A stretch of 64,000 nt of DNA from Segatella oulorum JCM 14966 (lineage in GTDB: Bacteria; Bacteroidota; Bacteroidia; Bacteroidales; Bacteroidaceae). Below, one piece after another: positions 1-64,000 of this stretch (its first letter is position 1; each line of letters starts with the position of its first letter). Under the pieces are notes generated by a model. It was not told the DNA's origin and ran no database searches. It saw nothing but the letters and a program-made list of their open reading frames with translations. A program made the translations under genes and the position numbers. The stretch lies in the NCBI RefSeq assembly GCF_000613785.1, contig NZ_BAJQ01000001.1, positions 1 to 64,000 of the forward strand. Direction: 5' to 3'.

Positions 1-807
1 CTTAATAAAGTATCTTTTTTTGAAACCTTCGTGGTTATCAATCAAATCTATAACATTGTTGTACCTTGAGGTCTCAAATAAAAGGGTAAGATTATTTGGG
101 ATAACATCAGAAATATAATCCTCAATAATTTTTTGGAACATATCCTTAACTATGAGTTCCTCTTCTTTTAATATCTTGAGTCGCTTAATAGCATGACTCT
201 TTGATCTACTTGTCAATTTCAGAAGATCTATGAATTCATTTTCCATTTCCCATGAGATGCTATTGAGTTCAACGATAGAAACGTTCTCATACTCATCTTT
301 ATTATGAATTATATGATTGACAATAGCAAGCAAATGCCGAAACAACTGAGAAGCGTTATAATAAGTAAGCTTCTGAATGCGTTCTAATATATTAGGAAGC
401 TTGTCTTCTATGAATTTCCAGTGATCATAATAGTTCTTTATAATACGGTACGAGTCCGTAAAACGAGAATTGTTCATATAATATGGCTCAAGGAATTTTG
501 ACTCATAGTAAATGACTTTCTTGCCTTTATCGACTTTAACGTCAAGATTCGATTTGCCACCGACCTTCAACGGTGAACTCTTATCCCATTCAAATATGAC
601 AGTTGCTTCTGGATGTAATTTCTCATAAAGAAGAAAGAAATTAACACCTAAAGCGGTTGAAGAGTCAATAAGGTGACATTCTTCAAATGCATTCCCACTT
701 CCATTTTTAAGTTCATCAGAATGTTGTTTAGACAAACTGACTAATAAGTCCACTTTTCGTCTTCCGTTTACACCTATTAACGCTTCCTTTAGAATATTTC
801 TGTCCAT
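1..807 (-). CDS. Putative PD-(D/E)XK nuclease-like protein, C-terminus cut by window edge
   Basis: The minus frame is open from an ATG at 807 to the window edge (269 codons, no stop), so the C-terminus is missing. I do not recognise the family with certainty. Around residues 80-110 there is an aspartate in SNLDVKV followed by a strand ending in YYESKF. This D...ExK arrangement is typical of the PD-(D/E)XK nuclease core, and a similar layout occurs in restriction-endonuclease-like proteins of Porphyromonas. The rest is mainly helical and rich in Lys and Glu. The start lies 6 bases after the stop of the RNase J-like gene, so both are probably on one transcript with the upstream nuclease-like gene. 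The ORF itself is certain; nuclease activity is inference. Confidence 0.6.
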   Translation of the reverse strand, partial: MDRNILKEALIGVNGRRKVDLLVSLSKQHSDELKNGSGNAFEECHLIDSSTALGVNFFLLYEKLHPEATVIFEWDKSSPLKVGGKSNLDVKVDKGKKVIYYESKFLEPYYMNNSRFTDSYRIIKNYYDHWKFIEDKLPNILERIQKLTYYNASQLFRHLLAIVNHIIHNKDEYENVSIVELNSISWEMENEFIDLLKLTSRSKSHAIKRLKILKEEELIVKDMFQKIIEDYISDVIPNNLTLLFETSRYNNVIDLIDNHEGFKKRYFIK

Positions 808-813
808 ATATAC

Positions 814-2070
814 TTATAGTTTAACACCTGCCTCTTTATGAATGCAGATAACCTTCTTTGGTTTGATAGTTTCTATAACCTTCTTTATTGTTGTTTTGTC
901 CGCATGGCCAGAGGTGTGAATGTCCACAACATTGTGGAACAGTTCACGAAACTCCTTGTATTTCGGGTCGGCTTTCACTTGTTCAGGAATCTTGTAATAT
1001 CCATCCCAAGATGAGAATATCAACAAGGTCTCCTCCTGCGGAAGTTTGTCGATAAGGCCTTTGACTCTATCTATTTGTGATGTTCCAACAATCATGGTAA
1101 AGCCTCTGCGCTTCAACTTGCCGTAAAGTCTTTCACTATAGAACAGAGGGGCAAAGGAAAACAAACCTCGCGAGCGTTTTGATTCCCTTTCCGTAAAGAG
1201 TTCCATCGTTCTTTTCATGAACAAGGACCAGATGCACAAAGGCTTCTGTGCGCTTATTGCTGCTCCTTTTATTGCTGCCAGTCGTTCTATATCTGTAGCT
1301 GATGCCAAGACAAAGACATATTTGAATGCCTGCATCACGCTTGCCATCTTCCTTGACACCTCACGTTCATGGATGCATCTGCCCTCACGCTTCAGCATCG
1401 TGCCTTCAGTGATTAGCACGTCGATATTTGTGGCATATTTCTTCAGTGTCGGGAAAAGTCCTTTGCCCAGATAGCCGTGCTCGCGATAGTCTCCTGTGTG
1501 CCAGATACGTTTGCCATCAGCCTCTATAAGAAACATGTAGGAATCATAAATGCTATGACAATTATAGAACGGAGTAACCTTTATGTCGCCTATTGTTATG
1601 GATGCAGGAGCCTTCTTTGCTTCTGCTCGCGTCCATGTTTTAAATTCCCTCACTTCATCTGCATGAGCAACTGCGGATATATATTTCATTTCAAGCATGA
1701 TTTCCTTGTGAAAATCACGTTCTAGCTGCTGGCTGTACAGTTCTTTCTCTTTTTTAATGGCCTCTTCGAGTATCCTGTACTTAATCAGTAGCAGTTCTTT
1801 ACTTCCTTCTCCAATATACTGATCAATAGGGATATACCAGAACAAGCCGACATGATCTTCGTGGGCATGGGTGTAGAACACAGCTGCGTGTTCTTTCATA
1901 TTTTTATCAATAATATCCATGACCATACTAAAGTCTTGCTCTGAAGTTGTTGATTCACCATTACCTGGAAGATTCTGCCCAAAGTCAATGAATACTCGAG
2001 AGGTTTCAGTTGAAATCTCTGTTATGCAGCCGCCAATCTGGTCGAGTCCTCTATGTACCTTGATATTCAT
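814..2070 (-). CDS. RNase J-like metallo-beta-lactamase/beta-CASP hydrolase
   Basis: A metal-dependent hydrolase of the MBL fold with a beta-CASP insert, the class that includes RNase J and CPSF-type nucleases. Visible motifs are an N-terminal GLDQIGG like the GLGEIG of RNase J, the zinc motif THAHEDH at residues 67-73, WHTGDYREHG in the middle, a beta-CASP section with ASATDIERL, and a C-terminal HTSGHAD followed by PKKVICIHKE, matching the HxSGHA and PxHGE motifs of RNase J. At 418 residues it is shorter than housekeeping RNase J (about 550) and lacks its C-terminal domain. It sits between two nuclease-like genes with gaps of 15 and 6 bases, suggesting an accessory cassette rather than general RNA turnover. 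RNA or DNA as substrate is inferred. Confidence 0.8.
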   Translation of the reverse strand: MNIKVHRGLDQIGGCITEISTETSRVFIDFGQNLPGNGESTTSEQDFSMVMDIIDKNMKEHAAVFYTHAHEDHVGLFWYIPIDQYIGEGSKELLLIKYRILEEAIKKEKELYSQQLERDFHKEIMLEMKYISAVAHADEVREFKTWTRAEAKKAPASITIGDIKVTPFYNCHSIYDSYMFLIEADGKRIWHTGDYREHGYLGKGLFPTLKKYATNIDVLITEGTMLKREGRCIHEREVSRKMASVMQAFKYVFVLASATDIERLAAIKGAAISAQKPLCIWSLFMKRTMELFTERESKRSRGLFSFAPLFYSERLYGKLKRRGFTMIVGTSQIDRVKGLIDKLPQEETLLIFSSWDGYYKIPEQVKADPKYKEFRELFHNVVDIHTSGHADKTTIKKVIETIKPKKVICIHKEAGVKL

Positions 2071-2085
2071 AAGAAAATACCTTTA

Positions 2086-3075
2086 TCAAATATGCTCAGT
2101 TTCGTATAAGTTGTCTTCTATAATGTCCGTGATTCTAATATTGGGAAGTGTCTCTTTTGAGAACAAAAATACCGGCGAAAAGGTGGTATCGTTTTCTGTC
2201 AATTTGTAGAAATCGCCCTCGCGCTTAACAAGTGTAGAGATACGTTTGCAGTTCCATCGCTTATCGTCAAACAGATAACCACTCATCGTTTGTTTTGGTG
2301 TAGAGCCGTTAACAGACTGAGAATTATTGTCAAGAGTAATAAAATAGAACTCAGGAGCCATCGAAATGTCATTTTCTGTTAATCCTTCAATTTCCTTAGG
2401 TATTGAAACACCTACCTTTTTCAAGGCTTTCACGATAGAAACAATTTCTTCCTTCAATTCTGTGAAACCAAATTTGTTGGTTCCGTCATTCTTGTGAAAA
2501 GAATAGAAATCTTTTATGTGTGTTCTTACACCTGATTTTCCGCCAATGGCTCCACAGCCATATTTTAATTCTATCAAAGCAATTTTATATGGCTTAGATT
2601 TGCTTATCGCAATTATATCGAAACGCCAATCTTCAGCTTTATCATTTCCTTCGAGTGATTTTGTGTATTCAACATCAATACAAAACCAATTTGATTCCGA
2701 ATTGTTGTTGTTATGCATGAAAAGTTTCTGTTGGGCTTGTTTCTCATATTTATTTCTGTTGTCACTTTGCTCCTTTATCAAAGGATATAGGGAAACAATG
2801 TCGTCCTCAGAGATGTTACTCACACAGCTATCTGTACAATTATTATTCTTACCTATGTAATAATTATTTATAGTTCCTGATATTGTATTTCCATTCTCTA
2901 TTATTTTGGAAATACAATCACAGTTGTAATATAGGCAGATATAACCATCACGAATGCCTATGATAACTTCATCTTCATGTTTGCAATATATTTCAGTGTA
3001 GAACTTGCTTGACTTGAATTTTTCAGCAAAAGTATCTGTAATACCACTGCCTCTACGTGAATCTCTATCTTTCAT
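2086..3075 (-). CDS. Putative PD-(D/E)XK nuclease-like protein
   Basis: 329 residues, no family recognised by name. The central part reads WRFDIIAISK, then about ten residues later IALIELKYG, then GKSGVRTHIKDF. D...ELK is the classic PD-(D/E)XK signature of restriction-type nucleases, with a lysine-containing helix after it. The N-terminal third has several Cys and Asn residues and looks unrelated. It is the second gene of a minus-strand operon: a 63-residue ORF starts upstream with a 9-base gap, and the RNase J-like gene follows after 15 bases. Low GC compared with the housekeeping genes suggests acquisition by transfer. A defence or nucleic-acid processing role is inferred from motifs and neighbours only. 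Confidence 0.6.
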   Translation of the reverse strand: MKDRDSRRGSGITDTFAEKFKSSKFYTEIYCKHEDEVIIGIRDGYICLYYNCDCISKIIENGNTISGTINNYYIGKNNNCTDSCVSNISEDDIVSLYPLIKEQSDNRNKYEKQAQQKLFMHNNNNSESNWFCIDVEYTKSLEGNDKAEDWRFDIIAISKSKPYKIALIELKYGCGAIGGKSGVRTHIKDFYSFHKNDGTNKFGFTELKEEIVSIVKALKKVGVSIPKEIEGLTENDISMAPEFYFITLDNNSQSVNGSTPKQTMSGYLFDDKRWNCKRISTLVKREGDFYKLTENDTTFSPVFLFSKETLPNIRITDIIEDNLYETEHI

Positions 3076-3084
3076 ATTCTTTTA

Positions 3085-3276
3085 CTATATTTGATATTGT
3101 GTTTTATCTATTTTGCAATTAAAGACTACTTCAACATCTTCCTTTATGTCAGTTAAGATCTCATCTATATGTCCTTCAAGAGTTTCATAACCATAGGATT
3201 CTGGATCTTCAATTATGGATTTATAGTCTTCTATAATCGATTGACGTAACTGAAATGCTTTGTTATCTCTTGCCAT
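3085..3276 (-). CDS. Small acidic hypothetical protein
   Basis: 63 residues, rich in Glu, Asp and Ile, predicted mostly helical, no signal peptide or recognised domain. It begins the minus-strand operon and ends 9 bases before the PD-(D/E)XK-like gene. The tight spacing is the main support for it being real. It could be a small regulatory or inhibitory partner of the downstream nuclease, but nothing in the sequence proves that. Confidence 0.5.
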   Translation of the reverse strand: MARDNKAFQLRQSIIEDYKSIIEDPESYGYETLEGHIDEILTDIKEDVEVVFNCKIDKTQYQI

Positions 3277-3330
3277 GTTTATAAGTCACTCAAAAGAGTA
3301 TTCTCTTAATTCTACTGTTCTTTCATGAGC

Positions 3331-3719
3331 TTATAGTTCAGAAGTATCTGAAGACGCGTCATTTGATGGATTTTCTATCCCGACCTTCTTCATTATAAAC
3401 TGTCTGATCCACCACGTTGCATACGGAATGAACTTTAATCCGTGACATTCATCGAACTTTTCAGTAGCTACGACCATATCTTCGTTTCCAGCTTCAATCA
3501 ACTCATCAAGAGAGAGTCCCTTGCCTGCATATTGCTTGGCTATACTCATCACGATGCGAATGTTGCTCGAGCACAATTTGTGGATAGCTTCTTCGTTGCC
3601 GTCTTTTACCAGATTGACCAAGGAAAGTTCTTCTTCGAGAGAAAAAGAAGCGGTTTCATTTCAACGTTGTTGATGGTTCCTGACTCGTTGCTGCGGATGA
3701 TGATGATGTTCTTGCTCAT
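3331..3719 (-). CDS. Mini sigma-70 factor, region 2 only, with one frameshift
   Basis: The frame ending at 3331 reads as sigma-70 region 2: LVNLVKDGNEEAIHKL, then IRIVMSIAKQYAGKGLSLDE, then FIPYATWWIRQFI, the core-binding and -10-recognition segment of RpoD-type factors. Regions 3 and 4 are absent; the protein stops soon after WWIRQ. The likely start is the ATG at 3719 (MSKNIIII). That frame joins the sigma frame if one A is restored to the AAA run at 3659-3661, giving about 129 residues. As written, only a TTG start at 3621 would open the frame (96 residues). Whether such a short factor directs transcription is unknown. It lies downstream of the WYL regulator, with TGCA palindromes between them. 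Confidence 0.6.
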
Positions 3720-3763
3720 ATTTCAAAATTTTATCGTTTCTATATTATTATACGAATGAGTTT

Positions 3764-3812
3764 TGCAATATTGCACAAAAATCAGCATTTGATATGCAAA
3801 AACACTGCACAC
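3764..3812. promoter_or_regulatory. Palindromic operator-like sites between WYL regulator and mini-sigma gene
   Basis: TGCAATATTGCA at 3764-3775 is a perfect 12-base palindrome, and a looser TATGCA...CTGCACAC element follows at 3793-3812. Both resemble the paired sites upstream of the WYL gene (4777-4860), so they may be bound by that regulator to control the mini-sigma gene. Binding is inferred. Confidence 0.4.
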
Positions 3813-3816
3813 ATCT

Positions 3817-4728
3817 CTATTTTTCTTGTTGATTGTACCGATTTATGGCAGAGTTCAATCGATTTTTGATGTCTTCTCGCAACTCTTTTGGTTCAATGAC
3901 TTCAACCTTTTCACCCATAGCAAGCAGTTGGCTTGTAAGTTCAGGAGTTAAACAAAGGCGATACTGAAAATCGCTATACTGCTCATGCTTACATATAACC
4001 TCCTTTTGTGAGTAATGCAGAGGCAGTGTGCGCATATAATCAACATGTCTGCCGTAAGCACGGACAATAACCTTTTGAGGTTTCAAACTCTCGTTGACGT
4101 ATATACCGACTGTATTGGCATAGTATTCTTGTGCATCAAAGTCTGAAGGTAAAACAAAGGATTCGTCTGAAAGAACCATATCCAAGGTTCTATCAAGGGC
4201 AAGGTTGCGGATGCCATCTTGCTCACGCAGAGACCCTACAATGTACCAACGTTGATGATAAACCTTCATTGCATATGGTTGCAAATGATAGGTGGTTCGA
4301 TGAGCTCCAAATGCCTGATAGTCGATTACCAGTTCCTTGCTCTGTTGCATAGCTTCAATAACAATCTGCAGGTACTCGGTTCCATGAGGGATTTCTTCAA
4401 AGAGAATTCTGTCCTTCATGTTATGGCCAGCCTCAATCGTATTTGATAGAGTAAACGAGTTGAGTAACCACAGATGAGTTCTGTCACTTCGCAGTTTCTC
4501 TGGGGATGCTATATAGTATTTATATGTAGAGGTGTCACACTTTACTTCTACACCAAACAATTCAGTTATGGCATCCCTATGCACATGGAAAGTTCTAAGT
4601 GCAAGAGGACTACCATCACCTATGCAACTTTCTTTCCATTTATTGCTTATTTCTTCAAATGTGAGTCGCTTATATTGTAGCAGCGTATTAAGCAACCAGA
4701 TGTAACGATTAAATGTCTTGCTAATCAT
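3817..4728 (-). CDS. WYL-domain transcriptional regulator
   Basis: 303 residues. The N-terminal about 90 residues form a winged-helix-like DNA-binding part (ISKTFNRYIWLLNTLL, then RTFHVHRDAITELFG). The WYL domain is centred on residues 130-170, where VIDYQAFGAHRTTYHLQPY and QRWYIVGSL match the family pattern. The C-terminal part resembles the WCX extension. WYL proteins sense nucleic-acid or nucleotide ligands and often control phage-defence operons (for example BrxR and CapW). Here it is divergent from the DnaE-like ORFs and next to the nuclease/RNase J-like cassette. Two near-identical 24-base sites in its own leader suggest autoregulation. Confidence 0.85.
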   Translation of the reverse strand: MISKTFNRYIWLLNTLLQYKRLTFEEISNKWKESCIGDGSPLALRTFHVHRDAITELFGVEVKCDTSTYKYYIASPEKLRSDRTHLWLLNSFTLSNTIEAGHNMKDRILFEEIPHGTEYLQIVIEAMQQSKELVIDYQAFGAHRTTYHLQPYAMKVYHQRWYIVGSLREQDGIRNLALDRTLDMVLSDESFVLPSDFDAQEYYANTVGIYVNESLKPQKVIVRAYGRHVDYMRTLPLHYSQKEVICKHEQYSDFQYRLCLTPELTSQLLAMGEKVEVIEPKELREDIKNRLNSAINRYNQQEK

Positions 4729-4776
4729 CTTTAGTACACATTAATTGTTTAACTTACCGTAAAGATACTCATAATA

Positions 4777-4860
4777 TATGCAAAAGTATTGCATACCTAA
4801 GGAATACACGTAGAATTTTATACCTTTTTTATCAGTTATGCAGCGGTATTGCATAGCTAA
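4777..4860. promoter_or_regulatory. Paired 24-base operator-like repeats in divergent promoter region
   Basis: Two direct copies of TATGCA-NNNN-TATTGCATA-NCTAA lie at 4777-4800 and 4837-4860, exactly 60 bases apart. Each is itself an imperfect palindrome (TATGCA...TGCATA). They sit between the divergent WYL gene and the DnaE-like ORFs and are the natural candidates for the WYL dimer binding sites controlling both directions. Confidence 0.6.
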
Positions 4861-4929
4861 AGCGTTATTTTGCCGATGAGAGCGACACTAATTCGTATAT
4901 TAGTATAGGACAATCCAATAAATAGAATT

Positions 4930-5298
4930 ATGACAAAGAAGAAAAAAGATGCCAAAAGGCAGGAAGCACTCGCAAGAAAAAGTGCTGCTCAGTCTCTCGA
5001 CTTTTTAACCATGTGGGGACTGAAACAACTTGGTTATGATGAAGGCAGCATATGGCAGACCTACGCCAAAACTGAGTTGAAATATATCAATGAATTGGGT
5101 CTTACAGAGGATTTACTCATGCTTAAACAGTTTGTTGATAAAGTCAAACATGAACTTGGATGTGGTGTAGTAGTCGGTGTGGGTGATTTTACCCAGAGTG
5201 TTGTCTGTTTAGCATTGGGCATAAGTAAAATTGAAGACTTTGAGAAAGTAGAGATACCCACCAAGACATGGGAAGGCTCATCGCCCAGAAAGTATTAG
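4930..5298 (+). CDS. DnaE-like fragment 1 (degenerate polymerase palm region)
   Basis: 122 residues. After a Lys-rich start, the segment from residue 47 (ELKYINELGL), through LLMLKQFVDKVK, VVVGVGDFTQS and LALGISKIEDF, follows the order and spacing of the DnaE palm: ELxxINxMGF, FLIVxxFIxWAK, VPVGPGRGSGAGS and ALxITDLDPL. The glycine-rich PGRGSGAGS motif is replaced by VGDFTQS, and the catalytic aspartates that should follow are absent, so polymerase activity is not expected. It starts the plus-strand group divergent from the WYL gene. Two further fragments follow in other frames. This is my reading by eye and needs a profile search. Confidence 0.55.
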   Translation: MTKKKKDAKRQEALARKSAAQSLDFLTMWGLKQLGYDEGSIWQTYAKTELKYINELGLTEDLLMLKQFVDKVKHELGCGVVVGVGDFTQSVVCLALGISKIEDFEKVEIPTKTWEGSSPRKY

Positions 5299-5441
5299 CT
5301 ATCTATTATCCTGAGAGTATTCGTAACGAGGTGGTTTCATGGGCTCGTACCAATGGGTTTAATATGTCAACACATCTTGGCCAGCCAATTCTGAAACTTA
5401 ATCATTTATTTATACTTATCAAAAGAGAGAAAGGCGTATGA
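5268..5441 (+). CDS. Small ORF linking the DnaE-like fragments
   Basis: 57 residues from ATG 5268 (MGRLIAQKVLAIYY), overlapping the previous ORF by 31 bases in the -1 frame and ending at TGA 5439-5441, which overlaps the next ATG (ATGA). It could be a separate coupled gene. It could also be the continuation of fragment 1 after a one-base loss, in line with the many single-base deletions in this window. No domain recognised. Confidence 0.45.
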   Translation: MGRLIAQKVLAIYYPESIRNEVVSWARTNGFNMSTHLGQPILKLNHLFILIKREKGV

Positions 5442-5794
5442 GACAGCAAAGAATGACTGAAGAGAAGACGAAACGGCTAATCACATTAGCTCTGCCTCTT
5501 ATAAGCGAATATCCGCTTGATGACGAAGCAACATTTAAGTTGTTTCAAAATGCAGATACGGATGGCATTTTCATGATGGAGAGTGATTGGGATAAGTATG
5601 ACCTAAAGCTGATAAAATCAGCCAATATTGATGAGCTAACAGTTACTTTGGCTCTCAGTCATGGATTGGCACTTAATCCGTATATCTACACATACATTAA
5701 ACTCAACCACATTAAGCCATTTACTTATCCCAGAATGGTAGAGATTCCAGAAATAGCGAGCATCCTGGCAGATACAAGAGGAATGCTGCTATGA
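5438..5794 (+). CDS. DnaE-like fragment 2 (degenerate polymerase fingers region)
   Basis: 118 residues. Residues 26-55 (YPLDDEATFKLFQNADTDG, then IFMMES) match the DnaE stretch IPLDDxKTYELFQxGDTxGIFQFES. The following DELTVTLALS... and EIASILADTRGMLL match FEDLIAMNALYRPGP and ILKETYGIIVY in order, although the basic and proline-rich active-site residues of the RPGP segment are lost. The start overlaps the previous stop as ATGA, suggesting coupled translation. The frame ends at a TGA at 5792-5794, exactly where DnaE has the Tyr of VYQEQ, and homology continues after it. Confidence 0.55.
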   Translation: MRQQRMTEEKTKRLITLALPLISEYPLDDEATFKLFQNADTDGIFMMESDWDKYDLKLIKSANIDELTVTLALSHGLALNPYIYTYIKLNHIKPFTYPRMVEIPEIASILADTRGMLL

Positions 5795-6028
5795 AAAGAA
5801 CAGAAAGAGGACATTCTCAATTACATTGATAGCTTGACGGAAGAGCAACGCAATCAATATCGTATGCCAATACGTGTTATCGTTCATGAGATAGAACTCC
5901 GTGAATACAGTCTTTCTTGTAGAAAGTTCTTCAAAGATAGAGCATTATTGTGCTACAAGAGTGCTTATCTTAAAGTCCATCACAGAGACTATTTCGATTG
6001 GTTCTCCCATTTTCAGCAAGATTTTTGA
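5795..6028 (+). pseudogene. In-frame continuation of DnaE-like fragment 2 after a TGA
   Basis: The same frame stays open for 77 codons after the TGA at 5792-5794. It begins KEQKEDIL, matching QEQVMQIA of DnaE, and ends with RALLCYKSAYLKVHHRDYF, matching YALVAYQTAYLKAHYPAEF. So the ORF at 5438 plus this piece is one homologous unit cut by a single stop. A TTG at 5834 could reinitiate a 64-residue protein. Nonsense mutation, sequence error or readthrough are all possible. Confidence 0.5.
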
Positions 6029-6056
6029 GTGATGAATGAAAACGGTAGGTATAGTC

Positions 6057-6095
6057 AGCCGCAAAGGAGATCGTTATGTCTCACTTTGCGGCTGG
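6057..6095. terminator. Stem-loop terminator between convergent genes
   Basis: An 11-base perfect inverted repeat (CAGCCGCAAAG at 6057-6067 with CTTTGCGGCTG at 6085-6095) followed by GCTTTGTTT. It sits between the plus-strand DnaE-like ORFs and the convergent minus-strand gene ending at 6102. Confidence 0.55.
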
Positions 6096-6101
6096 CTTTG
6101 T

Positions 6102-6395
6102 TTACTCGCTGTCGGCTTGTACAAAGTACAACCTTTGGGATGCAAGGTGCTCAATGGCTTCCGCAGCCAAACGACAAGCCCATTCATTGCGCCGGTCATA
6201 GTGTCCCTGTTGGTAGTCCATGGCAAGCTGCTCCATAAAGGCGAACATTACCTTAGCTTTTTCATTTACAAGGTAGCGATGGTCATTAGCCATTGCTGCA
6301 CCCACACTCTTTGCAGAGCTCATCTTGCCATTCACGAACTCGGAGAAGTGAGATACAAACTCCTGCTCCTTTTCAGATAATCTGTAATTGTTCAT
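6102..6395 (-). CDS. Hypothetical helical protein, 97 residues
   Basis: I chose the ATG at 6395 (MNNYRLSEKEQEF) rather than an upstream start at 6431, because the extra 12 residues look like leader sequence. The protein is predicted all-helical, with no signal peptide or membrane segment, and no family is recognised. It stands alone on the minus strand at the edge of the accessory island, convergent with the DnaE-like ORFs. A plus-strand ORF overlapping it (6036-6380) looks like a shadow. Confidence 0.55.
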   Translation of the reverse strand: MNNYRLSEKEQEFVSHFSEFVNGKMSSAKSVGAAMANDHRYLVNEKAKVMFAFMEQLAMDYQQGHYDRRNEWACRLAAEAIEHLASQRLYFVQADSE

Positions 6396-6561
6396 ACATT
6401 TAAAAATTTGAATTTGAATTACTCTTACCATTTCAAATCAAAAAATCAAAGAACGCTCTAACTGATTAAATATCAAATCAATATAGATGTGATCTCAATT
6501 TTATTGCACCACTAGTATTTAGACACTACCGGTGAATATGTACCTTTTAAGAAAGCTATAC

Positions 6562-6644
6562 AGCATAAAAGCTATGGAATTACAGCGCAAAGTAAGCCAC
6601 TTTGCGGGGTAATTCCATAGCTTTTACGGGGTAATTTATATGCT
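6562..6644. repeat. Long intergenic stem-loop in a 308-base gap
   Basis: 6567-6583 (AAAAGCTATGGAATTAC) pairs perfectly with 6609-6625. Inside it CGCAAAGT at 6586-6593 pairs with ACTTTGCG at 6599-6606, and AGCAT/ATGCT at 6562/6640 extends it. This dominates the gap between 6396 and 6703. It may be the terminator of the ruvB operon or a small non-coding element; neither strand has a strong T run directly after it. Confidence 0.5.
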
Positions 6645-6703
6645 ATTCTGAAACCATCTATGCCCTTTTATTTTCTCTCCCCTATACCTCTCTGATCAGA
6701 AGC

Positions 6704-7738
6704 CTATTCAAAGAGGTCGGGATGCACGAGGTTTCCTTCGTAGCGATTGCGTCCAAGGTGTTCATAAGCCAAGGTGGTTGCCATGCGCCCGCGTGGTGTT
6801 CGCTTGATAAAGCCTTCCATGATGAGGAAAGGTTCGTAAACATCTTCCACGGTTCCTGCATCTTCTCCAATGGCCGTAGCAATGGTACTCACGCCCACAG
6901 GACCACCCTTGAACTTGTCGATGATGGTTAAAAGAATTTTATTGTCGATTTCATCGAGCCCATATTCGTCGATGTTGAGCGACTGAAGCCCTAATTGTGC
7001 GATGTCATGGGTGATGGTTCCGTTGCCCTTTACCTGTGCGAAGTCGCGCAAACGGCGTAGCAAAGCGTTGGCAATGCGGGGCGTTCCGCGGCTCCTTCGG
7101 CAGATTTCTACGGCGGCATCTCTCTCAATCGGTACTTTCAAGAGCATGGCCGAGCGCTGGATAATGCGCTGCAACGTGTCGGGATCATAATATTCTAAGT
7201 GCATATTGATGCCGAAACGCGCACGTAAAGGGGCGGTGAGCATGCCGCTTCGAGTTGTGGCTCCGATGAGCGTAAAGGGGTTTAAGTCTAACTGAATAGA
7301 GCGTGCCGAAGGACCTTTGTCTATCATAATATCGATGCGATAGTCCTCCATCGCCGAGTAAAGGTACTCTTCTACGACGGGCGACAGGCGATGAATCTCG
7401 TCGATAAACAGTACATCGTTGGGTTCTAACGACGTGAGAATGCCGGCCAAATCTCCCGGTTTATCGAGCACCGGACCACTGGTCAGCTTGAAGCCCACGC
7501 CCAATTCGTTGGCAATGATGTTGCTCAACGTGGTTTTTCCCAAGCCAGGTGGCCCGTAAAGGAGGGTGTGGTCGAGCGGCTCTCTGCGGTATTTGGCGGC
7601 CTCAACAAATATCTCTAAGTTCTCAACCACCTTCTTTTGCCCGTTGAAATCGCTAAATTTCAGCGGTCGCAAAGCATTTTCAAAGTCGCGTTCGGCGTTG
7701 GAAAGCGTCTCTTCTCTTATATCGAAATCTTCAGACAT
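6704..7738 (-). CDS. ruvB: Holliday junction branch migration helicase RuvB
   Basis: 344 residues, the usual RuvB length. It is the AAA+ motor that drives branch migration of Holliday junctions with RuvA. Visible features are the Walker A loop GPPGLGKTT, Walker [11 protein letters not shown], sensor GATTRSGML, the arginine-finger region RARFG, and a C-terminal winged helix ending [17 protein letters not shown] chose the ATG at 7738 ([10 protein letters not shown]); the frame extends 50 codons upstream but that part overlaps the WbqC gap and is not RuvB-like. It is the last gene of the dapB-lepB-S26-wbqC-ruvB series on the minus strand. Confidence 0.97.
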
Positions 7739-7841
7739 GCCTGTTTTAATTTCTGCAAAGGTAACGGAAAAGGGGCGAATAGGCAAACGAAAGGGTAAAA
7801 AACGAGGTGCGCATGCCTGCCCATTCGCCCCCTTATGGGCA

Positions 7842-8504
7842 TTATAACCATAGCACCGCCTCGTTACCTTCGTTGAAAAGCAGGTCAAGAATGCTCATGT
7901 TGGGTTGGAAACCTATTTTTTGTTGATACACCTGGTAGTAGGGTTTTGCAACAAACGTAGGGTCGTTTTCGGGGTGTTTGGGGCGGATGCTGTTACGGAA
8001 ATCGGTCCTTTCCAGGGTGGAATCAAGTGCCATCATCGCTTCTTTGGGTGGTAAAGGTTGGAACGAAGCGGTGTATTGGGGTTGTTTTTCGATGTCCAAC
8101 AAGTTGAGCATGCACATCATAATGGCATGATTAAAGTCGATGAGGAAGTCCCATTTCTTTTCAAAAAATGGGCGGATGTCGTCTTGATAATATTCAAAAA
8201 AAGGGCTTTCACCGTATGCCGAGCATAGGGCATTCCAATGAATGTGTCGCCAATTTCCATGATTGGCGATGCGAATGTCGCGGAAAGGAGTTTTGGAAAG
8301 CTGCCGGTTGTCAGGGCAAGTCACAGGAATGCTCAGTGCTTGTGGGCCGTTGGTGGTGGGAATGATGCAGCGGTTACGGTAGGTTTGTTTGACGAAATGC
8401 TCATGCTGCTCTATCCAAACCTGCGGATAGCGATTGATTTTTTGGTACCATTGAATGGGACCAAAATAAGTAGAACTGAGGAGAACGGTGTCGTTCTGAA
8501 CCAT
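7842..8504 (-). CDS. WbqC family protein
   Basis: 220 residues with the WbqC-like family pattern: [16 protein letters not shown] at the N-terminus, where other members have PYFPPIxYF, then [20 protein letters not shown] and [20 protein letters not shown]. The family is linked to surface polysaccharide or glycolipid synthesis loci, but its reaction is not established. It lies 34 bases after the S26-like gene in the same direction and about 100 bases before ruvB, so it is likely in the same operon. Confidence 0.85.
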
Positions 8505-8538
8505 AGGCTGCGTTTGAAAAGTGGTGGGTTGTGGTGCG

Positions 8539-8958
8539 TTAGAACGGAAGATGATAAAGCCAATAGGCCTTACCGATGATTTGATGTTGCTGAATGAGTC
8601 GGTAGCCGTTGCCCGTTTGCACTAAGAAGGTGTGGCAATCGGTGCACAAACAGCGTTTGCAGCAGGTGGAAGGGATGACGTAACGTTGCTGTCTGATGCG
8701 CAGAGTGTCACCGGGTAGTGCCTTGATGCGGCCTATTTCGTTGGGTGTTTTCCCGAAAACAATGAGTTGTCCACGTTGAAAATCTTTTCGAGCGAGCTTG
8801 TTGACGACGACGCAATCGCCTTGTTTCAACAGCGCATGGGCAGGCACTTGGTAGATGGGGAAGACGAAAGCTCTGACCAAGAGCGACAGAACAAGCCCCA
8901 CACCGATACTGAAACACCATGCACGAAGTTGCTGCATATTAAAAAAATCACGCTGCAT
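8539..8958 (-). CDS. Signal peptidase I-like paralogue, probably inactive
   Basis: 139 residues with one N-terminal membrane anchor (SIGVGLVLSLLVRAFVF) and the S26 fold. Where active enzymes have the Ser-Met box (PSxSM before the GD motif), this protein has VPAHALLKQGDCVVVNK, with no serine. Where the catalytic lysine belongs (IKRxxGLPGD) it has IGRIKALPGDTL, with Gly in that place. A Cys cluster CCKRCLCTDC follows and could hold a metal or form disulfides. It lies directly downstream of lepB, so it is probably a tandem duplicate that became non-catalytic and may assist LepB. A start at 8937 is also possible. Confidence 0.75.
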   Translation of the reverse strand: MQRDFFNMQQLRAWCFSIGVGLVLSLLVRAFVFPIYQVPAHALLKQGDCVVVNKLARKDFQRGQLIVFGKTPNEIGRIKALPGDTLRIRQQRYVIPSTCCKRCLCTDCHTFLVQTGNGYRLIQQHQIIGKAYWLYHLPF

Positions 8959-9014
8959 CGTGTCGTTGTTCGCAGGCGAAAGGACAGAGATGCAGCGTGG
9001 TGGGATGAATGATT

Positions 9015-10462
9015 TTACTTAATGTGGTCAACAATATTGAACAAACGGCTCCATCGAACGCCCTTAAAGCCCGAATAGTCGGGGTTCTTGCTCCACCAAA
9101 TGAAGATGGGTTTACCGACAATATGGTCTTCGGGAACGAAGCCCCAATAGCGCGAATCGGCACTGTTGTGGCGGTTATCGCCCATCATCCAATAGTAATC
9201 CATCTTGAATTTATAGGTGTGAGCGAGTCGTCCATTGATGTAGATTTGTCCATTCTTTATCGTTAAATCGTTGTGCTCATACGCGCGAATAGGACGCTCA
9301 TAGAGTGCAATATTCTTCATGTTCAGTTCCACTGTGACACCTTTTTTCGGTATCCATATCGGACCATAATTATCTCTTGTCCAACCCGTATAGCCATCAA
9401 GTGGATATAAATCGCCCGTTTGTGCATCGGTGTTGAGCTTAATGCTTGCCACGAGGTCTTTGCGCTTAGCTAAAGCCATCACGCTTTTTTCGTCAAAGGC
9501 AGATAGCCATATTGCGAAAGTGAAGCCATATCCTCGTTGGAAATGCCCAATTCATCGGTCAGTTCTGTGGGTAATGGTTGCTTTAACTTCACGTAATAGG
9601 TGTATTGAACATTGTCGGGTTCCTTGTTGGCCTTGCCATTTAAGTAGACAATGCGGTTTTTGATTTGCAAGGTTTGCCCAGGCAATCCTACGCAACGCTT
9701 GACATAGTTTTCGCGTCTATCGGTGGGACGGGTAAACACTTCGCCATATTCTTCGGGATGGGCTGACACATAACGGCGCCCTAAAGCATCGATATGGAGC
9801 AGATAATCACGCTGTTCCACCGGGTTCATCAACTTCAAATCGGGAGTTGATGAACCATTTGATTCGGCAATTTGCCGGCCAATGCTGTGAATCAAAGTAT
9901 AGTAATCGCTCTGTTGATACTGCTCAGCTGCGACTAAAGTGTCGCCGGCCGGGAAGTTGAACACGACAATATCGTTAAGCTTTACGTTGCCCAACCCCTT
10001 CACTCTTCGGTAGTCCCAATGAGGCCATTCAATATAACTTTTGGTGTTAATCACCGGTAAAGTGTGCTGAGTGAGTGGCATTGTGAGTGGCGTTTCAGGA
10101 ATTCTTGGTCCATAACTCACCTTGCTCACGAAGAGATAATCACCCGTGAGGAGGCTCTTTTCTAATGAGCTTGAGGGGATAACGAAGTTTTGAAAGAAGA
10201 AAAGGTTGATGAAATAAACCGCCACTAAGGCAAAGACAAGGGCATCAACCCAACTCATAATGAAGCGTGTGGGGCCTTCACTGTCTTTCCACCACTGCCA
10301 TCTGATCTTCTTAGTGATGTACACATCGAAGATAAATGGAACGACAAGCAGCCCCCACCAACTACCAACCCAGTATAAAAAGAGCAGATAGGCGATGATG
10401 GCGATGACGAATTTTGTCCACTGAACCCGTGGGTTTAACTTTGCTTTTTCTTTATCTATCAT
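9015..10462 (-). CDS. lepB: Signal peptidase I, one frameshift
   Basis: Cleaves signal peptides from exported proteins at the inner membrane. The first frame (10462 to 9479) has membrane segments near residues 15-50 and 68-90, the serine box VIPSSSLEKSLLTGDYLF and the lysine box YVKRCVGLPGQ. It stops at a TGA. The second frame (9482 to 9015) carries the box E motif MMGDNRHNSADSR. Only both halves together give the about 480-residue Bacteroidota LepB. Adding one A to the A6 run at 9485-9490 joins them cleanly (LTKK-S-VMALAKRKD). Since LepB is normally essential, a sequence error is more likely than a broken gene. It starts 6 bases after dapB. Confidence 0.9.
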
Positions 10463-10468
10463 GAGAGT

Positions 10469-11224
10469 TTAGAATTTAAACAGGTCGCTTGTGGTGAGCA
10501 ATCCAGTATGATCTTTTGTATATTCGGCCGCGAGCACAGCGCCCAAAGCAAATCCTTTGCGGTTGTGTGCGTCGTGAGTGATGGTAATTGCGTCGGCATC
10601 GCTGTTGTATTGAATGCTGTGAATGCCCGGAACTTCGTCGCGACGGATGCTGGCTATCGGTAGCTTTTCAGGTGAAACAGCATTCGTTCCCTCTTCTTTT
10701 CCGTCGGCATGGTGTTGAAATCCTTTCACCCACTCGGTCTTTCTATCAAGGTTTTCGATGATTTCTTCGGCTAAGGTGATGGCCGTTCCCGAAGGAGCAT
10801 CAAGCTTATGGACATGATGAACCTCCTCCATGGTGACATCATATTGTGGAAATCCATTCATGATTTTTGCCAAATAGCGGTTCACTGCCTCAAAGATAGC
10901 GACTCCAATCGAGAAGTTACTGGCCCAAAAGAGGGTTTGCTGACCATCTTTTGTGAGCGCTTCTACATCGGCTTTATGGTCTTTCATCCATCCCGTTGAG
11001 CCGCTAACGACTTTCACATGATGCTTGAAAACCTTCAAATAATTACCATAAGCAGCGGTGGGATTGGTGAATTCGATGGCTACATCGGCGCTTGAAAAGG
11101 CTTCAGAATCGAAGTCTTCGGGATTATTGACGTCAATGATACACACGATTTCATGTCCCCTTTGCCGGGCAATCTCTTCAATCATGTGTCCCATTTTTCC
11201 ATATCCAATCAAAGCTATCTTCAT
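10469..11224 (-). CDS. dapB: 4-hydroxy-tetrahydrodipicolinate reductase
   Basis: NAD(P)H-dependent reduction in the lysine and meso-diaminopimelate pathway, feeding peptidoglycan. 251 residues. The Rossmann loop is GYGKMGHMIE at residues 7-16, the family motif GSTGW follows, and the catalytic region EEVHHVHKLDAPSGTAI contains the His and Lys expected for substrate binding. First gene of the minus-strand operon with lepB 6 bases downstream. The plus-strand gene at 11388 is divergent. Confidence 0.95.
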   Translation of the reverse strand: MKIALIGYGKMGHMIEEIARQRGHEIVCIIDVNNPEDFDSEAFSSADVAIEFTNPTAAYGNYLKVFKHHVKVVSGSTGWMKDHKADVEALTKDGQQTLFWASNFSIGVAIFEAVNRYLAKIMNGFPQYDVTMEEVHHVHKLDAPSGTAITLAEEIIENLDRKTEWVKGFQHHADGKEEGTNAVSPEKLPIASIRRDEVPGIHSIQYNSDADAITITHDAHNRKGFALGAVLAAEYTKDHTGLLTTSDLFKF

Positions 11225-11351
11225 GTTTAAATGCTTTTTATCAGTTGTTTCTATGAGGATATATGGGGCAAAGTTACGAATTTATTGGTTGATTTTTATG
11301 GGCTTTTGTAGCAAATCTCTTGAAAAAGCATGAATGTTATCATTTTTTTTG

Positions 11352-11359
11352 TATTTTTG
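11352..11359 (+). promoter_or_regulatory. Bacteroidota -7 box for the DUF2851 operon
   Basis: TATTTTTG matches the TAnnTTTG consensus, 28 bases upstream of the ATG at 11388. No clear -33 TTTG was picked out. Confidence 0.4.
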
Positions 11360-11387
11360 TGACAACCAATAACCCTTAGAAACCATC

Positions 11388-12743
11388 ATGGAAGAGTTGA
11401 TTCACTATGCTTGGAAGCATAAGATGTTTCCGCTTTCTGCGCTGAAAACCCATCAAGGACAGGCGTTAGAAGTGATTGATGTGGGCTTGCATAATCGGCA
11501 TGCAGGACCCGATTTCTTCAACGCTAAAGTGAAAATTGATGGCATTTTGTGGGTGGGAAATGTGGAATTGCATGTGAAATCGAGCGATTGGTATGCCCAT
11601 GGGCACGATAAAGATGCACATTATGACAATGTTATTTTGCATGTTTGCGAAATGAAGGATGCTGAATTGTATGACCATCAGGGGCGTCTGATTCCGCAAT
11701 TCGTCCTACCTATTCCTCCCTTATTGCGGCAATCCTATGATACGTTGCGGCATACGGCCGAATATCCACCTTGCTATCGGGTGATTCCTCAGCTGAGTAG
11801 TCTGATGATTCACGGCTGGATGAATGCGCTTCAAGTAGAGCGATTGGCTCAAAAAGAGCGTGCCATCTTGCAGCGTTTAGCACAAAATAATGGTTCATGG
11901 GAGGCGGCTTATTTTGCTACTTTGGCACGAAATTTTGGCTTTGGTGTGAATAGTGACACGTTTGAAACGTGGGCATTGCACCTTCCTTTGCAACAGATTG
12001 CCCACCATCGCGACAACCTTTTCCAGCTCGAAGCTTTGTTTTTAGGGCAAGCTGGACTGCTTTGTGAGGAGGCAATTCCTAATCGTTATCGTCAGCAAAC
12101 GCTTGATGAAGGCTATTTTTTAAGACTCAAAAAGGAGTATCTTTATTTGCAACACAAGTTTAATTTGGTGCCCATTGACTATCATTTATGGCGTTTTCTG
12201 CGGCTAAGACCCCAGAATTTTCCACACATTCGATTGGCACAATTAGCAAATCTTTATTATCAACGGCGCACCGAATTGAGCCAGTTAACCGATTGTCTTA
12301 CTGTGGAATCGGTTGGTAATTTGTTGCAAGCCGATGTGACAACTTACTGGAAAACACATTACACTTTTGGTGTGTTGAGTAAGGAATGTGAGAAGAAACT
12401 CTCTCCCCATTCGCTCTTATTGCTGGTGATTAACACAGCCATTCCTGTGCTTTTTGCCTACGGTCGCTATTTAGGCAGGGAGGAATATGTAGCCCGTTGC
12501 TTCTCTTTTTTCGAGCAATTAAAAGCCGAAGACAATCACATTGTGCGGTTGTGGCGAGCTTGTGGATTGGCTATTGAGCACGCAGGTGACGCACAAGCGT
12601 TGATACAATTAAAGAATGAATATTGCGATAAGCGTGAGTGTCTGCGTTGTCGCATTGGATATGAGTATCTCAAACGCACGACTTTAACAGAGCATGTAAC
12701 AACGAATGCTGTGCAAACAGCACCTCATACAATAATAAAATGA
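11388..12743 (+). CDS. DUF2851 family protein
   Basis: 451 residues, full length for this Bacteroidota-specific family. The N-terminal part has the conserved EELIHYAWKHKMF and VGLHNRHAGPDFFNAK. It continues with WVGNVELHVKSSDWYAHGH, which resembles a nuclease-like active-site layout (D..E.H.K), but no activity is established. No signal peptide, so cytoplasmic. It overlaps the thioesterase gene by ATGA and that gene adjoins dprA, so the three are likely one operon. Association with dprA hints at DNA metabolism; this is inference. Confidence 0.9.
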   Translation: MEELIHYAWKHKMFPLSALKTHQGQALEVIDVGLHNRHAGPDFFNAKVKIDGILWVGNVELHVKSSDWYAHGHDKDAHYDNVILHVCEMKDAELYDHQGRLIPQFVLPIPPLLRQSYDTLRHTAEYPPCYRVIPQLSSLMIHGWMNALQVERLAQKERAILQRLAQNNGSWEAAYFATLARNFGFGVNSDTFETWALHLPLQQIAHHRDNLFQLEALFLGQAGLLCEEAIPNRYRQQTLDEGYFLRLKKEYLYLQHKFNLVPIDYHLWRFLRLRPQNFPHIRLAQLANLYYQRRTELSQLTDCLTVESVGNLLQADVTTYWKTHYTFGVLSKECEKKLSPHSLLLLVINTAIPVLFAYGRYLGREEYVARCFSFFEQLKAEDNHIVRLWRACGLAIEHAGDAQALIQLKNEYCDKRECLRCRIGYEYLKRTTLTEHVTTNAVQTAPHTIIK

Positions 12744-13159
12744 AGAAATATGTTTATGAAACGCGTATGGAAGTGCGCGATTATGAGTGTGACATCGAAG
12801 GGATTGTGAACAATGCCAACTACTTACATTACACAGAACACACGCGTCATCGCTTTTTAAAACATGCAGGACTGAGCTTTGTTCAGATGCATGAGAAGGG
12901 AGTTGACGCGGTTGTTGCCCGTATGAATTTGGCTTATAAGACACCCCTTCGTTGCGATGATGAGTTCATTTCGCGCATGAATTTGCAAAAGAATGGCATC
13001 CGTTATGTCTTTACACATGATATTTTTCGGGCGAGTGACGAGCGACTTTGCTTTCATGCTACGGTTGAATTGGTGTGCTTAATTCATGGAAAGTTGGGGT
13101 TGAGCGAGGATTACGACCGTGCATTTGCCCCCTTTATTCAAGCTAACGACGGAGAATAG
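12740..13159 (+). CDS. Acyl-CoA thioesterase of the hotdog (4HBT/YbgC) family
   Basis: 139 residues, the usual length for a single hotdog domain. The motif VRDYECDIEGIVNNANYLHY at residues 12-31 matches the YbgC-type active site, in which an Asp before the GxV/NNxxYxxY helix activates water, so thioester hydrolysis of an acyl-CoA is expected. Its start overlaps the DUF2851 stop (ATGA), and dprA follows after 4 bases. Substrate unknown. Confidence 0.85.
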   Translation: MKKYVYETRMEVRDYECDIEGIVNNANYLHYTEHTRHRFLKHAGLSFVQMHEKGVDAVVARMNLAYKTPLRCDDEFISRMNLQKNGIRYVFTHDIFRASDERLCFHATVELVCLIHGKLGLSEDYDRAFAPFIQANDGE

Positions 13160-13163
13160 CACG

Positions 13164-14297
13164 ATGATAGCCAATCAACAAGAGGTGCTCAACACCCTCA
13201 TTCTCTCACGCATTGGGTTCTATAGTCTGGCTGGAATGCTCGAGTTATATCGGCGTATGGGGACGGCTACGGCGATTATGGAGCATCGAAAGGATATTCG
13301 TTCGATCCTTCCTGATGCGCCTTCACGACTCATTGAATTACTCCGAGGGGGCGATTCTGTGCGCCGATGGGCTGAAGATGAATTGGCTTGGGCTGCTAAA
13401 AACCATGTAGAAGTGTTGTGTTTACATGATGAACGTTATCCAAAGCGCTTAGCAGAATGTCCGGATGCGCCCTTAGTGTTGTTCTATCAAGGTACGGCTT
13501 CGCTCAATCAAACGCATGTTTTGAGCATGGTTGGCACACGGCATTGCACGACTTATGGGCAGGATTTGGTGCGAAACTTTATGGCAGAGCTGCATCGTTT
13601 GTGCCCCAATACGTTAGTTGTGAGTGGATTAGCCTATGGAATCGATATTCAAGCGCATCGCCAAGCACTGCAAAATGGCTTTGAAACCATTGCCGTTCTG
13701 GCACATGGATTAGACCAAATTTATCCTCGTGTGCACCAAGAAACGGCACAAGCCATGCTGCATCAGGGCGGTTTGCTGACCGAATATGCCACACATACCA
13801 ATGCCGATAAGCAAAATTTCGTTCGTCGTAACCGTATTGTTGCAGGGCTTTGTGATGCTTGTATCTTAGTAGAAAGTGCCGAACATGGCGGTGGTCGCAT
13901 CACAACACGCTTGGCTAACGACTATTTTCGTGATGTGTTTGCCTTCCCAGGTGCTGTGAATATGCCTTATAGTATGGGCTGTAATACTTTAATAAGGGAT
14001 AATAAAGCTGCACTTATTACTTCGGCTTTCGACTTCGTTCAGGCGATGAATTGGGAGACGGAACAGCGCATACAAGATGCCAGACAGCGTGGAATAGAAC
14101 GGCAACTCTTTCCTGATTTAACGGCCGAAGAACAGCAATTAGTCACCCTTTTGGCAAAAGATAACGACCAACAGATTAATGTTTTGACCGTGAGAAGTGG
14201 GCAACCTGTGGCACATCTCATCAGTTTGCTTTTCCAATTAGAGCTGAAGGGGGTGGTAAAAGCCTTGCCCGGCGGGTGTTATCACCTGCTGTGTTAG
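13164..14297 (+). CDS. dprA: DNA-processing protein DprA
   Basis: Binds incoming single-stranded DNA and loads RecA during natural transformation. 377 residues from ATG 13164, which has GGAG about 10 bases upstream; the longer frame from 13119 overlaps the previous gene. The Rossmann core reads SMVGTRHCTTYGQDLV, then VVSGLAYGIDIQAHRQAL, then AHGLDQIYPRVH and FVRRNRIVAGLCDACILVES, all typical of DprA. The N-terminal part has a helix-hairpin-helix-like segment and the C-terminus a winged-helix-like domain. Confidence 0.95.
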   Translation: MIANQQEVLNTLILSRIGFYSLAGMLELYRRMGTATAIMEHRKDIRSILPDAPSRLIELLRGGDSVRRWAEDELAWAAKNHVEVLCLHDERYPKRLAECPDAPLVLFYQGTASLNQTHVLSMVGTRHCTTYGQDLVRNFMAELHRLCPNTLVVSGLAYGIDIQAHRQALQNGFETIAVLAHGLDQIYPRVHQETAQAMLHQGGLLTEYATHTNADKQNFVRRNRIVAGLCDACILVESAEHGGGRITTRLANDYFRDVFAFPGAVNMPYSMGCNTLIRDNKAALITSAFDFVQAMNWETEQRIQDARQRGIERQLFPDLTAEEQQLVTLLAKDNDQQINVLTVRSGQPVAHLISLLFQLELKGVVKALPGGCYHLLC

Positions 14298-14352
14298 CCT
14301 CCTTTTGATGGGCTTGACAGGCTTAAGCACAGCTTACTTCAGAAAAATATCG

Positions 14353-14360
14353 TAACTTTG
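14353..14360 (+). promoter_or_regulatory. -7 box immediately upstream of dusB
   Basis: TAACTTTG fits TAnnTTTG and ends only 5 bases before the dusB ATG at 14366. If used, transcription would begin at or next to the start codon, giving a leaderless or nearly leaderless mRNA. Confidence 0.5.
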
Positions 14361-14365
14361 CGCGC

Positions 14366-15367
14366 ATGAAAATTGGTTCTTTAACGTTTGGTGAGCGTCC
14401 CCTTTTCCTCGCTCCCATGGAGGATGTGACCGATATTGGTTTCAGAATGTTGTGCAAACGCTATGGTGCGGCGATGGTTTATACCGAATTTGTATCGGCA
14501 GATGCCATTATTCGCAACATCCAATCAACGCTCAACAAAATGAAAATCAATGCTGAGGAGCGCCCGGTTGGTGTGCAAATTTATGGACGGGACGTTGATT
14601 CGATGGTCGAAGCAGCACGTGTTGTGGAGGAAATCCATCCCGATGTAATTGACCTTAACTTTGGTTGTCCGGTGAAAAAGGTTGCAGGTAAGGGCGCCGG
14701 ATCGGGCATGTTGAAGAATATTCCCTTGCTTTTGGAGATTACCAAGCGTGTGGCCCAGGCCGTGAAAACACCCGTAACGGTGAAGACTCGCTTAGGTTGG
14801 GATGCTGAAAACCTTGTGATACAAACGCTTTGTGAGCAGCTTCAGGACTGTGGCATACAAGCATTAACCATTCATGGACGTACACGTGCACAGATGTATA
14901 CAGGCAAAGCCGACTGGACTTTGATAGGCCGCGTGAAGCAAAATCCACGCATCCATATTCCAATTATCGGCAATGGCGACATCACTTCGGGTGCAGATGC
15001 GGTGCGTGCTTTTCAAGATTATGGAGTAGATGCTGTGATGGTGGGGCGCGCAACATTTGGTTGTCCCTGGATTTTCAGTGAGATGCGCGATGCGTTGGAT
15101 GGGACTTCGGTGGCAAAACACCTCACGATGGATGACAAGATTGATATTTTAGAAGAGCAACTGCGCATCAATGTGGCGCGCATAGACGAGGTAAGAGGCA
15201 TCCTACACACGCGACGTCATTTGGCAGCCAGCCCTATTTTTAAAGGCATTCCAGACTTTAAACAAACACGCATTGCGATGCTTCGTGCGACAAAGGTCAA
15301 CGATTTAATCGCTATTTTAGAGGAGTGTCGAGCACGTTTGTCGGCAAACCATGAAGCCAAAGGTTAA
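14366..15367 (+). CDS. dusB: tRNA-dihydrouridine synthase DusB
   Basis: FMN enzyme that reduces uridines in the tRNA D-loop. 333 residues, standard length. Motifs: LAPMEDVTDIGFR at the N-terminus, GVQIYGRD, the active-site DLNFGCPVKKVAGKGAGSG with catalytic Cys near residue 100, VKTRLGWD, LTIHGRTRAQMYTGKADW, and GNGDITSGADA with VMVGRATFGCPWIF. The start is fixed by the conserved N-terminus. Confidence 0.95.
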   Translation: MKIGSLTFGERPLFLAPMEDVTDIGFRMLCKRYGAAMVYTEFVSADAIIRNIQSTLNKMKINAEERPVGVQIYGRDVDSMVEAARVVEEIHPDVIDLNFGCPVKKVAGKGAGSGMLKNIPLLLEITKRVAQAVKTPVTVKTRLGWDAENLVIQTLCEQLQDCGIQALTIHGRTRAQMYTGKADWTLIGRVKQNPRIHIPIIGNGDITSGADAVRAFQDYGVDAVMVGRATFGCPWIFSEMRDALDGTSVAKHLTMDDKIDILEEQLRINVARIDEVRGILHTRRHLAASPIFKGIPDFKQTRIAMLRATKVNDLIAILEECRARLSANHEAKG

Positions 15368-15402
15368 GTTCATAACGTGAAATAACTTGTCATCGCACCA
15401 AA

Positions 15403-15445
15403 AACAACAGGCGGAGTTCCATCAAGAACTTCGCCTGTTGTTTTA
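15403..15445. terminator. Bidirectional terminator after dusB
   Basis: AACAACAGGCGGAGTTC (15403-15419) pairs with GAACTTCGCCTGTTGTT (from 15426), one G-T pair, short loop, with TTTTAT after it on the plus strand and an A/T tract on the other side. It serves dusB and the convergent thioredoxin-like gene ending at 15469. Confidence 0.8.
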
Positions 15446-15468
15446 TATTCGCTTGGTAAAGCCGTTGC

Positions 15469-16592
15469 CTACTTACCAAATAACTCGTCTAAATATTGAT
15501 AGAAACTCTGGTCTTCGCCTACAAAAGTCTTCACAATCTTGCCGTCTGGCCCCACAATAATCTTCGTTGGGAAACCTTGAATGCCATAGTTTAAGAGCAG
15601 TTTGCTATCGCGTGGGTTGTAAACATGCACCATGGCATCTCATGTTTCTTTACGGCTTCTTTCCATTCTGCTTCGGCATCATTACAATCGATACCCAAAA
15701 TTTCAAACTTACCGGCATACTTCTGATAGTAGTTCTTCATCTCTGGAATGCCACGGATGCACCAAATACACCACGATCCCCAGAAATCTAACACGACATA
15801 CTTGCCTTGCAGACTTGCAAGTGATAGCGGTTTGCCATGAGTATCGTTGAGCGTAAACGCCGGAGCTACTGCGCCTGAAACCTGTATAGCCTTTGCTTTC
15901 TTCTCCGTTTCCAAGGCATCTTTGTAAGTTTTAATCAGCTTTTCGTAGAACGCTTTCATGCGACCTGCCTTCACACGATTAGACAAAAGCGACACTGCAT
16001 CTTCCATTTTCTCGCCGCTCATGTGTGCAATGGCCACAGCACTGGCATCCCAATCGGCATGTGTTTTGATGAATTGCGTCAGCATCTCATGCTCCTTCTC
16101 AGCGAGTTCAACAGACTTTTTCTCATATTCGTCCATGACTTTATTGCGGTCTTCGCCCTCTTTTAAACGTTTGCTGAGCGATTCTCCAAGCTCCTTTATA
16201 GGCGTTTCAGCTTGTTCTATCACCTTGTGTAGCTCTTGATATTGTTTATAGAAAGCACTTCCTGCAATATCAAAACGAGTTGTTGCATCGCCGGTTAGTT
16301 CGGCCGTTTCATTGGGAATGGCTATCAAATCTATTTGCTTGCGCTCCAAACGATGCAGGGTTCGCATCGAAAGAAGATAAATTAGGGCAGGCTCTTTGAT
16401 GTCAAAAGTTGCCGTAAACTTATCGTTCTTTGCAATGATGGTGTCGCGTTTGCAATCGTCTCCTTCTGGAATGATGGCCACAATCGAGTCGCCAAAGTTC
16501 TTTAAATTGGCTTTAATAGTGAAGTTTCCATTTGCTGCATGAGCCATTTGTGTGGCTGCGAGCAGGGCAGAAACCATGAGCATTTTGTTCAT
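15469..16592 (-). CDS. TlpA-type thioredoxin-like protein with DUF4369-like N-terminus, one frameshift
   Basis: Exported thiol-disulfide oxidoreductase of the Bacteroidota type. From ATG 16592 there is a signal peptide (MLMVSALLAATQMAHA), a beta-rich N-terminal domain, a helical linker, and an AhpC/TSA-thioredoxin domain with WGSWCIWCIRGIPEM, an intact CxxC. The frame breaks at EMPWC and stops at 15591. One G restored at the CC of 15630-15631 gives EMPWVHVYNPRD and runs on through GIQGFPTKIIVGPDG, the cis-Pro loop, to a TAG at 15469. The frame as read thus lacks the last third of the domain. Probably a sequence error. Confidence 0.85.
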
Positions 16593-16761
16593 AATCGATG
16601 AATATTGGTTGATATTTATGATAGCAGAAACCACATCTTATTAAAAAGGTCATGGTTTCTATGCGAGCAAATTTATAAAATAAAGTGCCTATAACAAGCA
16701 ACCTTCCGTGCGATTTAATATTTTTTTCGTTTGGAGGGTCACTGGTTATAGGCCTTTTAGA

Positions 16762-16785
16762 AAGCCATAACATGCTGTTAGGCTT
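16762..16785 (-). terminator. Weak stem-loop after the helicase gene
   Basis: AAGCCATAACATGCTGTTAGGCTT forms a hairpin with one bulge just downstream of the minus-strand helicase stop at 16791. The T tract after it is poor. Confidence 0.35.
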
Positions 16786-16790
16786 CCGTG

Positions 16791-18722
16791 TTATTTCTTT
16801 TTGGGCCGGCGTCGAGCCCATCCTTCTTCGCTAAAGTCGGGTTCTTCGCCTTTCAGTTTGAAGTCTTTTCCATTGATGAGACTACGCCAATCGGTTTCAT
16901 CGGCTTGGGGTTTAGCTTTTGTTCGGCCACCTTTCTGGTCGTTGGCCTTTCCCTTTCGGCCTCCATCTCGTGCCACTTTCCCCACTCGTTCGCTGCGCGA
17001 TGTGCTGCGATTGCTACGTCCGTGTCCATCTTCTTCGGCATCGTTGCATCTCACTTCCCGTCCTTTGTAAGTCGTTCCGTTGAGGGCTTTCATCACCTTT
17101 CGGGCATCATCTTCGGGCACTTCGATATAAGCAAATTTCTGAAGCAGGTCAATATGCCCCACATCTTGGCGCCCATGCACGTGCTTGTTGATGTATTGCA
17201 TGATCTCACCCGGGTAGAAACCATCGCTCTTTCCAAGATTGATAAACAGCCGTTTATAGCCCGCTTCAGCCTCATGTTTGCACCGTCCGTTGCTGCCTTT
17301 CCCACGCATCTTTTGGCCATCGCGTTCACTTCGGGTATTTTTCCCCATCACAGGCTTCTCGATTTCGGGCGCATGCTCATAGTAATCCAAAAAACGTCCG
17401 AAAGTAACCGTTACCATTTTCTTAATCAAATCCTCTTTGTCAACATATTCGAATTGGCGCATAATGTCGGCCATATAGGGGGCTATCTGGTCTTCATCAA
17501 CATCGGTTTTCATGATGTCGTCCATCACTTTGAAAAGTTGTTTCTTGCAGATTTCCTCGGGCTTCGGCAGTTCTCCGTCGATAAACTCCTTTCCAATTTG
17601 TTTCTCTATCTGCTTCACTTTCCACTTTTCCTTGATGTGGATGATGCTGATGGACGTTCCTTTCTTTCCCGCACGCCCCGTTCTTCCACTGCGATGCGTA
17701 TAGCTTTCTATATCATCGGGCAGGCCATAGTTGATGACATGCGTTAAATCGTTCACATCTAAGCCGCGTGCTGCCACATCAGTTGCCACGAGAAACTGCA
17801 CATGATGCTGCCGAAATTTCTGCATAGTGAGGTCACGTTGTTGCTGACTTAGGTCGCCATGCAAGGCTTCTGCATTATAACCATCTTTGATAAGTTTATC
17901 GGCTATCTCCTGTGTCTCTATCTTTGTGCGGCAAAAAATGATGGCGAAAATGCGGGGATAGAAATCAACAATGCGCTTGAGTGCCAAGTATTTGTCCTTC
18001 GAATGCACCAAATAATAGATGTGATTGACGTGTTCGGCACCTTCATTGCGGCTCCCTACCACAATTTCCTTATAGTCATGCAAATAGCTTTTCGCCACTT
18101 TCTCTACGTCGCGGCTCATCGTTGCAGAGAAAAGCAACGTGTTGCGGTTGTCGGGGAGCTGCTCAAAAATGGCGTTGATACTATCCGAAAAGCCCATGTT
18201 AAGCATCTCATCGGCCTCATCGAGCACCACATTGTTCACTTCATCAAGCACCATTACGCCACGATTAATCAAGTCAACCAAGCGCCCTGGCGTAGCAACA
18301 ATGATCTGTGCACCATGCTTAATGGCCTTCATCTGTGGGCGAATGTCGGCGCCTCCATACACGGCTACCACATGAAGTGCATTGATGTACTTGCTGAAAT
18401 CTTTTAAATCGTCGGCAATCTGCACGCAAAGCTCACGCGTGGGACTCAGGATGATGGCCTGGATAGCCTTGTTTTCAGCGTCAATCTTTTGCAACACGGG
18501 CAAGCCAAAGGCTGCTGTTTTGCCGGTTCCCGTTTGCGCTAAAGCAATGACATCGTTCTTGTTGCCCAACAAATAGGGGATGACTTCTTCCTGAACAGGC
18601 ATCGGATGTTCGAAACCTAATTCCTCAATGGCGCGTCGAATGTTCTCGTTCACGCCCAATTCTTCAAATGTTTTCAAATTGTTGTATGTTATGTTGAAGG
18701 TTCTTGCGCCCCTCCTAACCAT
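16791..18722 (-). CDS. DEAD-box RNA helicase (DeaD/CsdA type)
   Basis: ATP-dependent RNA unwinding in ribosome assembly or cold adaptation. Motifs in order: Q motif region HPMPVQ, Walker A AQTGTGKT, PTRELC, TPGRL, VLDEADEML, FSATM, ATDVAARGLD and HRSGRTGRAGK. After the core (to about residue 390) comes a linker and a DbpA-type RNA-binding domain near residues 490-570 (RLFINLGKSDGFYPGEIM). A basic Lys/Arg/Gly tail ends RRRPKKK. The first 15 residues (MVRRGARTFNITYNN) look like leader; a TTG start before KTFEELGV is possible. Probably monocistronic. Confidence 0.93.
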   Translation of the reverse strand: MVRRGARTFNITYNNLKTFEELGVNENIRRAIEELGFEHPMPVQEEVIPYLLGNKNDVIALAQTGTGKTAAFGLPVLQKIDAENKAIQAIILSPTRELCVQIADDLKDFSKYINALHVVAVYGGADIRPQMKAIKHGAQIIVATPGRLVDLINRGVMVLDEVNNVVLDEADEMLNMGFSDSINAIFEQLPDNRNTLLFSATMSRDVEKVAKSYLHDYKEIVVGSRNEGAEHVNHIYYLVHSKDKYLALKRIVDFYPRIFAIIFCRTKIETQEIADKLIKDGYNAEALHGDLSQQQRDLTMQKFRQHHVQFLVATDVAARGLDVNDLTHVINYGLPDDIESYTHRSGRTGRAGKKGTSISIIHIKEKWKVKQIEKQIGKEFIDGELPKPEEICKKQLFKVMDDIMKTDVDEDQIAPYMADIMRQFEYVDKEDLIKKMVTVTFGRFLDYYEHAPEIEKPVMGKNTRSERDGQKMRGKGSNGRCKHEAEAGYKRLFINLGKSDGFYPGEIMQYINKHVHGRQDVGHIDLLQKFAYIEVPEDDARKVMKALNGTTYKGREVRCNDAEEDGHGRSNRSTSRSERVGKVARDGGRKGKANDQKGGRTKAKPQADETDWRSLINGKDFKLKGEEPDFSEEGWARRRPKKK

Positions 18723-18928
18723 AACATAGGGCGATAATCCTTCGGTGTGATGGAAGTTTATTTATCTTTATACTCACTCAAACTTCCTTAAAGCTGGCGG
18801 CAAAGGTACGGCTTTTTCATCGATATGGCCTATGTTTTCACCCTAAAAATGTCTTTTGTTTACCACAAAATTGTGATAAATCAATCATCAAACCCCTGTA
18901 CATCCAGTAGTACAAGCGTTTGATTGGC

Positions 18929-20285
18929 TTAAGGTATAGATAGAATATGGTCTAATTTGCGACTGAAAAGCGGGTCGGAAGGTCGCAACATGTTGGCGTC
19001 ATAAATCGTTCCATCGGGTTGAATGAGCACAAACCGGGGAACATCTTCCACCGACAAACCATCTGAAATGACATCATTTTGCTGCTTATCGGCATAAAAT
19101 TGAGGCCAAGCGGGGTTCTCAAGAGCAATCTGTTGCTCCCATGCACGCCGATTTTCATCTAAACTGATGCTGATACATTTCAACCGAGGTTGGTTTTGAT
19201 AGCGTGCCACTTGCTGTGCCATATAGGGGCGTTCGCGCATGCTTTGCTCGCTCCATGTGGTCCATAATTCTAACAATATATAGCTGCCAAAGAAGTTTTT
19301 GAGGTGGTGCAACGTGCCTTTTAGGTCGCTAAACGTGAGGTCGGGACAAGCAATGCCGTTCATCATGAGCTTCTTTGTGTTCACTTTTTCTTGATAACGC
19401 TTTAACAGTTGCGGCGCAACAAGCGGTTGGGCAGCCGTCCAAAACGAGTCTAACTGTGTTTCGGTGCTTTCGTTTACCATTCGGTTGAGGATGGAATCTG
19501 TGAGCACCTGTCGCAGCTTTTCATTCTTAAGGTGGCTGTTTACGGTCTGCAAATAGGCCACGGCATAGTTGCTTACGGGCGTATCTTTACCTGCTTCGGC
19601 CTGCATTTTCCCCCGCACATAGTAGTCAATGAGCGGCCTGTTTTGCAGGGTTGTGTCGTTTAAGTCAACCTGTGCAATCAATGTTTGATAAAGACTGTTG
19701 CGCGATGGTTCTTATGTTGTTGATAGGCTTCGGCAATAATGCTGGTCAATGCCGCATTGAGGTAGCGTTGTTGGTTGCTGATCAAGCGTTGCTGCCGCGA
19801 GGTTCATTCGGCAAAAAGTCGGTTTGCTTCTCAATCATCTTCTTTAATGCCATGTATTGATGCTCTAAGTGATGACGAGCCTCTTTGTCGTTGATGAGCC
19901 CATAACGTGGATTGGTAGCCGTTTCGAAAGCATTTTGAGCGGTGAGCAGTTCTGCTAACGCCACATTATCACCTTTATAAACAGCACGCACGCGTTGCGC
20001 TTTGTCGCGGGTGAGTTTCACTTGCTGCATCTTTCCCGGCTCAATCACCATACAAAGTGTCTGTCCCGACGACAGTTGTAGGGTGAGAGGCGTGCGTTGT
20101 TTCAACTGTGGCACATTGTAAAAAGCCAAACCTTCGCGTGTAAGTAACAACTTGGTTGTGCGACCTGTTGCATCCATCAATCGGTGTTGATGCAGCAAAA
20201 GGGTGTCGGGGCAGTCGATAACAAGCTGCTGCGCCGCTGCAGATAGGGAAAGCAGCAACAAAGCTGCCATGATAAATTGTCTCAT
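18929..20285 (-). pseudogene. Exported TlpA-like protein lacking CxxC, two frameshifts
   Basis: From ATG 20285 a signal peptide (FIMAALLLLSLSAAAQ) leads into an N-terminal beta domain, then a helical part, then a thioredoxin-like fold with TFSDLKGTLHHLKNFFGSY and a final DVPRFVLIQPDGTIYDA. The normal WxxWCxxC is WTTWSEQS, so no redox cysteines. The frame breaks at 19795-19800 and 19700-19705. At each a C restored to CGCGG or CGCGC joins the frames (RQQRLISNQQRYL, then NSLYQTLIAQVDL). Both breaks may be sequence errors, but loss of the active site is real, so decay or a structural role are open. Confidence 0.7.
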
Positions 20286-20393
20286 TGTGAAAATAATCGT
20301 TGTGCAAAATTACGCAATCCCTATGACATAAGCAAACACAGTCTGCACGAGGACTGGGCCGATGGAAACAGAACGTGCGACAGAAGCCCCGCT

Positions 20394-20481
20394 AATCTGC
20401 ACTATTTTGTGTTGTAATCTGCACCTTATTACGCCCTAATCTACACCATATTGTGCGACAATCTCTAATATTTTGTTTCAT
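20394..20481. repeat. Four tandem units of a degenerate 22-base repeat
   Basis: Units starting at 20394, 20416, 20438 and 20460 begin AATCTGCAC, AATCTGCAC, AATCTACAC and AATCTCTAA and contain TATTTTGT-like centres; the spacing is exactly 22 bases. There are no variable spacers, so it is not a CRISPR. The same period occurs at 55319 and weakly at 31999. It lies in the 659-base gene-poor gap 20286-20944. Confidence 0.6.
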
Positions 20482-20642
20482 CATACCAACCGAGTAGTAA
20501 AACCATCAGGGAAAAATAGTGCGGCAATCCTCATCCTATTGTCGCATGATACCGCCCGAGTGGCAGGATGATAGGAGAGAGATGAGATAGCAACCTCCAT
20601 CACCTTGTTTTGTGATGTTGGCCGAGTAGCAAGAGAGTCAAG

Positions 20643-20775
20643 GAGAGATGGGGTGGCAACTCGGTGCGCGTTGCGTTTCCGATAGCCTCACGTTGGTGAA
20701 TGCAATGTGCCAACATGGAATGAGAGATGCGGGGGAAATAAACCGAGTACAGGTTTTGCTTCTTTGCATTTGCTA
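20643..20775. repeat. Dispersed intergenic repeat, copy A
   Basis: This stretch aligns with 55438-55570 without large gaps; the shared blocks include ATGGGGTGGCAACTC and GTTGGTGAATGCAATGTGCC. Both copies have an open plus frame reading MGWQL...LVNAMC..GM, but in copy A the frame runs into the cupin terminator, so coding status is doubtful. Confidence 0.6.
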
Positions 20776-20807
20776 TGGATTTGAAACAAGCATTTCCCAA
20801 TACGCTA

Positions 20808-20866
20808 CAAAAAAATGCGGCCACCCACGAAACAACTTCAAGGAAATTGTGACGGAGTGGCCGCAT
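20808..20866 (-). terminator. Terminator of the cupin gene
   Basis: ATGCGGCCAC (20815-20824) pairs perfectly with GTGGCCGCAT (20857-20866); read on the minus strand it is followed by seven T. It lies 79 bases downstream of the cupin stop. Confidence 0.6.
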
Positions 20867-20944
20867 ATTGCTCCTTTGTTTTAATCTACATTATCCATTT
20901 GCTACGGCGCGATACCTTTGTAGTGCGATGCTTGTAGGCTGCAA

Positions 20945-21400
20945 CTACCATGCCAACTTATCATTCAAAATAGTACCGTCTTCGTTGATGTCGTCGCTCT
21001 TTGTGAAGCTGTTGGCCTTATATTGCACACAAAGCATGAGCATTTCGTCCTTGCCTGTGTTCTTTAAAGCGCGCTTCCCGGCAGGAGAAACCCGCACAAT
21101 ACTCCCTTCGCTCACGGGGAAAATGTTGCCGTCTACTTGATATTGTCCTTCGCCTTTAAGAATGAAATAAAGTTCCTCGTGGGTTTTATGGGTGTGTAAA
21201 AAGCCACTGTCTTGGCCTGGAACGAGACTTTGAAATGAGAGTTCACAGCCCGTTGTGCCTAAATCCTGCCCCACAAACACCTTCCCCGGGATGGCTACTT
21301 CGGGCGAAAGCTGCAGTACATAGTCTTTGATCTCACTAAGTTTACCTACGTTTACGGCACTGAAATTCTTGCCATTTTGAATTGTTGCTACTTTTTTCAT
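20945..21400 (-). CDS. Cupin domain protein
   Basis: 151 residues from ATG 21400 (MKKVATIQNGKNF); an upstream extension to 21493 is read-through of the leader. The cupin metal motif is GFLHTHKTHEELYFILKGEG: two His, then Glu, spaced as G(X)nHxH(X)3E(X)6G. So a small beta-barrel metal-binding protein, enzymatic role unknown. It is divergent from an HxlR regulator, which is the likely controller. Confidence 0.85.
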   Translation of the reverse strand: MKKVATIQNGKNFSAVNVGKLSEIKDYVLQLSPEVAIPGKVFVGQDLGTTGCELSFQSLVPGQDSGFLHTHKTHEELYFILKGEGQYQVDGNIFPVSEGSIVRVSPAGKRALKNTGKDEMLMLCVQYKANSFTKSDDINEDGTILNDKLAW

Positions 21401-21633
21401 TATGCTTTTTTGTTTAAATGGTTGTTTAATGCTCATTTTATTTCGGTTGCAAAGGTAGCTGCTATTTGCAAGCAATGCAAGTAGGCACGCCAAAGTGAGG
21501 TGGTTACATGGAGGTAAGTAATGGATGAAAAGAGGCGTTTGTGCGCTGAGGTTTTACATTGTTTAACTTTAAAGATTTCACAAGACGATCTACAATAGTT
21601 ACTTTTGTAGTGTAATATACAAAATATATCGTT

Positions 21634-22002
21634 ATGACACGTAGTGAAATCCGTGATTCTCTATATCCTAAATGCCCTGTTCGCAACGTGTTGAATAGGG
21701 TGGGTGACAAATGGTCCATGTTGGTTTTGTTCACGTTAGAGAGCACACCCACCATTCGTTTCAAGGAACTTCAGCGCAATATCCCCGACATTTCGCAAAA
21801 AATGTTGACCACAACGCTAAAGACTTTAGAAGCGGATGGACTCATCATTCGTAAGGCCTACCCCGAGATTCCACCCCGGGTTGAGTATGAATTAACGTCA
21901 CGTGGCAAGAGTCTCTTACCGCTTATCGACAACCTTCTGTCGTGGGCTTCAACTAACATGGATGGTATTATGCAATCCCGCGAGACGTTCTTTTTAAAAT
22001 AA
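21634..22002 (+). CDS. HxlR-family transcriptional regulator
   Basis: 122 residues. The HxlR winged-helix signature is present: CPVRNVLNRVGDKWSMLVL at residues 14-32, RFKELQRNIPDISQKML, LTTTLKTLEADGLI and a wing with PPRVEYELTSRG. The Cys in CPVRN is where redox- or aldehyde-sensing members carry their reactive Cys. A TACTTTTG -7 box lies at 21600-21607. Probably controls itself and the divergent cupin gene. Confidence 0.9.
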   Translation: MTRSEIRDSLYPKCPVRNVLNRVGDKWSMLVLFTLESTPTIRFKELQRNIPDISQKMLTTTLKTLEADGLIIRKAYPEIPPRVEYELTSRGKSLLPLIDNLLSWASTNMDGIMQSRETFFLK

Positions 22003-22150
22003 AAGCAATATACAAACGCGCACTGTGGCGACATTCTCTTTGAAAAAGAAGTGCATTTTGAGGGATAGGTTTCATTTTCCTATCCCTTTTAGTTGCTATT
22101 TTCACAGAAAAAGAGTAATATTGCAACGACAAACTAAAACAATAAACGAT

Positions 22151-23588
22151 ATGATGAAACGCTATTTGATATGCCTTTTATTAGGCATGGTGTCGACTTC
22201 GATGTGGGCAAAGGTGAAACTACCCCATCTTATCAGCGACAATATGCTGTTGCAACAACAGCAAAAAGTCAGGCTATGGGGATGGGATAAGCCGGGAAAG
22301 CAAGTTGTCGTTGTGCCTTCGTGGAACAAAAAGCGCTACACGACCCGCACCAATGCGCAAGGAGAATGGGAAGTGGAGGTGGAAACGCCGCGCGGAAGCT
22401 ATCAAACCTACACGTTGTCGTTTGATGATGGTGAGATGGTGAAGGTTAAAAATGTGGCCATTGGCGAAGTGTGGGTGTGTGCAGGACAAAGCAATATGGA
22501 GATGCCAATGCGCGGATTTGACCGCTGTCCCACAGAAAACTTTATGCAAGAGATGATGGCTGCCGACACGATGAGTGCCATCCGCTTTGTGAAAATCCCC
22601 AGCGTCATGAGCACAAAACCGCTGAAAGATGCTGTATGCCAGTGGAAAATGGCCAACCGTGACGGCCTCCCTGACGTTTCAGCGGTGGGCTATTTCTTTG
22701 CAAAGCCTTTGCAAAAAGCGCTCCATGTCCCTGTTGGGCTCATCCTATCCAATAAAGGTGGCTCGCGTGTTGAGAGCTGGTTAAACCGCGAATACCTTGC
22801 TGCGCACACGCAAGAGCCTTTGGATTCGGCTACTTTTGCAAGCAAATTCAGGGTTGAATTCTACTATCCCATGCTTTGGGGATATGGCACTTTCGCCCCA
22901 TCCTTAATTACACGGTCAAGGGAGTGTTGTATTATCAGGGGTGTTCCAACGTGGGCGATCCCGACAATCAATATGCAACACGGCTCGCAGCCTTAGCAAA
23001 ACAGTGGCGAGAAGGCTTCCGCAACCTAATTTGCCTTTCTATTATGTGCAAATCACTCCTTTTTGGTACAACAATGTGCAGGGAACGGTTGGTGCAAAGT
23101 TGCGTGAACAACAGTTCAACGCGCAGCAGCTCATTCCCCATAGCGGCTTGGTTTGCACGGATGATTTGGTGTATTCTTACGAAAAGAAACAGATTCATCC
23201 TGCCCAAAAACAAGCCATCGGTGAGCGATTGGCTTTACAAGCCCTGCACAAAACCTACGGAAGGGAGAACCTTTGGTGTGAGAGTCCATCCTTCCGCGAT
23301 ATGGAAATCAAAGGCGACTCGTGCTTCATTCGGCTCAATAATGTCTATACGGGGCTTAGCAGCATGACCGATTTTCAAGGATTTGAAGTGGCCGGCGCAG
23401 ACAAAGTGTTTCATCCGGCCGTGGCCATGAGTGCAAGAAAGAAAGGAAAGGAGACGATTTTGGTTATCTCTGAGGAAGTGAAAGCGCCCGTTGCCGTGCG
23501 CTATGCTTTCAAAAACTGGGGCTATGGCAATGTGAAAAACAGTGCATTCTTGCCATTATTCCCATTTAGAACCGACAACTGGGAATAG
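22151..23588 (+). CDS. Sialate O-acetylesterase (SASA family), two frameshifts
   Basis: Exported esterase that removes O-acetyl groups from sialic acids or plant glycans. From ATG 22151 a signal peptide (RYLICLLLGMVSTSMWA) precedes an N-terminal beta domain (LPHLISDNMLLQQQQKVRLWGW), then the nucleophile block GEVWVCAGQSNMEMP (GQSNM) near residue 120. The catalytic His block is IHPAQKQAIGERLALQ. The frame shifts near 22890-22905 and again at 23025, where one C restored gives FRNPNLPFYYVQI. Together the pieces give about 479 residues, normal for the family. It stands about 10 kb from the glycan locus but fits its host-glycan theme. Confidence 0.85.
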
Positions 23589-23610
23589 GTTTTTCATCTT
23601 GATTGATCAA

Positions 23611-23650
23611 GAAAGGAGCGAAGAGGCATGCTGCCTTTTCGCTCCTTTTA
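23611..23650 (+). terminator. Terminator after the esterase gene
   Basis: AAAGGAGCGAAGAGGCA pairs with TGCCTTTTCGCTCCTTT with one mismatch and a very short loop, followed by TTTTATGTT. Also placed to serve the convergent DUF417 gene. Confidence 0.75.
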
Positions 23651-23681
23651 TGTTGCTTTGTTGACTAAACTCGTAGTGGCA

Positions 23682-24272
23682 TTATGCCTTTTGCTGCTGC
23701 TTCAAGACGCGTCTTGCGCAATCAACCAACACAATCCAGGCTCCTGCGAGAATGGCTGTGTCTTTAATTACTAAGCGTCCTGCACCGGATAGCAGCGGAA
23801 AACCGTGTTCGCCACTCCCTAAATCGGGCACCCAACACTCGGGGGTTGTGATTAAGAAGGAGAGCGTTCCTATGGTCATGAGGATGACAAAGGTTGCTCC
23901 TACAAAGCCAACACGTGGGAACCAAATGCCCAAGAGCGTCAAAATGCCAAACGACATGATGAGTAAACCCAACCCATGGGAGAAAGTATAGGTGTTGTTT
24001 TCGGTGTGCCAAGCCTTCTTCTTGGCATCAAATTCTCCCTCTTTCAACTTATAATCCTTATATTCGGGTGCCTTTTTCTCGTAGAAAAAGTTCATAAACG
24101 GACTATTTGCCACAAAAGGAACGATGCCTTCTGCTTCATAGTTCCAAAACTTTAAACCGCCAATCCATATAAAAATAATAAAGATGGCAATACGAATGGC
24201 ATGTACACCCCATTGATTGGTGGACACGATAAATTGCAAACCAGCTTGCAAACGTGATGAGATTGTCTCCAT
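23682..24272 (-). CDS. DUF417 inner-membrane protein (YkgB/RclC-like)
   Basis: 196 residues with four predicted membrane segments (about residues 25-45, 95-115, 120-140, 165-185). Motifs WIGGLKFWNYEAEGIVPFVANSP and GTLSFLITTPE match the DUF417 family, whose E. coli member RclC belongs to the reactive-chlorine response. The protein has an insert of about 40 residues after the first helix (EKKAPEYKDYKL) compared with RclC. Single gene. Confidence 0.88.
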   Translation of the reverse strand: METISSRLQAGLQFIVSTNQWGVHAIRIAIFIIFIWIGGLKFWNYEAEGIVPFVANSPFMNFFYEKKAPEYKDYKLKEGEFDAKKKAWHTENNTYTFSHGLGLLIMSFGILTLLGIWFPRVGFVGATFVILMTIGTLSFLITTPECWVPDLGSGEHGFPLLSGAGRLVIKDTAILAGAWIVLVDCARRVLKQQQKA

Positions 24273-24516
24273 AAACTTTTCTTTTTAAATCTTATGATAA
24301 TGATATTTTATGCGCAAATATCGCCTGATGACGGGCGAAATGCGCGGTTGCAAAAGTAATATCTCGTTATCAAAAATGAAAATAAAATATGTAAAAAACA
24401 CTTTTATTCACATCTTTTCTAAACTTCTTTTCCCGTCATAGACAATGGATTAAGGGCTATATCTTAAAAAAGTAGAAAATATTTCTTTATAATAAGGTGA
24501 GAGAAAAAGTTTTCAT

Positions 24517-24524
24517 TACTTTTG
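24517..24524 (+). promoter_or_regulatory. -7 box for topA
   Basis: TACTTTTG fits TAnnTTTG and lies 32 bases upstream of the topA ATG at 24556. A convincing -33 TTTG was not identified. Confidence 0.45.
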
Positions 24525-24555
24525 CGCCCTTAGATAACAACAAGAGGAAAGCAAC

Positions 24556-26886
24556 ATGCAAGAGAACTTAGTCATTGTAGAAAGTCCCGCAAAAGCAAAA
24601 ACAATAGAGAAATTTCTGGGTAAGGATTACAAGGTAATGTCATCCTATGGCCACATAAGAGACCTCAAAAAGAAAGAGATAAGCATTGACACTACCACCT
24701 TAGAACCGACTTATGAGATACCCGAAGAAAAGAAAAAGTTGGTCAATGAATTAAAGGCTAACGCCAAAAAAGCAAAGAAGATTTGGTTGGCTTCCGATGA
24801 AGATCGCGAGGGAGAGGCCATCTCTTGGCATCTTTGTGAGGTTCTTGGCTTAGACGAGACCAAAACTAACCGCATCGTTTTCCACGAAATTACACAGTCA
24901 GCAATCCTGGATGCTATCCAACATCCGCGTCATTTGGACATGAATTTGGTCAATGCACAGCAAGCACGTCGTGTACTTGACCGCTTAGTGGGCTTTAAAC
25001 TCTCGCCCGTTTTGTGGCGAAAAGTGAAACCAGCGCTTAGTGCAGGACGTGTGCAAAGCGTAGCAGTTAGGCTCATTGTTGAACGTGAACGCGAGATACA
25101 GGCTTTTGTTTCGGAACCCTATTACCGTGTAACGGCCACATTTAGTGTCGACAATGCGCAGCGCAATAAAAATGCGTTTAAAGCCGAACTCGACCGCCGT
25201 TTTGCCACACATGAAGAGGCTTTGGCTTTCTTAAACCAATGTAAAGAGGCTCAATTCACGGTGGCTGAGGTTACCAAAAAACCTTTAAAGCGCACGCCTG
25301 CCCCACCTTTCACCACTTCAACCCTGCAACAAGAGGCGGCAAGGAAATTGGGATTTACGGTGAGTCAGACGATGATGGTGGCGCAACACTTGTATGAAAA
25401 TGGCCGAATCACCTACATGCGTACCGACTCTGTCAACCTTTCTCAGCTGGCTTTAGGTACGAGTAAGGAGGAAATCACAAAGCTGTGGGGTGAGAAATAC
25501 AGCAAAACCCGCAACTATCATACCCATGCTAAGGGGGCACAAGAGGCGCATGAAGCCATTCGTCCCACCTATATGAGTGTGCAAGAGATAGAAGGAACGG
25601 CACAAGAGAAGCGGCTTTACGACCTGATTTGGAAACGAACGATTGCTTCACAAATGGCAGATGCGCAGATTGACAAGACCACTGTAAACATTCATATCAG
25701 TGCCGTTGACGCACAATTTGTTGCAACAGGCGAGGTAGTTACTTTTGATGGCTTCTTGAAAGTGTATTGGGAATCGACCGATGATGAGGAAAATCGCAAC
25801 GAAGAAAGCGCGCATCAGTTGCCCGTTTTGCCTGTAGGAGCTCCACTTTTGCGGCAAGAAATCACGTCAACAGAGCGCTTTAGCATGGGTCCTACCCGCT
25901 ATACGGAGGCCAGTTTGGTGCATAAGTTAGAAGAGTTGGGCATCGGACGCCCATCAACTTATGCGCCAACCATCTCTACTATCCAACAAAGACAATACGT
26001 ACAAAAAGGAGATAAGAAAGGAGAAGAGCGTAAATATGCTGTCGATATCCTACAAAATAAGGAAGTTTCACACACCGAACGTACTGAAATGACGGGTAAT
26101 GAGAAAGGTAAACTCTTACCCACAGACATCGGTATCGTGGTAAACGACTTCTTAATGGAGAACTTCCCCGACATCATGGACTATAACTTCACGGCACGGG
26201 TGGAGCAGCAATTCGACCAAATTGCAGAAGGAAAAGAAGGCTGGAGTATGATGATGAAGGACTTTGACAAGCATTTTGAACCTACCGTTGACAAGGTAAT
26301 GAATGCTCGTTCAGAGCATAAAGCGGGTGAACGCCTCTTAGGAAACGACCCCAAAACGGGTAAACCGGTCTTCGTAAAGATAGGAAGATTCGGTCCGGTT
26401 GTGCAGGTTGGTACCGCAGATGACAACGAAAAGCCACAGTTTGCACAACTCCCTGCCCAAAAAAGCATGGAGACTTTATCGTTAGAAGAGGCCTTAGAGC
26501 TCTTTAAACTGCCACGCACCATTGGCACTTTTGAGGATAGTGATGTGGTGATTGGTGCCGGAAAGTTTGGTCCTTACATTATGCACAACAAGAAATTTGT
26601 GTCATTACCCAAGTCAGAAGACCCCTTAACGATAGGGCTTGAGCGGGCGATTGAACTGATTTCCGCTAAGCGTGAACAGGAAAAACAGCGTCATCTGAAA
26701 AGCTTTGAGGAAGATACAAAGCTCGAAGTGCTCAATGGTCGTTACGGACCTTATATCGCTTATGATGGCAAGAACTATCGGTTGCCCAAGAACTTGCATG
26801 AGAAAGCGGGCGAATTATCCTACGAACAATGTATGGAAATTGTGAAACAAGCTCCCGAACCTAAAAGCAGACGTCGCAAAGCATGA
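24556..26886 (+). CDS. topA: DNA topoisomerase I
   Basis: Relaxes negative supercoils by a 5'-phosphotyrosine nick. 776 residues. The Toprim domain starts LVIVESPAKAKTIEKFLG and has the acidic DEDREGEA at 81-88. The active-site block is RITYMRTDS with Tyr287. The C-terminus carries no zinc fingers but three Toprim_C repeats (IGRFGPVVQVG, GKFGPYIMHNKK and GRYGPYIAYDGKNY), as is usual in Bacteroidota. It overlaps aroK by ATGA, so the two are co-translated. Confidence 0.97.
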   Translation: MQENLVIVESPAKAKTIEKFLGKDYKVMSSYGHIRDLKKKEISIDTTTLEPTYEIPEEKKKLVNELKANAKKAKKIWLASDEDREGEAISWHLCEVLGLDETKTNRIVFHEITQSAILDAIQHPRHLDMNLVNAQQARRVLDRLVGFKLSPVLWRKVKPALSAGRVQSVAVRLIVEREREIQAFVSEPYYRVTATFSVDNAQRNKNAFKAELDRRFATHEEALAFLNQCKEAQFTVAEVTKKPLKRTPAPPFTTSTLQQEAARKLGFTVSQTMMVAQHLYENGRITYMRTDSVNLSQLALGTSKEEITKLWGEKYSKTRNYHTHAKGAQEAHEAIRPTYMSVQEIEGTAQEKRLYDLIWKRTIASQMADAQIDKTTVNIHISAVDAQFVATGEVVTFDGFLKVYWESTDDEENRNEESAHQLPVLPVGAPLLRQEITSTERFSMGPTRYTEASLVHKLEELGIGRPSTYAPTISTIQQRQYVQKGDKKGEERKYAVDILQNKEVSHTERTEMTGNEKGKLLPTDIGIVVNDFLMENFPDIMDYNFTARVEQQFDQIAEGKEGWSMMMKDFDKHFEPTVDKVMNARSEHKAGERLLGNDPKTGKPVFVKIGRFGPVVQVGTADDNEKPQFAQLPAQKSMETLSLEEALELFKLPRTIGTFEDSDVVIGAGKFGPYIMHNKKFVSLPKSEDPLTIGLERAIELISAKREQEKQRHLKSFEEDTKLEVLNGRYGPYIAYDGKNYRLPKNLHEKAGELSYEQCMEIVKQAPEPKSRRRKA

Positions 26887-27440
26887 CGCGAATTATCCTC
26901 CTTGGCTATATGGGTGCCGGCAAAACCACACTCGGAAGAGCTTTAGCTAAAGCCCACAACATACCGTTCTACGATTTAGATTGGTATATAGAGTCGCGCA
27001 TGCGAAAGACGATACCGCAAATCTTTGCCGAGCAAGGCGAAGAGGGTTTCCGTCGCATGGAGTACAATATGCTCCACGAAGTGGCCGAGTTCGACCGGGT
27101 AATTCTTAGCTGTGGAGGAGGCACTCCCTGCTATTTCGATAACATAACTTATATGAATCAACAGGGTGAAACCATTTACTTAAAGGCTTCACCCGATGTG
27201 CTTTATGCCCATTTGCAAATGGGAAAGAAGGAGCGTCCACTGTTAAAACAGAGAGAACCCGCAGCTGTTTTGGCCACCATCCAAGCACATTTGCAGGAGC
27301 GTGAGCCCTATTATCGACAAGCAAAGCACACATTTTCAGTAAATCTTTTAGATAATTTTGAGAAAATAAATGCTTCGGTTGCACAGTTAAGTGCATTGCT
27401 TAACTTGCAATCATCATCGATTGACAGGCAGAATAAATAA
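26883..27440 (+). CDS. aroK: Shikimate kinase
   Basis: Phosphorylates shikimate in chorismate and aromatic amino-acid synthesis. 185 residues. Walker A GYMGAGKTT at 8-16, the shikimate-binding DLDWYIESR near 31-39, EQGEEGFRRMEY, and CGGGTPC (the GGG substrate motif). The lid is KKERPLL. The start overlaps topA by four bases, and speA follows after 27 bases. Confidence 0.95.
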   Translation: MTRIILLGYMGAGKTTLGRALAKAHNIPFYDLDWYIESRMRKTIPQIFAEQGEEGFRRMEYNMLHEVAEFDRVILSCGGGTPCYFDNITYMNQQGETIYLKASPDVLYAHLQMGKKERPLLKQREPAAVLATIQAHLQEREPYYRQAKHTFSVNLLDNFEKINASVAQLSALLNLQSSSIDRQNK

Positions 27441-27467
27441 CACCCCATTAACTTTTTTGGATAGAAA

Positions 27468-29360
27468 ATGAAAAAATGGACTATTGAAGACTCTGAGGAA
27501 CTCTACAACATCAAGGGTTGGGGTACCTCGTATTTTGGAATTAACGACAAGGGAGATGTCTACGTTTCTCCCTGCAAAGACAACACACAGATTGATCTTC
27601 GCGACATTATGGATGAGCTGTCCCTGCGCGATGTCACGTCACCCGTGCTGTTACGCTTTCCTGATATCTTAGACAACCGCATTGAAAAGACCTTCAGTTG
27701 CTTCCAAAAAGCCCGGAAAGAATATAACTTCCAGGGTGAGAACTTCATCATCTACCCCATCAAAGTCAACCAAATGCAGCCCGTTGTTGAAGAGATTATC
27801 TCACACGGTCGCAAGTTTAATTTAGGATTAGAAGCAGGCTCTAAGCCCGAACTCCATGCGGTTATTGCCGTGCAATGCCAAAGCGATTCACTCATTATCT
27901 GCAATGGTTATAAGGATGACAGCTACATAGAATTGGCCTTGTTGGCACAAAAGATGGGTAAAAGAATCTTTATCGTCGTTGAAAAACTCAATGAATTAGA
28001 GGTTATTGCCAAAGCCGCTAAGAAGCTAAAGGTGAAACCTAATCTTGGAATGCGCATCAAATTGGCCTCTTCGGGATCAGGAAAATGGGAAGAAAGTGGC
28101 GGCGATGCTTCGAAATTTGGCCTTACCAGTGCCGAATTGTTAGAGGCACTTCAAAAGCTCGACGATATGGGAATGCACGATTGTCTGCAGCTCATTCACT
28201 TCCACATTGGTAGCCAAATCACCAAAATCCGCCGCATTCAAACGGCGCTTCGCGAAGCAGCTCAGTTCTATATCAACCTCCACAAGATGGGTTATGATGT
28301 GCGATTTGTGGATTGTGGCGGTGGTTTGGGCGTGGATTATGACGGAACACGCTCCTCAAACAGCGAGAGTTCGGTCAACTATACCATACAAGAATACGTC
28401 AACGATTGCGTGTATACGTTTGTTGATGCTGCGGACAAAAACGGCATACAACACCCCAATATCATCACCGAAAGCGGTCGAAGCCTGGCTGCACACCATT
28501 CTGTTTTGGTGATAGATGTGCTCGAAACGGCCAGCCTTCCCGAAATGAAAGAAGAGTTTGAGCCTAAAGAAACCGACCATCAGTTGGTGAAAGACCTCTA
28601 CGATATATGGGACAATCTCAACTCACGCACGATGCTTGAGAACTGGCATGATGCCGAACAGATACGCGATGAGGCGTTAGAACTCTTCTCACATGGCATT
28701 GTCGACCTCAAGACCCGTGCCGAAATCGAAGCCATGTATTGGAGCGTTTGCCACGAGGTGAACATGCTTTGCAAAACCATCAAGCACGTTCCCGAAGAGC
28801 TTCGCAACTTAGATAAGACTTTAGCCGATAAATATTTCTGCAACTTCTCGCTCTTCCAGAGCCTTCCCGACAGCTGGGCTATCGACCAACTTTTCCCCAT
28901 TATGCCCATACAACGGCTTGCAGAACGCCCCAACCGACAAGCAACGCTGCAAGATATCACGTGTGACAGCGATGGAAAGATTGCCAATTTCGTCACCGAT
29001 GGCCATGTCAGTCATGTGCTCCCCCTACATGCTTTGAAGAAAAACGAACCTTATTATTTAGGTGTTTTCTTAGTGGGTGCTTATCAAGAAATCTTAGGAG
29101 ATATGCACAATCTCTTTGGCGATACCAACGCAGCACATATCTCTGTGAAGGATGGGAAATATCATATCGACCAAATTTTCGATGGCGAAACGGTTGAAGA
29201 GGTGCTCGATTATGTGCAATACAACCCCAAAAAGCTCGTCAGACAATTAGAACAATGGGTGACCAAGAGCGTCAAACAAGGAAAAATCTCGCTTGAAGAG
29301 GGTAAGGAATTCCTCAACAACTATCGCTCGGGGCTCTATGGTTACACCTATCTTGAATAG
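27468..29360 (+). CDS. speA: Biosynthetic arginine decarboxylase
   Basis: PLP enzyme converting arginine to agmatine for polyamine synthesis. 630 residues, full length. PLP lysine K99 in IIYPIKVNQMQPVV; the fold III barrel continues with GLEAGSKPEL and LGMRIKLASSGSGKW. HFHIGSQI and the PLP-phosphate motif DCGGGLGVDYDG follow. A C-terminal beta domain carries CDSDGKI, with the catalytic Cys, and EPYYLGVFLVGAYQEILG. Cytoplasmic. Likely co-transcribed with topA and aroK. Confidence 0.97.
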   Translation: MKKWTIEDSEELYNIKGWGTSYFGINDKGDVYVSPCKDNTQIDLRDIMDELSLRDVTSPVLLRFPDILDNRIEKTFSCFQKARKEYNFQGENFIIYPIKVNQMQPVVEEIISHGRKFNLGLEAGSKPELHAVIAVQCQSDSLIICNGYKDDSYIELALLAQKMGKRIFIVVEKLNELEVIAKAAKKLKVKPNLGMRIKLASSGSGKWEESGGDASKFGLTSAELLEALQKLDDMGMHDCLQLIHFHIGSQITKIRRIQTALREAAQFYINLHKMGYDVRFVDCGGGLGVDYDGTRSSNSESSVNYTIQEYVNDCVYTFVDAADKNGIQHPNIITESGRSLAAHHSVLVIDVLETASLPEMKEEFEPKETDHQLVKDLYDIWDNLNSRTMLENWHDAEQIRDEALELFSHGIVDLKTRAEIEAMYWSVCHEVNMLCKTIKHVPEELRNLDKTLADKYFCNFSLFQSLPDSWAIDQLFPIMPIQRLAERPNRQATLQDITCDSDGKIANFVTDGHVSHVLPLHALKKNEPYYLGVFLVGAYQEILGDMHNLFGDTNAAHISVKDGKYHIDQIFDGETVEEVLDYVQYNPKKLVRQLEQWVTKSVKQGKISLEEGKEFLNNYRSGLYGYTYLE

Positions 29361-29384
29361 GGAATGGGGAGCCATCCCTATCAC

Positions 29385-29422
29385 CTGTTTTAAGGATGCA
29401 CACGTGTGCACCCTTAAAACAG
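29385..29422. terminator. 38-base near-perfect palindrome after speA
   Basis: CTGTTTTAAGG at 29385-29395 pairs with CCTTAAAACAG at 29412-29422, with TGCACACGTGTGCA (itself palindromic) between. It probably ends the topA-aroK-speA transcript, although no T run follows directly. Confidence 0.55.
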
Positions 29423-29594
29423 TAACTCTTAGGGACTAATAGCGGCGCTCTCCATGGTGTTTTGCCCCTTTATTCCTCCTCCATTTTCCGTTTTTTCAAA
29501 GCCCCTTACAAGGCTTTTAGCCCTTAATTAGTGTTAAAAGCGAGTCCCAGTTGTAACATCTTTATCCGCCAATCGTCATCTTTATAGCGCGCAG

Positions 29595-30107
29595 ATGAAA
29601 CATATCAGTTTTAAAAACGATATTCTTCCGCTGAAGAATCAGCTCTTCCGCCTTGCACTTCGCATTACAACAAATCGTGCGGAAGCAGAAGATATTGTGC
29701 AAGAGACGCTGATAAAAGTGTGGAACAAACGTGAGCAATGGGATGAAATCGCGTCGATGGAGGCCTTCTGTTTCACGATATGCCGCAACAAAGCTTTAGA
29801 CAGCATTAAGAAACATAGCGCGCATGATGTGCCGCTTGAGGAGCAAACGCAAGTGCCCTCACCGCAGCATTACAACCCTTACGATGACATTATTCACAAA
29901 AATCGTTTAGACCTTGTGAAGCAAATCGTAAACGAACTGCCCGAGAAACAACGCAGTTGTATGCAGCTACGTGACTTCGAAGGCAAGACATATAAAGACA
30001 TATCGCTGTTGCTTGAACTGACAGAAGAACAAGTAAAAATAAATATCTACAGGGCAAGACAAGCAGTGAAACAACGATTTTTAGAACTCGAAAATTATGG
30101 ACTATAA
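29595..30107 (+). CDS. ECF-type RNA polymerase sigma factor
   Basis: 170 residues. Region 2 reads LFRLALRITTNRAEAEDIVQ then ETLIKVW, and region 4 reads LPEKQRSCMQLRDFEGKTYK then DISLLLELTEEQVKINIYRARQ. The two are separated by a short linker, the ECF layout. A 160-residue protein with one membrane segment overlaps its end by 11 bases, the usual place for a cognate anti-sigma. Its target genes are unknown; the glycan locus starting 3 kb downstream has no regulator of its own in view. Confidence 0.9.
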   Translation: MKHISFKNDILPLKNQLFRLALRITTNRAEAEDIVQETLIKVWNKREQWDEIASMEAFCFTICRNKALDSIKKHSAHDVPLEEQTQVPSPQHYNPYDDIIHKNRLDLVKQIVNELPEKQRSCMQLRDFEGKTYKDISLLLELTEEQVKINIYRARQAVKQRFLELENYGL

Positions 30108-30579
30108 ATACATATCACAACTTTTGGAACGCTATTGGAATGCGGAAACCACCCTTGAAGAAGAGGAAATCCTGAAGGCTTTCTTCCGACAGGATAATGT
30201 TCCCGCTGACTTATTGCGCTACAAAGCCCTCTTTAGCTATCAAGCACAAGAGGTGGAAGACGATCGGTTGGGGGCCGATTTCGACGAGAAGATGATGTCC
30301 ATGATTTGCGAACCTGAGACGGTGAAAGCCAAAATCATCACGTTCCAGCAAAAGCTTAAGCCGCTATTCAAGGCAGCTGCCATCGTAGCCATTATGCTTA
30401 CCTTGGGCAACGCTGCACAGGTTTCGTTCAAATCCAGCACCACCCCTGCGCCCACTGCAGGCACTCCGGCTCTGCAACATGGGCAATCGGTAGCGATTAG
30501 TGACTCGGCTGCTGTCGACACCATGCACCAAAGCTGCATTGATGTGCCGCAACAGCCCACCCCATCGCTCATCAAATAA
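30097..30579 (+). CDS. Probable anti-sigma factor, single-pass membrane protein
   Basis: 160 residues. The N-terminal about 85 residues are acidic and helical (ISQLLERYWNAETTLEEEEI), like the anti-sigma domain that binds an ECF factor. One membrane segment lies at 92-108 (KAAAIVAIMLTLGNAAQV). The periplasmic tail is short and rich in Pro, Ser and Thr, without a FecR domain. It overlaps the sigma gene by 11 bases. Function is inferred from topology and position. Confidence 0.7.
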   Translation: MDYKYISQLLERYWNAETTLEEEEILKAFFRQDNVPADLLRYKALFSYQAQEVEDDRLGADFDEKMMSMICEPETVKAKIITFQQKLKPLFKAAAIVAIMLTLGNAAQVSFKSSTTPAPTAGTPALQHGQSVAISDSAAVDTMHQSCIDVPQQPTPSLIK

Positions 30580-30676
30580 GAAATATTTTATGCTTTCTCT
30601 ATAAATCATTTTACATTAAAACAAAACCGAAACTGCGAAGTTTCATTTCTCTCAAATGTTTCATAACTGATAAAAA

Positions 30677-30720
30677 GAAAGGCTTGCACTCCTTAATGGG
30701 GTGTGAGCCTTTTCGCTTTT
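30677..30720 (+). terminator. Terminator after the sigma/anti-sigma operon
   Basis: GAAAGGCTTGCACTCC pairs with GGGGTGTGAGCCTTTTC around a five-base loop, with one mismatch, followed by GCTTTT. The rest of the gap 30721-31139 shows no gene or repeat I can support. Confidence 0.7.
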
Positions 30721-31139
30721 GTGGGTATAGCTTTCGACAAAAACATAGAGTTTGCTTCACAATGCAGTATAAATCACCTCACGATTTGATAGAGATTACC
30801 CACCAAAAGCGACGACTTTACGTCAGAATAGCATGCAAATTACAACCTAAGACGATAGTCCTCGTGCCACCACAACCCCGTAAGCCCACAAACGGGAATA
30901 GCCAATGACATTGCTTCCCCTACCCTTTTTTCATCCTATCACCCCCAGACAAGCGCAACACCGCAGGATTATTTCTTCCAATCCAACGCAAAATTATGAC
31001 CGAAATTCTCGCCTGTCTCCATATTATTGCGTAGAGAGTCTATTCCACTTCAGTACAAATCAAGTTCTCGTCGACATTCCTTGAATTCAGACATCGCTTG
31101 AACAAGAATCTTCCATAACCAAGATTAAGGCATCAAAAG

Positions 31140-31195
31140 AGAGCCTTCCTCATCCACGTTTCAAAGAAAGCGTGCAAGAGGGAGGCTCTTTTTTG
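31140..31195. terminator. Bidirectional terminator downstream of SemiSWEET gene
   Basis: AGAGCCTTCCTC (31140-31151) pairs with GAGGGAGGCTCT (31178-31189), one G-T pair. Six T follow on the plus strand and CTTTTG on the minus strand. Confidence 0.6.
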
Positions 31196-31218
31196 AGTTT
31201 TATTGCAGCCCGACAGGC

Positions 31219-31479
31219 TTACAAAGCGGTGAAAGCAGTGATTAAACCAAAGATGATACCTGGAGCATTGGCTAAGGCAAGAGGCAGATCGCGCTTCTCT
31301 TTAAAGAGACCATAGCACACCCAAAGTGTACAGTTGATGGCTGCCATGAGAGGCTGAATGAACGTGCCTTTTTGGCCTGAGAGGTTGTTTTGAATCTGTG
31401 CAATGTAGAAAACATACATCAACACGGAGGTAATCATACCAATCCAACCTAATTTTTCGAAAAACTTTTCTTTTGTCAT
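31219..31479 (-). CDS. SemiSWEET-type sugar transporter
   Basis: 86 residues with three membrane helices, one triple-helix bundle of the SWEET/PQ-loop fold that dimerises into a sugar channel. Typical residues: WIGMITSVLMYVFYIAQIQNN in helix 1, KGTFIQPLMAAINCTLWVCYG in helix 2, ALANAPGIIFGLITAFTAL in helix 3, where the Asn-Pro pattern of the family is kept. Located about 1.6 kb from the glycan locus but on the other strand. Substrate unknown, presumably a mono- or disaccharide. Confidence 0.88.
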   Translation of the reverse strand: MTKEKFFEKLGWIGMITSVLMYVFYIAQIQNNLSGQKGTFIQPLMAAINCTLWVCYGLFKEKRDLPLALANAPGIIFGLITAFTAL

Positions 31480-31998
31480 TATCTTGAATATTAAATAAAT
31501 GTTCGAATCTTACTAACTTCTACAAGCTTGTTTCCAACGGCATTTACAGGCCACATGCAACCTTCCGTAGCTACAAAAAACACCCCAATGCACCGCCGTC
31601 GTACGCTGCAAATATAGCGATTTCCACTTGTTCCTACAAAACATTGGTGCCATTTCTGTCATGTTTTCTTGTCTTCACGCCACAAAAACCGTAAATTTGT
31701 AAGCCAAGCAACAGGCCACCACGCTCCTTTTTTATTTTTTATATTGCCAGTTGTTTTTATTTCTCCGTGTTGGAGGTTTACTACCTTGTTGCTTCGTGTC
31801 AAGAACGTTTACCTCCAATATGGTGGTAAACTCTTACCATCATCCATTAAAACATTGCACTTCTGTTTTGGATATTTGTACTTTTGGGCATCTTCCTGTA
31901 AATCCGTGGAATGGAAATAGGCACATTTTCTTTGGCATACAATACGATTGATTCCGTTTTCTTTGCTGAAATAGGTATGGATTATGCCGCAATAACGT

Positions 31999-32136
31999 GC
32001 AAATTAGACTATAATGTAGTGCAGTTGTCGCACAATGAGGGGTAAATCGTAGTGCAACAATTTCCTCATCCTGTAACGTTATATCCGTACTTATCACACC
32101 ATGATGGATAAGTCGTGTGACAATATATACAAAATT
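31999..32136. repeat. Degenerate intergenic repeats between SemiSWEET and transposase remnant
   Basis: 31999-32064 shows weak 22-base periodicity (units beginning GCAAATTAG, GCAGTTGTC, TAAATCGTA). 32082-32136 (TATCCGTACTTATCACACC...) matches 55260-55314 over about 55 bases with only a few mismatches. The rest of the 769-base gap 31480-32248 has no gene I can support. Confidence 0.55.
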
Positions 32137-32248
32137 AACACGCGAATTCGGTATAAGATTAGTATGCAAATAGTTTTAACCGCTTTGGTTTTTCAACATA
32201 AACAGGTAGTTCCTCAGGTTTGTTGTCAAAAAAGTAATAGTATTCACT

Positions 32249-32590
32249 TTGGAGAACAAAAAGCACAAATCTTTACAAGGTTACAAACATTTTATTACTT
32301 TTGTGAACCAATGGGAAAAGAAATACCCCGTGTTACGCAAATATAAAGCCCAGCGTAATATTGCTTATTTCACCTATATGGACTTCCCTGTAGAAGTACA
32401 GAGATGCATTTATACGACGAATTGGATTGAGCGGCTCAACAGAAAGTATAAAAGAACCATTAAGATGAGAGCTGCAATGCCATCAAGTCAATCGATTTTA
32501 TTTCTATTGGCATCTGTTGCAATGGAAGAAACACAGACTACATATCGAAGGAAAGTCTATCAATGGAGATGCTGGAAAGAGAGTAAATAA
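32249..32590 (+). mobile_element. IS256-family (Mutator-type) transposase remnant
   Basis: 113 codons matching only the C-terminal part of IS256-type transposases: VQRCIYTTNWIERLNRKYKR corresponds to the family block IRRAIYTTNAIESLN..R, followed by MRAAMPSSQSILFLLASVAM where the family has GAFPSDDAALKLLYLA. The N-terminal two thirds with the DDE aspartates are missing, and no terminal inverted repeats were found, so it is dead. It marks past insertion just upstream of the glycan locus. Confidence 0.75.
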
Positions 32591-32937
32591 TTTTGAACAA
32601 AATGGAAGATATGGAAATTATGGTTACACACTTTTTAGGACAATACCATATTCACCTTTCACATCACCCCAATCGCCCGTTCGTGTCTGCCCCGATTTCG
32701 TTTGCTTGGCAAGCAAATGAACTATCACCTTATCGAAAAAGTAGCAGACTACGCCAAGCGAAGATAACGTGCAAAATGCCGATATGCAAACCAAAGATGA
32801 AGAGGAGCCCATGGAAGTGATGTATGATGATGGGGTAGACGGTTCAAAGATGGGGTGGGGTTTAAACTAATAAAATAACATTCAAAGCTCTATTTTATTT
32901 ACGAAAGTGCTTACTTTGGGGTTGTTTCTTTGTTAAA
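32591..32937. other. Gap without supported genes
   Basis: An open frame at 32593-32820 has no recognisable domain and odd composition, and I do not accept it. The imperfect palindrome TTTGCTTGGCAAGCAAA lies near 32699-32715. Otherwise nothing seen before the SusC promoter region. Confidence 0.5.
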
Positions 32938-33015
32938 ATGATAGTTTTTTGCCAAAATGTTTGGTGGTTTTTTATACATTCATTAACTTTGCACGCCGGA
33001 TAACAAAACTATCAT
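32938..33015 (+). promoter_or_regulatory. Promoter of the glycan locus with flanking inverted repeat
   Basis: TTTG at 32960-32963, 20 bases, TAACTTTG at 32984-32991: an exact Bacteroidota promoter. ATGATAGTTTT at 32938-32948 and its reverse complement AAAACTATCAT at 33005-33015 flank it symmetrically, possibly an operator or looping site. A leader of roughly 95 bases precedes the ATG at 33093. Confidence 0.7.
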
Positions 33016-33092
33016 GAAATAAGATTGTAGCATTACTTTTTTTAAAAGTGATTTTTGTTCATTCCTAAGTTAAATTTTAAAAGAGAAAGATT

Positions 33093-36000
33093 ATGGGAAA
33101 AAGACTCTGTCTGTTTCTGGCAGTGCTATTCGTAAGTGTAGGGATAGCGTTCGCGCAAACACAGGTAAACGGAACCGTTATCTCGTCAGAAGACGGTGAA
33201 CCCGTTGTGGGTGCATCGGTGGTTGTGGTGGGAACAAAGACGGGAACCGTGACCGATGTCGATGGAAAATTCAGCCTCAATGTGCCTACCGGCAGTAAGA
33301 TTACAGTGAACTACATTGGTATGCAATCGCAGACTGTTGTGGCAAAAGCCAACATGAAGATAACGATGAAGGCTGAGGCTAAGGCGTTAGAAGAAGTCAT
33401 TGTAACGGGTTATGGCAACGTAAAGAAATCGTCTTTTACGGGTTCCGCAGCGACAATGAACACCAAAGGACTTGAAGATGTCCCCGTTGTATCGGTAGAA
33501 GATAAATTAGCCGGAGGTGTTTCGGGTGTAACGATTACATCAAAATCGAGTTCTCCCGGCGGAACAAGCAGCATTCGCATTCGTGGAATGGGTTCTATCA
33601 ATGCGGGAAATAATCCGCTTATCGTGATTGATGGTACACCAGTAAACTCGGGCAACCTCAGTGAATTCGAGTATTCTTCTGCAGGAACGAACATTCTTTC
33701 GACCATCAATAGTAATGATATTGAGAGCATGACCGTTATTAAAGATGCTGCAGCGGCTTCACTTTATGGGTCACGCGCAGCCAATGGCGTTATCGTTATC
33801 ACGACCAAAAGTGGAAAAACGGGTAAGACTCAGATTGACTTCCGCAGCGATTGGGGCTTCTCCAACATGGCTATCAACTATCGTCCTCAACTCAATGGCG
33901 ATGACCGCCGCGCAGTATTGCTCAAAGGTTTAGAAAACTATTATATCTATAACCAGGGACAAACGGCTGCACAAGCTGCTGCTTCGGCTGCCGGTGACAT
34001 TGATGACTATGCGCCACTTCCTGGCAAAGGACAGACCTGGACCGATTGGAAAAAGTTGCTTTTCCGCACAGGTCATCATCAAAACTATCAGGCAAGTGTC
34101 TCGGGAGGTAGTGAAAGCACGCGCTTTTATGCTTCATTGGCCTACACCAATCAAGATGGTATCGTGGCTAATACGGGGTTAAAACGTTATACAGGTAATG
34201 CCAACCTCACCCATAAGTTTGGGCATTTCAATGTAGATGTGACCACTTTGTTCTCAAAGATGAAACAAAGCTTAGCCAATGAAGGTAACTCTTACATTGC
34301 ACCTACCATTAACTATGCTTTCCTTCAGAACCCATCTACAAGACCATTTAACAATGATGGGGGTTACAATTTGAAGATTGGCCGTGTACAACGTAATCCT
34401 CTTTACGAGCAATTACACAACAGCGACGTGAACAATGTCATTCGTTCGTTGAACACTTTAAAGCTGACTTGGCACATTTGATGGGCTTAGCGCCAGTGGT
34501 AAATTGGCTTATGACTATACAGCTGGTACAGAAGATGTGCTTTGGGATCGCTATTCGGGCGATGGTGGCAGCGTGAACGGTTCGTTGCAACGCTTGAAGA
34601 ACGAAATCAGGCAGCTGAATTCGCAATTCCAATTGAACTACATCAAGTCGTTTGGCTTGCACAATGTGGATGCTTTAGTAGGCTATGAGACCGAGAATTT
34701 CCAGTATGGTTATGATTTTATAAAGGCACAAGACTACCCGGGTGAGCTTTATGAGATAGGCAATGCAGGCACAACGAATGCAAGTTCTAACAAATCGCAG
34801 TCCAAATTGCTGTCTTACTTAGGACGTGTGAATTACAATTATAACAACCGTTACTATGCAAGTGTCAGCTATCGCCGCGATGGTAGTTCGCGATTGAGTA
34901 AAGATAACCGCTGGGGTGACTTCTGGTCGTTATCGGGTTCATGGCGTTTTGGCGAAGAAAAGTTCATGGAACCGGTGAATGGTGTAGTCACTGATGGGAA
35001 ACTTCGCTTGTCGTATGGTGTGAATGGTACGCAACCTTCCTCATACTATGGTTATTTAAACACCTATAGCTATGGCGAATTCTACAATGGTGTGTCGGGC
35101 ATTGGTATCGTAGGTGTAGCCAACCCTGATTTGAAATGGGAGAAAAATGAGACTTTCAACGTAGGGTTAGACTTGACGTTTTTGGAGAAATATAACCTGA
35201 CGTTTGACTATTACACCCGCACGACATCAGATTTGATTTACAACATGCCCATCTCTTCTGTCCCAGGCTATTATGGTACGTCTTATCAAACCGTTATGCC
35301 TACCAACATAGGTTCGCTGAGAAACAACGGTTTTGAGCTTACCTTGTCGGCAAATTGGCTGAACAAGAAAGATTTTTCTTGGACATCTACGCTCAATATG
35401 GCGCACAACAGTAACAAAGTGGTTAAACTCAACGGTTCGGACAGGGTGATGGACAATGCTAACACCGTGTTGGTTCACCAGGTAGGTTCACCTTATTATT
35501 CTTATTATGGTTATGAATATGCAGGCGTTGATCCACAAACCGGTAAGGAACTTTATTATATAAATGATGGCACAGCCAATGCCCGCAACACGACAACGGA
35601 TGTAAACAAGGCGCAAAGAGTGGTTATTGGTAACAACCAAGCGGCTTTACAAGGTGGTATTTCGAACACCATGCGCTGGAAATTCATCGACTTTGGCTTT
35701 ACCTTCACCTATCAACTTGGGGGTGATGCCTTTGACTATACCCGTTGGCAAGAGTCAAACGGTGGTTCAGACCTGTATTTAGGAACGGTTCCGGCCTACT
35801 ATAAGTTGAGCGATATGTGGACCGGTCCCGGAGACACACGTGCAAAATTGCCTAAGTTTCAATATGGAAGCGTATATCAATATTCATCGCGTTGGTTGAT
35901 GCCTTTGGACTATTTGCGGTTGAAGAATCTGTCATTAGGCTTCTCGGCTCCACAGCAATATCTCCGCCCATTGGGTCTCAATAAGGCACGTATTTATTTC

Positions 36001-36132
36001 TCTGCATCAAACCTTCTCACGTTTAAATCAGAGAAGTTGCGGGTTGATCCGGAAGTACCTGTTAATGGTATTGCAATTTTCGAAACACCAAACTTGCGTA
36101 CATTCACCTTTGGTGTAGAACTTGGTTTTTAA
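33093..36132 (+). CDS. SusC/RagA-type TonB-dependent outer-membrane transporter 1, one frameshift
   Basis: Imports oligosaccharides with its SusD lid. Signal peptide at 1-21 (LFLAVLFVSVGIAFA), carboxypeptidase-like domain (VNGTVISSEDGEPVVGASVV), TonB box region ALEEVIVTGYGNVKKSSFTG, plug with IRIRGMGSINAGNNPLIVID and AAAASLYGSRAANGVIVITT, then the beta-barrel ending FTFGVELGF with the C-terminal Phe. The frame breaks at about 34475: one extra base there (probably an A) stops it at 34481. The other frame resumes as FDGLSASGKLAYDY and runs to 36132, in total about 1,012 residues, normal for SusC. SusD 1 follows after 6 bases. Confidence 0.93.
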
Positions 36133-36138
36133 AAAAGA

Positions 36139-37674
36139 ATGGTTATGAAGATTAGAACATTAATATATAATATAGGTATTGGTGCAGTTCTTACAACAGG
36201 ATTGACCGCTTGTGGCAGTGACTGGTTAGACGTATCTCCCAGCGATGGTGTGCCGGCCGATGGTGCATTAAAGAATAGTGCCACATTAGAAAGTGCGCGT
36301 GTGGGGTTGTATAAAGCGCTCAAAGGCACTTCGGACATGTCTGACTATTATGGAAGAAACATGTTTGTCTATGGTGAAGTGCGTGGTGAAGACATGCAAC
36401 ACAGCATCTATGGCAGTAACAGAGCCGACTTTTATTACAAGATGGAATATAGCACAGCGAATGACTTCTCGCGCGGAAATTCTGTATGGCAGTCACCTTA
36501 TGTTGTTGTAAGCCGTGCCAACCGCATTATAGAAGCCAACAATTTGAGCGATGCTTCATCAAATGCTGCCACCATTAATCGCATCAAGGCAGAGGCTCGT
36601 GTGTTGCGTGCCTTAGCTATTTTCGATGTTACCCGCGTCTATGGCAAACCCTATTTGCAGGATAACGGTGCATCGTGGGGCGCAGCTTTATCCACGCAAA
36701 CGCTAAATCCTGCGGCAAAGGTGAAGCGTAGTACCGTTGCAGAATGTTATACGTTCGTGGAAAATGAATTAAAGGCTGTCATTGCATCGGGCGCTTTATC
36801 GACCGAAAAGACTGAGGGTTATGTGAATCAATGGTTTGCAAAGGGATTGTTGTCACGTGTCTATTTGACAAAGGGAGACTATGCCAATGCATTGACATTA
36901 GCGAAAGATGTTATTGACAACTCGCCCTATCAGCTTTGGACTCGTGACCAATATGTGCATGCTTGGTACAAAGATGATGCGGCACATAGTAACGAAATGC
37001 TGTTTGAAATTGCCGTTACCGGGTTTAATGACTGGAATGATCGTGAAGGTTATCCTTACTTAGTGACCGAAGATACAGACAAAGGACCTTCGGGTTATGG
37101 TGACATGGTTATCACAAAAGCCTTTTCAGATGCATTGCTTTCAGATGCTAACGACATCAGAAATAATATCGTTGCGGCTCCCACGTCACAGAAAGTTGTT
37201 GATGCGAACACATTCCTTGGCCGTAAAGTCTATTTGCGTAAATTCATAGGTTCGACCACACAAACCGACCCTCGCTATTCAAATGTTCCCTTGATGCGGC
37301 TGTCTGAGGTGTATTTAAATGCTGCTGAGGCTGCTTTTAAATTAGGTAACACGACAGATGCTGCAACCTATTTGAATGCCATTATCAGTCATAGAACGAC
37401 CAGTGCGACAACGGTTACAGCAAGTTCTATCACGGCTGACCGCATTTATATGGAGCGCCGAAAGGAATTAGTGGGCGAAGGCCACCGCTATTTCGATGCA
37501 TTACGCAGAGGAGAGACCATCACTCGCTATACCAATGCAACAAATCAAGGATGGCACCAAGTATTAAATGCCGACGTACAATCTTTTAATACGTGGACAT
37601 TTAAAAAGGAACTTCCTTTAATTCCTTCTATGGAACTGAATGGAAATGATATTCAACAGAATCCGTCCTATTGA
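36139..37674 (+). CDS. SusD/RagB-type surface glycan-binding lipoprotein 1
   Basis: 511 residues. Lipoprotein signal with lipobox LTACGSD, so surface-anchored at the mouth of SusC 1. SusD features: WLDVSPSDG after the Cys, TPR-like helices with RVLRALAIFDVTRVYGKPYL, and a C-terminal MRLSEVYLNAAEAAFKLGN followed by RRKELVGEGHRYFDALRRGE. It starts 6 bases after SusC 1; MVMK (36139) and MKIR (36145) are both possible starts. Confidence 0.95.
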   Translation: MVMKIRTLIYNIGIGAVLTTGLTACGSDWLDVSPSDGVPADGALKNSATLESARVGLYKALKGTSDMSDYYGRNMFVYGEVRGEDMQHSIYGSNRADFYYKMEYSTANDFSRGNSVWQSPYVVVSRANRIIEANNLSDASSNAATINRIKAEARVLRALAIFDVTRVYGKPYLQDNGASWGAALSTQTLNPAAKVKRSTVAECYTFVENELKAVIASGALSTEKTEGYVNQWFAKGLLSRVYLTKGDYANALTLAKDVIDNSPYQLWTRDQYVHAWYKDDAAHSNEMLFEIAVTGFNDWNDREGYPYLVTEDTDKGPSGYGDMVITKAFSDALLSDANDIRNNIVAAPTSQKVVDANTFLGRKVYLRKFIGSTTQTDPRYSNVPLMRLSEVYLNAAEAAFKLGNTTDAATYLNAIISHRTTSATTVTASSITADRIYMERRKELVGEGHRYFDALRRGETITRYTNATNQGWHQVLNADVQSFNTWTFKKELPLIPSMELNGNDIQQNPSY

Positions 37675-37801
37675 TTTTTTTGTGCACGGATAGGCTGTGC
37701 ATGTGAGGAAAATATGATAAAAAGACCGTCCTTTGTGGGCGGTCTTTTTATGGTTTTATGGGGCGTTTATACACTAATCGCAAAAGATTTTTCGTAAAGT
37801 A

Positions 37802-37833
37802 TTGCATTTTTTCTGAATAAATACTTAATTTTG
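37802..37833 (+). promoter_or_regulatory. Promoter upstream of the GH29 gene
   Basis: TTG at 37802-37804 and TAATTTTG at 37826-37833 form a Bacteroidota-type promoter. It overlaps a TTG start at 37831, which therefore cannot be the true start of the fucosidase; the ATG at 37873 is preferred. Confidence 0.5.
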
Positions 37834-37872
37834 CAGCCAACAACTAAATACGAAGATAAGAACAAAGAAACT

Positions 37873-39414
37873 ATGGAGCAGGAACAAGCTATGCACCACT
37901 ATACAGTAAAGCGATGGATAGGAATGTTGTGTTTGGGTAGTTTGTGCACCTTGATGTCGGCACAGGTGAGCAACAGTGTTGCTATTTTGCCTACCGATAC
38001 ACCCGAAAAGATTGTTGAAAAGGCGGCCAACGTGCGCCCTTCTGACCGACAATTCCGCTGGCAACGGCAAGAATTGACGGCTTTTCTGCATTTCGGCATG
38101 AACACTTTCACAGGAAAGGAATGGGGAGATGGCAAGACTCCTGCCGCAACCTTTAACCCTTCGGGGCTTGATGCCGACCAATGGATTAAGGAGTTAAAAG
38201 CAGCTGGGTTTAAAAGTGCTATTCTCACGTGTAAGCATCACGATGGTTTTTGCTTGTGGCCATCAGCCTATACCGACTACAGTGTGAAGCAATCGCCTTG
38301 GGAAAACGGGCAAGGTGACGTGGTGAAAGCCGTGAGTGATGCCTGCAAAAAATATGGAATGGGCTTTGGAGTGTATCTCTCTCCATGGGATAGGAACTCT
38401 GCTTTATATGGCACAGACGCTTACAATGATTACTTTGTAAATCAACTCACCGAACTGTTGACGCACTATGGTGCTGTGAACGAGGTGTGGTTTGATGGTG
38501 CCTGCGGCGAAGGTCCGAACGGAAAGAAACAAACTTATGACTTTGTTCGTTGGTATCGGCTCATTCGAAAGCTGCAACCCGAGGCCGTTATTGCTGTGAT
38601 GGGGCCTGATGTGCGTTGGGTTGGTACTGAAACAGGGCGTGGAAGAGACACCGAATGGAGTGTGGTTCCGATGAATAACCTTGACCAAACGGCGATTATG
38701 GCCAACTCACAACAGGAGCAATTACATCAACCTGCGGGGGACATGCGTGGGCAAGATTTGGGCAGTCGGCACGTGATTATGGATGCCAAGGCATTGGTTT
38801 GGTATCCTGCAGAGACCGATGTGTCGATTCGTCCGGGCTGGTTTTACCATCCAGATCAAGATAACAAGGTGAAGACACCCAAAGAATTGATGGATATTTA
38901 CTTCACTTCGGTGGGGAAAAACGGCGTGTTGTTGCTCAATGTTCCACCCAATAAGGCGGGGCGATTTGCTGAAGCCGACGTGAAGAGTCTGCGTGGATTT
39001 GCACAACTCCAACAACAGATTTTCGGACACAACCTGCTGAAACATGCTGCGGTAACGTGTAAGACGGTTGCAGGAAAAGGTGCTGCTGTCGTGGATAACA
39101 ACTATGATACGAGTTGTGAACCGAAAGCCATTCAAGGTAAGGCTACCTTTATATTTACCACACCCCAACCAATTTCTTTTAATGTGTTGTCGGTGCAAGA
39201 GGATATTCGCAAAGGACAACGTGTGGAGAAATTCAGCTTATCTTACCTGGATGTGCAGGGGAAATGGCAAAAGATTGCCACAGGAACAACCGTTGGACAT
39301 AAGCGATTGCTGTCGTTCCCGGAGGTAAAGGCGAAGAAAATAAAACTCACAATTGACGAAAGTCGTGGCATACCGACCATAGCCGAGATAGGACTTTATC
39401 GGCAGTCACCATAA
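37873..39414 (+). CDS. Alpha-L-fucosidase, GH29
   Basis: Retaining exo-fucosidase acting on alpha-1,3/1,4- or other fucose linkages of host glycans. 513 residues from ATG 37873; the signal peptide is RWIGMLCLGSLCTLMSAQ, with ATG 37891 an alternative. The (beta/alpha)8 domain shows LTAFLHFGMNTFTGKEWGDG, AILTCKHHDGFCLWPS (the HH of the fucose pocket) and NEVWFDGACGEGP, where the Asp near residue 208 is the nucleophile. A C-terminal beta-sandwich ends the protein. The sequence style favours the 1,3/1,4-specific subfamily (GH29-B), by eye only. Confidence 0.93.
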   Translation: MEQEQAMHHYTVKRWIGMLCLGSLCTLMSAQVSNSVAILPTDTPEKIVEKAANVRPSDRQFRWQRQELTAFLHFGMNTFTGKEWGDGKTPAATFNPSGLDADQWIKELKAAGFKSAILTCKHHDGFCLWPSAYTDYSVKQSPWENGQGDVVKAVSDACKKYGMGFGVYLSPWDRNSALYGTDAYNDYFVNQLTELLTHYGAVNEVWFDGACGEGPNGKKQTYDFVRWYRLIRKLQPEAVIAVMGPDVRWVGTETGRGRDTEWSVVPMNNLDQTAIMANSQQEQLHQPAGDMRGQDLGSRHVIMDAKALVWYPAETDVSIRPGWFYHPDQDNKVKTPKELMDIYFTSVGKNGVLLLNVPPNKAGRFAEADVKSLRGFAQLQQQIFGHNLLKHAAVTCKTVAGKGAAVVDNNYDTSCEPKAIQGKATFIFTTPQPISFNVLSVQEDIRKGQRVEKFSLSYLDVQGKWQKIATGTTVGHKRLLSFPEVKAKKIKLTIDESRGIPTIAEIGLYRQSP

Positions 39415-39670
39415 AGACGTGCCTCCACATGCGATGGAAGTCCGCTGAAAAACCTATGAAAAGAGATTTTGGCGGCTATTGATGTTGGGCAACATCAGCA
39501 GGGAATGTAGGATATAGGAATAAATTGTTTTCAAGGATGAGATGAATATCGAAACAAAAAATATAGCTTATTAGATTATAAAATCAGATGGAGTAAATAG
39601 TATTTCACCATGCGTGACAAAGTATCTATTTAGGATAAGGATTACAACAAAAATAAAAATCAACATTAGA

Positions 39671-42600
39671 ATGAAAAAGGGAAAACTCTTTCCGTTGAGC
39701 GTTCTCTTCCTAACCTGTTGCAGTTTGCAAGCTGCCGCAGAAGGGAATCTGACAACAAATCCGGCGCCTGCTACCGCTTTATCAGCGATGCAGAGCGTGA
39801 GAGCGCAACAAGCAAGTGGTAATGTTAAGATTACCGGAACCATTGTTGACAACACAGGGGAACCTGCTATTGGTGCAACTGTGCGTGTAAAGAATGGGCA
39901 ACATGGTGTAGTGTCTGACATTGATGGTAAGTTTATGATTGATGTCCCGAAGGAAGCACACTCGTTGTGAGTTATATTGGTATGCAAACGCAAGAGGTGA
40001 AAGTTGAAAATGCACGCGACCTTCACATCACCATGCAGCTACTGCACGCCAAATTGATGAGGTTGTGGTAACCGCTTTGGGTATTAAACGCTCGGAAAAA
40101 GCATTGAGTTACAATGTGCAAAAGGTTGGAAGCGAACAGCTTACCAACGTGAAGAACGTGAACTTTGTGAACAGTTTGAATGGTGCTGTGGCCGGAGTGA
40201 ATATCAATGCGTCGACAGCTGGTGTAGGAGGACCGACCCGTGTAGTTATGCGTGGTACGAAATCTATCACTGGTGGCAACAATGTTCTTTATGTGATTGA
40301 TGGTGTTCCCATGCTCAATAAGAGTGGTGGTGATATTGGTGGCGGCCGTTATTCGAGCCAACCCAGTGGCGAAGGTATTGCGGATATTAACCCCGACGAC
40401 ATCGAAAGCATCAGCGTTTTGACAGGTCCTTCTTCGGCAGCTCTCTATGGTTCGGCCGCCGCTAATGGTGTTATCATGATCAATACGAAGCGCGGTACGG
40501 AAGGAAAGGTGAGAGTTGCTGTGTCAAGCAGTATGGAGTTTTCAAATCCTTTCATCTTGCCTAAGTTCCAAAACACTTATGGTAACAAGGCTGGGTCGTT
40601 CTATAGCTGGGGCGACCGGTTGGCAACTCCGTCTTCATATAACCCAAAAGATTTCTTCAACACGGGTCATAACTACATCAATTCGGTGACGTTGACAACG
40701 GGAACCAAGACCAACAAGACCTATATCTCGGTTGCAACAACGAATGCTACGGGTATATTGCCCAACAATAAATACAACCGTTATAACTTCACCGCACGCA
40801 ATACGAGTGATTTTCTCAACAACAAACTGCACTTAGATGTTAGCGGAAGCTATATTATCCAGAACACACAGAACATGTATCGCCCTGGAGAATACTACAA
40901 TCCACTAACTGCTGCCTATCTGTTCCCACGTGGAGAGGACTGGTCTGCGGTAGAGTTGTATAAGCGTTATGATGCATCTCGCAAGTTGGCTACGCAGTAT
41001 TGGCCCTATGGTGACCAAGGAATGCAGCTGCAAAATCCTTACTTCATCGTGAATGATATGATGACACCAACGAACCGTAAGCGCTACATGTTTATGAGTA
41101 GTTTGAAATATGACATTCTTTCTTGGTTGAATGTAACGGGACGTGTGCGTGTTGATAACACCAATACCGAGTCAGAAAGCCGTTTCCATGCATCCGGACA
41201 GGGACTTCTTTATGCAGGAACTCATGGCAATGGTATATACAATCATTCCATGGGCAGTGACCAACAAACCTACTTAGACTTTATGTTTAACCTCGACAAG
41301 AGCTTTGGAAAAGACTATCGTTTGACGGCAAACTTTGGTGCAAGTTTAGAAGATTATCGTTCGAGCAGCGTTGGATTTGGTGGCCCGATATTGAAGGTTC
41401 CCAACCTTTTCTCATCGGCTGCACTCGATCCTGCTAACACACGTGCGAACGATTCAGAATTCCGTAAACGCGGAACAGCTATCTTTGCCAGTGCAGAGTT
41501 GTCGTGGAAGGATATGCTTTACTTGTCTTTGACGGGCCGTAATGACTGGAGTTCGCTCTTGGTGAATGCGAAAGAACCCTCGTTCTTCTACCCATCTGTA
41601 GCTTATCGGCCATCGTTAGCAAAATGGTTAAATTGCCAGAGGCTATCTCTTTCATGAAGGTGAGAAGCTCATTTACCGAAGTGGGCTCTCCTATTCCTGA
41701 TCGTTATCGTGGTGTGACGCGCGGAACAATCACCTATCCTATCGTAGATGGCATTCCTTCTATTCGCACTATTCTGCCTTTCTATGACTTTAAAGCAGAG
41801 CGTACCCGTTCATACGAATTGGGTTTAGACTTGAGAATGTTCAATAGTAAGCTCAATTTTGACCTCACATGGTATCATTCAAATACTTATAATCAGACTT
41901 TCTTGGCAGAGCTTTCTGCAACATCTCCTTACACGGGTATGTATATTCAAGCAGGCGATATTGCGAACTCTGGTGTAGAAATGTCGTTGGCTTATAACGA
42001 TAATATCGGCGGTGTTGATTTCGAATCACGCCTCATCTATAGCCGTAATGTGAACAAAGTGAAGAAGTTAGTGCACAACTATAACACGGGAATAGATGGT
42101 AAGATTATCAACTTCACAGAGACATCGGCTGGCGGAGGCTATATTCGTGAAGGCGATCGCATGGGAGATGTGTATATAACGAAAGTGTTGAAGCGTGATG
42201 CAACAGGTAAGATTGCCGTTGGTGCTGATGGTAGTCTCTCGTCAATGGATTTGCCAAATGGTGAGCGTTTGCGCATAGGTAATACCAATCCCGACTTTAA
42301 TATGGGCTGGAGAAACAGCATTTCGTGGAAGGGAGTGAACCTTTCGTTCCTCATTAATGCACGTGTTGGTGGCATTGTTACTTCTGCAACGCAGGCCGTT
42401 CTCGACCAATTCGGTGTGTCACAAGCATCTGCTGAAGCACGTGATCGTGGTTATGTTGAGTTGGCTGGCGGCTTAAAAGTTAACCCACAGAAATATTATG
42501 AGGTGGTTGCCAATCAGCAATTATTGGGCTATTACTATTATAATGCAACCAATGTGCGTTTGCAAAATATCAGTCTTAGCTACACCTTACCACGCACTTT

Positions 42601-42784
42601 GCTGGGACAAGATTGGCCAAGTGTCACGGTTGGTTTCATTGCCAACAATCTTTGGATGATTTATAACAAGGCTCCTTTCGACCCAGAGATTGCTGCTTCA
42701 ACAGGAACATACGGTCAAGGAAGCGACTATTTCAGTGCACCAAGCTTAAGAAACATTGGTTTCAGCTTGAAACTCAACTTCTAA
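39671..42784 (+). CDS. SusC/RagA-type TonB-dependent transporter 2, three frameshifts
   Basis: ATG 39671 (MKKGKLFPLSVLF) begins a signal peptide, then VKITGTIVDNTGEPAIGATV of the carboxypeptidase-like domain. Frame breaks at about 39952 (one G restored gives KGSTLVVSYIGMQ), about 40036 (leading into ARQIDEVVVTALGIKRSEKA, the TonB box region), and about 41600 (giving SAIVSKMVKLPEAISF). The plug shows RGTKSITGGNNVLYVIDGVP and SAALYGSAAANGVIMINT. The barrel ends IGFSLKLNF. All three breaks are one-base losses. The unit of about 1,038 residues is normal for SusC, so I treat it as one gene. SusD 2 follows after 3 bases. Confidence 0.9.
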
Positions 42785-42787
42785 AAA

Positions 42788-44395
42788 ATGACGATTATGA
42801 AACAAAAAATTTATTCAATACTGTGTGTGTCAGCATTAGCTACGACACTCTTCACTGCTTGTCAAGCTGACTTTGAGGACATAAACCGTGACCATCGTCA
42901 GCCCACGGAAGCACAATTAGAGCAAGACAACCTCAATGTTGGTGGCTTTGTAACGGCATTCGAGGAGAATATCTTCCCTGTAGGAGCCTCCGGTACAGGC
43001 TATGTGAACGACTATCAGATACCTTATACCCTCGGAGGTGCATGTTGGATTGGTTACATGGCGCCCGCAGCTAACAAGTGGGTTGGACGTGGTTTCCCCA
43101 GCTTTGCTTTGAAACCCTGGAGCCAATACACTTATAATGTGATGGCCGGAAAAGCTTTTCGTAATTGGTTTGACGTGAAAAAGCGCACAACAAACGACCC
43201 CGAAGGCTTTGCTGTTGCACAGATTATCAAGGTAGCTGCCGTGCATAAAGCTACAGATACCTTTGGTCCTATCCCTTATACCAAGGCAGGTCAAGAAGGA
43301 TCTACCGAAGCAGAATATGACGCTCAAGAGGATATTTACAAGGCAATGCTGAAAGAGTTGGATGAAGCGGTGCAGGCTTTGGCCAACGGTGGACATGATG
43401 TTTTCCCGAAATATGATATTATCTACGAAGGGAACTACACCAAATGGTGCAAATTTGCAAACTCTTTGATGCTGCGTTTAGCGATGCGTGTGGTCTATGC
43501 TAATCCCTCATTGGCACAGCAATATGCAGAGAAAGCCATCAATAATCCATACGGAGTGATAGAATCTACACGCGATGCAGCTCAGTTATCCAAAGGAGCA
43601 GGCGTGTCTTTGCGCAATCCTTTGGTTATCATCAATGGCAGTTATAACGATGTTCGCATGGGTGCTGAGATTTCATCTTATCTCAAAGGCTACAACGATC
43701 CACGTATTGCCAGCTACTTTGTGAAAGCAAAAAACAATGGCATTGAGGGATATTATGCCGTTCGAACAAATATTCCGACTACCGATGACTATTTGGATAA
43801 AACCAAATCATCCTCACTTAACGTGCAAGATGGCACACCTATCTACATCATGAAGGCATCAGAAGTCTACTTCCTTCGCGCTGAAGGTGCTCTCCGTGGT
43901 TGGAATATGGGTGGCGGAACGGCCCAATCTTATTATGAAAAGGGTATTGCAACTTCTTTCGAAGAGAATGATTTGAGTGCATCACAAGCAGCAGCCTATG
44001 CGGCAAACAGCACGGCTACTCCTGCAAATTTCGTTGATGCCTTGCACTCAGAATACGATACTCCTGCCACATCTACCATCACCATCAAATGGGAAACAGG
44101 AGCAACAAACTTCGAACGCAACTTAGAACGTATCATCACGCAGAAGTATCTTGCCATCTATCCCGATGGACAAGAAGCATGGTCAGAGTATCGTCGCACG
44201 GGTTATCCCCGCATTTTCCCCGCCGTACTGACAGCTACAGATTGCGATGTTGATGGCGATCTTCGCCCAACGCGCATTCCTTATTCAAATGATGAGTACA
44301 TTAAGAATCTGGCGAATGTGAAGAAAGCAGTTCAATTACTCCATGGAGCTGATAACGGTGCAACCCGTCTTTGGTGGGATAAAAAGGTTAAATAA
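42788..44395 (+). CDS. SusD-like lipoprotein 2 (SusD-like_2 type)
   Basis: 535 residues; lipobox LFTACQAD. It belongs to the second SusD-like family, as shown by FEDINRDHRQPTEAQ after the Cys, FGPIPYTKAGQEG, KWCKFANSLMLRLAMRVVYAN and a C-terminal ERIITQKYLAIYPDGQEAWSEYRRTGYPR. This subtype is the partner found in the Bacteroides high-mannose N-glycan locus. Either ATG 42788 or 42797 may be used. GH18 follows after 18 bases. Confidence 0.95.
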   Translation: MTIMKQKIYSILCVSALATTLFTACQADFEDINRDHRQPTEAQLEQDNLNVGGFVTAFEENIFPVGASGTGYVNDYQIPYTLGGACWIGYMAPAANKWVGRGFPSFALKPWSQYTYNVMAGKAFRNWFDVKKRTTNDPEGFAVAQIIKVAAVHKATDTFGPIPYTKAGQEGSTEAEYDAQEDIYKAMLKELDEAVQALANGGHDVFPKYDIIYEGNYTKWCKFANSLMLRLAMRVVYANPSLAQQYAEKAINNPYGVIESTRDAAQLSKGAGVSLRNPLVIINGSYNDVRMGAEISSYLKGYNDPRIASYFVKAKNNGIEGYYAVRTNIPTTDDYLDKTKSSSLNVQDGTPIYIMKASEVYFLRAEGALRGWNMGGGTAQSYYEKGIATSFEENDLSASQAAAYAANSTATPANFVDALHSEYDTPATSTITIKWETGATNFERNLERIITQKYLAIYPDGQEAWSEYRRTGYPRIFPAVLTATDCDVDGDLRPTRIPYSNDEYIKNLANVKKAVQLLHGADNGATRLWWDKKVK

Positions 44396-44413
44396 CAATT
44401 AAAGATTACGTCA

Positions 44414-45517
44414 ATGAAGAAATATTTTATTTTCAGTTGTCTCGTATTGCTCTTCACTGCAACCGCTTGTAGTGATTGGACCGAGACCGAAGGCAAGAAT
44501 ATTGATAAGCTATTAGCTGGTGCCGATGCTGCACAAGCTAAGGCTTATGAAGCCTATTTAGAGAACTTACGCGCTTATAAGAAAACCGATCATCCCGTCA
44601 CCTTCGGATGGTTTGGTGGATGGAACGGCGAAAGTCCTGCATCACGTTGCCTCTATAATCTTCCCGATAGCACCGACTTCGTGTCGCTATGGGATGGCTT
44701 TTCAAACTTAACTGCTGCACAACAAGCCGATTTGAAGCGTGCAAAAGAGGTGAAAGGCATTCGTGCTTTGGCTTGCGCTTTGCTCTTTGATATCGGCAAA
44801 GGCGTAACACCTGCGCAGCCTGAAGCATCAAAAAAGGCAGGCGAATCGTGGGAAACCTACAATAAAAAGTATTGGGGTTGGGTCGATGGTGATGAGGCAA
44901 AGATTACCATTGCTATTCAAAAATACGCCAATGCCATTTGCGATACCATCTATAAGTACGACTTGGATGGCTTCGATCTTGATGCAGAACCCAACTATGC
45001 ACAGCCGTTCCACACGAACAAAGAGATGTGGCAAGGCGACCGCATGAATATCTTTATCCGCACAATGGGCAAGCGTATCGGTCCGAAAGCCGAAACTCCT
45101 GAAGGCAGAAAGAAACTGTTGGTTGTCGATGGTGAACCCTATTGGTTCTCTGCCGACATGGCTTTATATTTCAACTACTACATTCTTCAGGCCTACGACT
45201 GCCGTTCTTATGCCGACTTAGATAACCGCTTGGGGGGTCTTGTTGCACAATTCTCTTCGAAACAAAGCGAAGAAGAAATTGCCAAGAAGCTCATTGTGAC
45301 CGAGAATTTCGAAGCTCATTCGGGCACAGGCGGTGTGACTTTCACCACACGTGATGGTAAGAAAGTACCCTCTTACATTGGTATGGCTACCTGGCAACCG
45401 CTGAAAGGACGCAAAGGTGGTATCGGAAGTTACCACATGGAGAAGGACTATGCAGCCACTCCTGTTTACAAATACTTGCGTCAAGGCATTCAATTAATGA
45501 ACCCTGCTGTTAAATAA
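44414..45517 (+). CDS. GH18 endo-beta-N-acetylglucosaminidase-like lipoprotein
   Basis: 367 residues; lipobox FTATACSD puts it on the cell surface. The GH18 barrel carries DGFDLDAE at 185-192 with the catalytic acid E192 and both supporting aspartates, so it is likely active rather than only binding. PVTFGWFGGWNGE and LYFNYYILQAYD are other family segments. In Bacteroides thetaiotaomicron the order SusC, SusD-like_2, DUF1735 proteins, GH18 defines a locus that cuts between the two GlcNAc residues of N-glycans. This cluster has the same gene set in a slightly different order, hence the assignment. Confidence 0.88.
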   Translation: MKKYFIFSCLVLLFTATACSDWTETEGKNIDKLLAGADAAQAKAYEAYLENLRAYKKTDHPVTFGWFGGWNGESPASRCLYNLPDSTDFVSLWDGFSNLTAAQQADLKRAKEVKGIRALACALLFDIGKGVTPAQPEASKKAGESWETYNKKYWGWVDGDEAKITIAIQKYANAICDTIYKYDLDGFDLDAEPNYAQPFHTNKEMWQGDRMNIFIRTMGKRIGPKAETPEGRKKLLVVDGEPYWFSADMALYFNYYILQAYDCRSYADLDNRLGGLVAQFSSKQSEEEIAKKLIVTENFEAHSGTGGVTFTTRDGKKVPSYIGMATWQPLKGRKGGIGSYHMEKDYAATPVYKYLRQGIQLMNPAVK

Positions 45518-45531
45518 TAAAAATAACGAAT

Positions 45532-46653
45532 ATGAAATATATCATTAAAGTCTTTGGTATCGCTTCTTTAGCGTGTCTCACATGGGCATGTTCCAGTGTT
45601 GATTATGACGACGTAGGCGATGAAAGCAAGTTGCCCAATGCGGTTTATATCGACGGAGCGGATGTGGCTCCCTTGACAAAACTCACAGTTGATGGCACCG
45701 GTGGAAAAGCTTCTTTCACCGCACGTGCAGCCAATAAGCTGAGCGGTTCCGCCACCTTGAAGTTTGCTATCGACGAGAAAGCGTTGGCAGAATATAATGC
45801 AGCCAATGGCACCAACTACAAGCTGTTGCCCGCAAACTATTATAGCTTGTCGGCAGAAAATCTCACTATTGCAGCCAATAGCGTGTCGAATGGGGCTATT
45901 GATGTCAATGTTCGTCCATTAGGAACCGATTTAGATGCCTCTACCAAATATGCTATCCCTGTAAAATTGGTGTCAGCTGAAGGTGCAACTCTCTTAGGTT
46001 CGAGCGCAACAAAGATATTTGCTATCGACCGAGTGCTTTATACAACCTCTATGCGTCAGCAGGGTTTCTACCTCAAAACAACATTTGCGACTCCTTATAC
46101 AGGCTTGCAAGAGTGGACGATGTCGTATGCTATAAAGCTCGATCGCAACAAAGATAACCAGGCAGTGCTCTCACCTGATTTCTATTCTCGCGTCACTGCT
46201 GATGGTGCTTTGCAAATGAAGGTAGGCGAAACGGACGATCCTAAGGCGTTTGCTAAAACCAAACTCCAGCCCGGTAAGTGGTATTACATCGCATGGGTTT
46301 ATAACCGTCAACACGTGAAATGCTATCTCAATGGTGTACTCGACAACGAGTTTGACGTGCCAAAGGTGGAGACTTTCACAAAGATGAATATGAGTTGGGG
46401 TGCATTCGTAGGTTATGTTCGCGAGATACGTCTTTATAACAAGGCGCTCACCGCATTCCAAGTCATGGATAATCTCTATATTGAAACGCCCGAAAATCCT
46501 AATTTGTTGTTCTACGCACCGCTCAATCAGCAGACGGGTGTGAAGGATGTTTCCAAGAACCATCATGCTATTAAGGTGTATGTTGCAGGTTCTAACACGA
46601 ACGAATACAATCAAAATTCGATTACTTGGCACAACGAACAGTTCCCCGAATAA
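45532..46653 (+). CDS. DUF1735 and LamG-like surface glycan-binding lipoprotein
   Basis: 373 residues; lipobox CLTWACSS. Residues about 35-165 form a DUF1735 (BT_3987-type N-terminal) domain: GGKASFTARAANKLSGSATL and YNAANGTNYKLLPANYYSL. Residues about 175-365 form a LamG/concanavalin-like sandwich: QPGKWYYIAWVYNRQHVKCY and WGAFVGYVREIRLYNKALT. Such proteins act as surface glycan-binding partners of SusCD. Gap of 14 bases after GH18. Confidence 0.88.
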   Translation: MKYIIKVFGIASLACLTWACSSVDYDDVGDESKLPNAVYIDGADVAPLTKLTVDGTGGKASFTARAANKLSGSATLKFAIDEKALAEYNAANGTNYKLLPANYYSLSAENLTIAANSVSNGAIDVNVRPLGTDLDASTKYAIPVKLVSAEGATLLGSSATKIFAIDRVLYTTSMRQQGFYLKTTFATPYTGLQEWTMSYAIKLDRNKDNQAVLSPDFYSRVTADGALQMKVGETDDPKAFAKTKLQPGKWYYIAWVYNRQHVKCYLNGVLDNEFDVPKVETFTKMNMSWGAFVGYVREIRLYNKALTAFQVMDNLYIETPENPNLLFYAPLNQQTGVKDVSKNHHAIKVYVAGSNTNEYNQNSITWHNEQFPE

Positions 46654-46676
46654 TCCTTATCTTTAAATAAAACAAA

Positions 46677-48032
46677 ATGAAAACAAACATATATATCATC
46701 GCATTTGCATGCGTAGCTACAGCCTTTACGGGCTGTAGCCCCGACTATAACTACGATGGCGAATATGATGTTGCAGGTTATTTCAGTGGTTCTGACCCAC
46801 GCAGCAACCTCATCAGTTTCCCATCCAATGTGCAAGAATACGATAATGCGTTTACAGCAGGCATTCCTGTTGGGCAAGATAGCCACACCTTTACTTTCAC
46901 TGCGCGCATTAGTCGCAACTTAACAGCACCCACAAAAGTGCAAGTTGCCTATGCCGCCGATGCGCCTTTGCTCACCACTACCTATAAAGACTATCAGGTG
47001 GTTGCAGCTAAGCAGTTGGCCATTCCCAACAATGGTGTTTTCGAATGGAACAAAGATAGCATACAGCAACAAGTTGCTTTAACGGTGAATAGCCTTGGCA
47101 CTTTAACGAAACCTTCAGTAGTTCCTGTTCGCATCACGCCTACTACCGATGCCCTGTCAAGTCCTTCTACGGTAAAACAGGACTATGCTTACATTCTCAT
47201 CCAGCCCAAAGAGATGTGGTCTGCGGAACTCGATGGCGATGGAGCAACAGTGAGAATGACCGGCTTGGGCAATAGTTACACGGGCTCTACAGCACTTAAT
47301 GTGTTGTTTGCTACCGAAAAAGTTGTGCGTGAGAACTGTAAAGTGGGACTTGAGCGCGACAATACGCTCTTCAAAAGCAATAGCGGTAAGGAGTTGGCTC
47401 CCGAGGGAATCTCTACCACTACGCAAGTAGATGCCACCAATCAAGAGTATGTTCAGGCTACCGTACACTTGCAACATGCGGAGAAATTCACTATAGCGGG
47501 TGAATATGTACTTCCCATGCGTGCCGTGTTCTACGACAAAGATGGCAACAAACACAACATCGCAGGTGGCGAGGTGCTCATTCCTATTAATGTGGTTGAC
47601 ATTGCTTTTGCAAACGCTGCAGCCACACCATCGGGCACAATGATACCTAGTAGCAACTATCAGCTCTCGCTTTCTACTCCGTTGAAGTATGGAACGATTG
47701 AAAATCTGACCGATGGTGATACCGAACAATATGGCTATCTGTCCCATGGGACATCGACGTTGACCATTGATTTAAACCAAACGACAAATGTGAAGGGCAT
47801 CAGAATCGGCATGTATATCCTCACAGGATTTGAATATTACACCGATAAAGTGCGCGTGTATGGCAGCACCGATGGTGCCAAATGGCTGCCGCTGTCCGAA
47901 GATATTCGTTTGCATGAGACCACATGGAACAACATCAACGCCACAAAGTCTGTCAATGTGCGCTATTTGAAGTTAGAGTTTAGCGTTTCAGACTCTTTCG
48001 GTTCATTGTCCGAAATCGAGGTCTATAAATAA
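46677..48032 (+). CDS. DUF1735 and F5/8 type C (CBM32-like) surface lipoprotein
   Basis: 451 residues; lipobox AFTGCSPD. DUF1735 occupies about 50-165 (HTFTFTARISRNLTAPTKVQV). The C-terminal 140 residues are a discoidin/F5-8C module, seen from STLTIDLNQTTNVKGIRIGM, DKVRVYGSTDGAKWLPLSED and VRYLKLEFSVSDSFGSLSEI. Discoidin modules in such loci bind galactose or GlcNAc ends. Last gene of the plus-strand part of the glycan locus. Confidence 0.88.
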   Translation: MKTNIYIIAFACVATAFTGCSPDYNYDGEYDVAGYFSGSDPRSNLISFPSNVQEYDNAFTAGIPVGQDSHTFTFTARISRNLTAPTKVQVAYAADAPLLTTTYKDYQVVAAKQLAIPNNGVFEWNKDSIQQQVALTVNSLGTLTKPSVVPVRITPTTDALSSPSTVKQDYAYILIQPKEMWSAELDGDGATVRMTGLGNSYTGSTALNVLFATEKVVRENCKVGLERDNTLFKSNSGKELAPEGISTTTQVDATNQEYVQATVHLQHAEKFTIAGEYVLPMRAVFYDKDGNKHNIAGGEVLIPINVVDIAFANAAATPSGTMIPSSNYQLSLSTPLKYGTIENLTDGDTEQYGYLSHGTSTLTIDLNQTTNVKGIRIGMYILTGFEYYTDKVRVYGSTDGAKWLPLSEDIRLHETTWNNINATKSVNVRYLKLEFSVSDSFGSLSEIEVYK

Positions 48033-48058
48033 ACTCCGTTCGTTATAATAACGAAAAT

Positions 48059-48116
48059 AAAGCGAGCTGTATTACGGATAAGTTCTATCCAAGATGCAGC
48101 CCGCTTTTTGTTTTTG
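48059..48116 (+). terminator. Terminator of the plus-strand glycan operon
   Basis: AAAGCGAGCTG at 48059 pairs with CAGCCCGCTTT with one mismatch, and GGATA/TATCC pairs further in. TTTTTGTTTTT follows. Confidence 0.75.
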
Positions 48117-48206
48117 GCTCCTTACAAGATATTTTCCGTGGACTATACGTGTCTATGCGATGCCCTTGTGCGCCAATTATTTTTACCTTTCGTAACACTT
48201 AAAAAG

Positions 48207-48246
48207 AACCTCTGCAAAGCATTTGGGAGAAAGCTTTGCAGAGGTT
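48207..48246 (-). terminator. Terminator of the minus-strand glycosidase genes
   Basis: AACCTCTGCAAAGC (48207-48220) pairs perfectly with GCTTTGCAGAGGTT (48233-48246), 12-base loop; on the minus strand CTTTTTAAG follows. It is 55 bases beyond the GH95 stop. Confidence 0.75.
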
Positions 48247-48301
48247 GAATCAATAAGTGGCCTGCACACGTACTATGCACAGACACTTTTTCTCATGAAG
48301 G

Positions 48302-50815
48302 CTATCGTTTCCACCGGCCTTGTCGCCATAAAAGCCTATAGGTTTGGCCTTTTTTTGTGTCAAAACGCAACGTTTTTCCGTGGTAGTTGAGCGTGCAAGG
48401 TTCGCCGGCCAGCGATTTAACCACTACCGATTGCAATATGCCCTGCTGCCACTTCAGCCCCACTTCAAAGCCACCGCGGGCACAAAGGCCACGCACTTCG
48501 CCTTGTTTCCAGCTATCAGGCAGTGCAGGAAGCACGTCGATGAAGCCGGCATGACTTTGCAATAACATCTCGGTGATGCCCGCAGTGCCACCAAAATTAC
48601 CATCAATTTGGAAGGGAGGATGCGTGTCCCAAAGGTTGTTGAGCGTGCCGTCTTTCAACAGGTTGCGCACCAAAAGATAAGCATGATTGCCGTCGTGCAG
48701 GCGTGCCCACTGGTTAATTTTCCATCCCATGCTCCAACCTGTAGCACCATCTCCCCGATGTTCTAACACCACTCCTGCGGCTTTTGCTAAGGCAGGTGTG
48801 GTAGAAGGCGTAATGGTGTGGCCGGGATGCAAACCAAAGAGGTGGTTCACATGGCGGTGATGGTCGTTGGGATCGTCAATATCTTCCGACCATTCTTGCA
48901 ACTGACCATAGCGTCCTATGCGATAAGGTGGCAACTTCTTCAGCACCGTTTGCCACTGCTTGCGAGTTGCCTCGTCCACTTGAAGCACCTTACTGGCCGC
49001 AATGGCATCAAGTAAAATCTCGCGAATAACGGCGTGTACGAAGGTCACTCCTTCGTCAATAGGCCCATGTTCGGGCGAAGTTGAAGGTGCCGCAGTATAG
49101 GTTCCATCGGGCTTGTGCCACAGATAATCCACCGCAAAGTTGGCACTCTGCTTGATGATGTCGTAGAGTGTGGAGCGCAAAAACGGCTTGTCACGGGTGA
49201 AATCATAATATTCCCACAAGTGTGTAGCAAGCCAAGGACCACCCATTGGACAAAGATTCCACGACATATCTTCACTCGCAAGAGGGGCAGTGAAGCCGAA
49301 AATGTTGCTCGAAACCGAGGTGGTCCAGCCGCGTGCACCATAATAAGCCTTCGCAGTTACTGCACCGGGCTTCACCAATGTGCGCACAAAGTCGACCAAA
49401 GGCAACGCACACTCATTGAGGTTTGTGGTGTGCACGGGCCAATAATTCATTTGCACATTGATGTTATTATGGTAGTCTACGCGCCACGGACCATCGACAT
49501 TATTGTGCCAAAGGCCTTGCAGATTGGCCGGTAAGTTGCCGGGACGCGAGCTGGCAATGAGCAGATAACGGCCAAACTGATAGTAGAGTTCTTCCAAATA
49601 ATTGTCGGTAGCGCCGTTGCGATAGGCTGCCAAACGCTGTGTAGTGGGCACATCTTTATCGTTTGTTTGCACCGCATTGAGCTGCAACTTCACCCGCTGA
49701 AAGAGAGGCGAATAATCCTTGAAATGACGCTGAAACAGCTGTGCATAGCCCCTTTCCACAGCCTGTTGCATCCATTTTTCGGTGGTTACTTCGGGCTGAA
49801 CACCCACATAAGTTTTGGGATTATGGAAGTCAGGATTGAAATTGATGCGGTAATCGGTGTCGGCCGTGATGAGGAAAACCACCTCATCAGCTCCTTTTAT
49901 CGTCAGCGTTTGCCCCGAGTTTTCGAGCGTTCCACCATGCGTTACCGCCTGAATGCGCACCACATACTGCATGCCATTGCTGTCTAAAGCACCGCGATAC
50001 ACCAATCCATTGGCACCATCGGCCTGCATCTTGCCCGTTGAAACAGGGTTGGGCGCATAGTGAAAACACAGGTTCTGCATACCTTTAGCATTGGCCTTGA
50101 AGCGCAACACCATTACGTTGTCGGGATAAGAGATAAAGGCCGTGCGCGCATAACGCACACCATCGTGCACAAATTGCACCAATGTGCGCGCCGAGTCTAA
50201 CGACAATTCGCGTCGATAGCCACTAATCTGTGCTTCATTGAGCCCCGTTTCGATGGTCAATTCGCCCATGGTGGTGAAGTTTCCAAAGCGGAAAGGCTTC
50301 TCAGCATACGATTCATAGGCTGCCAAACCGTTGAAGTTTTTACGCGTTAGGCTGTCGGCTTTGGCCTTATCGCCCGCCAAAAAGGCCGCCCGAATGGCTT
50401 TAAGCACAGGCGCAGCATGCTTGTTGACGTTCCAATAATAGTTTGCATCGCTACTCACTCCGGGGCCTCCGCGCCACAAACTCTTTTCATTTAAGGTGAT
50501 ACGTTCTGCGGCAATCGACCCCAAAATGTTTGCTCCTAAGCTGCCATTGCCGATGGGTAGCGAGGCCGACTCCCACTCTTCGTCGGGATTTTTGGCAGTG
50601 TCACCCGCCGATTCGGGTTTGTTTTCTCCTTTCCACATCTCTGGTCGCCCTCCATACCACACGGCTTTACCTTTTAATGTGCACGGCGTGTCAAACCAAA
50701 TGTGCAGTGGTCGGTGTGTAACAGCACTGCCGGCATGCCCCGAAAGGGCACTGAAAAACAGGAAAAACAGGGCGGAAACACGAACAGGGCATCCTATTTT
50801 CGTCATCGCTTTCAT
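48302..50815 (-). CDS. Alpha-L-fucosidase, GH95
   Basis: Inverting fucosidase typical for Fuc-alpha-1,2-Gal of H, A and B antigens and mucin. 837 residues; signal peptide VSALFFLFFSALSGHAGS. N-terminal beta-sandwich SLPIGNGSLGANILGS and ITLNEKSLWRGGPG. The (alpha/alpha)6 barrel has NINVQMNYWPVH (the Asn pair that activates water), STSPEHGPIDEG with the general acid Glu582, and PPFQIDGNFGGTAGI with the conserved Asp. All key residues are in place. Some GH95 members act on galactose instead; Thr/His differences were not judged. It shares its strand with GH109, GH110 and the SusD remnant. Confidence 0.93.
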   Translation of the reverse strand: MKAMTKIGCPVRVSALFFLFFSALSGHAGSAVTHRPLHIWFDTPCTLKGKAVWYGGRPEMWKGENKPESAGDTAKNPDEEWESASLPIGNGSLGANILGSIAAERITLNEKSLWRGGPGVSSDANYYWNVNKHAAPVLKAIRAAFLAGDKAKADSLTRKNFNGLAAYESYAEKPFRFGNFTTMGELTIETGLNEAQISGYRRELSLDSARTLVQFVHDGVRYARTAFISYPDNVMVLRFKANAKGMQNLCFHYAPNPVSTGKMQADGANGLVYRGALDSNGMQYVVRIQAVTHGGTLENSGQTLTIKGADEVVFLITADTDYRINFNPDFHNPKTYVGVQPEVTTEKWMQQAVERGYAQLFQRHFKDYSPLFQRVKLQLNAVQTNDKDVPTTQRLAAYRNGATDNYLEELYYQFGRYLLIASSRPGNLPANLQGLWHNNVDGPWRVDYHNNINVQMNYWPVHTTNLNECALPLVDFVRTLVKPGAVTAKAYYGARGWTTSVSSNIFGFTAPLASEDMSWNLCPMGGPWLATHLWEYYDFTRDKPFLRSTLYDIIKQSANFAVDYLWHKPDGTYTAAPSTSPEHGPIDEGVTFVHAVIREILLDAIAASKVLQVDEATRKQWQTVLKKLPPYRIGRYGQLQEWSEDIDDPNDHHRHVNHLFGLHPGHTITPSTTPALAKAAGVVLEHRGDGATGWSMGWKINQWARLHDGNHAYLLVRNLLKDGTLNNLWDTHPPFQIDGNFGGTAGITEMLLQSHAGFIDVLPALPDSWKQGEVRGLCARGGFEVGLKWQQGILQSVVVKSLAGEPCTLNYHGKTLRFDTKKGQTYRLLWRQGRWKR

Positions 50816-50917
50816 CTGATTTTGAAATTAAAAAACTGCTGAAGCAAGCTTAAAAGCACTTGCTATCAGCAGTCCAAACTAATACTATATGAAAAATTAA
50901 ATTCTAAATAAAATGAT

Positions 50918-52330
50918 TTATTCGGCCATAGCATGGTGGAAACCATTGAGCTTTTTCCAGCCACCACGCGTGAAATCGGGCACCGCTACAGGCGCATTGC
51001 CATTTTCAATCGACAATCTTGTGAGTTCAGCCATGCAGCACCACTCTGCCAAGTCATAGACATCCATGTCCAAAGGCAGACCATTGTGCAAGCAATAAAC
51101 CAAGCGATAGTCCATGATATAGTCCATACCGCCGTGGCCACCCACCTTTTTAGCCTCTTCTTCCAACATCTTTGTGATGGGATGCTTATATTGTTTCATC
51201 AAGGCTTCCTTCACATTCTCGGGCACAGCAGCGTGCATATTCAAATTCTCCAAGTTGGGAACTTCGCTGTTTTTGAGCTGTTTGGGACGGAAACAATATT
51301 GCTCAATAGGATATTTATTCGCGAAACCATCGGTTCCGGTGAGCTGATACATGCGGCTATAGGGGCGTGGATTCATCACATCATGCTGAATTTGAATGGT
51401 CTTTCCATTCTCTGTTCGAATGAAAGTCATCGTGTGATCGCCGTTCTGGAAAGGCTTACTGTGGTCGTCAACACCATATTTCTTTGCCAATTCGGGGCCT
51501 GTAACGGCCTTCGTATCCATGGCAACAAGCGTCTTTAAACGGTCACCTCGGTGGATATTCAACAACTGACAAGCCGGGCCTAAGCCATGTGTAGCATACA
51601 CATCGCCACGATATTCGTTGTTATAATTCAAGCGCCAGTTGTTATAATAATAAGGCCAAAACTCCTCAAGGTTGTGGATATACGAACCTTCTACATGCAG
51701 AATGTCACCAAACAAACCGTGTTGGGCCATGTTGAGTGTGGTCATTTCAAAGAAGTCATACACGCAATTCTCCAACTGCATGCAATGCTTACGGGTGCGT
51801 TCTGACGTGTTGATGAGCTGCCAAATCTCATCTAAAGTCATGGCAGCAGGCACTTCTATCGCAGCATGTTTACCGTGTTCCATTGCGTAAACACCCATCT
51901 GTGCATGGTGTTTCCAATCGGTTGCAATGTAAACCAAGTCAATATCCTTGCGCTCACACAGCTTTTTCCAGGCATCTTCACTACCGGTATAAACGGCAGC
52001 TTTAGGGAACTTTCCCTTTACAAGTTCGTTTTGTGCGCGCTCAATATTCTTCGGAACCAAGTCGCAAATAGCCTTGATTTCGACACCGGGCAGGTGCACC
52101 CAGCGCTCAATGACGCCGATGCCACGCATACCTAAACCGATAACACCAATGCGAACGGTTTTCAATTTGGGAGCGGTGAGGCCTATAACGTCTTGTTGTC
52201 CGGCAGGACGTGCGGGAGTTACTACTTCAATTGGCGCATACTTCTTGTCCAATTGCTGAGCTGTTACAGCTGAGGCCGCAAAGCTAAAGAGTGCAAATGC
52301 GGCACAAATGAATGATAATCTTTTTTTCAT
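50918..52330 (-). CDS. GH109-like alpha-N-acetylgalactosaminidase (Gfo/Idh/MocA fold)
   Basis: 470 residues. Signal peptide (AAFALFSFAASAVTAQ), then an NAD-binding Rossmann domain VRIGVIGLGMRGIGVIERW, KAICDLVPKNIERAQ and AAIEVPAAMTLDEIW, then a Gfo/Idh C-terminal domain with YATHGLGPACQLL and VGGHGGMDYIMDYRLVY. GH109 enzymes keep NAD+ bound and remove terminal alpha-1,3-GalNAc, the blood-group A determinant. Export and location between GH95 and GH110 favour this over a cytoplasmic dehydrogenase. Exact substrate is inferred. Confidence 0.88.
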   Translation of the reverse strand: MKKRLSFICAAFALFSFAASAVTAQQLDKKYAPIEVVTPARPAGQQDVIGLTAPKLKTVRIGVIGLGMRGIGVIERWVHLPGVEIKAICDLVPKNIERAQNELVKGKFPKAAVYTGSEDAWKKLCERKDIDLVYIATDWKHHAQMGVYAMEHGKHAAIEVPAAMTLDEIWQLINTSERTRKHCMQLENCVYDFFEMTTLNMAQHGLFGDILHVEGSYIHNLEEFWPYYYNNWRLNYNNEYRGDVYATHGLGPACQLLNIHRGDRLKTLVAMDTKAVTGPELAKKYGVDDHSKPFQNGDHTMTFIRTENGKTIQIQHDVMNPRPYSRMYQLTGTDGFANKYPIEQYCFRPKQLKNSEVPNLENLNMHAAVPENVKEALMKQYKHPITKMLEEEAKKVGGHGGMDYIMDYRLVYCLHNGLPLDMDVYDLAEWCCMAELTRLSIENGNAPVAVPDFTRGGWKKLNGFHHAMAE

Positions 52331-52480
52331 AAGCCATTAAAAGGAACGGTCTTTTAGTTATAAACAACCAACCAATCCATATTACGTATTCTACCTTTAT
52401 TTATTTTCTGTCTTTTAATGTATAATAACATTTCGGGATAAGCACCGTGTGCTGCCACCAATGGTTGCCCATACATTGCC

Positions 52481-54289
52481 TCATTTTGCAAGTTTCGGTT
52501 TCATGTTGACAAACTGAATGGTGCGAAGTGTGAAAGGAACCGGAAAGCGATTGCCTTTGATAACGACATCACTACATCCATCAAGGATGAACCATTTGCT
52601 GCCGGTTTCCGAGGCTGACGGATGGACTTCAACCCTATTCCCCTTAAAAACTAAGTCTGAAGTGCTCTTGGCATAGAGCAGAGGATTGCCGAAAGTGACG
52701 AAATGATTGTTGATGATGCGCACATCTTGGTGCACGGGATGGCGCGCATCAATCACTGTGTTCGACGGATTTAAAGCAATCACGGCATGAGAAGGATGTC
52801 CGTTATAGGCGCAACCCTCGAAGCGATTGTCCTCGATGAGCACATCTTTCACCGGGCCAGATTCATACCATCCCGAGGCATCTCCCTCTATCAGTATGGC
52901 ACTCATGCCTGTATAATCATAGGTGTTGTTGCGGATGATCACGCGTCGTGGCGTGGTGACAAGAGTCCCACGCGTGCTGGTTCGCGAGAAATAGCAATGG
53001 CTAATTTCCACTTCGGGCGTGCAAGTGAGGTTCTCCACACAATCACTTTGTAATTGAAGGGTTTTGGGAATGGGGCGCAAAAACGTTACTTCCATGATGC
53101 GTGGCGACAACAATCGTGCCGTTTTCACCACGTTTTCAGCATACCGAAGCATGGTTGATGCCTGCACGAAGGCCACGGTGTCGCCGGCAAAGAACGCCTG
53201 GAAACCATAGCTTTGCGGATGCATAAAACGCAGATGCAGCGTGTAATCGTCCACACGTTCCACCGCCCGTAGGTTCGTTCCATGCACATTAATGGGGTCA
53301 TCTTGCGCCCCAACAAACCGGCAACTGTCAATGCTTATCTTACCACTACAACCCGAAAAGTGCATAAAGTCGGCCGAAGAGGCCAACAAACGCGTGCTCC
53401 CTTCGCGCGGAGCACACCGCACTTGGTGCATAGTGATGTTGCGACAATACTGACTTACAATGCCTAAACCGTGCATATAGTGCACACCGATGTTGCGAAT
53501 GGTGATGTTTTGACTCTCAAACAAAAACATTCCCACTTGGTCGCGAATAATATCGCGCACCGTTATCGTATGATTTGGTTGGAAATCTCTACCATATTGT
53601 GTGGTAAAGTGCACCACATTTGGCGACAATTCAGTAGCTTTTGCTTGCGAAAGAATTTCCCACCCTTTGCTATATTCAAAATGATGGGTCTCAGGATTGT
53701 ACTCAATGCAATGCGGATAGTTTGTGCGCCAGCCTTCACCTACCCATGACATTCGGCCGTTAACAATGATGTATCGGCTATCAGGATGCACGCGTGCGGT
53801 CACCCCTTGCGCATCAACTTTGAGATAAGTGAGTTCAGAACCGCCTGGTCTTTCGAAGTCAAAATGAATGTTTTGCAACCGCATGTTGCGGCAATGTGCC
53901 AAAGTGAGCATCGTCATCTTGCCATGAAACATGAGCGTTGCATCGTTTCCTTCAATGGTTAAGCCCTCCATGTCCTCCAGAAACAGCCCAATGGTTTTTA
54001 CTTTTGAGGGGCATTCGGTCTCCGAAGACGTGTTCGAAATATAATATTCCTTGCGCGTTGCCTCGGTAGGCCACAGGTCATAGCGACCCGATTGAAACAC
54101 CATTACGCGGCTTTTCCATCGCTTGGCATCGGCAATCACTTGTTGCAAACGTGCCGTTTGGTCCTCACGTGTGTCGGGATGCACGCCATAATCGGCCACA
54201 AACAAGGTGTCATGAGGTGCCGCTTGCGTGGGTAGGGCATACGCTAAGAGGCACAACCATAATCCTAAACCTAATTTTATCTGTTTCAT
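52481..54289 (-). CDS. GH110-like alpha-1,3-galactosidase
   Basis: 602 residues from ATG 54289 (MKQIKLGLGLWLC...), where the signal peptide begins; the frame extends 17 codons upstream. The fold is a right-handed beta-helix with repeated strands (LTIEGNDATLMFHG, MRLQNIHFDFERPGG, ITIRNIGVHYMHGLG, ISIDSCRFVGAQDDPINVHG, VLIEDNRFEGCAYNGH). The QDDPINVHG block and TRGTLVTTPRRVIIRNNTYD are typical of GH110, inverting enzymes that remove alpha-1,3-Gal, the blood-group B determinant or linear alpha-Gal. Subfamily A or B cannot be told by eye. Confidence 0.87.
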   Translation of the reverse strand: MKQIKLGLGLWLCLLAYALPTQAAPHDTLFVADYGVHPDTREDQTARLQQVIADAKRWKSRVMVFQSGRYDLWPTEATRKEYYISNTSSETECPSKVKTIGLFLEDMEGLTIEGNDATLMFHGKMTMLTLAHCRNMRLQNIHFDFERPGGSELTYLKVDAQGVTARVHPDSRYIIVNGRMSWVGEGWRTNYPHCIEYNPETHHFEYSKGWEILSQAKATELSPNVVHFTTQYGRDFQPNHTITVRDIIRDQVGMFLFESQNITIRNIGVHYMHGLGIVSQYCRNITMHQVRCAPREGSTRLLASSADFMHFSGCSGKISIDSCRFVGAQDDPINVHGTNLRAVERVDDYTLHLRFMHPQSYGFQAFFAGDTVAFVQASTMLRYAENVVKTARLLSPRIMEVTFLRPIPKTLQLQSDCVENLTCTPEVEISHCYFSRTSTRGTLVTTPRRVIIRNNTYDYTGMSAILIEGDASGWYESGPVKDVLIEDNRFEGCAYNGHPSHAVIALNPSNTVIDARHPVHQDVRIINNHFVTFGNPLLYAKSTSDLVFKGNRVEVHPSASETGSKWFILDGCSDVVIKGNRFPVPFTLRTIQFVNMKPKLAK

Positions 54290-54454
54290 AAAACAATTTT
54301 TTCTATGCTGTTTGTCTACATCTTCTTGAAGGGCTTGCAACGGATTGCTTGTGCTTTAAAGAAAAAACGTAGGGCGGCTCACACACCATTTGTAGAAAAA
54401 TCAGCATGTTACAGCCACCCTTTTGCGCTTTCTAAATATAGAACCAAGTAAGAA

Positions 54455-54931
54455 CTATCTTGTGAACTGAACAATCTTAATCTTCCAAATCTTGGTGTTC
54501 CCGTTGGCAGCTTTCACACTAAACTTACGTTCTTGGCTCCAATCGTCGGGTGTTCCCAAGGCTGCCGCGCCATCAACTGGCGTGATGCGTGCGGCTGTTG
54601 ACACCGTTACCTGTGCCCAAAGCGGGTGCTGTGACACTTGATTGCGCACGGCTGTTGTGAAATCGCCCGATGCTGCGGGAACTGTTACCGTAGCTTCTAT
54701 CGTGCCGGCATCGGCATTTACCACCGAAGTGGTGTTTAAACGCACTTCTTTAACGATAGGCTCTTGCGTGATAGGATCTTTCACATCGCTGGCCCAACGA
54801 TAGTAGAATTGCACGGCACTGATATTGGCTTCTTCATAAGAAGGGAGGTCTTCCCAACTGCATGCGCTCAACGCAAAGGTACAAAATAATAGACTCAGAA
54901 GAAGGAAAAGGTGTGATTTTATTTGTTTCAT
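54455..54931 (-). CDS. Small SusD-associated surface lipoprotein
   Basis: 158 residues; lipobox FALSACSWED. The rest is beta-rich (ISAVQFYYRWASDV, TIEATVTVPAAS, WKIKIVQF), resembling DUF5018-type lipoproteins found after SusD genes, though I am unsure of the family. It follows the SusD remnant by 24 bases and precedes GH110 on the same strand, so it belonged to a second SusCD operon. Confidence 0.7.
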   Translation of the reverse strand: MKQIKSHLFLLLSLLFCTFALSACSWEDLPSYEEANISAVQFYYRWASDVKDPITQEPIVKEVRLNTTSVVNADAGTIEATVTVPAASGDFTTAVRNQVSQHPLWAQVTVSTAARITPVDGAAALGTPDDWSQERKFSVKAANGNTKIWKIKIVQFTR

Positions 54932-54955
54932 ATCCTAAAAATTTGAATGATGTGA

Positions 54956-55259
54956 TTATTCCCAACCTGGATTTTGGTCGGTATCTTTGATGGCTGAATT
55001 GGCTTGTATCACAGATTTTGTGATGGGGAAGAGGTAAGAACGGGTGTCAAACGTGCGCTGGTCGTTGGATAATTGCACATTACCCACGTAAGCTGCCGTG
55101 CGATCGGTTTTGATTTCAATAAATGTTGCAGGTGCGGTGAGTTCGTCAATCACGCTTCCCGGTGCCTTACCATCATTGGCTTCGTGTCCATATTGCCCCA
55201 ACGAAGCAGGCTAAAATACCAGTCTCCTTCCCAAAAAAGTTCCACACGGCGTTCTGTTT
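54956..55259 (-). pseudogene. SusD C-terminal remnant, truncated at a repeat
   Basis: Only about the last 100 codons of a SusD remain: ERRVELFWEGDWYFSLLRWG (the conserved SusD block), then GQYGHEANDGKAPG, and the classic end SYLFPITKSVIQANSAI...NPGW. A frame break at 55197-55200 is repaired by one G. Upstream, coding sequence ends abruptly at 55259 against the intergenic repeat starting 55260. The first three quarters of SusD and all of its SusC are missing. So a third SusCD pair was lost here by deletion or insertion. Confidence 0.85.
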
Positions 55260-55570
55260 TATCCGTACTTATCACACCGTGGTGGATAAGTTGTGTAACA
55301 ATATATACCAAATTGTTCGGTAATCTCTATTGAATTGCCCGGCAAAGTGGGCTTCTTTGCCGGGCAATCTATGCTATATTGTTTGGCAATCGCTATCGCA
55401 ATGTTTTATGGTCTTGTCCAAGTGGCAAGATAATAGGGGGAGTATGGGGTGGCAACTCAATACGAGTTATGCTTTTGATTGTCCCATGTTGGTGAATGCA
55501 ATGTGCCTACGTGGGATGGAATGCGCGTCGGAAATAGGCCCAGTATGAGTTTTACCTTTTCGCATTCGGT
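55260..55570. repeat. Composite intergenic repeat, copy B
   Basis: 55260-55314 matches 32082-32136. 55319-55406 is four tandem 22-base units (starts 55319, 55341, 55363, 55385). 55438-55570 matches 20643-20775, again with a short open frame (MGWQL...LVNAMC). This fills the gap between the SusD remnant and the nitroreductase terminator; no other gene is supported here. Confidence 0.65.
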
Positions 55571-55624
55571 TTAAAGACAGTCTAAGGGTGATTTGGTTTT
55601 CATGCGATTTGAGCACAGAATGAA

Positions 55625-55658
55625 TCAAAAAAGGGAAAGCGTTGGTGGCTTTTCCCTT
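55625..55658 (-). terminator. Terminator of the nitroreductase gene
   Basis: AAGGGAAAGC (55631-55640) pairs with GCTTTTCCCTT (55648-55658) with a one-base bulge; six T follow on the minus strand. Confidence 0.6.
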
Positions 55659-55680
55659 CTGAAAATAGCGATGGAATGGG

Positions 55681-56205
55681 CTATTTTATGATGCGATAAT
55701 AATCGGCTTTCCGAGGTTTCACCGTCTTTGGCTGAGACGAAGGATAGCCCAATGCCAACGCACCAATGCCCATGAGTGCTTCAGGAAGTCCCCAATCGCG
55801 CATCAGTTGCTGTCCTTCGGCAGTTTCAAACATTTTCTCTTCCCGATTAATCCAGCAGCTACCTAAGCCCAAACTATGGGCTGCTAACATCATGTTGCCT
55901 AACACTAAACTGCCATCTTTCACGTTGTTGGGCCACTCTTTTGGTGCAAAAACCAACACAATGGTGGGTGCACCATAATAAGGATCGCTGCTCACTTCCA
56001 TCAGCTTTGCATTCTCTTTGCGCAGCCATTCCAACTGTTTTGCGTTTTGAACCGCCACGATATAGGGACTTTGTAATCCTTTTCCAGTGGGCGCCCACGT
56101 GCCCGATTCCAACACCGTTTGCAGTTCTTCGACCGTAATTTGTTCGGCTTTAAAGCTGCGAATGCTACGCCGTTCGCGCAAAGCTTTTAATACTTCGTTG
56201 TCCAT
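55681..56205 (-). CDS. Nitroreductase family protein
   Basis: 174 residues, FMN-dependent NAD(P)H oxidoreductase. Family blocks: LKALRERRSIRSFK at the N-terminus (the RRSIR phosphate-binding motif), LESGTWAPTGKGLQSPYIV, LGNMMLAAHSLGLGSCWI and LPEALMGIGALALGYP. Cytoplasmic. Substrate unknown. Divergent from the TonB-receptor operon. Confidence 0.92.
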   Translation of the reverse strand: MDNEVLKALRERRSIRSFKAEQITVEELQTVLESGTWAPTGKGLQSPYIVAVQNAKQLEWLRKENAKLMEVSSDPYYGAPTIVLVFAPKEWPNNVKDGSLVLGNMMLAAHSLGLGSCWINREEKMFETAEGQQLMRDWGLPEALMGIGALALGYPSSQPKTVKPRKADYYRIIK

Positions 56206-56274
56206 CTTCTATGTTCTTTATGTTAGTTATGGACAAAGATAGTCAAAAAAGGCATAAATACCTATTTGCAGGTA

Positions 56275-56305
56275 TTGTGGTTTTCCATCTGTTCTCATAT
56301 CTTTG
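56275..56305 (+). promoter_or_regulatory. Promoter of the TonB receptor operon
   Basis: ATTG around 56274-56277, 20 bases, then TATCTTTG at 56298-56305, a good match to the Bacteroidota consensus, 47 bases upstream of the ATG at 56352. Confidence 0.6.
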
Positions 56306-56351
56306 CATTGTTTAAAATGAATTTGTATTTAGGATTTTTCGAAAAAAGTTT

Positions 56352-59135
56352 ATGCAAAATATGAAACAGCGATTTTCCCTGTTCATTATTCTCTTTGTCG
56401 TTTTTAGCGTTCTCATGAACCGTGTACAAGCACAAACGGCAAGCAATGCGTTCACTGTTCGTGTGACGGTTCTTGAGAAAGGGACGAACGAATCGGTCAT
56501 GATGGCCAGTTGTTATCTGCACCCTTTGGAGGCCTACACCGTGACCAATATCGATGGAAAGGCCACTTTCAGCAAAATTCCTAACGGGCGTTACACCTTA
56601 GAAGTGCGCTATGTGGGGTATGAAAAATATCAGATGGTTGTGGATGTCACGCGTGATTTAGATTTTAAAATCAGCATCACACCCACCTCTTTAGCATTGA
56701 AGGAGGTGGTAGTGACGGCACAACAAAAGGCATCGGGTGCTTCAACAACGAGCATTATCGGCCGACAAGCCATTGATCACTTGCAGGCTTCGTCGTTAGG
56801 AGACATCATGCAGCTGCTTCCCGGCAAGCAAATGGGGAACTTAGACCTTACCCAACAGAGCAACCTTCAGCTCAGAACGTTGGTCAATAACAACACCAGT
56901 GCCTTTGGTTCAAGCATTGTTGTTGACGGAATGCCCCTTTCAAACAATGCCACAATGACGGCCGGAGGCTTCTCAAGCGCGGCTTTTGTGGGCACCGATT
57001 TGCGTCAGATTAGCGCCGACAACATCGACAATGTGGAAGTGGTCCGTGGCATTCCTTCTGCCGAATATGGCGACTTAACAAGCGGTTTGGTGATTGTTCA
57101 CTCTAAAGTGGGACTCACTCCTTGGCAGTTTAGAGCGAAAGTAAATCCCGCTTTACAGAACTATTCGTTGGGCAAAGGGTTCCGTTTGGCGCAGGCAGGC
57201 ATCATGAATTTCAATTTCGATTATGCCAAAGCGTGGGGCGATCCGCGCATGAAGACGCGTTCTTATGGTCGTTATACGTTCAATGTGGGGCATAGCTATA
57301 ACCTCTCGAAGCAATGGCATATCGACACCAAACTGCGTTTGTTCTATGCCAATGATTGGAGTGGTAAGGACCCAGATGCTCTTAATGACGGCACAGAAAA
57401 CAACAATAAGAATTACAGTTTCAACCTCACCCACAACGGACGCATTAGCATGAACCGCCCTTTGATGCGCACATTATCCTACACATTAGGTGGAAGTTTC
57501 TCGCAAGTGAATAGTAAAAACACCCGAATTGTCCCCGTTTCATCGGGACTTTTACCCATTCTTACGGCCGAAGAGACGGGCTATCACGCCGTGCCTTGGA
57601 CGACTTCGAGCTATTTGGCCACAGGAAATACCCAGAGTAGTCCGGCCAATTTCTTTGCAAAGCTAAATGATAGCTTCTTCTTCAATGCTGGAAAAACGAA
57701 CCAAAGCTTTAAGATGGGTGTTGATTATCGGGTGAGTTGGAATAGTGGACGAGGCTATTATAACGAGAATGATGAACGCCCTTATACCCCCAACAGCGAT
57801 GGTCGGCCACGTGCTTTCTCGTCCTATCCGGCGTTGCATCAGCTTTCTTTCTATGCCGAAGACAACCTTACGTGGCACGTTACGAAACAGCATTTCATCC
57901 GTGCCAATGTGGGTTTGCGTTTCACGACGCAGCAACCCTTTGCCCAGGTGTCTACAACCGCACTCTCACCTCGGCTCAATCTCATGTATAGAGCGGCAAA
58001 ATGGATAGATCTTCGCGGTGGAATCGGCCTCAATAGCAAGACGCCAAGTTTAGACTATCTCTATCCTTCGCCCAAATATGAGGACCATGTTGCAGCGAAT
58101 TATATGCCCGTTGGCGACCCTGCTGCGCAGCTATTGCTCTACCACACGCAGGTTTATCAGGTGCCTTATAGCAAGGGAATGAAGAATGCTACGACAACAA
58201 AGGTGGAGTTAGGCCTTGACCTTCGTTTGCCAGGTAACCGCAAATTGAGCCTCTTAGCCTATCAAGACCGGACGCCAAATGGTTTTAGTCCGCTCTTCAA
58301 CTACATCACCTATTATAGCAATGTCTACACCCCCACACAAGGATTGGTGCTCACACCGGGGGCAGCCACGAAGGTAAATTTCAGCAATCCCGCACGCCGC
58401 GACCTGCGATTTATGACAACAGGCGAGATTGGTAATGAGAATGTAACGGTGAACAAAGGCATAGAATTCGATTTTGATTTAGGTGTTATCAACCCCATCA
58501 ACACGACTATCTATTTCAATGGGGCTTATGCTGAAATGGAAACATGGCAGAAGGGGCGCACATACAGCAGTGTTTCTCCGTCTCTTTTGCCTGCTACTTA
58601 TTCTGCCTATGGGCTGACTCCTTTCAAAATGGTTTATCCTTCGGACTGCAATCGCAACATTTATCGCCAATTTATCAATACGCTACGCATGGTAACCCAT
58701 ATTCCACGCCTGCGCATGGTGGCTTCGTTCACGGGACAAGTGATTTGGTATAATTATAGTTTTAACAAGGTGAGCACCACTAATCCCATCGGCTATCTCA
58801 CGCCCGACCTCAACTATCACCCCATTACCCCTGACATGATGCAAGGCTTTTTAGACTTAGATGGCCATTATTATGCCGCTGCTCCGTCCGGTCACTATGT
58901 GCGTTTAAGCGATGTTGTGGTGCGTGCCAGTGATGCAGTGCCCTCGAAAACGCCCATCACCTGGAACCTTTCCGCACGCTTAACCAAAGAGTTGGGCAAT
59001 ATTGGCGGCTTGAGTTTATATGTAAACAACGCCCTCTTCTATGAACCCTACCTGCACAATAGCACCACAACCACACTTTCTCAGCGCAATGTGGGCAGCT
59101 TTGGTTATGGCGTTGAGCTTTATTTTAATTTATAA
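56352..59135 (+). CDS. TonB-dependent outer-membrane receptor
   Basis: 927 residues, unbroken frame. Signal peptide (FSLFIILFVVFSVLMNRVQAQ), carboxypeptidase-like domain (VRVTVLEKGTNESVMMASC, GRYTLEVRYVGYEKY), TonB box region ALKEVVVTAQQKASG, plug with SSLGDIMQLLPGKQMGNLD and VEVVRGIPSAEYGDLTSGLV, then the barrel ending VGSFGYGVELYFNL. It has no SusD partner and resembles metal- or siderophore-type receptors more than SusC. Two exported proteins follow. Ligand unknown. Confidence 0.92.
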   Translation: MQNMKQRFSLFIILFVVFSVLMNRVQAQTASNAFTVRVTVLEKGTNESVMMASCYLHPLEAYTVTNIDGKATFSKIPNGRYTLEVRYVGYEKYQMVVDVTRDLDFKISITPTSLALKEVVVTAQQKASGASTTSIIGRQAIDHLQASSLGDIMQLLPGKQMGNLDLTQQSNLQLRTLVNNNTSAFGSSIVVDGMPLSNNATMTAGGFSSAAFVGTDLRQISADNIDNVEVVRGIPSAEYGDLTSGLVIVHSKVGLTPWQFRAKVNPALQNYSLGKGFRLAQAGIMNFNFDYAKAWGDPRMKTRSYGRYTFNVGHSYNLSKQWHIDTKLRLFYANDWSGKDPDALNDGTENNNKNYSFNLTHNGRISMNRPLMRTLSYTLGGSFSQVNSKNTRIVPVSSGLLPILTAEETGYHAVPWTTSSYLATGNTQSSPANFFAKLNDSFFFNAGKTNQSFKMGVDYRVSWNSGRGYYNENDERPYTPNSDGRPRAFSSYPALHQLSFYAEDNLTWHVTKQHFIRANVGLRFTTQQPFAQVSTTALSPRLNLMYRAAKWIDLRGGIGLNSKTPSLDYLYPSPKYEDHVAANYMPVGDPAAQLLLYHTQVYQVPYSKGMKNATTTKVELGLDLRLPGNRKLSLLAYQDRTPNGFSPLFNYITYYSNVYTPTQGLVLTPGAATKVNFSNPARRDLRFMTTGEIGNENVTVNKGIEFDFDLGVINPINTTIYFNGAYAEMETWQKGRTYSSVSPSLLPATYSAYGLTPFKMVYPSDCNRNIYRQFINTLRMVTHIPRLRMVASFTGQVIWYNYSFNKVSTTNPIGYLTPDLNYHPITPDMMQGFLDLDGHYYAAAPSGHYVRLSDVVVRASDAVPSKTPITWNLSARLTKELGNIGGLSLYVNNALFYEPYLHNSTTTTLSQRNVGSFGYGVELYFNL

Positions 59136-59151
59136 TGGACAACAAGAAAAT

Positions 59152-60444
59152 ATGAGAAAATATCATCATCACACGGCAAAGATGGCTGTAAAGGCTGCTT
59201 TTATAGGGCGCATTGCTTCAAGAATGAAATGCTTCGAAGGCTATATAGCCGTAGTTTTAACTTTGCTTTTAAATGGTTGTGTTGACTATAGCGACACCAC
59301 ACAAGCCGTTTCCACTACGATAAAACTGACCGTTCCCACGGCACTTACCGGCACAATGGCGCTGAACGGGCACACTATCACGCTCACCAATGCCGATGGT
59401 GTCAAGCTAACGGCTACGACAAATGCGCAGGGTGAAGCTACATTTGCCAACCTTGTGCCCGACGTTTACACCGTCTCGGCGGCATGGAACCTATCCTTTG
59501 CCGAATACAGTCAGGCCACAGGCGACACACAAGTGAATGAGGGTGCTGTGGTATCGGCCACACTTAACAACCAACTCATCGATCAATCTACCACCATTAC
59601 GTTGCCCACTATCCTCGCGATTAAACGCTCATTGGTCATCAGCAAGGTGTTTTATGCCGGCAATAAAGACCGAAACAACCGGAATTCGACAGCAGCACAA
59701 TACATAGAGCTTTATAATCAGAGCGACCAACCTGTGGATGTGGCAGGCCTATACATCGGTTTATTGGAGACAGGTAGCATGCCGGCTTATACCCTTTCCA
59801 ACCTCCATACGGCATATAACGACAGCATTGTTGTGTGCAAGCAGGTGTTTCAAATCCCCACTTCCACGCCTCATGTGGTGCAATCCGGCGGTAGTGTCGT
59901 GATAACGAATAGTGCGGTGAACCACAAACTGAATATTCCTTTAGCACAAGACCTCACCACTGCCGACTACGAAGCGAAGGATGCACGAGGCAAAACACAA
60001 AATAATCCTGCCGTTGCAGCGCTGGATTTAGTGTATTCTAACCTGCCTGCGCTCTCAAATATGAATTTCCTTGCGGGTGGACCCAATGGCGTTGTGATTT
60101 TTAAAACGACGCTTCATGTGCAAATGTTCCCAAAGATTTATGCCTTTGGCAAGAACAATGGCATGCAATATTTGGCCATTCCTAAACGCTATGTCATGGA
60201 TGGTGTTGACATTTTAAAATATAAACCTGCCGGAGTTGATGTGGCTACGAAACGCCTCAACAATGATATTGATGCGGGATATGGGGTTGTTCATGCCGCG
60301 AATGGTTATAACAGCGAGGTGCTTTACCGACGTGTTTCCCGGCAAACGGGCGGTAGTGGGCAGCGCATTTTGCAGGATACGAACAACAGTAGCAGCGATT
60401 TTGGTCGCTCAACAACGATAAATATTCGGGAATATGAAGAGTAA
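59152..60444 (+). CDS. DUF4876 lipoprotein
   Basis: 430 residues from ATG 59152; ATG 59224 (MKCFEGYIAVVLTLLLNGC) is an equally good start that begins directly at the lipoprotein signal. After the lipobox LLLNGC comes a carboxypeptidase-like beta domain (GHTITLTNADGVKLTATTNA) and then a segment matching DUF4876: LVISKVFYAGNKDRNN, QYIELYNQSDQPVDVAGLY and GPNGVVIFKT. It resembles a lamin-tail-like fold. A start at 59041 would lie inside the receptor gene and is rejected. Overlaps the next gene by 11 bases. Confidence 0.8.
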   Translation: MRKYHHHTAKMAVKAAFIGRIASRMKCFEGYIAVVLTLLLNGCVDYSDTTQAVSTTIKLTVPTALTGTMALNGHTITLTNADGVKLTATTNAQGEATFANLVPDVYTVSAAWNLSFAEYSQATGDTQVNEGAVVSATLNNQLIDQSTTITLPTILAIKRSLVISKVFYAGNKDRNNRNSTAAQYIELYNQSDQPVDVAGLYIGLLETGSMPAYTLSNLHTAYNDSIVVCKQVFQIPTSTPHVVQSGGSVVITNSAVNHKLNIPLAQDLTTADYEAKDARGKTQNNPAVAALDLVYSNLPALSNMNFLAGGPNGVVIFKTTLHVQMFPKIYAFGKNNGMQYLAIPKRYVMDGVDILKYKPAGVDVATKRLNNDIDAGYGVVHAANGYNSEVLYRRVSRQTGGSGQRILQDTNNSSSDFGRSTTINIREYEE

Positions 60445-61993
60445 ATATAGTCTCATCCTATGTGTGATGGCGACACTTCCTGCATGGAGTCAGTCTGCAA
60501 ACGATAGTCTGATGTCTCTGGGACACTACCAGATGCTCGACCAACAACTGCTGTTTCACCACACGAATAATGCGGCAGGCTTGGGCATTGACGCATCGCC
60601 TAACCGTGGAACAGCAGCTTTTCGTTACACTTATGATGGCGGACATTATCGTCGTGTGCAAGAGGGTACGTCGACACATGCGTTGCATTTTGTAACTGAA
60701 AGCTATCAAAAGCTCTCCAAATGGCTCTATGCCTACGGGAAGTTTGACTTCAACACGGGACGAACCAAGGAGAAAGCGTGGGCCGATGTGATGCGCCTTT
60801 ACAACAGTAATCCCTATTTTGCAGGCTCATCTCGTGCAGGTCGCTACGATTTTCAGAACATTAAACTCTCGGCTTCAGTAGGAACAACCCAGATAGGTGC
60901 ATGGAATTTTGGTGCGAAGTTGGATTATGCGGTGGGTGATTTGAGCCGTTTGCGCGACCCACGTTCACGTGCTGAGTTGCTCAACTATCGCATTACGCCG
61001 AGCCTGCTCTACCACTTTGGGCAGCAAGCCATCGGTCTTTCGGGTTGGTATGACCGCCGAAAAGAGAAGATAAATGGGCTTACTACCGTGCAACAAGATG
61101 CCAACTTGAAGTATTATTTGATGGCAGGTATGGAGCATGCTGTGGGCACTTTGGGCGGCTTTAGTGCGTTTCAGCGCGAATGGGTGAACCACACTTTGGG
61201 CACAGAGCTATCTTGGTATGCTCAAACAACTGACGAAGCGCTGCGCAGTTTGACCACACTCACACTGCAACGTGGCAGCGAAAGTGTGTTAGGACAATAT
61301 AAATACCGGCCTGGGCACTACTACTCTTACGATTATGGTTTCACCCATCAAACGCTCATTCGTACGCAACATCTGTTGCATCGCATTGACTTGGGGGCAC
61401 AATACGAAGAGGCTTATGCCAACGAATATCGTCCACAGTTGGTTATTACCACCGACCCTGCGACGGGCATCAGCTCCTATCGCTACGACAATCAGCTCAC
61501 CTTCAAGAAACGTTACCAAGTGAAAGTGCTCAATGCCAACGCACACTATCGTTTGAGTACGCTCGAAACACAAGGTAAATGGGGCTACATTGGCGGCTTG
61601 CTTACCTATCAAACTGTGACCAATCGCTATTTGTTGCCCACCTCGGAACTGCAATATCGTCGACTCAATGCGGCTTTAGAAATGGGTGGAAGCTGCCATG
61701 CCGTCACACTAAACGTGCAAGGTGGCTACAGCTTTTCTACGCGAAGCCGACTCGATTTGGCCGATGTGCATACCGATTATGTACGGCAAGTGCTGTTGCC
61801 CGATATGCGTTATTACAGTCTCAACTATGCTTTCGGCCACGTAGATGTCGCTTATGAGCATCCCTTCGCGTTTAAAAACTATCGCACCAAAGCATTCATC
61901 AAGGGGTGGATAGATGCGATTGCAACGGCAAAGTATCGGGGCAACAACTATCATCAATATCAGATGGGGGTGAGTTTGGGTGTCGTTTATTAA
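60434..61993 (+). CDS. DUF6850-type outer-membrane beta-barrel protein
   Basis: 519 residues. Signal peptide (YSLILCVMATLPAWSQ). The remainder alternates polar and aromatic strands (GKFDFNTGRTKEKAW, FGAKLDYAVGDLSRLRDPR, YQVKVLNANAHYRLS) and ends YQMGVSLGVVY, an outer-membrane barrel pattern. I link it to the DUF6850 family on this pattern and because that family follows DUF4876 genes. Third gene of the receptor operon. Confidence 0.78.
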   Translation: MKSKYSLILCVMATLPAWSQSANDSLMSLGHYQMLDQQLLFHHTNNAAGLGIDASPNRGTAAFRYTYDGGHYRRVQEGTSTHALHFVTESYQKLSKWLYAYGKFDFNTGRTKEKAWADVMRLYNSNPYFAGSSRAGRYDFQNIKLSASVGTTQIGAWNFGAKLDYAVGDLSRLRDPRSRAELLNYRITPSLLYHFGQQAIGLSGWYDRRKEKINGLTTVQQDANLKYYLMAGMEHAVGTLGGFSAFQREWVNHTLGTELSWYAQTTDEALRSLTTLTLQRGSESVLGQYKYRPGHYYSYDYGFTHQTLIRTQHLLHRIDLGAQYEEAYANEYRPQLVITTDPATGISSYRYDNQLTFKKRYQVKVLNANAHYRLSTLETQGKWGYIGGLLTYQTVTNRYLLPTSELQYRRLNAALEMGGSCHAVTLNVQGGYSFSTRSRLDLADVHTDYVRQVLLPDMRYYSLNYAFGHVDVAYEHPFAFKNYRTKAFIKGWIDAIATAKYRGNNYHQYQMGVSLGVVY

Positions 61994-62069
61994 ATAAAGG
62001 TGAGCCAACAAGATGACAATTACTGATGGGTCATGATTTATACTATAAATACTTTTATTGATAAAATCA

Positions 62070-62101
62070 TTTGGCTTGCAATTCGTTTTTGTCTATCTTT
62101 G
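62070..62101 (+). promoter_or_regulatory. Promoter of dps
   Basis: TTTG at 62070-62073, 20 bases, TATCTTTG at 62094-62101: an exact Bacteroidota promoter. The leader to the ATG at 62159 is about 50 bases. Confidence 0.7.
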
Positions 62102-62158
62102 CCACAACAGAGAACGAAATAGAAAGATAAACATTGTATTTTTTAAAAATATAGAGAT

Positions 62159-62632
62159 ATGAAAAATTTAGATTACACAGGCTTAGATGCTAAGAAAGTA
62201 GAGAAAGTTGTAAAAGAGTTAAGTCAACTGTTGGCTGATTTCCAAGTTTATTATGCTAATCTTCGTGGTTTCCATTGGAACGTTAAGGGTGATAAATTCT
62301 ATCAACTCCATGAGTATTATGAAGGTCAGTATAATGATGCAGCTGCAAAAGTGGATGAGGTTGCAGAACGTTTGCTGCAATTGGATGCTCGTCCTGAGAA
62401 CCGTTTCAGCGAATATTTGAAGCAGAGTCAGTTGAAAGAGGCTGGTTTTGAGCCCGAGAAGATGGAAGGTTTGAAATACATCTTGGACACGTTGAAGGTG
62501 ATTATTGCACAGGAACGTCGTGTATTGGCTGCTGCACAAGAAGCCGAGGACGAAGTAACCGTTGCCTTAATGGATGACTATTTGACCGGTCAAGAGAAGA
62601 ATGTTTGGATGTTAGTTGCTACATTGAGCTAA
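62159..62632 (+). CDS. dps: Dps-family ferritin-like protein
   Basis: 157 residues. Forms a 12-mer that oxidises and stores iron and protects DNA in stress. The four-helix bundle has the ferroxidase set at the subunit interface: ANLRGFHWNVKGDKFYQLHE, then AAAKVDEVAERLLQLDARP, giving H, W, K, H, D, E in order. Monocistronic with its own promoter and terminator. Confidence 0.93.
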   Translation: MKNLDYTGLDAKKVEKVVKELSQLLADFQVYYANLRGFHWNVKGDKFYQLHEYYEGQYNDAAAKVDEVAERLLQLDARPENRFSEYLKQSQLKEAGFEPEKMEGLKYILDTLKVIIAQERRVLAAAQEAEDEVTVALMDDYLTGQEKNVWMLVATLS

Positions 62633-62652
62633 GCATCTGTAACAAATGAAAG

Positions 62653-62697
62653 AAAGGCTTTTGCATGTTCGCCATGCAAAAGCCTTTTCTTTTTATA
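62653..62697. terminator. Terminator between dps and the M3 peptidase gene
   Basis: AAAGGCTTTTGCATG (62653-62667) pairs perfectly with CATGCAAAAGCCTTT (62673-62687), 5-base loop, then TCTTTTT. Serves both convergent genes. Confidence 0.85.
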
Positions 62698-64000
62698 AGC
62701 CGCGCGCCTTTAATAAGGCCGAAGTATCGGGTGATTTCAACCCCGTGAAGCGGGTAAAGGTTTGCATTAAGTCCTCGGTGTTGCCCTTGCTCAGCACTTG
62801 TTGGCGGAACGCCTGCCCCACTTCGCGTTTCAAAGCGCCACGCTTGGCAAAGCAATCGGCAATGTTATCGGCCAAAACCTCGGTCCAAAGATAGCTGTAA
62901 TAGCCTGCAGCATAGCCGCCACCCCACACATGATTGAAATAAGAAGTGCTGTAACGGGGTGGAATTTGCGCATCCAATAAGCCCACTTTAGCCAGTGCCT
63001 GCCGTTCAAAATCATCTGCTTTATCGGCCGAAGGTACTTCGTTTTCGGGCAAAGTAGTCCATGCCATGTCGACAGAAGAGGCGGCAAGGTTTTCGCCTAA
63101 AGCATAAGCTGAATGGTAATTCATCGCAGACATGATTTTATTGCGCAACGTATCGGGCATGGATTCACCCGTTTTTACATGCTTGGCAAAGTGATTAAAC
63201 ACCTCGGGAATGGTGGCAAACGACTCGTTAAATTGCGAAGGCATCTCCACAAAGTCGCGCGCTACGGCCGTTCCACTCAACGTGTTGTATTTGCAATCGG
63301 ACAGCATACCGTGCAAAGCATGACCGAATTCATGGAACATCGTCGTCACTTCATCCCACGTAAGCAGGGTGGGTTGCCCCTCGGGAGCTTTGGCATAGTT
63401 GCACACATTATATATAATAGGCTGTTGATGGCGCGCTTTACTCTGTTTGACAAAGCTGCTCATCCACGCTCCTCCACGCTTCGTTGGCCGGCGAAAATAG
63501 TCACAATACCACAAAGCCAAGGGCTTCCCGTCGTAATCAATGACCTCAAAAACACGCATGTCGGATGATAAGTGGGCAAATCTTTACGTTCTTTGAAGGT
63601 CAATCCATAAACCCTGTTGGCCGCATAGAACACGCCATTCACCAAAACGCTGTCGATATTGAAATAGGGTTTCACGTCGTCTTCGGAGAAATGAAACTTC
63701 TCTTGCTTCATCTTTGCCGAATAAAACATGCGGTCGTAGGGCTGTAATTGGAAATCGTTGCCCATGGTTTGGCGCGCATAGGCTTCAATCTCGCGTGTCT
63801 CTTGCTGTGCCTTGGGTTGATAAGCCGTGGTGAGTTGCTGCAAAAAGGTCTGCACATTTTGCGGCGTTTTGGCCATCGTTTTCTCCAAAGAATAGGCAGC
63901 ATAGTTGGGATAGCCCATGAGTTTTGCCATCTCGGCGCCCAGTTTAGCCAACTCAACCACAAGCGGATAAGTGTTGAAAGCGTTTGTTCCGTCGGCACGA
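62693..64000 (-). CDS. M3-family zinc metallopeptidase (Dcp-like), N-terminus cut by window edge, one frameshift
   Basis: Oligopeptidase/dipeptidyl carboxypeptidase. The zinc motif is MFHEFGHALHG, followed by the distal FVEMPSQFNE with the third ligand Glu. A C-terminal YFNHVWGGGYAAGYYSYLWTE is typical of Dcp. The frame is open to the window edge upstream (RADGTNAFNTYPLVVELA). It breaks near 63562: one G restored gives YHPDMRVFEVIDYDGK and joins the two pieces. At least 430 residues are visible of a normal about 690. A signal peptide, if any, lies outside the window. Confidence 0.88.

What the first reader, a model, noticed from the sequence alone, without database searches (positions are those of the whole stretch)
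1..3276. RNase J-like beta-CASP hydrolase sandwiched between two PD-(D/E)XK-like genes: candidate undescribed defence or RNA-processing cassette
Three tightly spaced genes (gaps 15 and 6 bases) combine an RNase J-type MBL/beta-CASP enzyme, with HxHxDH and HxSGHA motifs intact, and two unrelated proteins each showing a D...ExK nuclease core. A small acidic ORF leads the operon. A WYL regulator, a type common in phage-defence islands, is next door. I know of no named defence system with this composition.
Basis: partly seen in the sequence, partly recalled or inferred. Interest (0 to 1): 0.72.

Follow-up and report, generated by a model that had tools for sequence, protein, structure and literature searches.

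The report
Modular nuclease locus with polymerase fragments
Bacteria of the Prevotella group carry a mobile-looking gene set in which an RNase J-like enzyme sits beside exchangeable nuclease-like proteins, with a regulator that appears to control also dead fragments of the cell's own replication polymerase and small sigma factors; it looks like an undescribed virus-defence system, but no function has been shown.

Summary
P2 is a confident RNase J-like beta-CASP nuclease (pLDDT 94.6; catalytic residues invariant in 27 sequences). P3 founds a new PD-(D/E)XK-type family (E, D, ExK invariant in 44 sequences; fold supported, not proven). P1 is REase-ARP (PF22558).

The unit is larger than three genes. 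P3 and P2 are the core: adjacent in 24 of 25 genomes that hold both. P1 is one of several exchangeable nuclease-like families. In relatives an MPPED2-like phosphoesterase follows P1; here the contig ends at P1.

The unexpected part is next door. Short proteins derived from DNA polymerase III alpha (palm, catalytic aspartate pair lost; fingers) and mini-sigma-70 proteins belong to the same system: 30 of 32 palm-fragment loci carry other components, and a palindrome, TATGCA-N7-TGCATA, lies upstream of WYL (28 of 61), palm (26 of 44) and sigma genes (19 of 29) against 11 of 731 other genes. In this window these accessory genes are broken.

Best reading: a WYL-controlled, modular multi-nuclease defence locus. 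Defence, and the role of the mimics, are inferred. No PADLOC match for P1-P4; eight paper searches found no description.

The parts
1..807 (-). P1, 269 aa, REase-ARP family (PF22558); exchangeable second nuclease; only the stop codon is thought to lie off the contig
   Evidence: dN/dS 0.61-0.64, two pairs
814..2070 (-). P2, 418 aa, RNase J-like MBL/beta-CASP nuclease without the RNase J C-terminal domain; core component
   Evidence: dN/dS 0.175, one pair
2086..3075 (-). P3, 329 aa, new PD-(D/E)XK-type family (called NUC in the scripts): N-terminal alpha/beta domain about 13-103, nuclease core about 108-250; core partner of P2
3085..3276 (-). P4, 63 aa small acidic protein; homologue in L085 (58% over 57 residues), related DNA in L038
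3331..3720 (-). remnant of a mini-sigma-70 gene (readable at 3379-3645; N-terminal part out of frame)
   Evidence: family found near 24 of 116 MBL loci
3793..3811 (.). operator-like palindrome TATGCAAAAACACTGCACA upstream of the mini-sigma/nuclease unit
3817..4728 (-). WYL-WCX transcription regulator
   Evidence: WYL within 8 genes in 51 of 116 MBL loci
4777..4795 (.). operator-like palindrome TATGCAAAAGTATTGCATA, between the divergent WYL and palm-fragment genes
4837..4855 (.). second operator-like palindrome TATGCAGCGGTATTGCATA, 60 bp from the first; a similar pair lies in Segatella maculosa L078
4930..5435 (+). remnant of a DnaE palm-fragment gene (frameshifted here); no member of the family keeps both catalytic aspartates
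5438..6028 (+). remnant of a DnaE finger-fragment gene (one in-frame stop here)

Best explanation
A mobile, WYL-controlled anti-invader locus built from several nucleases. Shown by computation: P3 (PD-(D/E)XK type) and P2 (RNase J-like beta-CASP) form a conserved core with intact catalytic residues; P1-type proteins are exchanged, in one case exactly at a gene boundary; an MPPED2-like phosphoesterase follows in relatives; WYL, DnaE-palm and mini-sigma genes share one palindromic motif; the sampled components other than P1 are under purifying selection; the distribution is patchy. Inferred: the WYL protein binds that motif and represses the units until an infection-linked ligand releases it; the PD-(D/E)XK proteins cut invader (or host) DNA; the beta-CASP enzyme, RNA type by motif C, degrades transcripts; the phosphoesterase cleans phosphate ends; together they stop phage or plasmid growth. 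The polymerase and sigma fragments are accessory: in the window they are broken while the nucleases are intact.
For: P2 model and fold; motifs 1-4 and A-C invariant in 27 sequences. P3 motif and fold. P1 family. Reciprocal genome test: P3 profile in 32 of 301 genomes, 25 of them among the 48 with the MBL, 24 of the 25 adjacent. Module swap: 95.1% DNA identity to Segatella maculosa from the P2 start to the end of P1, with a different gene upstream. Same chassis with four sequence families in one slot (L182/L183, L196, L197/L200, L198). Operator enrichment. P1 evolves faster than the other sampled components. Annotated restriction or nuclease genes beside distant relatives on 4 of 6 plasmid loci inspected. 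The WYL repressor CapW binds a palindrome in a defence promoter (abstract read).
Against: No activity of any kind is shown. No methyltransferase was recognised as a recurring part (only representatives of neighbour clusters were scanned), so self/non-self discrimination is unexplained. No PADLOC model matches P1-P4. The flank scan is only suggestive: 65 flank proteins gave strong hits, each by a single protein (among them DpdF, PDC-S01/S02, PDC-S11, PsyrT, AbiEi, AbiLi; first 25 of 83 families shown), but the control was 28 proteins of one genome, which gave a ShosA hit at 2e-59 and weaker PsyrT, BrxH, DpdF and others. Foldseek found no significant match for P3. [quoted passage not shown] The motif was found upstream of fewer than half of the WYL genes (28 of 61). 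P1's dN/dS rests on dS of only 0.07-0.08.
Confidence: 0.6

Rival explanations
1. The DnaE palm/finger fragments and mini-sigma are the sensing or arresting core: mimics of the host replisome and RNA polymerase that either bait phage takeover proteins or, when released, poison host replication and transcription; the nucleases are the executioners.
For: Real DnaE and sigma-70 homology; no fragment keeps both catalytic aspartates; purifying selection; same motif as upstream of WYL; 30 of 32 palm-fragment loci carry other components. Inactive domains as decoys for phage inhibitors have been proposed in BREX-related systems (passage in PMC12839542).
Against: Found near only 47 of 116 MBL loci; broken in the window while nucleases and WYL are intact; no binding partner known; sequence far from housekeeping DnaE.
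Confidence: 0.3
2. A nucleic-acid repair or RNA-processing cassette that matures broken ends, like the ligase-associated MBL plus phosphoesterase set or the Rtc operon, with no role against invaders.
For: Beta-CASP plus MPPED2-like phosphoesterase could be an end-processing pair; RNA-type motif C; WYL proteins are proposed to sense RNAs with cyclic ends (passage).
Against: No ligase, helicase or RtcB model among the hits of the eight window proteins; exchangeable restriction-type proteins and presence in 48 of 301 genomes are not expected of repair.
Confidence: 0.12
3. A maintenance or competition module of plasmids and integrative elements (addiction, or exclusion of rival elements) rather than a phage defence.
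For: Distant relatives on ten plasmid records, all below 60% identity; a relaxase family beside five ORFs of MBL loci (PF01076 in L128; cluster 16).
Against: No constant toxin-antitoxin pair recognised; the broken accessory genes in the window suggest that they are not needed antidotes.
Confidence: 0.13
4. Chance accretion of unrelated genes in a defence island.
For: Neighbourhoods are variable and other defence-type genes lie near some copies.
Against: Reciprocal adjacency 24 of 25; many P3-type and P2 genes overlap by four bases; shared motif.
Confidence: 0.04

Closest known systems
RNase J / beta-CASP ribonucleases (TIGR00649)
   Same: MBL and beta-CASP domains with all motifs; best PDB matches are RNase J
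   Different: 418 aa, no C-terminal domain; 64.8 bits against a cut-off of 400; patchy, and paired with PD-(D/E)XK-type proteins
REase-ARP (PF22558); probably the rapidly evolving REase of ARG/ADP-ribose conflict systems in Iyer et al. 2022, PMC9503650 (passages read; the link is my inference from the Pfam name and the paper's ARPP)
   Same: P1 passes the family's cut-off; WYL regulators and phosphatases also occur in those systems
   Different: No ADP-ribosylglycohydrolase among the window proteins scanned; here it accompanies a beta-CASP enzyme
Type VII CRISPR-Cas14
   Same: Beta-CASP nuclease (Foldseek E 3.5e-18)
   Different: Far below the Cas14 model cut-off (23.5 against 800); no repeat array found in the window
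MZA system (MzaA, sigma-like protein)
   Same: A sigma-70 domain inside a defence system; the mini-sigma hits part of MzaA
   Different: MzaA models are 683-726 positions long; here about 100-300 aa; 76.4 bits against a cut-off of 800
CapW / BrxR WYL repressors
   Same: WYL regulator with a palindromic promoter site (CapW abstract)
   Different: Here binding is not shown, and the gene set includes polymerase and sigma fragments
Ligase-associated exonuclease/PdeM cassette (recalled, TIGR04120-04123)
   Same: MBL enzyme beside a metallophosphoesterase
   Different: None of those models among the hits of P2 or of the phosphoesterase

Membership tests
MBL/beta-CASP nuclease (P2) | Motifs 1-4 and A-C, bimetal site | tested here: met
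   D29, H68/H70/D72/H73, H172, D194, E222, H389, H411 invariant in 27 sequences; assignment of positions to motifs is by eye
RNase J proper (P2) | NCBIfam subfamily cut-off and C-terminal domain | tested here: not met
   64.8 bits against 400; best stretch ends at model position 383 of 546
PD-(D/E)XK superfamily (P3) | Conserved E, D, (D/E)xK | tested here: met
   E111, D134, E136, D153, E169, K171 invariant in 44 sequences; identity of the others to P3 12-25%
PD-(D/E)XK superfamily (P3) | Alpha-beta-beta-beta-alpha-beta nuclease fold | tested here: inconclusive
   Foldseek: none at E <= 0.001; VIA second look: Upx Z 8.2, HamA 7.2, 2vld repair endonuclease 6.7, VRR_NUC 6.4, SduA 5.9
REase-ARP PF22558 (P1) | Score above the gathering cut-off | tested here: met
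   39.9 against 27, residues 49-186
ARG/ADP-ribose conflict system | ADP-ribosylglycohydrolase in the operon | tested here: inconclusive
   None among the 8 window proteins scanned, but the contig ends inside the operon and relatives were scanned only in part
Type VII CRISPR | Cas14 model cut-off and CRISPR array | tested here: not met
   23.5 against 800 bits; a three-copy repeat scan found none in the window and hits in 3 of the 114 unique loci
MZA | MzaA at its cut-off | tested here: not met
   The sigma remnant scores 76.4 against 800 and matches 70 positions of 726
Ligase-associated cassette | TIGR04122/04123 models | tested here: not met
   Not among the hits of P2 or of the phosphoesterase of L078
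DNA polymerase III alpha (palm fragments) | Homology with both catalytic aspartates | tested here: not met
   Homology present. Of 47 fragments aligned, 22 have residues in both columns: 0 keep both aspartates, 4 keep one, 18 neither
Anti-phage defence system | Protection against phage | not testable with these tools
   Needs a plaque assay

The most novel reading that the evidence does not exclude
Bacteria deploy dead pieces of their own replicative polymerase and housekeeping sigma factor as bait or as dominant-negative subunits: a phage that seizes, or a signal that releases, these mimics couples takeover of replication and transcription to a team of exchangeable nucleases under one WYL-controlled operator.
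Probability: 0.3. Interest if true: 0.92.

Novelty: categorically new. Interest (0 to 1): 0.76.

Why it matters
By composition it matched no system in the PADLOC and NCBIfam scans or the eight novelty searches of papers: an RNase J-like enzyme next to (in many relatives overlapping) a new PD-(D/E)XK-type family, a slot where at least four sequence families of nuclease-like proteins interchange, and dead polymerase and sigma fragments that share the regulator's promoter motif. If it is a defence, it gives Prevotella-group bacteria an unlisted multi-nuclease system and a testable case of mimicry of host replication and transcription proteins. The rating 'categorically new' rests on composition; if the function proves to be ordinary restriction it would be a new variant of a known kind.

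Tried and rejected
Fixed three-gene cassette: rejected, because P1 is exchangeable and P3 is replaced by other families in part of the loci. DnaE and sigma ORFs as random pseudogenes: rejected for the families (selection, promoter motif, linkage), although the copies in the window are broken. Antitoxin role for them: made unlikely by their loss beside intact nucleases. CRISPR, MZA and ligase cassettes: see the membership table; ADP-ribose systems: inconclusive. Phage gene: no tblastn match in 50,697 phage records; three distant viral contigs, 23-34% identity. Sequence profile of P3 against PDB: nothing significant; the fourth hit, E 0.17, is the restriction endonuclease 9wuf (Upx), also the top VIA row. 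Pfam scan of the 44 P3 relatives: only scattered weak hits, at most 3 of 44 for one family (HSDR_N, 0.015). PADLOC flank test: inconclusive. Papers: nine searches ran; eight bear on novelty (one search was on motif C) and none listed a paper with this composition; what I saw of most listed papers is the listing only. The library is open-access PubMed Central; subscription papers are missing. PMC8195603 (passages) gave nothing to the point.
Full report
Observation. P1 hits REase-ARP above its cut-off, P2 hits RNase J-type models far below theirs, and P3 and the 63-aa ORF hit nothing of note. The window starts at base 1 of its contig. P1 appears complete except for its stop codon, because homologues of the same 269 aa end identically in L071 and L078, where a calcineurin-like phosphoesterase follows with a four-base overlap; a 278-aa homologue in L056 is followed in the same way (family, MPPED2 as best PDB match). 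That gene is therefore expected just beyond the contig end; it was not seen.

P2. An alignment of 27 sequences (identity of the others to P2 28-74%) keeps every MBL and beta-CASP catalytic position, including a histidine at motif C. That histidine is read as an RNA-type mark (passage in PMC3095777), but the rule is loose (passage in PMC7458816). The AlphaFold2 model has pLDDT 94.6 and pTM 0.92. Its best PDB matches are RNase J chains (E 3.5e-22), followed by CPSF73-type and Cas14 chains. It lacks the RNase J C-terminal domain.

P3. Forty-four sequences, two of them from alphaproteobacterial plasmids, share invariant R42, Y49, Y73, E111, D134, E136, D153, E169 and K171; identity to P3 is 12-25%: a PD-(D/E)XK signature. 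The model has 138 of 329 residues at pLDDT 90 or more and is poor beyond about residue 250 (mean 75.7, pTM 0.78). Foldseek gave no significant match. In the VIA second look the rows covering about residues 108-296 are mostly PD-(D/E)XK enzymes by title and recall (Upx Z 8.2, HamA 7.2, 2vld 6.7, VRR_NUC 6.4, SduA 5.9), while residues 9-112 resemble frataxin/YdhG-type domains. The tool's note says that Z under 8 may mean only a common arrangement. The fold is therefore supported but not proven; the motif carries the claim.

Recurrence. In 301 genomes of the same family, P2 relatives occur in 48 (E <= 1e-20) and P3 relatives in 32 (E <= 1e-6). Twenty-five genomes hold both (Fisher p 2.7e-17), and in 24 of these 25 the two genes lie within 1.5 kb on one contig. 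In a draw of 395 genomes of the phylum 6 had a P2 relative at E <= 1e-40, with at most four candidates scored per genome. A scan of 84,980 species genomes found at least 535 relatives; the 80 kept are nearly all Bacteroidota by title. Among 116 unique P2 loci (114 after removal of duplicates plus L190 and L207), within eight genes: a P3-type partner (any of five families) in 84, WYL in 51, a palm/finger/sigma fragment in 47, one of six second-slot families in 36, the phosphoesterase in 35, and any component in 106. Losses at contig ends were not excluded, genes were called as longest ORFs, and the classes were built from these same neighbourhoods, so the reciprocal genome test is the cleaner one.

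Module exchange. The window and Segatella maculosa share 95.1% DNA identity from the P2 start (base 2069) to the end of P1, but the gene before P2 is another protein there (241 aa, no Pfam hit, D..EAK by eye), and the WYL gene is only 72% identical. Within one genus (g20) the arrangement palm fragment, WYL, X, mini-sigma recurs with X being DUF6946 (L182, L183), REase-ARP (L197, L200), family c9 (L196) or family c14 (L198), with no P2 in the stretches fetched. These four are separate BLAST clusters; distant relationship among them was not tested, and a nuclease motif in DUF6946, c9 and c14 is judged by eye. P1 shows dN/dS 0.61-0.64 (two pairs, dS only 0.07-0.08), whereas P2 is 0.175 and the phosphoesterase 0.148, one pair each.

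Polymerase and sigma fragments. The ORFs right of the WYL gene are homologous to DNA polymerase III alpha: palm fragment (PF07733) and finger fragment (PF17657; 1e-19 in an intact relative), sometimes fused. A palm-fragment profile separates in 301 genomes: 32 loci in short frames (30 of them at E 8e-45 or better; the window's copy 6.6e-32, a remnant in G115 5e-17) and, from 1e-16 down, the housekeeping DnaE, mostly in frames of about 1,240 aa. Of 47 fragments aligned to DnaE, 22 have residues in both catalytic columns: none keeps both aspartates, four keep one and 18 neither; the other 25 have a gap in one or both columns. Of the 32 loci 30 have at least one other component next to them; the exceptions are the remnant in L189 and a 4.6-kb contig, L208. 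The mini-sigma family includes forms of about 106-121 aa and 190 aa (regions 1.2, 2 and 4 in L038) and, by length, almost complete sigma-70 proteins of 288-305 aa. dN/dS: palm 0.06-0.16 (three pairs; a fourth had no synonymous change), finger 0.05 and 0.10, fused palm-finger 0.19, sigma 0.06-0.23 (four pairs), P3 family 0.09 and 0.18. In the window, the sigma and palm genes are frameshifted and the finger gene has an in-frame stop, while P1-P4 and WYL read through; sequencing error cannot be excluded for a draft genome.

Operator. The palindrome TATGCA-N7-TGCATA occurs twice, 60 bp apart, between WYL and the palm gene, and once, weaker, before the sigma remnant. In the whole window an earlier, slightly different pattern gave 9 matches against 3.95 expected; 3 of 100 shuffles reached 9, so the window alone is weak evidence. 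A similar pair about 60 bp apart is in S. maculosa. In 50 loci with WYL the motif occurs 41 times in 13.7 kb upstream of WYL against 78 times in 665 kb elsewhere; 26 of the 50 loci have at least one upstream copy. By gene class, 200 bp upstream, up to two mismatches: WYL 28 of 61, palm 26 of 44, sigma 19 of 29, P3 family 2 of 69, P2 0 of 108, phosphoesterase 0 of 37, other genes 11 of 731. WYL and palm share one intergenic region in divergent loci, so these two counts overlap, and the loci are related; the sigma count is separate. Palm and sigma genes thus seem to head transcription units of the same regulon; that WYL binds the motif is inferred. CapW, a WYL repressor of CBASS, works on a palindrome (abstract).

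Interpretation. The most likely system is a mobile multi-nuclease anti-invader locus. The P3-P2 core, exchangeable restriction-type proteins, WYL linkage, patchy presence, distant relatives on plasmids and annotated restriction or nuclease neighbours on 4 of 6 inspected plasmids point that way. The substrates and the order of action are inferred. The role of the polymerase and sigma fragments is open; mimicry of host machines, as bait or as dominant-negative subunits, is the boldest reading that the data allow, and inactive domains as decoys have been proposed elsewhere (passage in PMC12839542). Against it: many loci lack them and the copies in the window are broken.

Literature. Iyer et al. 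2022 (PMC9503650, passages read) describe a rapidly evolving REase with WYL regulators and phosphatases in predicted ADP-ribose conflict systems; that this is PF22558 is my inference from the names. It is the nearest published context found. Nothing with this composition was listed (searches named under Tried and rejected).

Noticed in passing
window 3331-3720, 4930-5435, 5438-6028: Mini-sigma, DnaE-palm and DnaE-finger genes are all broken in this genome while the nuclease and WYL genes are intact.
   Followed up: yes
L100 679-5038: The locus sits directly beside a full-length dnaE gene (1235 aa), with the palm fragment on the same strand.
   Followed up: no
L078 3935-5356 and 11063-12511: Flanked by a relaxase-like and a tyrosine-recombinase-like protein (judged by eye); a relaxase family, PF01076, was confirmed only in L128.
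   Followed up: partly
window 2086-3075, P3 residues 9-112: N-terminal domain of P3 resembles frataxin/YdhG/YjbR-type folds (VIA Z 5-6.5), function unknown.
   Followed up: no
L033 6089-9173: A Butyrivibrio plasmid carries WYL, a protein with D..ELK (by eye) and a beta-CASP enzyme in the same order, suggesting spread beyond Bacteroidota.
   Followed up: partly
L051, L053, L074, L075, L126, L131, L135, L147: A family of about 570 aa recurs near the locus (nine ORFs in eight loci); its member in L074 is an AAA ATPase (PF00004).
   Followed up: no
L038 8287-8616 and L081 7656-7985: A 109-aa protein lies between the P3-type gene and P2 in two loci.
   Followed up: no
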